From a virus: 27,012 bases of DNA. A program made the position numbers and the translations under genes. The notes below the pieces were generated by a model. The model was not told the DNA's origin, searched no databases, and was given only the letters and a program-made list of their open reading frames with translations. The stretch spans positions 1 to 27,012 of the IMG/VR virus record IMGVR_UViG_3300010354_005932; one strand, given 5' to 3'. This document shows, in pieces, positions 1 to 27,012 of the stretch (positions are counted from its first letter, which is position 1; each line of letters opens with the position of its first letter).

Positions 1-2
1 AA

Positions 3-911
3 AAGGAAGAAGAAATGGAAGAAATGAAAGAGGAAAAAAACGAAATGGAAGAAGAAGATTCCATGAAAGAAGGTTACTCCAAAAAGTCCATGTCTGAAGA
101 AGAAATGGATATGGAAGATGAAGAAGACGAAGAGGAAGACGAAGAGGAAGACGAAGAGGAAGAAATGGAAGAAAGCGTTAAAATTCCAGATATGAAGGAA
201 TCCATTGAACAGATTTTCTCTGGTCAAGACTTGTCTGAAGAATTCAAGTTAAAGGTCAGCACTCTTTTCGAAGCCGCCGTAAACGACCGTGTTAAACTAG
301 TCGAAGAACAACTTGCAGAGAAATTCACCAATCTATTAGAATCAGAAGTGGAAGAAATTGCCAATGATCTGACAGAAAAAGTAGATTCTTACTTGAACTA
401 TGTTGTTTCTGAATGGATGGAAGAAAACAAGTTGGCTGTTGAGCGTGGTATTCGCACAGATGTAGCAGAGTCATTCATTGCTGGTCTGAAAAATCTATTT
501 AATGAACACAACATCTCTGTACCAGAAGGTCAAACCGATTTATTGGATGAAACTGCAAATAACTTAGAAAAGGTCACAGAACAGTTGAACGCTCAGATTA
601 AGAAAACGCTTGACCTAACAGAACAACTAAAGAAATACCAAAGAGCAGAAATCTTTGCCGAGGCAACAGAAGGACTTTCATCTGTACAAACAGAGAAGTT
701 GCGTCAACTCGCAGAGAGCATGAAGTTTGCTGACAATTCCGAATTCAAGGCTAAATTGCTTATCCTCAAGGAAAACTACGGCAAATCCGAACCTAAACCA
801 ACAGTATCATCAATACAGGTTGAAGACACTTCCGAGCCAACAGTGCTGAACGAGTCTTCAAATCCCGAGATATCAGCCTATCTTCAAGCCTTGCTTCGTA
901 AGAACAAATAA
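3..911 (+). CDS. gp22: Prohead core scaffold protein, gp22-like (5' end probably outside window)
   Basis: Internal scaffold of the T4-type prohead: it forms the core around which the major capsid protein assembles and is later degraded by the prohead protease. The stretch around residues 60-165 (counting from the ATG at 15) follows T4 gp22 closely: an FEAAV segment, then WMEENKLAVERGI and GLKNLFNEHNISVPE, matching WLAENKLAVDKGI and GLKELFVEHNVVVPE in T4 as I remember it. The N-terminal 55 residues are almost only Glu, Asp, Lys and Met. The frame is open to the window edge, so the true start may lie upstream; ATG 15 with AGGA at 4-7 is an alternative and would give 298 residues against 269 in T4. 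The position directly before gp23 is the T4 order (22-23). Confidence 0.88.
   Translation, partial: KEEEMEEMKEEKNEMEEEDSMKEGYSKKSMSEEEMDMEDEEDEEEDEEEDEEEEMEESVKIPDMKESIEQIFSGQDLSEEFKLKVSTLFEAAVNDRVKLVEEQLAEKFTNLLESEVEEIANDLTEKVDSYLNYVVSEWMEENKLAVERGIRTDVAESFIAGLKNLFNEHNISVPEGQTDLLDETANNLEKVTEQLNAQIKKTLDLTEQLKKYQRAEIFAEATEGLSSVQTEKLRQLAESMKFADNSEFKAKLLILKENYGKSEPKPTVSSIQVEDTSEPTVLNESSNPEISAYLQALLRKNK
123..158 (+). repeat. Three perfect 12-bp tandem repeats coding EDEE
   Basis: The unit GAAGACGAAGAG occurs three times without mismatch at 123-134, 135-146 and 147-158, in frame, coding EDEE three times inside the acidic N-terminal part of the scaffold gene. Identical codons in each copy suggest recent duplication by slippage rather than only selection for acidity. 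Confidence 0.9.
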
Positions 912-976
912 ACCTAAACAAAAAGAAAAACTACATAACCAAGTAGAATCTACAATCTTCAAAGGAGAGAGAAAAA

Positions 977-2386
977 ATGGACACGACAGCATTTCTAACA
1001 GAACAAGCACTAAAGAAGTGGAAGCCAATTCTTGAGCATCCAGAACTAGGTGCAATCAAAGACCCATATCGCAAATCCGTTACCGCTCTGTTGCTTGAGA
1101 ACCAACAACAGGCATTGAACGAAGCAAATCCAGTAAACGCATTAGGCAATGGTCTTGCTAACTTAGCAAACCCAAACGGCAATTCATCCTTGCAATCTTT
1201 CGATCCAGTGATGATCTCATTGGTTCGTCGTGCAATGCCAAATCTAATTGCATATGATGTTTGCGGCGTCCAGCCAATGACTGCACCAACAGGCTTGATT
1301 TTCTGCATGAAATCACGCTACGCCAACGCAACAAATACTGCTGTAGATAAGACACAAGCAGAAGCATTGGGCTTGTCCGCAGCAAATACCTTCTATTCTG
1401 GTACAGGGCCTTACCTTGATGGCTCCTACAGTGGAACAACTCTTTCGACCGCAGAAGCCGCCCTTGCAACACTAATCGGTGATGGCAACGGTGTAACGGG
1501 TACAAGTGCATACTCTGGTATTGGTTACGATACCAAGTTCCTCGAAACATCTGTTCGTGGTGGAAACGGTTTCCCAGAAATGGGCTTCTCAATTGAGCGT
1601 ACATCCGTTATTGCCCGTTCCCGTGCTCTCCAAGCATCATACTCTGCTGAAATTGCACAAGACCTCAAGGCTGTTCATGGTCTTGATGTTGAGACAGAAT
1701 TGGCAAATATTCTCACGAACGAAGTTCTTGCAGAAATCAATCGTGAAATTATCCGCACAATCTATCAGGTTGCAACTCTCGGCTGCAAGAATTCCGAAGA
1801 TTCCAACTTGACAAATGGTGAATTCAACCTTTCAACCAACTCTAACGGTCGTTGGGCAGCAGAACGCTATCGTGGTCTGTTCTTCCAAATTGAGCGTGAA
1901 GCAAATGCCATCGCTAAAGATACACGCCGTGGCAAGGGTAACATCATCATCTGCTCATCGGATGTTGCATCTGCTCTCTCCATGACTGGATTGCTCGAAG
2001 CAAATCAGGCTGGAGCATTCGGTAAGGATGTTGATGACACTGGAACAACATTTGTTGGAACAATCGGTCGATACAAGGTCTACATTGATCCTTATGTACC
2101 AGCAGGCACAAACTTCTGCGTCGTAGGATATAAGGGTACATCCCAATACGATGCTGGCTTCTTCTACTGCCCATATGTTCCTCTACAAATGGTTCGTGCA
2201 ATCGACCCAACGACCTTCCAACCAAAGATTGGTTTCAAGACTCGTTACGGAATTGCAGCAAATCCATTCGCAACGCTAGGAAACACTGTGTTGGATTACA
2301 ACAACGGCGTCTCTATGCGCAACAACACTTACTACCGCATCTTCTCAATCACCAACCTCCACGGAGCAACATCAGCCTCCATGTAA
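977..2386 (+). CDS. gp23: Major capsid protein gp23
   Basis: Main hexamer-forming shell protein of the T4-type head, HK97 fold, 469 residues (T4: 521). The T4 capsid core motifs are plain: VRRAMPNLIAYDVCGVQPM near residues 78-96, then QDLKAVHGLDVETELANIL and EVLAEINREII in the central region. The first ~60 residues correspond to the propeptide that the prohead protease removes; LLLE at 38-41 fits the (L/I)xxE cleavage pattern loosely, but I cannot assign the site. The start has AAAGGAGAG at 960-968 as ribosome-binding site. The 65-bp gap before it carries an ACTACATA motif (930-937). Arginine codons are mostly CGT/CGC, unlike the glycan genes downstream. A strong terminator follows, and there is no gp24 homologue next to it. 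Confidence 0.97.
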   Translation: MDTTAFLTEQALKKWKPILEHPELGAIKDPYRKSVTALLLENQQQALNEANPVNALGNGLANLANPNGNSSLQSFDPVMISLVRRAMPNLIAYDVCGVQPMTAPTGLIFCMKSRYANATNTAVDKTQAEALGLSAANTFYSGTGPYLDGSYSGTTLSTAEAALATLIGDGNGVTGTSAYSGIGYDTKFLETSVRGGNGFPEMGFSIERTSVIARSRALQASYSAEIAQDLKAVHGLDVETELANILTNEVLAEINREIIRTIYQVATLGCKNSEDSNLTNGEFNLSTNSNGRWAAERYRGLFFQIEREANAIAKDTRRGKGNIIICSSDVASALSMTGLLEANQAGAFGKDVDDTGTTFVGTIGRYKVYIDPYVPAGTNFCVVGYKGTSQYDAGFFYCPYVPLQMVRAIDPTTFQPKIGFKTRYGIAANPFATLGNTVLDYNNGVSMRNNTYYRIFSITNLHGATSASM

Positions 2387-2426
2387 TAATTGATTGGTAA
2401 AGATAGCAGATTCTAGGTTAAGTAGG

Positions 2427-2460
2427 ACAGGGGGAGAGAAATCTCCCCCTGTTCATTTTT
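2427..2460 (+). terminator. Intrinsic terminator after gp23
   Basis: Perfect 11-bp stem, ACAGGGGGAGA (2427-2437) with TCTCCCCCTGT (2442-2452), closed by a GAAA tetraloop and followed by TTCATTTTT to 2461. A GC-rich stem, stable loop and U tract are the standard form of a rho-independent terminator. It should end the capsid transcript before the tail-tube-like gene. Confidence 0.93.
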
Positions 2461-2485
2461 GCATACATAATCTTAAGGAGGTAAT

Positions 2486-3025
2486 ATGTACACAGATGAA
2501 AATGAGCCTTTTGGTTCTATAACCCCAATATCAAAAACACAAGAGTCATACAACTACCTCTCACCTACTTCATACAGAGTAGTAGTTCCAAAACTTCCAA
2601 AAATGACTTATTTTGTCCAATCTATAAGCATACCCTCTGTTGCATTGGGTTCTCTTGAAATACCGACATTTAAAGGTTATCCAAAGCAAGAAGCACCTTC
2701 TTACTTAGACATAACAGATGAAATCATTATGAATTTTGCAATTGACGAAAACATGGAAAATTGGAACGAAGTTTTCACTTGGATGTCATCAATGGTTCCA
2801 TCTTCACAAAATACAGGACAAGTGAAACTCAAAGAAGAGCAGTATTCTCAAATAATAGTTTTAGTATACACCAATGCAAAGAAGTTAAAAAAGAAACTAA
2901 CATTTCATAAATGCTATCCATCGTCCTTATCATCGTTTGAATTCAATTCATCATCAACAGAAATAGATCCAATAATAGTAACAACCAATTTCCAATACAG
3001 TCATTTTGATGTCGAAACATTTTGA
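2486..3025 (+). CDS. Tail-tube-fold virion protein (gp19/gp54/gp3-like)
   Basis: 179 residues. The pattern of residues 29-85 (YRVVVPKLPKMTYFVQSISI, then a short beta segment with LGSLEIPT, then an acidic ENWNEVFTWM helix) resembles the tube-fold proteins of T4-like marine phages, where a hydrophobic beta strand is followed by 'D-E-N/D-x-E-N-W/Y' and a helix ending in a loop. T4 has several proteins of this fold (tube gp19, initiator gp54, cap gp48). In cyanophage maps a tail completion protein gp3 of similar length is, as I recall, found between gp23 and uvsY, so gp3 is an alternative assignment by position. Strong AAGGAGGT at 2475-2482, three bases before the start. The stop codon overlaps the -35 box of the next promoter. 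Confidence 0.6.
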   Translation: MYTDENEPFGSITPISKTQESYNYLSPTSYRVVVPKLPKMTYFVQSISIPSVALGSLEIPTFKGYPKQEAPSYLDITDEIIMNFAIDENMENWNEVFTWMSSMVPSSQNTGQVKLKEEQYSQIIVLVYTNAKKLKKKLTFHKCYPSSLSSFEFNSSSTEIDPIIVTTNFQYSHFDVETF

Positions 3026-3049
3026 CTTACGACAATTTCGTGATATAAT
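3022..3049 (+). promoter_or_regulatory. Sigma70-like promoter before uvsY
   Basis: TTGACT (3022-3027), 16-nt spacer, TATAAT (3044-3049) with TG at 3041-3042 giving an extended -10. The predicted start of transcription is near 3056, only a few bases before the uvsY ATG at 3059, which would make a leaderless or nearly leaderless mRNA. The -35 box overlaps the stop codon of the preceding gene. Confidence 0.7.
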
Positions 3050-3058
3050 CTATACACT

Positions 3059-3493
3059 ATGACTTTTGAAGAACTGCAACAAGAAATCGAAAAAGACCTC
3101 ACCTTTGATGAAACACAGTTGGATACCGAATCCCTGCGCATTCCTCAATTGCACAACAAGTATCTCAAGCATTTGTATGCAGAGAAACTTCTGTTGAAAA
3201 AACTACGCAATGATATTGGTGAACTTACCCGTCTGAAGTATGAATACTACACAGGAAAGATGGATGAAACTTCTCTAAAAGAGCGGGGATGGGAGCCTTT
3301 CCAACTCCGTGTTCTTAAAAATGATGTTGAGATGTATCTTGACGGAGACAAAGACATGAATAAACTTCGTGGTCGCATTCAACTTCAAGAAGAGCGTGTG
3401 GATTATATTGAGTCTGTAGTAAAGACGATTGCTAATCGTGGATGGCTCATTCGGAATGCAATTGATTGGAAAAAGTTTTTGGGTGGTGTATGA
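3059..3493 (+). CDS. uvsY: Recombination mediator UvsY
   Basis: UvsY loads the UvsX recombinase onto single-stranded DNA coated with gp32 in T4 recombination-dependent replication. This 144-residue protein has the family length (T4: 137) and the family pattern: a helical N-terminal part with HNKYLKHLYAEKLLLKKL, then ELTRLKYEYYTGKM, and a helical C-terminal part ending in RGWLIRNAIDWKKFLGG, as in UvsY proteins of marine T4-like phages. It is placed directly before uvsW, as in related genomes. No Shine-Dalgarno precedes the ATG; the promoter upstream predicts an almost leaderless transcript. The last codons overlap the uvsW start (ATGA, 3490-3493). Confidence 0.9.
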   Translation: MTFEELQQEIEKDLTFDETQLDTESLRIPQLHNKYLKHLYAEKLLLKKLRNDIGELTRLKYEYYTGKMDETSLKERGWEPFQLRVLKNDVEMYLDGDKDMNKLRGRIQLQEERVDYIESVVKTIANRGWLIRNAIDWKKFLGGV

Positions 3494-5055
3494 CCTTGTA
3501 TCCGTGGGAAGACACTCAAATTGATGATGAATTTCATCCTATAAATACGGATGAAATGAATGATATCAATGTCACCCAACCAGATGCAGTATATCTCAAA
3601 GTCGATTGTGAGCGGGGTGTTGCACAAGAACTTTCTGACTTCTTCACCTTTAAAGTCCCTGGATATCAGTTTATGCCCGCATATCGAAATAAAATGTGGG
3701 ATGGAAACATTCGTTTATTCAATACTTATGACAAAAAACTCTATGCAGGATTAGCAGACTATTTAAGTAAATTTGCACAAGATCGTGGTTATCCTTTCAA
3801 TCTCTGTGCAAAGACTCCATACTCTTCTTCTCCTATGAATCGTGACGAGTTGAAAGATTACTTAAATTCTTTGCAACTTGTAGCAGCAGGAAAAGATATT
3901 ACTCCTCACGATCACCAAGTTGATGCTATCTCAACGGCACTAAACGATCAGCGTTGTCTTTTGCTTTCTCCTACTGCTAGTGGAAAGTCTCTCATAATAT
4001 ACTCCACTATACGGTATCTTTTAGACAGTATTGAAAGTGATACAAAGAAAAAGATTCTACTAGTAGTTCCCACTGTTGGTCTAGTAAATCAAATGTATGC
4101 TGATTTTCTTGACTATTCGCAGAAGAATGGTTGGGATGTAAAGCATCAGTGCCAAAAGATTTTCTCTGGTCAGGAAAAAACAACCAAAGCCCGTGTAATT
4201 ATTTCCACTTGGCAGTCTATCTTTCGAATGAAAGCAGACTACTATCAGGATTTTTTTGCAGTGTTTGGAGATGAATGTCATTTGTTCAAAGCAAAGAGTC
4301 TTACATCCATAATGGAGAAGGCGAAGAATGCATATTATCGAATTGGTACTACAGGTACATTGGATGGAACACAAACACACAAATTAGTCATTGAAGGATT
4401 GTTCGGTAAAGTAGTTAAAGTAACTAGCACAAAAGATCTAATGGACAAGAATCTATTGTCTGATCTCTCAATTGAGTGTATCACTCTAAAGTATCCAGAA
4501 GAAGAAAGGCGTGAATGCAAGGGTATGAAATATGCTGATGAAATAAAATGGCTTACCGAGCACAAGAAGCGTAATAGATTCATCTCAGAAATGGCAGTAA
4601 ATCTAAAGGGAAATACTCTTGTTTTGTTTCAATTCATTGAGCATGGAAAAACACTACATCAACAGATTCAAAAACTTTCTGAAGGAAAGCATCAGGTTTT
4701 CTTAGTGTATGGAGCAACAGAAGCCGATACAAGAGAAGAAGTTCGGCAATTGGCAGAGGCAAACGAAAATGCCATCATTGTTGCTTCCTACGGAACATTC
4801 TCCACTGGTATCTCCATACGCAGACTACACAATGTTGTGTTTGCATCACCATCTAAATCCAGAATTCGTGTGCTGCAATCCATTGGACGGCAACTGCGTA
4901 AATCAGAACACAAGACCTGTGCTAAATTATTTGATATTGGTGATGATTTGAGCATCAAGTCCCACCGCAACCATACCCTTAAGCATCTGACAGAGCGTGT
5001 AAACCTATACATACAAGAGAAGTTCAACTACCGTTTGGTGCGCTTGGACTTGTAA
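3490..5055 (+). CDS. uvsW: UvsW-type recombination DNA helicase
   Basis: Superfamily 2 helicase that branch-migrates recombination and fork intermediates and unwinds R-loops in T4. N-terminal domain: VYLKVDCERGVAQELSDFF matches the UvsW N-terminal double-stranded-DNA-binding region. Helicase motifs in order (residues from ATG 3490): PTASGKS (about 161-167, Walker A), DECH (261-264), GTTGTL (motif III), STGISI, and QSIGRQLR (motif VI). The length is 521 residues. ATG 3490 overlaps the uvsY stop as ATGA. T4 UvsW begins just before the VRIDCE segment, so the Met at 3556 is a strong alternative, giving 499 residues; a T4 late-promoter octamer sits directly before it. ATG 3466 is inside uvsY and less likely. 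Confidence 0.95.
   Translation: MTLYPWEDTQIDDEFHPINTDEMNDINVTQPDAVYLKVDCERGVAQELSDFFTFKVPGYQFMPAYRNKMWDGNIRLFNTYDKKLYAGLADYLSKFAQDRGYPFNLCAKTPYSSSPMNRDELKDYLNSLQLVAAGKDITPHDHQVDAISTALNDQRCLLLSPTASGKSLIIYSTIRYLLDSIESDTKKKILLVVPTVGLVNQMYADFLDYSQKNGWDVKHQCQKIFSGQEKTTKARVIISTWQSIFRMKADYYQDFFAVFGDECHLFKAKSLTSIMEKAKNAYYRIGTTGTLDGTQTHKLVIEGLFGKVVKVTSTKDLMDKNLLSDLSIECITLKYPEEERRECKGMKYADEIKWLTEHKKRNRFISEMAVNLKGNTLVLFQFIEHGKTLHQQIQKLSEGKHQVFLVYGATEADTREEVRQLAEANENAIIVASYGTFSTGISIRRLHNVVFASPSKSRIRVLQSIGRQLRKSEHKTCAKLFDIGDDLSIKSHRNHTLKHLTERVNLYIQEKFNYRLVRLDL
3540..3547 (+). promoter_or_regulatory. Candidate T4-type late promoter inside 5' uvsW
   Basis: TATAAATA is the T4 late promoter consensus read by gp55. 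It occurs here as a perfect match, 8 bases before the Met codon at 3556 that corresponds to the T4 UvsW start. In T4, uvsW is reported to be expressed late, which agrees. It could be chance within coding DNA. Confidence 0.45.
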
Positions 5056-5065
5056 GGAGCGTGAT

Positions 5066-5800
5066 ATGACCGCAGAAAAGTCACAATTTGTAATACTGAA
5101 ACTCCGTAGTGGTGATGAAATCATAGCAAAGAAAACAGGAACAAAAAAAGATGTTCTATTGCTCAATCGTCCCTTGCAACTACAAAGATCAACCTTTCTT
5201 GACCCAAACACAGGAAATGTAAGGAAGAATATTTGTATTTTTAGAGATTGGTTAGAGTTCACAACCCAAATCAATTGCGAAATTCCAAACGACTTTATCA
5301 TTTTTAGTGGAGTAGCAACACCCGATATGGTTTCAAGGTATTTGGCAGAGTTGGATAAATTAGATAAACAGGATAAGACCACTCCTCCACCAATCACAAA
5401 GAAATCACAAAAGTCTGATCTACAGGCAACAGAGGATTTGCTAGATGAATATTTCAAGGCTCTTCAACAGCCGTTGACAGGTGCTCCGCTCCCTCCACCC
5501 CAACAAAGCAAACCACCAATATTACCACCAAGTTTACCGATCAATACTAATATGGTAACGGCAACATTCTCTATGCCACCCGATGTATTCTTAAATATTG
5601 TTTTGAATATGCCCATGTTTGATGGTTGGGGTCAGGATTTGGGCGATGATTCTACGGATATGGATGATGGTGGGGAGGACGATTCCGATGGTGAACCACC
5701 TTCTCCAAAGCCAAAACCACCTTCACCCAAAAAGAAACCCAACAAGGACGAAGATACGCCTCCTGATGGGTGGAATGGTCGCTTTGGGTTCCCTAAGTAA
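5066..5800 (+). CDS. Unknown protein, Sm-like N-terminus and Pro-rich acidic tail
   Basis: 244 residues, no confident family. Residues 7-45 (FVILKLRSGDEIIAKKTG, then VLLLNRPLQLQ) read as a short beta-barrel with the 'lk-l-x-sGdEiia' start of Sm/LSm-like domains, an inference only. Residues 115-180 are linker-like with PPPITKK and PPPQQSKPPILPP; residues 205-240 are an acidic stretch (DDSTDMDDGGEDDSDG) and a PSPKPKPPSPKKKP tail, so about half the protein is probably disordered. The middle holds one hydrophobic helix (PDVFLNIVLNMPMF). AAGGAG at 5055-5060 precedes the start. It sits between uvsW and gp55; a role in late transcription or RNA handling is possible but not shown. Confidence 0.75.
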   Translation: MTAEKSQFVILKLRSGDEIIAKKTGTKKDVLLLNRPLQLQRSTFLDPNTGNVRKNICIFRDWLEFTTQINCEIPNDFIIFSGVATPDMVSRYLAELDKLDKQDKTTPPPITKKSQKSDLQATEDLLDEYFKALQQPLTGAPLPPPQQSKPPILPPSLPINTNMVTATFSMPPDVFLNIVLNMPMFDGWGQDLGDDSTDMDDGGEDDSDGEPPSPKPKPPSPKKKPNKDEDTPPDGWNGRFGFPK

Positions 5801-5960
5801 CCCTATTGGGTACTAAAAGGTTCTTCATTGAATCCAGACACACTACTTATGCAGCCACTAGTGGTCAGCCTAGCACCGAAGTCCAGAGTTAGAATAAAAA
5901 GGACAAGATTGTGCTTGACTATTGCGTATACTCATGCATAATACCCTCAAGGAGAAACAA
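5801..5960 (+). promoter_or_regulatory. Intergenic region with promoter for gp55 operon
   Basis: 160 bases without a gene. TTGACT (5915-5920), 16-nt spacer and CATAAT (5937-5942) form a sigma70-like promoter of the same design as that before uvsY. A 10-bp perfect palindrome, CCACTAGTGG (5855-5864), lies upstream and could be a protein-binding site. AAGGAG (5949-5954) is the gp55 ribosome-binding site. I see no terminator or small gene here. Confidence 0.55.
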
Positions 5961-6602
5961 GTGAGCGGCAATAAACGACAAAAAAGAGATCATTACATCG
6001 ACAACGAACGCTTCTTCAAAGAAATGCAAGAATGGAAGAAGGTAGTAAACGAAGCAGAGGCAGTCGGAGAACCAGAACCACCAATCACTTCTTATATTGG
6101 TGAGTGTTTTTTAAAGATTGCGGAGCAACTCTCATCCAAACCTAATTTTGCACACTATGCATATAGAGATGAAATGATATGCGATGCAGTTGAAAACTGT
6201 GTTGTGTATGCAGCAAACTTTGATCCAGAGAAAAGTTCCAATCCTTTCTCGTATTTTACTCAAATCATCTATTATGCATTTCTTCGTCGCATTCAAAGAG
6301 AAAAGAAACAATCGTTCATCAAATATAAGATGGTAAGAGATAGGATTGGGGATGGAAACATTGGCAAATTCATGTCAAAGATGAGAAGCATGGATGAGCA
6401 GGATTACCAATCCACGGTTGAATACAGAGATCCAGCAGCAAAGAAATTTGATCTGTCCGAAACTGATATAGAGAATTTCACCAAAGAGTTGGAAAAAGAA
6501 GACAAAAGGGGTAAAGGAAAGAGGAAGACAAAGAAGCGTAAACCCAAAGGGCTAGAAAAACTTTTGGAGGATACAACAGATGAAGATAGCAGTGATATCT
6601 GA
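5961..6602 (+). CDS. gp55: Late-transcription sigma factor gp55
   Basis: Phage sigma-family factor that directs host RNA polymerase to late promoters with the sliding clamp gp45. Residues about 72-120 contain the diagnostic gp55 block: DAVENCVVYAANFDPEKSSN followed by PFSYFTQIIYYAFLRRIQ and REKKQSF, a sigma region 2-like segment. 213 residues against 185 in T4. The GTG start is chosen because AAGGAG lies 6 bases upstream and the frame upstream (TTG 5922) overlaps the promoter. The C-terminus is highly basic (KGKRKTKKRKPKG) and then acidic, with GLEKLLE near the end, where T4 gp55 has its clamp-binding peptide; equivalence is inference. It overlaps gp47 by 23 bases. Confidence 0.93.
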   Translation: MSGNKRQKRDHYIDNERFFKEMQEWKKVVNEAEAVGEPEPPITSYIGECFLKIAEQLSSKPNFAHYAYRDEMICDAVENCVVYAANFDPEKSSNPFSYFTQIIYYAFLRRIQREKKQSFIKYKMVRDRIGDGNIGKFMSKMRSMDEQDYQSTVEYRDPAAKKFDLSETDIENFTKELEKEDKRGKGKRKTKKRKPKGLEKLLEDTTDEDSSDI

Positions 6603-7617
6603 TACCCATTTTGGAGTTCGTAATGATTCTCCACTGTTTTTAGATTATTCCTTCAAATTTTTTGACAGTGTTTTCTTTCCTTATTTAAAGGAGCATGGGA
6701 TAGACACGGTTATCCATATGGGCGATCTTTTAGATCGTCGGAAATACATAAATTTCAATACCCTCTCTCAAGTGAAGAAGAGATTTTTTGCCCCACTTCG
6801 TGAAATGGGCATAAAGGTACATTGTATTCCAGGCAACCATGATACTTATTGGAAAAATACTAACGATTTGAATTCTCTTCGAGAGTTGTTTAAAGACGAT
6901 CTCAATTTGTACGAGACACCCACTACTGTAGACTTTGATGGACTTTCTGTTTTATTTTTGCCGTGGATCACAAAGGCAAATGAGGCTCAGTGTGAACAGG
7001 CTTTAGAAAGCACAGTTTCTCCTGTTCTTGTTGGTCATTTGGAACTTGATGGCTATGAAGTTATGAGAGGAATAAACCATAATGGTGGAATGTCCGACAA
7101 TGTATTAGAAAAATTTGATTTAGTTATGTCTGGACACTTTCATTGCAAACAACATCGTGGTCATGTATGGTTTTTAGGCACACAGTATGATCTTACATTT
7201 TCTGATGTAAGTGAGAGGAAGGGATTTCATGTTTTAGACACAAAGACCCTTAATCTTACTTTTATAGAAAATCCTTACAAGATGTATCATAAAGTATATT
7301 ATGACGACACCATTTCTGATTATTCACAATTTGATTGTGGGCGTTATAAGGACTGCTACCTTCGACTAGTAGTGACCCGTAAGACAGACGAGATTGGCTT
7401 TACAAGCCTCTGTGAGAGCCTTGTGGCGGCAGGGGTGGGCAATCTGTCCATCGTTGAGGAAATGAGCGAAGAAACATCACCTTCTGAAAGAGTTGATCTT
7501 TCAAAGGGGACAATAGAACTAATCAATGATGCCATTGATGAAATGGAAATGGTGGTAAACAAAGAAAAACTAAAAACTACCATTCGTGAATTATATGTGG
7601 ATAGCATAAGCCTTTGA
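6580..7617 (+). CDS. gp47: Recombination endonuclease subunit gp47 (SbcD/Mre11-like)
   Basis: Nuclease subunit of the gp46/gp47 complex, which resects DNA ends for recombination and degrades host DNA. Calcineurin-like phosphoesterase motifs are in order: SDTHFG at residues 7-12, MGDLLDRR at about 47-54, PGNHDTY at about 85-91, GHLELDG near 151, and SGHFHCKQ near 186. 345 residues, close to T4 gp47 (339). The start overlaps the gp55 3' end, which suggests coupled translation. Unlike T4, two unknown genes separate it from gp46. Confidence 0.95.
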   Translation: MKIAVISDTHFGVRNDSPLFLDYSFKFFDSVFFPYLKEHGIDTVIHMGDLLDRRKYINFNTLSQVKKRFFAPLREMGIKVHCIPGNHDTYWKNTNDLNSLRELFKDDLNLYETPTTVDFDGLSVLFLPWITKANEAQCEQALESTVSPVLVGHLELDGYEVMRGINHNGGMSDNVLEKFDLVMSGHFHCKQHRGHVWFLGTQYDLTFSDVSERKGFHVLDTKTLNLTFIENPYKMYHKVYYDDTISDYSQFDCGRYKDCYLRLVVTRKTDEIGFTSLCESLVAAGVGNLSIVEEMSEETSPSERVDLSKGTIELINDAIDEMEMVVNKEKLKTTIRELYVDSISL

Positions 7618-7651
7618 AAAACTACATATTGTAGTATTTGGAGGACTTTCT

Positions 7652-8389
7652 TTGAAAAAGAAACTATTAAATGACATGAAAGAAATGCTGTCTTCTTTTA
7701 GGAAGAACAATATCTCTTTACAAGAAAGACAACAGACTCCCGCTCCAGAAACAGATCCAGAATATGAAATTAAGAATTATCCAAGACTGCTACAATTGGC
7801 TCGTGCTGGTCTAGTTCCCGAGGATTTGGTTTGGAAAATGACCAATGTTCTTAAAGACCCTAAAAAATTCGGTGTATCTCCTCAGATAAGAAATCAATTG
7901 TATGATTTGATGATAAAGACACTGAATTATATTGTAGTGTCAGATCCTGCTGCTTGGGCAAGATTTCGTTCTTTTTTGATGAATGAAGAGTTCAAAGATA
8001 TACTTGGTGGAGAGATATCAAAAATAAATCCTTCTGAAAAAGCAGTAATGATTAGAAATCAGATAAAAGAAAAGAAAGAATTTGTCAAAGAACCAAAGCA
8101 AAAGAAATCAAAATCAATCAATCAAACAACCATTGCCGAAACTATAAGCAAAGTGGAAGAAATCCCAAATAGGACTGATGTTTCTGTTGTAGTAGAAGAA
8201 AAGACCGAACCAACCGAGACTGTACAAGAACCTATCATAGAAACAGTTGATCTTACTTCAACTCAGGAGACATCAGAGAATGGAAGTAGAAATTTGAACG
8301 AAAGCGATAACAAACTTTACAAGGAACTTTCAAATATAGTGGAAGAAGTCTTGAAGAAAGAACTAGCAAAATATTCAATGTATGCTTGA
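7652..8389 (+). CDS. Unknown protein sharing a domain with the next gene
   Basis: 245 residues from a TTG start, chosen because GGAGG lies at 7640-7644; ATG 7673 is an alternative. Residues 45-108 (LARAGLVPEDLV, LKDPKKFG, IVVSDPAAW) align with residues 49-110 of the following protein with a single one-residue gap: AGLV/SGLV, LKDPKK/LKNPDK, IVVSDPAAW/IVTSNPSAY. This shared helical domain is followed by a lysine-rich segment (KEPKQKKSKS) and a long Glu/Thr-rich, probably disordered tail ending in a helix. I recognise no named family. It sits between gp47 and gp46. The leader contains CTACATATTGTAG (7622-7634), a small inverted repeat. Confidence 0.8.
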   Translation: MKKKLLNDMKEMLSSFRKNNISLQERQQTPAPETDPEYEIKNYPRLLQLARAGLVPEDLVWKMTNVLKDPKKFGVSPQIRNQLYDLMIKTLNYIVVSDPAAWARFRSFLMNEEFKDILGGEISKINPSEKAVMIRNQIKEKKEFVKEPKQKKSKSINQTTIAETISKVEEIPNRTDVSVVVEEKTEPTETVQEPIIETVDLTSTQETSENGSRNLNESDNKLYKELSNIVEEVLKKELAKYSMYA

Positions 8390-8414
8390 ACATACAAGTA
8401 CAAGGAGAATAGAG

Positions 8415-9137
8415 ATGGATAAGATTGAAAAGTATAAGAATTTGAACGAACAAGTAAAGAAGATGTTACGACAAGCAGATCAAACTGATCCTTTGTCTCT
8501 ACAAGAGGAAATCTGTGCCACTGCTGCTGAACTATGCGAGGCTTTGGATGATCCCAACCGTGTAACGGCTCTTATGCGTTCGGGATTGGTTGATACTAGT
8601 CGGCTATCCCGTGTTCGTTCTGCTCTGAAGAATCCAGATAAAGCGATGCAAAATGCCGCTGTTCGTTCGGATCTTATGAATATGCTTATGTCCCTTATCA
8701 ATATTGTCACAAGCAATCCGTCTGCATATGCTTCTGTAAAGAAGGGAGCATCAAAGTCTGCTGAACCAGTAGAAGAAGAACTCATCGGTGGTCAAAAGAA
8801 GTTGGATGTAAACAAGAATGGAAAGGTCGATGGAGCAGACCTAGCAGCCCTTCGTGCAGGAAAGAAAGCAGAGGAAAGCGAAGAGGAAGAAGAGATAGAA
8901 GAAGAATGGAAGTCTTTGAAGAAGACTAAAGTTGATCTTAACGCTCTTCGTCAGCAAGGATATAAGATTGCTGTCCAACATGGTGAAGGTGATACGCTCT
9001 ATAAGATAAAGGGAAAGGGTAAAAAGAAGGTTGAGGAAGAACTCATCGGTGGTCAGAAGAAGTTGGATGTAAACAAGAATGGAGAGGTTGATGCAGCCGA
9101 TCTTGCAGCCCTTCGTGCAGGAAAGAAGAAGAGTTAA
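8415..9137 (+). CDS. Unknown protein with two dockerin/EF-hand-like calcium loops
   Basis: 240 residues. ATG 8415 is chosen because AAGGAG (8402-8407) is 7 bases upstream; ATG 8382 overlaps the previous gene and has no such site. Residues 49-110 form the domain shared with the preceding protein. Residues 121-152 and 208-239 are near-identical repeats (GGQKKLDVNKNGKVDGADLA and GGQKKLDVNKNGEVDAADLA, each followed by ALRAGKK). The loops DVNKNGxVDxAD have D1, N3, N5, G6, V8, D9 and D12, the pattern of calcium-binding loops of dockerin type I. Between them are an acidic stretch and a basic KGKGKKK segment. Similar loops occur, as I recall, in structural proteins of marine T4-like phages. Position next to gp46 does not reveal its role. 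Confidence 0.82.
   Translation: MDKIEKYKNLNEQVKKMLRQADQTDPLSLQEEICATAAELCEALDDPNRVTALMRSGLVDTSRLSRVRSALKNPDKAMQNAAVRSDLMNMLMSLINIVTSNPSAYASVKKGASKSAEPVEEELIGGQKKLDVNKNGKVDGADLAALRAGKKAEESEEEEEIEEEWKSLKKTKVDLNALRQQGYKIAVQHGEGDTLYKIKGKGKKKVEEELIGGQKKLDVNKNGEVDAADLAALRAGKKKS
8775..9131 (+). repeat. Direct repeat pair (8775-8870 and 9036-9131)
   Basis: Two ~96-bp copies 261 bp (87 codons) apart, in frame, differing at about a dozen positions, most of them silent or conservative. They encode the two calcium-loop repeats. High nucleotide identity in both arms suggests recent duplication or gene conversion. Confidence 0.88.
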
Positions 9138-9167
9138 GTTAGCAAATAAACAAAGTGGTTTTATATT

Positions 9168-10898
9168 ATGATTACATTCGAGAAGATTCGTTGGAAGAAC
9201 TTTCTATCAACAGGCAATCAGTTCACGGAAGTGGACTTGTTGCGGCACAATACAACTCTAATCACAGGTGAGAACGGTGCGGGCAAAACCACAATGCTCG
9301 ACGCTCTCACCTTTGTGCTTTTTGGAAAGCCATACCGTAATATCAATATTCCTCAACTTGTAAACACTATCAATGAGAAAGACTGTCTTGTTGAATTGTG
9401 GTTTAGTTTGGCTGGATCAAACTATTTGGTTAGGAGAGGACTTTCTCCCAAGATATTTGAAATATTCAAAGATGGCAAATTAGTTGATATTTGTGCTAAT
9501 TCAAAGGATTATCAAAAGGTTCTAGAGGAGCAGATTCTTAAGTTCAATCAGAAGTCCTTTTGCCAAGTTGTTATATTGGGATCTACAAACTACATCCCTT
9601 TCATGCGCTTGACTGCTGCCGACCGTCGATCCATTGTTGAATCTATTTTGGACATATCAATTTTCTCGACTATGAATGCACTCCTAAAGGAACGACAAAC
9701 CTCTACCAAAGAAAGGCTAAAGGAAATAGATGCAGGTCTTCTTCTTATTCGTGAGAAGATTGATATGCAATCAAAGTTTATCGCCAGTCTAAAGTCAAGA
9801 AGCGATAGTCTTATTGTTGAAAAACAACAGGCTATAGAAAAGACGGAAAATGAAATGAAGCAATTAGGAGAACAAATAACTGTTCTTCAAGAAGAAGTGC
9901 AAAAACTTCTTTCTAGTGCAGAAAATAGAAAAACTACCGAAGAAAAGACATTATCTAAACTAAATACACTTCAATCTCAAATTGACAACCATGTAAAGTC
10001 CTTGACAAATGAAATCGTCTTCTACGAGAAGAACGATGTTTGTCCAACCTGCCATCAAGGAATCTGTGTCGAGCATAAAACAAATGAGATCGGCAAAAAG
10101 CAGAGCAAATTGCAAGAGATGCAGGGAGGTATTGATGATATCCGAAAGAGTATCGAAGAGAGTAAGTCCGTTATCGCTAAAGCAAAAAGCGATATTGAGG
10201 TCGTACAAGAAAAGCAAAGAAAAATCAATACTCTTATCGCATCAAAAGTTGCCTCTGAAAAGCACATCGGTTTGCTTCGAACAGAGATCGAACGGATTAA
10301 GAGTGACCGCTCCGATGAAGCAACAGAACAAGAAAAATTATCAAAATTCAAAACTATGGAAGGCGACATATCTAAAAATAAAACAGATGTGGCGGAAACT
10401 TCAGCAGTTTACTCGGCAGCGGCTATCCTTTTGAAGGATAACGGGATCAAGAAGAAAATAGTTTCACACTACTTGCCAATTATCAATAAGACAATAAATT
10501 CATATCTTACAAAGATGAACTTCTTTGTTAGTTTTGAGTTAAATGATAACTTTGAAGAAAAAATAAAGTCCAGACACCGTGATGAATTCACTTACGAGAG
10601 TTTTTCCGAAGGAGAAAAACGAAGAATTGATTTGGCTTTGTTATTTGCTTGGAGAACAATTGCTCAACAGAAAAATTCTGTTAACTGTAATCTTCTTATT
10701 CTTGATGAAATTCTTGATGGATCACTTGACGACACCGCCACAGATGCATTCTTGGATATATTGAAAACCATAGATAGTTCAGTGAGAGTTTTTGTAATAT
10801 CTCACAAAAATCCAGAATCATTGGGGGACAAGTTCAAGAATCGAATGGTGTTCAAGAAGAAAAACAACTTCTCTACACTTGCAGATTATACGAACTAG
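9168..10898 (+). CDS. gp46: Recombination endonuclease subunit gp46 (SbcC/Rad50-like)
   Basis: ATPase subunit of the gp46/gp47 end-processing complex, 576 residues (T4: 560). Walker A GENGAGKT at 34-41; two coiled-coil arms (about 170-280 and 305-400) flank a zinc hook CPTC at 292-295; the ABC signature SEGEKRR is near 480 and Walker B LLILDEILDGSLD near 508, followed by VFVISHK. All catalytic motifs are intact. There is no clear Shine-Dalgarno before the ATG (upstream is AT-rich, TTATATT), so low or coupled initiation is possible. The stop codon abuts a hairpin over the ribosome-binding site of the next gene. Confidence 0.96.
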   Translation: MITFEKIRWKNFLSTGNQFTEVDLLRHNTTLITGENGAGKTTMLDALTFVLFGKPYRNINIPQLVNTINEKDCLVELWFSLAGSNYLVRRGLSPKIFEIFKDGKLVDICANSKDYQKVLEEQILKFNQKSFCQVVILGSTNYIPFMRLTAADRRSIVESILDISIFSTMNALLKERQTSTKERLKEIDAGLLLIREKIDMQSKFIASLKSRSDSLIVEKQQAIEKTENEMKQLGEQITVLQEEVQKLLSSAENRKTTEEKTLSKLNTLQSQIDNHVKSLTNEIVFYEKNDVCPTCHQGICVEHKTNEIGKKQSKLQEMQGGIDDIRKSIEESKSVIAKAKSDIEVVQEKQRKINTLIASKVASEKHIGLLRTEIERIKSDRSDEATEQEKLSKFKTMEGDISKNKTDVAETSAVYSAAAILLKDNGIKKKIVSHYLPIINKTINSYLTKMNFFVSFELNDNFEEKIKSRHRDEFTYESFSEGEKRRIDLALLFAWRTIAQQKNSVNCNLLILDEILDGSLDDTATDAFLDILKTIDSSVRVFVISHKNPESLGDKFKNRMVFKKKNNFSTLADYTN

Positions 10899-10912
10899 CC
10901 TCCAAAGGAGGT
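10898..10912 (+). promoter_or_regulatory. Hairpin pairing the Shine-Dalgarno of the following gene
   Basis: CCTCC (10899-10903) and GGAGG (10907-10911) pair around a three-base AAA loop, with a G-U pair possible outside. The right arm is the ribosome-binding site for ATG 10916, and the stem begins right at the gp46 stop codon. A ribosome ending gp46 would cover and open it, so translational coupling is plausible. Confidence 0.5.
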
Positions 10913-10915
10913 CGC

Positions 10916-11683
10916 ATGAACTACGCTACTGATCCGTGGTATGAAGAGCGAAGAAATAAAGTCATGCAAGCAGTTTCACTAGGCAAACCACTCAAAGGTA
11001 AAAAAGAAAACCGTTCCTCTCCTTCTGGGAAGTATACACTAGAGTTGATTCCCTATTCTGTTAAGGATATGCGGTGTCCATTTTATTGTGTTGTGGAGAT
11101 TAAAAGAACAGTAGATGGAGAGAGAATGGGAAAAATAATAAGAAATGAGGCAGACTTCCCATTTATCTTTATTGAAGATTTCAATGGAAAAGATTTTCTT
11201 ATGTGTGCAGAAGACTATCAGGGATTTACCCTAATAAACATTACTGAGGGAAAGAAATACGACTACATTCTAGAAAAATCAAAAAGAGATTTAGCGTTAA
11301 GAATTACAGATTTCTATGTTTCTCCAAACAAAAAAACTTTGGCAATCGAAGGACATGGTAAATCTAAACCTTCTGATGTTTTTGCTTTGGATGAGATTCA
11401 CTTTTATAAGATAGACGATTTGACTAAACTTCCTTACCAAGAAGTTGACAAGCGCATATCCTTCGCCTATGATAAGGTGATAGGTTGGGAGTCAGAAGAT
11501 AGATTCATCATATCAATGATAGAGGACTATATTCTGCCTAATGGAATATGTTTAGACGAAGTGAAAGACCAATCTGAAAGATTAGAATTACTCAAAAAAG
11601 GGAATATAAAAAAACAAACTGTCTATTATGCCTATCAACCAAAGACAGGTTTATTAGAAAAAGTATTCTCTGAATGGAGATAA
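10916..11683 (+). CDS. Unknown conserved-type phage protein
   Basis: 255 residues; no family recognised. The sequence is rich in beta-strand-like segments: SPSGKYTLELIPYSV (about 35-49), PFYCVVEIKRTVDGERMG, FPFIFIEDFNGKDFLMC, YQGFTLINI, then YVSPNKKTLAIEGHGK and RFIISMIEDYILPNG. Recurrent 'S-P-x-G/N-K' turns before strands recall beta-propeller blades, which is only an inference. No signal peptide or membrane segment. It has the strongest ribosome-binding site in the region (AAAGGAGGT, 10904-10912), partly hidden in a hairpin. The 3' end overlaps the next gene. Confidence 0.78.
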   Translation: MNYATDPWYEERRNKVMQAVSLGKPLKGKKENRSSPSGKYTLELIPYSVKDMRCPFYCVVEIKRTVDGERMGKIIRNEADFPFIFIEDFNGKDFLMCAEDYQGFTLINITEGKKYDYILEKSKRDLALRITDFYVSPNKKTLAIEGHGKSKPSDVFALDEIHFYKIDDLTKLPYQEVDKRISFAYDKVIGWESEDRFIISMIEDYILPNGICLDEVKDQSERLELLKKGNIKKQTVYYAYQPKTGLLEKVFSEWR

Positions 11684-12405
11684 AGGTGAAACCAGAAGAT
11701 TTTGAGGCTCTCTGTTATTTCAATGCTTTGCTTGACCGTGGGCTTGCAGAGATTATTGCCGAAACCAAGACAAAAATTGATATTGGGCGTTGGCTCAAGA
11801 GCATTCGTGCCAGCAAAACAGTTGCAGAGGATGTAGAAGAAACTCTTGTTCGTTCCCGTTCAGAACTACAAATAGCAGTCGATGATCCCAAATCAGATCA
11901 ACGGGAAGGGTATTCTTATCTTCCAAAACCAAAACTAACCCGTTATCATAAGTTTATTTGTGATTCACACGATGATGTAATAAAGTATTTGGAAACAGAG
12001 TATCCAAAGAAAACCCGTAAGAAGAAGCCCGTTGATCCTGCTAAATTGGTCAAGGGGTTAAAGTATAAGGAGAAAGATGAAGATTTCTCTTTGACTTCTA
12101 TATCTCCCCGTGATATACTTGGAGCAGAAATGCTGACAGTATTCAATACAAAAACAAGAGTTCTTACTCTTTATCATGGCAAGGAAGGTGGCTTGCTTGT
12201 CAAGGGTTCCACGATTCAGAACTTTTCTGATCGTTCCTTTGCCAAGAGGCTGCGAAAGCCTAAAGAAACCCTTACACTATTTACAAATACGGGATTTGCT
12301 GTTGTTCAGCGGAAGTTTGATGATATTAGGGCAAAGGCATCCAAGCCAAACGGAAGAATAAATCCACACACTATTTTGGTGTGGTCAAAGAAAACTTCAA
12401 AATGA
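11674..12405 (+). CDS. Unknown basic protein between gp46 and RNase H
   Basis: 243 residues, lysine/arginine rich (YPKKTRKKKPVDPAKL near 110-125). No named family; the N-terminal KPEDFEALCYFNALLDRGLA and IDIGRWLKSI segments look helical, and the C-terminal half (LTVFNTKTRVLTLYHGKEGG, LTLFTNTGFAVVQRKFDDIR) looks like paired strands. Two starts compete: ATG 11674 overlaps the previous stop by 10 bases but has no ribosome-binding site; GTG 11686 has GGAG at 11676-11679 six bases upstream and would remove four residues. The 3' end overlaps rnh as ATGA. Basic charge and replication-gene neighbours suggest nucleic-acid binding, unproven. Confidence 0.8.
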   Translation: MEIKVKPEDFEALCYFNALLDRGLAEIIAETKTKIDIGRWLKSIRASKTVAEDVEETLVRSRSELQIAVDDPKSDQREGYSYLPKPKLTRYHKFICDSHDDVIKYLETEYPKKTRKKKPVDPAKLVKGLKYKEKDEDFSLTSISPRDILGAEMLTVFNTKTRVLTLYHGKEGGLLVKGSTIQNFSDRSFAKRLRKPKETLTLFTNTGFAVVQRKFDDIRAKASKPNGRINPHTILVWSKKTSK

Positions 12406-13250
12406 TTCTTATAGACAATACTCAAATTATTCTCTCCACAATCTTTACACAGGTTCGTGAAATCAGTACAATTGACGAGGATATGGTTCGCCATATTACT
12501 CTCAATACCTATCGGATGTATCGAACAAAGTTCAAGGATAAGTATGGAGAACTTGTGCTTTGTCAAGATGCCAATTCTTGGCGCAAAGGTGTTTTCCCAC
12601 ACTATAAGGCTAACCGTAAGAAAGACAGGGCGGGGCAAGAGGAAAAGTGGGATCGTGCTTTCGATATTCTGACAAAGATCAGAGATGAAGTGCGTGATAA
12701 TTTTCCATACAAGCATATGCGGGTTTATAATTGTGAAGCAGATGATGTGATTGCTGTGCTTTGTAAGCATTTTCACAAGCAAGAACCAATCCTCATTGTG
12801 TCTTCTGACAAGGATTTTGCCCAATTGCAGCAGTATCCTGGTGTAGACCAATATTCTCCGACTACAAAGACAAAGGTTGTCTGTAAAGATCCTATTGCAG
12901 TTCTAAATGAACATATAATCAGGGGCGATTCTGGGGATGGTGTACCAAATGTATTGTCAGATGATGATTGTTTTATTATTGATGGAAAGCGACAGAAGCC
13001 CATTACACAGAAGAAACTGAAAGAACTACAAGATTCTTTGGGTTCGGATAATCTTTTCTTTGATGAGTCTGTTCGCAAGAATTGGGAGCGTAATAAGACT
13101 CTTATTGATCTTTCAAAGATTCCTACTGAAGTTGAGTCTTCCATCCTAAATAAGTGGGAAGAACCACACGATTCTTCCCGCTCCAAATTGCTGAATTACT
13201 TTATACAGCATAAACTAAAGAACTTGATGGAGTGTTTAGATGAGTTCTGA
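12402..13250 (+). CDS. rnh: RNase H / 5'-3' flap exonuclease, T4 rnh family
   Basis: Removes RNA primers from lagging-strand fragments and acts as a 5' nuclease; FEN-1-like fold. Acidic metal ligands appear in the family order: LIDNTQ (residues 3-8), LCQDANSWR (about 53-61), EADDVIAV (about 113-120), SSDKDFAQL (about 133-141) and GDSGDGVPN (about 178-186). MVRHITLNTY and SKLLNYFIQHKLKNL also match T4 RNase H. 282 residues against 305. ATG 12402 overlaps the previous stop as ATGA and gives MILIDNTQ, the expected beginning; GTG 12381 would add seven residues. Confidence 0.93.
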   Translation: MILIDNTQIILSTIFTQVREISTIDEDMVRHITLNTYRMYRTKFKDKYGELVLCQDANSWRKGVFPHYKANRKKDRAGQEEKWDRAFDILTKIRDEVRDNFPYKHMRVYNCEADDVIAVLCKHFHKQEPILIVSSDKDFAQLQQYPGVDQYSPTTKTKVVCKDPIAVLNEHIIRGDSGDGVPNVLSDDDCFIIDGKRQKPITQKKLKELQDSLGSDNLFFDESVRKNWERNKTLIDLSKIPTEVESSILNKWEEPHDSSRSKLLNYFIQHKLKNLMECLDEF

Positions 13251-13273
13251 TAACGAAAGGATAGAGATGTAGG

Positions 13274-13459
13274 ATGAGCAGAGATAGACGACACAATAGG
13301 GACGATGACAACCGTGATGCCCGTCGAGCAGCAAAACACGCTGATAAAAAGCACGGAAGAAGTGATTTCAAAAACAATATCAAAGATGCTCTTGCATCTG
13401 GTGATTTTGACGATCTAGAAGACCTTTACGAAGAAGATGATAGGCACAATAGGAGATAA
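13274..13459 (+). CDS. Small highly charged protein before the clamp gene
   Basis: 61 residues. The first half is very basic and hydrophilic (SRDRRHNRDDDNRDARRAAK), the second half acidic with NIKDALASGDFDDLEDLYEE. No family recognised. It fits the gap between rnh and gp45, with the gp45 ribosome-binding site overlapping its 3' end (AGGAGAT, 13451-13457), so it is probably real. DLEDLYE loosely resembles the clamp-binding peptides of T4 gp55 and gp33 (x-L-D-F-L), and T4 gp33 is otherwise missing in this window; identification as a gp33-like factor is speculative. Confidence 0.65.
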   Translation: MSRDRRHNRDDDNRDARRAAKHADKKHGRSDFKNNIKDALASGDFDDLEDLYEEDDRHNRR

Positions 13460-13462
13460 ACT

Positions 13463-14161
13463 ATGCCAACTGTGGAAACTAATACTATGATTCTGTCAAA
13501 GAAAACGCATGAGATTTTAAAGAACTTTGCAGGTATCAATCCAAATATCTGCATCACTGAAGGTAACAAAATTGTTACACTCTCTCCGACGAAGAATATC
13601 ATGGCTGAAGCAGCCGTAGACGAGAAGTTTGACCATACGGTTAGGATTTTTGATCTCAACCGCTTCCTCTCCACGGTTTCTCTTATGCAGTCACCAGAGT
13701 TGGTGTTTGCGGATGACAATGTAATCATCAGTGGAAATAATGGTGCAAAGATCAAGTATTGGTATTCTGATCCTGCCATTATTCAGCCTGTAACCAAGAA
13801 ATTGTCTATGCCCGCTGTGGTTGCAAAGATGGAGATTACAGGACAGCGTTTGGCTGAAATCCTCAAGGCTTCAGCAGTAATGCAATTGCCTAATCTGAAG
13901 ATCAAATCACGGGGGGAAGATTCTGCTGTTGTTGTTCTGTATGACAAGAGCGATCCTTCTTCGAATGAATACACCATTGAACTTCAGGCTGATTATGATG
14001 AATCTTTCTCTGTTTCATTCAAAGTTGAGACTTTGAAGTTGATTCCTGGAGATTATGTTCTAGAAATTTCTAAGAACATTGTTTCCCGTTTCACTCACAA
14101 GACTGAAGACATTAAGTATTTCATCGCTATGGATTACAAGGCTGGCGACGAACAGGAGTAA
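13463..14161 (+). CDS. gp45: Sliding clamp gp45
   Basis: Trimeric DNA polymerase processivity clamp, in T4 also the mobile enhancer of late transcription through gp55 and gp33. 232 residues (T4: 228), PCNA-like two-domain layout. Matching segments: LSKKTHEILKNFAGINPNI at 11-29, IFDLNRFLSTVSLM near 62-75, and DYVLEISKNIVSRF plus IKYFIAMD at the C-terminus. AGGAGAT lies 5 bases before the ATG. Four bases separate its stop from gp44 and the gp44 ribosome-binding site is within its last codons. Confidence 0.95.
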   Translation: MPTVETNTMILSKKTHEILKNFAGINPNICITEGNKIVTLSPTKNIMAEAAVDEKFDHTVRIFDLNRFLSTVSLMQSPELVFADDNVIISGNNGAKIKYWYSDPAIIQPVTKKLSMPAVVAKMEITGQRLAEILKASAVMQLPNLKIKSRGEDSAVVVLYDKSDPSSNEYTIELQADYDESFSVSFKVETLKLIPGDYVLEISKNIVSRFTHKTEDIKYFIAMDYKAGDEQE

Positions 14162-14164
14162 TCT

Positions 14165-15115
14165 ATGACCGCTTCTCATCTTCAGAACTTGCTTTGGGTT
14201 GAAAAGTATCGACCTAAGCGTGTTCAAGATTGTGTGTTGCCTTCGGGCATTAAAAAGACATTCCAAGAGATGGTGGACAATGGGGAGGTGCATAACCTCC
14301 TTTTGTCTGGTACAGCAGGAACAGGTAAGACAACAATTGCAAAGGCTCTCTGTGAAGAGTTGGGTTGTGATTATTTGCTTATCAATTGCTCCGAAGACGG
14401 AAATATCGACACTCTGCGTACAAAGATCAGGAACTTTGCTTCTACTGTTTCACTTGGTGGTGGAAGAAAGGTAGTGATTCTAGACGAGTTTGACTACTCT
14501 AATGCACAATCCACACAGCCAGCACTCCGTGGATTTATTGAAGAGTTTGCAGCAAACTGTCGATTTATTCTTACTTGTAATTTTAAGAATCGAATCATTG
14601 AACCTCTACACTCCCGATGCACAGGTGTAGAATTCTCTATTCCAGCAAAGGAAAAGCCCAAGTTGGCTGGGCAGTTCATGGATAGGGTGAAGTATATTCT
14701 GCAAACAGAGAATATTAAATATGATGAGAAGGTAGTAGCCGAACTCATCATGCGTTACTTTCCTGACTTCCGCCGAGTCATCAACGAGTTGCAGCGATAT
14801 TCTGTTGGTGGTGAGATTGATGTAGGTATCCTACACGCTGTTGGCGAGATTAAGACAAAAGAACTTGTAGGGCATATGAAGGAGAAGAACTTCAATGAAG
14901 TCCGCAAGTGGGTTGTGCAGAATCTTGACAACGATCAGTCCCGTATTTTCCGCCAAATCTATGATAATTTGTATGGGTATTTTCAGCCACAGTCTATTCC
15001 ACAGGCTGTATTGATTCTTTCAGATTATCAGTATAAGGCGGCATTTGTGGCTGATGCCGAGATCAATCTTACGGCTTGTCTTGTACATTTAATGATGGAG
15101 TGTGAGTTTCAATGA
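14165..15115 (+). CDS. gp44: Clamp loader large subunit gp44
   Basis: AAA+ ATPase which, with gp62, opens and loads the gp45 clamp. 316 residues (T4: 319). LLWVEKYRPKRVQDCVLP at 9-26 is the usual RFC/gp44 start; Walker A GTAGTGKTT at 49-57; Walker B VVILDEFDY at 103-111; the SRC motif with the arginine finger at 150-152; and the sensor-2 region FPDFRRVINELQRYS. Stop and gp62 start overlap as ATGA (15112-15115), the translational coupling also known for T4 44/62. Confidence 0.97.
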   Translation: MTASHLQNLLWVEKYRPKRVQDCVLPSGIKKTFQEMVDNGEVHNLLLSGTAGTGKTTIAKALCEELGCDYLLINCSEDGNIDTLRTKIRNFASTVSLGGGRKVVILDEFDYSNAQSTQPALRGFIEEFAANCRFILTCNFKNRIIEPLHSRCTGVEFSIPAKEKPKLAGQFMDRVKYILQTENIKYDEKVVAELIMRYFPDFRRVINELQRYSVGGEIDVGILHAVGEIKTKELVGHMKEKNFNEVRKWVVQNLDNDQSRIFRQIYDNLYGYFQPQSIPQAVLILSDYQYKAAFVADAEINLTACLVHLMMECEFQ

Positions 15116-15489
15116 AACTTGGAGATATTCTCAATTCTATCAATACAGGCAAAGAGCCTGTAATTTCACGGGATAATGAGCGGGAGTATGTTCCTTACAT
15201 TGTGGCAAGGTGTTTTTCTAATTTTCCTGATACCCTGTTTCATGCAAATGAATTGAATTCACGGGGAGTAACAGACAAGAAGATGCACTACGATTACTTA
15301 TTCCACTCCCTACGGAAGCGTAAACGGTTCTCTCCGTGGCAGAAGAGGGAAGAATCAAAGGCTGTGGAGGCTGTAGGTTGGTTCTACGGGGTGTCCCGAC
15401 ACAAGGCACGGGAGTATGTTCTTCTTTTGAAGGAACCCGATCTCATCAAGATAATGCAAGAATATGACACTTCACAGGGAGAAAGATAG
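15112..15489 (+). CDS. gp62: Clamp loader small subunit gp62
   Basis: Non-ATPase subunit of the gp44/gp62 clamp loader. 125 residues, clearly shorter than T4 gp62 (187). Matches are ARCFSNFPDTLFHANELNSR (32-51) and GVTDKKMHYDYLFHSLRKRKRFSPW, corresponding to the NALSQFPECMPA and [22 protein letters not shown] parts of T4. The assignment rests on these and on the position between gp44 and regA. Confidence 0.9.
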   Translation: MKLGDILNSINTGKEPVISRDNEREYVPYIVARCFSNFPDTLFHANELNSRGVTDKKMHYDYLFHSLRKRKRFSPWQKREESKAVEAVGWFYGVSRHKAREYVLLLKEPDLIKIMQEYDTSQGER

Positions 15490-15512
15490 TTCTTATCTTT
15501 ATTGAATATCCC

Positions 15513-15556
15513 CATTCTATACATAATAGCAGAGATTTGTAAACAATAGAATGAGG
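15513..15556 (+). promoter_or_regulatory. Inverted repeat over the regA ribosome-binding site
   Basis: CATTCTAT (15513-15520) and ATAGAATG (15546-15553) form a perfect 8-bp stem with a 25-base loop. The right arm ends in the GAGG Shine-Dalgarno (15553-15556) of the regA start at 15565. The loop contains TACATAAT, a possible -10 element. In T4 RegA binds its own initiation region; this could be a control structure, but no binding evidence exists here. Confidence 0.45.
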
Positions 15557-15564
15557 TTTTTCAA

Positions 15565-15993
15565 ATGAGCGAGAAAGAAGAAAAGTATATTGATATTGAC
15601 ATAAAAGACCTATTGGAAATAGAACTACCAACAGCCGAGAACTTTCTCAAAGTGAAAGAAACGCTTACCCGTATTGGAGTCTGCTCCAATAAAGATAAGA
15701 AGTTATGGCAATCATGCCATATACTCCATAAACGAAGTAAGTATTACATTACCCATTTCAAGGAACTATTTGCACTTGATGGACTTCCTACAAATTTGGG
15801 GGAAGAAGATATAGCCCGTAGAAATAAGATTGCACTTCTTCTACAAGAATGGGGTCTAATAAAGGTTGTAGACCCAAGCAAGGCGACTCCTGCTTGTGAG
15901 ATCAACCAAATCAAGATTCTTGCACACTCAGAGAAGAAAGATTGGACACTTGAACCTAAATACCATATAGGCAAGGATAAAGGAAAGAGATAA
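15565..15993 (+). CDS. regA: Translational repressor RegA
   Basis: RNA-binding protein that represses translation of many early phage mRNAs by occupying their start sites. The central part follows T4 RegA nearly residue by residue: ENFLKVKETLTRIGVCSNKD at 25-44, LWQSCHILHKRSKYYITHFK at 47-66, ARRNKIALLLQEWGLIKVV and WTLEPKYHIG. 142 residues against 122 in T4; the excess is a Glu/Asp-rich N-terminus (about 20 residues) and a basic KDKGKR tail. Position after gp62 is the T4 order (45-44-62-regA). In T4 gp43 follows; here glycan genes follow. Confidence 0.96.
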   Translation: MSEKEEKYIDIDIKDLLEIELPTAENFLKVKETLTRIGVCSNKDKKLWQSCHILHKRSKYYITHFKELFALDGLPTNLGEEDIARRNKIALLLQEWGLIKVVDPSKATPACEINQIKILAHSEKKDWTLEPKYHIGKDKGKR

Positions 15994-16016
15994 CATTTCA
16001 AAGTGAGGCTTATAAT

Positions 16017-16640
16017 ATGATACCGAAAATTATCCATCAGATATGGCTTGGAGATCAATCCAAGCGACCAGATAAATTCATTAATACATGGCGTGAAATG
16101 AACCCAACTTGGGAACACAAGTTGTGGACAGAAGAAAATATGCCCAAATCTTGGGTGAAAATGCATTTTGATACTTGCCCTTCCCTAGCAGGAAAGGCAG
16201 ATATACTCAGGTATCAACTCCTCCATACGCATGGAGGATTTTTCATTGATGCCGATGCCGAATGTATTATGCCTCTTGAAGATGATTTGATTGACAACGA
16301 GGCTTTTTGCTGTTGGGAAAACGAGTTTGTTAGACCAGGATTAATGTCTAATGGCTATCTTGCTTCTATCCCCAAAAATCAGTTTCTTTGGGATATGCTA
16401 AATGCAATTTCACAAAGACCAAATATGAATTATCAACCCCTACAGACTTGGGAGATCACAGGGCCACTGCTCCTTACAAAGACAGTGTGCAGCAGTTTGT
16501 ACAATAACATGACAATTTATCCAAGTCACTATTTTATACCTAAACATTATTCTGGACTAGAGTATAAGGGTAAAGGTAGAGTATATGCTCGTCAGTATTG
16601 GGGAACAACACCCAATAGTGGGTTTGATTATGGAACTTGA
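16017..16640 (+). CDS. GT32-like glycosyltransferase (DXD sugar-binding)
   Basis: Transfers a sugar from a nucleotide donor to a glycan; GT-A fold. MIPKIIHQIWLGDQ at the N-terminus, AGKADILRYQLLHTHGGFFI at 58-77 and the D78-A-D80 metal motif are the hallmarks of the Gly_transf_sug (DXD) / GT32 family, which includes OCH1-type mannosyltransferases and capsule enzymes. 207 residues, about the size of the catalytic core. No membrane segment, so a cytoplasmic enzyme. GTGAGG (16003-16008) is the likely ribosome-binding site. First gene of the glycan block, 23 bases after regA. The sugar donor cannot be read from the sequence. Confidence 0.88.
   Translation: MIPKIIHQIWLGDQSKRPDKFINTWREMNPTWEHKLWTEENMPKSWVKMHFDTCPSLAGKADILRYQLLHTHGGFFIDADAECIMPLEDDLIDNEAFCCWENEFVRPGLMSNGYLASIPKNQFLWDMLNAISQRPNMNYQPLQTWEITGPLLLTKTVCSSLYNNMTIYPSHYFIPKHYSGLEYKGKGRVYARQYWGTTPNSGFDYGT
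16219..16243 (+). other. Terminator-like hairpin inside the first glycan gene
   Basis: TCCTCCAT (16219-16226), ACGC loop, ATGGAGGA (16231-16238), then TTTTT (16239-16243). The form is that of an intrinsic terminator in the sense strand, within codons for LLHTHGGFF. An 8-bp stem can arise by chance in a window of this size. Confidence 0.45.
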
Positions 16641-17247
16641 TATCAGAAATATCAATACCTATGTAATTTCATTACCAAATGCAAATGATAGAAGAGAAAA
16701 AATGAAATCTCTTCTGTCTAAATTAGGCATAAAAAAGTGGTCATTTTTTGATGCTATTGATGTTAGGGGGAAATTGCCCTATTGGATAGGTTGTGGTATG
16801 TCTCATAGAGAGGTATTGGCACAAGCAAGTTATCCTTGTATAGTGTATGAAGATGATATCGACACGACAAGTTGGTATAAACCAACTATCACTGTTCCAA
16901 ATGAAAAAATAGTTTATTTGGGTATATCAAAATGGGGAACAAAGTCTGGTGTATCAGATGTAAATGGTGCTAAGTTTTTTGAAACCGATTATGATGGAAT
17001 TTTAGGTGTTCAAAGTATGGTTTCTGGTCATGCTATCTACTATCCCAATAGGAAAGAAGCATCAAAATATGGAAACGGAATAACGAAACAGTTATTGGAA
17101 AACTTAAGACCAATGGATGAGTGGTTCGCAGATGTACAAACAAAAAATGAAGTGTATTGCCTACAACAACCAATGTTCTATCAAAAATGTGACAAGAACG
17201 AAATTTGGACTAACTTTGAGGTAGATCGAAATGATATCATCTCTTGA
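16630..17247 (+). CDS. GT25-like glycosyltransferase
   Basis: 205 residues. YVISLPNANDRREKMKSLL at 11-29 is the start pattern of GT25 lipopolysaccharide transferases ('vi.L..a..R...m...l'); GCGMSHREVL (54-63) matches their 'G.i.c..SH...' step, and IVYEDDID (71-78) is the acidic metal/donor motif. ATG 16630 overlaps the preceding stop by 11 bases and puts the conserved start at residue 10; the upstream ATG 16585 would add residues inside the previous gene. It lacks the C-terminal part of longer GT25 enzymes. Usual GT25 donors are UDP-sugars; here the donor is unknown. Confidence 0.78.
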   Translation: MELDIRNINTYVISLPNANDRREKMKSLLSKLGIKKWSFFDAIDVRGKLPYWIGCGMSHREVLAQASYPCIVYEDDIDTTSWYKPTITVPNEKIVYLGISKWGTKSGVSDVNGAKFFETDYDGILGVQSMVSGHAIYYPNRKEASKYGNGITKQLLENLRPMDEWFADVQTKNEVYCLQQPMFYQKCDKNEIWTNFEVDRNDIIS

Positions 17248-17998
17248 TATAGGATATAACGGAAGATTAGGTAATCAAATGTTTCAATATGCCGCTTTGG
17301 TTGGTTTTGCAACCAAAGCGGGTGTTCTTTGGGCTATTCCAGAGCAAAATTCTAAAATCAGAAGGAAAGTCGGGACTCTAGGATATGAAGAGATGTTTGA
17401 ATTGGATCAGGGATTTGAGTTAAGATACGCTTATCTAGATGAACAACCAAAGTATTCTCATTATGAGGATGGTGGTGTTCACACTTTACCAAACAAAACT
17501 TGCATTTTTGGCTATTTTCAGAGTGAAAAGTATTTCATACACTGCAAGCAAGAAATATTGAAACAATTTACTTTTAGAAAAGAAATCGTTGATAGGGCAA
17601 AAGAAATTGTTTTTGATGCCGAAGATTGTGTTTCTGTTCATGTAAGAAGGGGAGATTATGTCAACAATCAGTCATTTCACCCCCTCCTTGATAAAGCATG
17701 GTATGAGAAGGCAATGACAAAATTTGGTGACGAAAAGTTCATTTTCTTCTCTGATGATATCCAATGGTGCAGAGAACAGTTTGGAGATAGCCATAAATAC
17801 TGTCAAAGTGGAAGTGGATTTGTTGACATGAACATAATGTCTAGATGCAAAGGACATATAATAGCAAACTCATCGTTTAGTTGGTGGGGGGCTTATTTGG
17901 GGGGCAATAAAACTATTGCACCAAAAAAATGGTTCGGTGAATCAATAGACCATAAAAATGATGGCTCTATTTACGCAACAGGATGGGAAATATTATGA
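17231..17998 (+). CDS. GT11-like alpha-1,2-fucosyltransferase (first copy)
   Basis: Family GT11 transfers L-fucose from GDP-fucose. All three family motifs are present: GRLGNQMFQYA at 11-21, the GDP-fucose-binding HVRRGDY at 137-143, and NSSFSWWGAYL at 213-223. 255 residues, slightly below the usual 280-300. GAGGT (17218-17222) precedes ATG 17231, which overlaps the previous gene. It lies directly before a GDP-fucose synthase gene, so donor and transferase are co-expressed. The related second copy at 25630 differs widely, so the two are not a recent duplication. A perfect 12-bp hairpin lies in its 5' part. Confidence 0.92.
   Translation: MISSLDIGYNGRLGNQMFQYAALVGFATKAGVLWAIPEQNSKIRRKVGTLGYEEMFELDQGFELRYAYLDEQPKYSHYEDGGVHTLPNKTCIFGYFQSEKYFIHCKQEILKQFTFRKEIVDRAKEIVFDAEDCVSVHVRRGDYVNNQSFHPLLDKAWYEKAMTKFGDEKFIFFSDDIQWCREQFGDSHKYCQSGSGFVDMNIMSRCKGHIIANSSFSWWGAYLGGNKTIAPKKWFGESIDHKNDGSIYATGWEIL
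17292..17321 (+). other. Perfect 12-bp hairpin inside the GT11 gene
   Basis: CCGCTTTGGTTG (17292-17303) pairs without mismatch with CAACCAAAGCGG (17310-17321) around a six-base loop GTTTTG. It starts about 60 bases after the start codon, in codons for ALVGFATKAG. Weak U-rich run TGTTCTTT follows. A stem this long is rare by chance in 27 kb. Confidence 0.7.
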
Positions 17999-18921
17999 GT
18001 GTATCAAACAAGGCTAAAGTTATAGTTACTGGTGGAAGTGGACTTTTGGGTAAAAGTCTACAAGATGTAGAGAGCGGTTATAATTTCCTATCGTCAAAGG
18101 AGTGTAATCTTGAAAATAAAGATGAAACTCAGTCTTACTTCGATAGAATCAAACCAGAAAAAATAGTACATTTAGCAGCAAAGGTTGGAGGAATAAAGCA
18201 AAATGCTGAAATGCATTACGACTTTATATCTTCAAACTGCAAGATCAATTCAAATGTAATCGACTATGCAGTTAAAAACAATATACCTTTGATTTTTTCT
18301 TCTAGTTCATGTATATTTCCAAACTACTCCGAAACCAGAACATATCCGATGACAGAAGAAGATGTATTTTCTGGTGAACCAGAAGGCACAAATGAAGGTT
18401 ATGCCTATTCAAAAAGATTTGCTGGAAAAATGTTAATAGCCGCAAAGAGGCAATACGGCTTTAACTATACTACCTTGTATTTCTCTAATCTTTATGGAGA
18501 ACACGACTGCTTTGGAAAAGGTGACAAGAGCCACCTAGTAACATCTGTTATTGAGAAATTTCACAAAGCAAAGATCAATGGAGCAGATGTAGTCAAGTTA
18601 ATGGGAACAGGATCTCCAATGAGGCAGTTCATGTATGCACATGATGCTGCTTCTATTCTCAATAGAATAATACAAGAGAATATCTATGGGGAATATAATG
18701 TTGCGATACAGAATAATATGACTATTAGAGAAATAGTTGATGTAGTGAAAAATGTAGTTGGTTATTCTGGAAGACTAGAGTATGATGGAAAATTAGACGG
18801 TGTGTATAGAAAAGATGTTTCTTCTCAGAAATTAATCAAAGTTTTAGGAGAATTTAATTTCACTGACTTAGAAACTGGCGTAAGAAACACTTATCAAAAA
18901 TATCTAAAATCTATAGTATAA
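17995..18921 (+). CDS. fcl: GDP-L-fucose synthase
   Basis: Epimerase-reductase that turns GDP-4-keto-6-deoxy-D-mannose into GDP-L-fucose with NADPH. Extended SDR: VTGGSGLLG at 11-19 binds the cofactor, AAKVGGI at 61-67 and SSSCIFP at 103-109 are diagnostic for this enzyme, and Y136-x-x-x-K140 (YAYSK) is the catalytic pair. GxGxPMRQFMYAHDAA in the C-terminal part fits substrate binding. 308 residues, near the normal ~320. ATG 17995 overlaps the preceding stop as ATGA with GGGA six bases upstream; ATG 17983 is an alternative. Its substrate would come from the gmd gene at 24642. Confidence 0.93.
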   Translation: MSVSNKAKVIVTGGSGLLGKSLQDVESGYNFLSSKECNLENKDETQSYFDRIKPEKIVHLAAKVGGIKQNAEMHYDFISSNCKINSNVIDYAVKNNIPLIFSSSSCIFPNYSETRTYPMTEEDVFSGEPEGTNEGYAYSKRFAGKMLIAAKRQYGFNYTTLYFSNLYGEHDCFGKGDKSHLVTSVIEKFHKAKINGADVVKLMGTGSPMRQFMYAHDAASILNRIIQENIYGEYNVAIQNNMTIREIVDVVKNVVGYSGRLEYDGKLDGVYRKDVSSQKLIKVLGEFNFTDLETGVRNTYQKYLKSIV

Positions 18922-18931
18922 AGGAATAAAA

Positions 18932-19711
18932 ATGCAATCTTCAATATCTGACATTGGTGGTTATCAGTCTTCATGTTTGAGGGCTTCACAGGATGAACTG
19001 TTTTTTCAAAATTTCAAGAGAGATCAGTCATACACTGGTATATTAGAACACTCGACATATGAGCAGGGATTAGGTTACTTAAATGAAATAGAAAATGTTT
19101 TTGGAGATGAGAGTGTGGAATTCATCCGTGAATCTGCATTAGCAAATGACAGATATGGTGGTTCTAGTCCACAGCCATATACCATTCGTGGGCATAACAT
19201 ATCAGTAAGTCCTTCTACACTTCGTTATTGTAAAGTCGCTTCTGATATAGTCTCAATATTCGGAGAAACATCCGAAATGAAGATTTGTGAAATTGGTGCT
19301 GGTTATGGTGGGCAGTGTGTTATTTTAGACTTGCTTTTCGGATTCAAGGAATACCATACAGTTGACATAGAAGAGGCTTGTCTTCTCCAAACAAAATATC
19401 TTAACACAGTTGGTGTTGAAAATCACAAGCAAATATCGTATAAAGATATGAGTAGTCTTTCGGAAAATTATGATTTAGTCATAAGTAATTATGCTTTTTC
19501 TGAGTGTAAGAGAGAGATACAAGATGTGTACATGGATAAAATTCTATCTAAATCAAAACATGGATACATGATAATGAACTTTGTTTGGGACAATATTCCT
19601 GGTTTTCATAATATGATGAGAGAAAATGATTTTAGAGAGAAGATACCAAATCTAAAGTTGGCACAAGAGATACCAAACACACATCCAAATAATGTTCTTT
19701 ACTATTGGTGA
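18932..19711 (+). CDS. Putative sugar O-methyltransferase
   Basis: 259 residues. MKICEIGAGYGGQCVILDLL at about 114-133 is the S-adenosylmethionine-binding motif I (E-x-G-A-G-x-G) of class I methyltransferases; HTVDIEEACLLQTKYL supplies motif II, and YDLVISNYAFSEC the D/N catalytic region. The 'EIGAGYGGQ' and 'SNYAFSE' strings are typical of putative sugar O-methyltransferases in polysaccharide clusters. AAGGA (18921-18925) is the ribosome-binding site. It would cap or decorate a glycan residue; which hydroxyl cannot be told. Confidence 0.82.
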   Translation: MQSSISDIGGYQSSCLRASQDELFFQNFKRDQSYTGILEHSTYEQGLGYLNEIENVFGDESVEFIRESALANDRYGGSSPQPYTIRGHNISVSPSTLRYCKVASDIVSIFGETSEMKICEIGAGYGGQCVILDLLFGFKEYHTVDIEEACLLQTKYLNTVGVENHKQISYKDMSSLSENYDLVISNYAFSECKREIQDVYMDKILSKSKHGYMIMNFVWDNIPGFHNMMRENDFREKIPNLKLAQEIPNTHPNNVLYYW

Positions 19712-19714
19712 TTT

Positions 19715-20536
19715 ATGAACTTTCATGCAATAACAAATGCTTTTTCACACACTCATGGTGGTTGTGCATCATTTCCACCTAAAGAAAAGTGGCACTATTC
19801 ATTACCAAATTCAATAGACATCAATAACCCAACAGTATTTGTTGATAATCAAATTCCTATGGGTCTTCAATTTCCAAAGACAGGAAAATTTGGATGGCTT
19901 TGTGAATCATCTTCCATTGTTCATCATCTAAAGGAGTGGATGGCATCAAATATTTCTCTACTAGAGAAGTCATACGAAAAGATATTCGTTAATGACGAAA
20001 GCCTGCTTTCATTGTCTAGTGTGTTTGAATATGTCCCACCAGCATCAAATATGCCGTGGATCAAAGATTGGGGTGTCTTTGAAAAGACCGAATTAGTTTC
20101 AATTATTGCTTCTTCAAAACGAGAAACAGATGGTCACAGAATGCGCCACGCAATAATTGATTCATTTCCTGGTAAAATTTCTGTGTTTGGAAATGGATAT
20201 AAAAGCATTGAAACAAAAGATGAAGGCATAAAGCCATTTATGTTTAGTTTCTGCATTGAAAATGCAAAGTATGATCTTTACTATACTGAAAAAGTTTTGG
20301 ACGCTGTTGCGTGTGGAACAGTTCCAATTTATTGGGGTACAGACAAGATAAAGACCTTATTTAATCCAGATGGATTTATATTTTTTGATGGAAATTTCAG
20401 TATTTCTAGTCTTTCTACAAAGTTATATGAATCAAAGATGAAGGCTTTGGAAGAGAACTTAGAAATTCTAAAGTCATTTGAACCATCGGATGACACAGTA
20501 CACAGAGCCATAAAAAGGATAATTGAAAATGGATAA
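19715..20536 (+). CDS. GT10-like fucosyltransferase
   Basis: 273 residues with GT-B fold. Residues 175-208 (FMFSFCIENA, DLYYTEKVLDAVACGTVPIY, WGT) are the GT10 C-terminal signature ('F.iEN...D.vTEK..da...g.vPiyWG'), which in alpha-1,3/1,4-fucosyltransferases binds GDP-fucose. KISVFGNGYKSI (154-165) matches the family's 'v.vyG.g' strand. The N-terminal acceptor domain does not resemble known FucTs. Three bases after the methyltransferase gene; last bases overlap the next start. Some GT10 relatives may use other GDP-sugars, such as a GDP-3,6-dideoxy sugar, which this island might also make. Confidence 0.82.
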   Translation: MNFHAITNAFSHTHGGCASFPPKEKWHYSLPNSIDINNPTVFVDNQIPMGLQFPKTGKFGWLCESSSIVHHLKEWMASNISLLEKSYEKIFVNDESLLSLSSVFEYVPPASNMPWIKDWGVFEKTELVSIIASSKRETDGHRMRHAIIDSFPGKISVFGNGYKSIETKDEGIKPFMFSFCIENAKYDLYYTEKVLDAVACGTVPIYWGTDKIKTLFNPDGFIFFDGNFSISSLSTKLYESKMKALEENLEILKSFEPSDDTVHRAIKRIIENG

Positions 20537-21428
20537 AGAATCAATCAATGACATATTGTTTTTCAATATGTTTGGTAACGGTGATCTTCACTATTCAAGG
20601 GAATTTGTGAAGTTTTTTAGTTCAAAGATAGGTCTTCCAGCAAAGTATCATCACAGAAAGTGTTCTGGTTTGTTGAGGGATATTCCTGGAGTTGAGTTTC
20701 AAGGCTCTTTTCCTTTTCCAATAGCAGACACTAACCCTATTGGTTTATTTCAAGTAGATCAGACTTTGTTATTTAGCACTTGGATAGGTCAAGAAGGGTG
20801 CAAGTGGTTAAACCCCGATGGATGCACGATTAGAAACAACTACAAGTTTTATCTTGAACACGCTAAGGTGTTTGGTATACAGATTCCAGAAGAAAAAGAG
20901 TTTATCCCAACAATAGACTATAGCAAATATCACATAGACTCTATCAAAATTAGTAAAGATAAAAATATTCTTATATGCAATGGCCCTGCTTTATCTGGTC
21001 AGTCAAGAAATTTTGATATGTCTTCGGTCATAGTGGCTTTGGCACAAAAACATCCTTCTTGCAGATTTTTTGTCACGCAAGGAATGCCAACACCATTTGA
21101 GAATATAATTGATTTGAACTTAATGATTGACACCAATGGTCTATCTAACTTAAATGAGATATCTTATGTTTCTCTCTTTTGTGATATTATAGTTGGAAGG
21201 GGCAGTGGGCCTTTCTGTTTTACCCATGTAAAGGAAAATCTCTACGACAAAAACAAGACTTACCTAGTGATGGGAAACCAAGAGCGTGAAGGAAATTGGG
21301 TCACTATGAGCGACTATGGTGATCCTAACTGTGCAAAGCAAATATGGATCGACTCTTCATATAGAGTTGAAACAAATATGTTCAATATTGTGGATGGTGA
21401 GATAAATGAAAAATTTGGTAATAGGTAG
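20529..21428 (+). CDS. Putative glycosyltransferase, unclassified (GT9-like traits)
   Basis: 299 residues; weakly supported family. The first half has LFFNMFGNGDLHYSREFVKF, recalling the 'G.GD.....p....l' beginning of heptosyltransferase-like GT-B enzymes, and the second half has NILICNGPALSGQSRNFDMS and FCDIIVGRGSGPFCFTHVKE, where a glycine-rich VGRGSGP loop could bind the nucleotide sugar. ATG 20529 overlaps the previous stop by 8 bases; TTG 20523 is less likely. Neighbouring genes make a glycosyltransferase role plausible, without known donor. Confidence 0.68.
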   Translation: MDKESINDILFFNMFGNGDLHYSREFVKFFSSKIGLPAKYHHRKCSGLLRDIPGVEFQGSFPFPIADTNPIGLFQVDQTLLFSTWIGQEGCKWLNPDGCTIRNNYKFYLEHAKVFGIQIPEEKEFIPTIDYSKYHIDSIKISKDKNILICNGPALSGQSRNFDMSSVIVALAQKHPSCRFFVTQGMPTPFENIIDLNLMIDTNGLSNLNEISYVSLFCDIIVGRGSGPFCFTHVKENLYDKNKTYLVMGNQEREGNWVTMSDYGDPNCAKQIWIDSSYRVETNMFNIVDGEINEKFGNR

Positions 21429-22233
21429 TACATCTCAATTAGGTCGTTATTTTCCAGAAGAATTTGAAAAAATATCTTCAAGAAACATTGATCTATCTTC
21501 ATTAAGGAGAGAATGGGATACTGTTTACATTTGTTTTGCAGAACAAAGAACATATCTTGCTAATGAAAAGGATATGGAAACTCAATTCATGTCTACTAAT
21601 TATGACATGACTAAAGAAATAGTAGAAGAGTTGCAACCTTACTGCAAAAATATGGTTTTCTACTCTACGGCTCAACTGTGGGATGCTTGCGTTGGCCCTA
21701 TTTCTTTGGAAACTCCCTTCAAATTTGAAGAGAACCACTATACACTATCTAAACTCAAAATAACAGAGCGTTTTAGAGACAAAAGTAAGTATCCTAAAGT
21801 CAGTATAGCATACCCCTTTAACTTTAATAGTATACACAGAAAAGGGTCGTATCTATTTGGTAAAGTTTTTAGATCATTGGTAGGCAATGAGTCTATCGAA
21901 ATAGGAGACACTTATTTCTATAGAGAATTGTTGCATCCAAAAATGGTAGTCGATGCAAGTGTAAATCACACAAAAATTGGTAAAGACTTTATCATAGGTT
22001 CTGGTAGAGTTGTTTACATAAATGACTTCATAAGAAATCTTTACTCTTCTTTGGGTAGAGACTACATAAGTTTGGTCAAAGAAGACATCAACACTAAGTC
22101 AAAGTACAGAACAGGAATATTCTATAACGAAACTGCAAATCCTTTCTGCGACAATAGAAAACTTTTACAAATGACCGTAGATGAAATCAAAGACTTACTA
22201 TTCACAATAGAATCTGAAAAGGAAAAAATATGA
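21406..22233 (+). CDS. Reduced SDR epimerase/reductase of nucleotide sugars
   Basis: 275 residues. LVIGSTSQLGRYF at 4-16 is a shortened Rossmann start (GxxxxLG), FYSTAQLWD (85-93) supplies the catalytic Ser/Thr and Y112-x-x-x-K116 (YTLSK) the catalytic pair, as in extended SDRs such as dTDP-4-keto-rhamnose reductase and GDP-fucose synthase. The N-terminal region is compressed. SDRs of this kind reduce or epimerise 4-keto sugars. In the island it could handle the product of the ColD-like dehydratase (the role of ColC), an inference from context. It overlaps both neighbours. Confidence 0.75.
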   Translation: MKNLVIGSTSQLGRYFPEEFEKISSRNIDLSSLRREWDTVYICFAEQRTYLANEKDMETQFMSTNYDMTKEIVEELQPYCKNMVFYSTAQLWDACVGPISLETPFKFEENHYTLSKLKITERFRDKSKYPKVSIAYPFNFNSIHRKGSYLFGKVFRSLVGNESIEIGDTYFYRELLHPKMVVDASVNHTKIGKDFIIGSGRVVYINDFIRNLYSSLGRDYISLVKEDINTKSKYRTGIFYNETANPFCDNRKLLQMTVDEIKDLLFTIESEKEKI

Positions 22234-22583
22234 ACAATAGCGATATTGCACTGTCTATAGAACAAACAATAAAAAACAAAGTTTCTGAGGTATTGAAGAA
22301 TAGAGAAGTTCCAAATTTACCTGATAACTTGATTGCCACAGACAACATTGGAGAAGTGGTAGAAAAACTTTGTATTCTGCATATCCGAACATGGTTTCTA
22401 GAAGACATGGTTGGTGTTGCTAAGACAGATGAAGAGATAGCAAATCTTAAGAAGAAAATTGATATCTGCTTTAAGCAAAAAAGACCACAATATGTACAAG
22501 CAATCAATAGAATGCTTGACTCGGCAATAGTTGAAAACAAAAATTTGGTTGAAGATTCTGTGAAAATCTATAAGGGAAACTAA
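22230..22583 (+). CDS. Small helical protein, DUF4254-like
   Basis: 117 residues, all helical in appearance. LCILHIRTWFLEDMVGVAKT (47-66) followed by DEEIANLKKKIDICFKQKRP resembles DUF4254, a family of small proteins found beside glycosyltransferase genes ('W..ED.ar....d.eia..K..ID..N..R'). No catalytic motif can be seen; a helper or regulatory role in glycan assembly is possible. AAAAGGA (22217-22223) precedes the ATG; ATGA overlap with the preceding gene and TAATG overlap with the next indicate tight coupling. Confidence 0.7.
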   Translation: MNNSDIALSIEQTIKNKVSEVLKNREVPNLPDNLIATDNIGEVVEKLCILHIRTWFLEDMVGVAKTDEEIANLKKKIDICFKQKRPQYVQAINRMLDSAIVENKNLVEDSVKIYKGN

Positions 22584-23749
22584 TGAAAGAACCTATTACA
22601 CTTGTAAGAGATACGATAGCACAAGATGATATTGATTCTCTGATTGATTGGCTCAAGACTAATCCAAGACTAACAAAGGGAATAAAAACAATAGAATTTG
22701 AGCAACAGTGGAGCAATTGGCTTGGGTGCAAATATTCAGTGTTTGTCAATTCTGGATCTTCAGCCAATTTAGCCATATTCTATGGTCTTATACTGTCTGG
22801 TAGACTAAAGAACAAGAAAATCGTCTTTCCTTGTCTTTCTTGGGTAACGACCGTTGCACCAGCAATCCAATTAGGATTGGAGCCTATTCTTTGTGATACA
22901 GATTCAAAAACTTTAGGAATCAATACAGAAGAATTTGAGAAAATCTGCAAACAAGAAAATCCAGCAGCATTGATGATTGTTCATGCTTTGGCATTTCCAA
23001 ACAATATGGAAGAAATAAAGAGGATTTGCGATAAGTATGGAGTGATTCTCCTAGAAGATTCTTGTGAGAGTGTCGGCACAACTGTTGGTGGAAAGAAAAC
23101 TGGTACATTTGGGTTGGTTTCTTCGTTTAGTACATACTACGGTCATCATTTTTCGACAATAGAAGGTGGTTTCATATGCACCGATGACTATGAATTGTAT
23201 AATCTCTTCAAGAGTATTCGCTCTCATGGTTGGTCTAGAGATTTAGATGAAGTAACTCGGCGTCAGTTGCAGATGAAATATGGAATTGATGACTTCCGAA
23301 ACCTGTATACATTCTATCATCCAGGATTCAATCTTCGAGCAACAGATTTACAAGCAAAGTTGGGCATAAAGCAGTTAGAAAAACTTGATGGTTTTTGTAA
23401 AGACAGATGGAAGAACCTTAAACTTTACGATCAATTTATTAAAAATGACTATTGGAAGATAGATGTATCTCAGTTTGAGTTTGTGTCAAATTTTTCATAT
23501 CCGATTATTCATCCAATGGCTGCAAAGATAGCAGAGAAGTTGGCAGAGAATAGAGTCGAGTGTAGACCTCTTATTGCTGGAAGCATCTCAAGACAACCTT
23601 TCTTCTATGATAGATACGGAAAGAAATCGTTTGACTTCTCTGATAAAATCCATGACTATGGAATGTATGTTCCCAACAATCCAACAATGACTATTGATGA
23701 GATAAAGTTTGTGTGTGATATTGTAAATTCTATAACAAATAAAGGTTAA
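22583..23749 (+). CDS. ColD/RfbH-type PLP dehydratase (His replaces catalytic Lys)
   Basis: DegT/DnrJ/EryC1/StrS fold, 388 residues. NSGSSANLAIF (56-66) and EDSCESVGTTVGG (158-170) bind PLP phosphate and ring. Ordinary sugar aminotransferases have 'SF...K.....EGG' with a lysine that forms the Schiff base; here SSFSTYYGHHFSTIEGG (180-196) carries H188-H189 (codons 23144-23149) where that lysine should be. A histidine there is the hallmark of the 3-dehydratases ColD (GDP-4-keto-6-deoxymannose to the 3-deoxy product, colitose/abequose-type pathways) and RfbH. ColD from E. coli also has, as I recall, about 388 residues with a catalytic His near 188. With gmd and fcl in the same block GDP-4-keto-6-deoxymannose is the likely substrate. 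It is not a dead aminotransferase. Confidence 0.88.
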   Translation: MKEPITLVRDTIAQDDIDSLIDWLKTNPRLTKGIKTIEFEQQWSNWLGCKYSVFVNSGSSANLAIFYGLILSGRLKNKKIVFPCLSWVTTVAPAIQLGLEPILCDTDSKTLGINTEEFEKICKQENPAALMIVHALAFPNNMEEIKRICDKYGVILLEDSCESVGTTVGGKKTGTFGLVSSFSTYYGHHFSTIEGGFICTDDYELYNLFKSIRSHGWSRDLDEVTRRQLQMKYGIDDFRNLYTFYHPGFNLRATDLQAKLGIKQLEKLDGFCKDRWKNLKLYDQFIKNDYWKIDVSQFEFVSNFSYPIIHPMAAKIAEKLAENRVECRPLIAGSISRQPFFYDRYGKKSFDFSDKIHDYGMYVPNNPTMTIDEIKFVCDIVNSITNKG

Positions 23750-23757
23750 CATTCGTT

Positions 23758-24645
23758 ATGTTTAATTTTGATAAATCATTACTACAAGACTATATCAGTC
23801 CATCTCAAATACAAAGGTGTTGCAATAAGCGTTGGGGGTCATCTCAATGGGATACTCAAAGAGACAGTGAACTGAAACACGGTGATATTTGGTTTGTAGG
23901 AAGAATGAACTTAAATCTCTTTTTGTTATTAATCTCAAATGACAGATATATGAATGAATCGTTAACTATAGTCACATCTCATGCAGATGATCCTATTGAT
24001 GATGAACTTATGAGTAGTCTACCTCCAAATGTCAAACATATATTCGGAGTCAATACAACATCATTTAGTGATAAATGCACTCCTATTCCTTATGGTTTGG
24101 GGCCAGAAGAATCGCCAGTAGGAATAAGTATAGAGAGAATAAAGGAAAGAGATATTGACACAAAAAGAAGCAAAATGCTTTTGGTAAATTTTAGAACAGG
24201 AACGCATCCAGAAAGACCACCCTTATACAATGCTTTGTCTCTAATGGCTTCTAGATGCTCTTGGATAACAATGCAGAGTGATCGTGGTTTATGGGGTGCA
24301 GGCCCAGAGCATCATTGGTGGATGGATGAATTAGTAAAACACAAATTTGCTGTTGCACCCAGAGGAAACGGTCTAGATACCCATAGGATGTGGGAGTGTC
24401 TTTATGCAAAGACTATTCCAATCGTGAAATGGCATTCAGCATATAGAAACTTTACGGATCTCCCTATTCTCTTTGTTGATGATTGGGGTGTTCTTTCCGA
24501 AAGTTTCTTAGAAGAAAAATATCAAGAAATGACGAATAAAGAATGGAACTATGAAAAATTACGAGCATCTTGGTGGAGAAAGATGATATTGGACAAGTCT
24601 AATAGTTTATTTGAAAATAAACCGAGTATGGAGCATATAATATGA
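23758..24645 (+). CDS. Exostosin-like glycosyltransferase
   Basis: 295 residues. KFAVAPRGNGLDTHRMWECL (196-215) and YAKTIPIVK (216-224) match the exostosin / GT47-64-like signature of GT-B enzymes in bacterial surface-glycan clusters ('f.l.P.G.g.dt.R.wEal..g.iPIv'). MLLVNFRTGTHPERPPLYNA may form the beginning of the donor half. No signal peptide or membrane helix. AAAGG (23742-23746) lies upstream of the ATG. ATGA overlap with gmd. The donor sugar is unknown. Confidence 0.78.
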   Translation: MFNFDKSLLQDYISPSQIQRCCNKRWGSSQWDTQRDSELKHGDIWFVGRMNLNLFLLLISNDRYMNESLTIVTSHADDPIDDELMSSLPPNVKHIFGVNTTSFSDKCTPIPYGLGPEESPVGISIERIKERDIDTKRSKMLLVNFRTGTHPERPPLYNALSLMASRCSWITMQSDRGLWGAGPEHHWWMDELVKHKFAVAPRGNGLDTHRMWECLYAKTIPIVKWHSAYRNFTDLPILFVDDWGVLSESFLEEKYQEMTNKEWNYEKLRASWWRKMILDKSNSLFENKPSMEHII

Positions 24646-25625
24646 AGACAGCATTGATAATTGGAGCAAACGGACAAGACGCATCTTATTTGGCTGAACT
24701 TTTGTTAGAAAAAGGATATAAGGTGCATGGAACAATAAGAAGAAATTCTGTTCCAGAATATCAGACAAGCCGTATTCAACATCTACATGATTCTAATTCT
24801 ATTGAATTACATTACATGGATTTGACAGACACTATTAGTGTGGAATCGGTCATAAGTAAATTACAACCAAATGAAATTTATCACTTGGCTGCACAGTCCC
24901 ATGTTCAAATTTCATTTGAATTGCCCAAATATACTTTAGATGTCAATTCTGGAGGAACACTAGCAGTATTAGAGGCTGTGCGTAGATTTTCTCCACACTC
25001 AAAGGTTTATCATGCTGCAACATCCGAGATGTTTGGTAATTCTTGTGATGAAGATGGTATGCAAAGAGAGACTACACCGCTTATTCCAGTTAGTCCATAT
25101 GGCTGCTCCAAACTTTACGCACACACTCTATGCCATAATTACAGAAATGCATATGGTATGTTTGTTTGTTCTGGAATACTCTTTAACCACGAATCTCCTA
25201 GACGGGGTATTAACTTTGTTACGAACAAAACAGCACTTCAAGCCGCTAGGATTAAAAAGGGAGTTTCTTCTAAATTAGTTTTAGGAAATCTTGAGGCAAA
25301 GCGTGATTGGGGTCACGCAAAGGATTATGTTGAAGGTATGTGGCTCATGCTTCAACAACCAAAGGCTGATGATTTTGTTTTGGCTACAGGAGAAACCAGA
25401 TCTGTAAAGGAAATGGTAGAGTTTGTTTTTACTTATCTTGATTTAGATTGGAATGATTATGTAACTACAGATCAAAAGTATCTTCGCCCAGAAGAATTGC
25501 ATTATCTAAGAGGAGACTCAACAAAGGCTAAAGAAGTTTTGGGTTGGACTCCAAAAATTGGGTTTGAGGAGATGATGCGTGAAATGGTTGATTATTGGTT
25601 AGTGCAAGTCGGGGATAAGAGATAA
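24642..25625 (+). CDS. gmd: GDP-mannose 4,6-dehydratase
   Basis: Makes GDP-4-keto-6-deoxy-D-mannose from GDP-mannose, the first step towards GDP-fucose, GDP-colitose and GDP-perosamine. LIIGANGQDASYLAELLL at 5-22 is the Gmd cofactor loop (usually G-I-T-G-Q-D-G), HGTIRRNS follows, HLAAQSHVQISFE (81-93), ATSEMFG (126-132) and Y153-x-x-x-K157 in SPYGCSK are the catalytic set, and NHESPRRGINFVT and DWGHAKDYVEGMWLML are diagnostic for Gmd. 327 residues, a little short of typical 340-370. Strong overlap with the preceding gene and 4 bases before the next. It has no upstream phosphomannomutase or GDP-mannose pyrophosphorylase gene here, so host GDP-mannose must serve as substrate. Confidence 0.96.
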   Translation: MKTALIIGANGQDASYLAELLLEKGYKVHGTIRRNSVPEYQTSRIQHLHDSNSIELHYMDLTDTISVESVISKLQPNEIYHLAAQSHVQISFELPKYTLDVNSGGTLAVLEAVRRFSPHSKVYHAATSEMFGNSCDEDGMQRETTPLIPVSPYGCSKLYAHTLCHNYRNAYGMFVCSGILFNHESPRRGINFVTNKTALQAARIKKGVSSKLVLGNLEAKRDWGHAKDYVEGMWLMLQQPKADDFVLATGETRSVKEMVEFVFTYLDLDWNDYVTTDQKYLRPEELHYLRGDSTKAKEVLGWTPKIGFEEMMREMVDYWLVQVGDKR

Positions 25626-25629
25626 TCAG

Positions 25630-26460
25630 ATGATCTCTCACAATAAATTTGGATCTCAAGGATACTTGGGTAATCAATTATTCCAATACAGTCTGTTATT
25701 TTCTCTTTCTAAAAAATATGGATATACTGTAGGTTTATTGGATGGTGGATTCCAATTTTGGAATTGTTTTGATATCGTTGATCCCTATGGAAAGATGATG
25801 AAAATTTCAAGTCCACCGATAGACAATATAGTATTTCAAGAAAGATTTGGTTCCTTTAATTTTGATCCATTAGTGTTTGAGTTGGGTGACAACACATCAT
25901 ATATTGGTTTTTATCAAAGTTACAAATATTATGATGAATATAGACAAGATTTGATATGTTCTTTGAAATTCAAAGATGAAATAATAGAGAAGTCAGAAAA
26001 AATTCTCACAGAACTTCCATTGAATAACAAGAACAATATGATTAGTCTTCATGTAAGAAGAAATGATTATACGGTTGATCCAAAAATTTGGGGAGATTTG
26101 CTTGGTTCTGGTTACTACGAAGAGTCGCTGTCTTTGTTTAGTAAAGATAGAGATGTTTTGGTCTTCTCTGAAGACACTGATTACATGAAAAACTATTTTA
26201 AAGGTTCTAGATTTCATGTAATTGAGAGAAAAGGTGGGATTTACGATGAAGAATCTTTAATCTCACTTTACTTGATGAGTTTGTGTAAAGATCATATTAT
26301 TGGTAACTCATCTTTTAGTTGGTGGGGTGCATATTTAAGCGGTAATGAAAAGATCGTTTGTCCCTTTCCGTGGCTACCATCAACCCACCCAGCACCAAAC
26401 AATATACAAAAAGATATTACTAAAGAAGAATGGTTGAGAGTTCCAATACAAAATTGGTAA
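25630..26460 (+). CDS. GT11-like fucosyltransferase (second copy)
   Basis: 276 residues. GYLGNQLFQYS (11-21), HVRRNDY (141-147) and NSSFSWWGAYL (226-236) are the GT11 motifs; the GDP-fucose-binding HxRRxDY pattern is intact with N instead of G. Between motifs it has little in common with the first GT11 protein at 17231. A different acceptor or linkage is therefore probable. The ribosome-binding site is weak (AAGAGA near 25617). Last gene of the overlapping run; a 53-base gap follows. Confidence 0.9.
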   Translation: MISHNKFGSQGYLGNQLFQYSLLFSLSKKYGYTVGLLDGGFQFWNCFDIVDPYGKMMKISSPPIDNIVFQERFGSFNFDPLVFELGDNTSYIGFYQSYKYYDEYRQDLICSLKFKDEIIEKSEKILTELPLNNKNNMISLHVRRNDYTVDPKIWGDLLGSGYYEESLSLFSKDRDVLVFSEDTDYMKNYFKGSRFHVIERKGGIYDEESLISLYLMSLCKDHIIGNSSFSWWGAYLSGNEKIVCPFPWLPSTHPAPNNIQKDITKEEWLRVPIQNW

Positions 26461-26513
26461 CTACATAATACTACAGACACTAGAAAATAAGTATCATCAG
26501 TAAAGGATATATC
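26461..26513 (+). promoter_or_regulatory. Leader of the last gene with ACTACATA motif
   Basis: First non-overlapping junction of more than a few bases in the block since regA. It begins with ACTACATAATA (26460-26470) directly at the stop codon, the same octamer found before gp23 (930-937) and before 7652. AAAGGA (26502-26507) is the ribosome-binding site of ATG 26514. A promoter is possible but not demonstrated. Confidence 0.3.
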
Positions 26514-27012
26514 ATGGCTAGTAAAAAGAAAATAGTCTTATCAATGATTGTGAAGAATGAAACCCATATCATAAAGGAGTGTTTTGATTCACTTTATAAG
26601 TTTATCGACTATTGGGTGATCTGTGATACAGGCTCAACTGATGGCACTCAAGAACTCATTAAGAATTACTTTGCAGAGAAGGGAATCCCAGGTGAACTCC
26701 ATCAACATGAGTGGGAAGATTTTGCAACCAATCGCACAAAGGCTCTTAATTTGTGCATCGGCAAAGGTGATTATGCGTGGATGATTGATGCTGATGATTA
26801 CCTTGTCGGAGACATACAGTTTCCTCATCATTTAGATTTTGATGGATATAGTCTTCGTATTAAGCGTGGATCTTTTGAGTGGTGGCGTAACCAAATCTTC
26901 AAGATAGGAATTGGTTGGTGTTATGAGGGAGTCCTCCATGAGTATGCACACTGCCCAAATAAGTCAGATTTAAGTTTGGCTAAATTAGACACTCCAGGAT
27001 ATCATGTTGAAG
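26514..27012 (+). CDS. GT2-like glycosyltransferase (3' end outside window)
   Basis: Open to the window edge, 166 codons seen. KIVLSMIVKNETHIIKECFD (6-25) and WVICDTGSTDGTQELIK (34-50) are the GT2 family start with the SMIVKNE and DTGSTDGT donor motifs of SunS/WaaE-like transferases; MIDADDYL (90-97) is the DxD-type metal motif; and WWRNQIFKIG and CYEGVLHEY correspond to the 'R.f.....yeg.vHE' acceptor end typical of this subfamily. Arginine codons here are mostly CGT/CGC, closer to core genes than to the other glycan genes. AAAGGA is six bases upstream of the ATG. Confidence 0.85.
   Translation, partial: MASKKKIVLSMIVKNETHIIKECFDSLYKFIDYWVICDTGSTDGTQELIKNYFAEKGIPGELHQHEWEDFATNRTKALNLCIGKGDYAWMIDADDYLVGDIQFPHHLDFDGYSLRIKRGSFEWWRNQIFKIGIGWCYEGVLHEYAHCPNKSDLSLAKLDTPGYHVE

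Follow-up and report, generated by a model that had tools for sequence, protein, structure and literature searches.

A ColD-type nucleotide-sugar 3-dehydratase in a T4-like phage sugar cluster and its candidate GDP-3,6-dideoxyhexose pathway

The sugar cluster and its recurring block

The window, which is the whole 27,012-nucleotide stretch of DNA analysed here (viral record IMGVR_UViG_3300010354_005932), encodes a T4-like major head protein with 50–51% identity to those of Pelagibacter, Stenotrophomonas and Synechococcus phages. Within the T4-like replication region, at 8382–9137, lie two near-identical repeats, EELIGGQKKLDVNKNGKVDGADLAALRAGKK, that resemble dockerin/EF-hand calcium loops. Towards its end the window carries the following features:

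16017–16640, + strand: DXD glycosyltransferase (Gly_transf_sug)
16585–17247, + strand: GT25 LPS glycosyltransferase
17231–17998, + strand: GT11 glycosyltransferase, 33% identical to the O55 colitosyltransferase WbgN
17983–18921, + strand: Fcl/ColC-like epimerase-reductase of a phage-only lineage, with the catalytic Ser, Cys, Tyr, Lys and His kept
18932–19711, + strand: methyltransferase-like protein (weak, under gathering scores)
19715–20536, + strand: GT10 fucosyltransferase-like protein
20523–21428, + strand: u301, a 301-aa protein of unrecognised function that recurs in the block described below
21406–22233, + strand: short SDR of 275 aa with a T88/Y112/K116 triad, Gmd/RMD-like, a candidate C4 reductase
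22230–22583, + strand: u117, 117 aa, weakly DUF4254-like (E 0.0014, under the gathering score)
22583–23749, + strand: ColD-type PMP-dependent nucleotide-sugar 3-dehydratase, an intact ORF of 388 aa with an ATG start
23120–23170, + strand: active-site motif SSFSTYYGHHFSTIEGG of the dehydratase (residues 180–196), with H188 in the position of the aminotransferase Lys
23758–24645, + strand: exostosin/GT47-like glycosyltransferase (weak, under the gathering score)
24642–25625, + strand: Gmd, a GDP-mannose 4,6-dehydratase that would supply the dehydratase substrate
25630–26460, + strand: second GT11 glycosyltransferase, 29% identical to WbgN

The dehydratase is the last gene of a recurring coupled block, u301-SDR-u117-dehydratase, in which u117 sits between the SDR and the dehydratase and overlaps both. 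A Pfam search with u301 returned no match, and u117 had no match in isolate phages. When viral sequences were scanned independently with the SDR alone and collapsed at 90% identity, 52 clusters resulted; 32 of them have the dehydratase, in 30 cases within 400 bp and on the same strand. The remaining 20 clusters, some of which include Gmd, lack a dehydratase within 10 kb, and the SDR may therefore act on other sugars as well. Matches to the SDR were seen in 114 viral stretches, some without a nearby dehydratase, and one lies in the 735-kb phage LR756501.

The dehydratase is not confined to this phage. Isolate cyanophages have homologues, and the relatives on IMG/VR viral contigs amount to at least 80 loci, with 45–80% identity among the matches listed. 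The loci were partly selected by motif patterns. Isolate cyanophages ACG-2014f and S-CAM7 encode homologues with GHH, placed directly behind Gmd-like and Fcl-like genes. Bacterial relatives, with identities of up to 49%, include Rhodobacteraceae, Nocardioides, Flavobacteria and SAR11. In the SAR11 loci (L034–L038), Lys-type and His-type DegT proteins are paired, and adjacent in four of the five. A close viral relative of the window, L002, has in the equivalent cluster (3370–5584) GHMP-kinase, sugar isomerase and nucleotidyltransferase-like genes, judged by eye to be of heptose type.

Public annotation names these enzymes differently. E. coli ColD is listed as an aminotransferase and ColC as a GDP-L-fucose synthase family protein (L166, 7009–9095), and a cyanophage homologue of the dehydratase (L003, 11968–13161) is likewise labelled aminotransferase. 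We found no paper on a phage ColD route, phage colitose or the SDR lineage in a literature search of mainly open-access papers; Gmd and Fcl have been reported in cyanophage S-SCSM1 (PMC9602691). The conserved phage partner genes of the dehydratase appear not to have been described previously.

Family and active site of the dehydratase

ColD, ColC and E1 are established enzymes, and the dehydratase of the window is another member of the ColD-type class. It matches the Pfam family DegT_DnrJ_EryC1 at 3.5e-61. Among PDB sequences, ColD ranks first (5.6e-62), followed by E1 (7e-45) and then by Lys-type enzymes at 1e-29 or worse. The AlphaFold model, with a pLDDT of 96.2, has ColD chains as its closest folds, which occupy ranks 1–12 of the fold matches with a TM of 0.88. 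In a 78-row tree with one ColD reference (O55), the dehydratase groups with ColD and not among the Lys-type enzymes or the Fe-S enzymes E1/RfbH: the clade of ColD and the window enzyme has a support of 100/99 and the E1 clade one of 100/96, while ten rows of Lys paralogues split off at 100/99. The O55 ColD itself has a basal position in the ColD clade, with a long branch. CxC Fe-S cysteines are found only in the E1 clade, in members with the full loop, and are absent from the ColD clade. Tree, fold, motif and the absent Fe-S loop thus agree with the first reading of the gene, which sets it with the ColD-type dehydratases and apart from Lys aminotransferases. Identity to the biochemically known ColD is just 31–34%, so sequence alone does not fix the nucleotide and sugar specificity.

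The motif SSFSTYYGHHFSTIEGG stands exactly at residues 180–196, as the first-pass annotation had it, and contains no Lys. Its first His, H188, aligns with the catalytic H188 of ColD, in keeping with the claim that His replaces the PLP-binding Lys. In the alignment of PDB chains, this column reads YSHH in wild-type ColD and YSNH, YSKH and YNKH in the ColD mutants 3b8x, 2r0t and 3gr9, respectively, and it also holds the equivalent His of E1 (3bcx). The ColD His is printed there as chain number 190, consistent with two additional N-terminal residues in the crystallised chain. Across 182 aligned DegT-fold proteins, the H188 column is His in every dehydratase-type row and Lys in 14 neighbouring paralogues; the His count is biased because the scan patterns favoured HH, but finding the Lys paralogues and six His-Thr rows did not depend on the HH constraint. 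His-Thr replaces His-His in the viral relatives L130, L144, L147, L148, L150 and L155, which retain the catalytic first His. No alignment shift restores a Lys in the dehydratase, and membership in the DegT Lys aminotransferases was rejected, with no catalytic Lys in the PDB alignment, the 182-protein alignment or the tree.

Residues S57, W87, D159, S183, H188, R219 and N250 are invariant in 35 diverse dehydratase relatives. The gene is under purifying selection: the window and L002 proteins share 80% amino acid identity, with a pN of 0.14 against a pS of 0.72. In ColD, whose active-site roles we take from a review, a PMP Schiff base is formed, the His abstracts a proton, the C3 hydroxyl is lost and the product is released by hydrolysis; glutamate regenerates PMP, and no reductase is involved (PMC8987622).

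Both dehydratase types can occur in the same phage. The huge phage LR756502 has one ColD-type and one E1-type enzyme, and ColD-type and E1-type (Fe-S) dehydratases share a single phage record in L005 (9950–11119 and 17508–18809) and in L124 (4621 and 7983).

Nucleotide route and candidate reductases

Gene context argues for GDP as the nucleotide route of the dehydratase. The Gmd named in the first-pass annotation was confirmed: it scores 399.6 bits against TIGR01472, slightly under the curated cut-off of 415, matches PDB GMD at 1.6e-106, and keeps the catalytic TSE and YxxxK. We surveyed 39 related phage records of 42–309 kb, counting Gmd as strong at E below 1e-90 and Fcl-like genes at E below 1e-30. 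A strong Gmd is present in 29 of the 39 and a strong Fcl-like gene in 32; the other ten lack a strong Gmd, which counts against this route, although some records may be incomplete. Not one of the 39 records has an RfbF or RfbG, the CDP-pathway enzymes, that scores over its cut-off, and no CDP-glucose pathway genes were recognised in the window. A Prochlorococcus genome has a ColC orthologue (50% identical to O55 ColC, in a ColC clade supported at 100/100) directly upstream of its dehydratase, which falls in the window's own 39-row subclade of the 78-row tree.

Two genes of the window could act after the dehydratase. The first is the coupled SDR, whose profile scores highest against GDP-mannose 4,6-dehydratases and whose model (pLDDT 94.7) has RMD (6x3b, at just 14–16% identity and a TM of ~0.7) and GMD among its top fold matches. 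Thr88, Tyr112 and Lys116 are kept in the family alignment. The nucleotide-binding motif of the family, GNTSQL, is unusual, and FAEQRTF and NFNSxxR are conserved. Manual reading of the alignment revealed no conserved equivalent in the SDR of Fcl C109/H179, which serve C5 epimerisation. On sequence and model, the SDR resembles GDP-6-deoxymannose reductase and is a predicted candidate for reducing a GDP-4-keto sugar; being RMD-like and without a conserved epimerisation Cys/His pair, it would yield a D-series 3,6-dideoxyhexose. Orthology of the phage SDR to the short SDR beside the bacterial relatives (SDR-GT2-dehydratase) was not supported, the profile matching the bacterial SDR (probability 95.0, 3.8e-8) no better than Gmd (96.7, 4.5e-10).

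The second is the Fcl/ColC-like protein at 17983–18921, which is 31–32% identical to ColC and 33% to Fcl and falls in neither clade. A scan with this lineage, in which ColD was not used, gave 69 clusters; the dehydratase is present in 34 and touches the Fcl-like gene in 32, and the SDR is present in none. The four nearest relatives of the window protein (54–56% identity) touch a ColD-type gene. Since these relatives overlap ColD-type genes, the window 'Fcl' may be ColC-like instead of belonging to a separate L-fucose branch. Among the 39 related records, the SDR occurs in 13 and the SDR and/or the Fcl-like gene in 37; the negative association between the two is weak (p 0.03, records non-independent). 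L098 and L104, of 136 kb and 159 kb respectively, contain Gmd, dehydratase and SDR and no Fcl. The mostly separate linkage of SDR and Fcl-like genes makes the two lineages look like alternative endings for the dehydratase product. As the window has both, its product may be a D-series sugar, L-colitose or L-fucose, or several of these together.

WbgN of O55, a colitosyltransferase, is reported to use both GDP-colitose and GDP-fucose (PMC12723683), so the GT11 and GT10 genes are no proof of L-fucose; the O55 gene is annotated as an alpha-1,2-fucosyltransferase and was taken as WbgN from this annotation and its cluster position. A GDP-linked 3,6-dideoxyhexose branch, as first proposed, has good support from context, but neither a colitose product nor a pair of sugars from one precursor is established. 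As the last reductase is uncertain, so is the stereochemistry of the final sugar.

Proposed pathway and known systems

We consider it likely that the gene encodes a ColD-type 3-dehydratase that probably acts on Gmd-made GDP-4-keto-6-deoxymannose, after which a reductase and a glycosyltransferase would finish and place a 3,6-dideoxyhexose. The computation shows the enzyme family, the active-site His, the predicted fold, the missing Fe-S loop and the linkage of the genes; we infer the GDP-sugar substrate, the chemistry, the reduction and the glycan that receives the sugar as follows. Gmd would make GDP-4-keto-6-deoxymannose, the probable substrate. His188, as acid/base, would expel the C3 hydroxyl to give GDP-4-keto-3,6-dideoxymannose, and glutamate would regenerate PMP, so that the dehydratase would need no reductase partner. 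A reductase of the cluster, most likely the coupled SDR, would then reduce C4, with the Fcl/ColC-like enzyme as an alternative C4 reductase or as part of a second branch. A cluster glycosyltransferase would attach the 3,6-dideoxyhexose to the virion or to a glycan on the surface of the infected cell.

A more specific version, which we put forward tentatively and hold somewhat doubtful, is that aquatic phages have a distinct GDP-3,6-dideoxyhexose pathway of Gmd, the ColD-type dehydratase, the RMD-like SDR and the DUF4254-like protein, with a D-series ending (tyvelose-like or its C4 epimer), and that the Fcl/ColC-like lineage provides an alternative L-series ending. To our knowledge, no D-series 3,6-dideoxyhexose of this kind has been described from the GDP route.

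An equally tentative possibility is that the Fcl/ColC-like enzyme finishes the product to GDP-L-colitose, which a GT11 enzyme transfers, the SDR serving another sugar. The contacts of its lineage with ColD-type genes, the retained epimerase Cys and His, the ColC-ColD overlap likewise present in E. coli O55/O111, and the match of both window GT11 proteins to WbgN speak for this ending. However, in the window it is the SDR that is coupled to the dehydratase, the Fcl-like gene lying 3.7 kb away, and the Fcl-like protein is equally distant from ColC and Fcl. It is improbable that the protein is a DegT-family enzyme that lost its Lys and took on another role, whether as an inactive or regulatory protein or as an enzyme for a UDP- or TDP-sugar: its identity to characterised enzymes is low, but the invariant residues, the purifying selection and a Gmd linkage that persists across relatives point the other way. 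Very unlikely, and already largely refuted, is the reading to which database annotations and viral surveys point, an E1/RfbH-type enzyme for a CDP-sugar: the best NCBIfam match is indeed the RfbH model NF011936, the S-CAM7 homologue is annotated as CDP-4-keto-6-deoxy-D-glucose-3-dehydrase and viral genes have been reported as rfbH (PMC10653327, PMC11295528), but the score of 212.5 bits is half the RfbH equivalog cut-off (423 bits), and missing cysteines, clade and gene context are all against it.

A viral survey in which genes of this kind are mapped to rfbH or 'aminotransferase' would place them in the CDP route, whereas the present data favour the GDP route. If the likely reading of a phage GDP-3,6-dideoxyhexose branch is correct, many phages of aquatic habitats remodel a surface glycan with a rare dideoxy sugar. 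Such a sugar could keep out rival phages, alter grazing or serve to decorate the virion.

The closest known enzyme is ColD of E. coli O55 (PDB 2gms), a GDP-4-keto-6-deoxy-D-mannose 3-dehydratase. The phage enzyme shares its fold, its catalytic His column with His-His, the lack of an Fe-S loop and a Gmd within the cluster; unlike ColD, it is encoded in a phage genome, at the low identity given above, and is coupled to an SDR and u117 rather than to ColC. E1/RfbH/AscC, the CDP-4-keto-6-deoxyglucose 3-dehydrases, have the same fold and catalytic His, but differ in their [2Fe-2S] cysteines, their reductase partner and their separate clade. The 'aminotransferase' genes of ACG-2014f and S-CAM7 likewise encode His-His dehydratases and follow Gmd-like and Fcl-like genes, but are only 32–36% identical to the window enzyme and belong to another subclade, and the SDR/u117 block was not found with them. 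The SDR is like RMD (GDP-6-deoxy-D-mannose reductase) in its SDR fold and Tyr/Lys chemistry, but is remote in sequence, shorter, and has GNTSQL instead of GxxGxxG. Finally, the protein at 17983–18921 has every epimerase-reductase catalytic residue of ColC and Fcl, while it is similarly distant from both and belongs to a phage-only lineage of its own.
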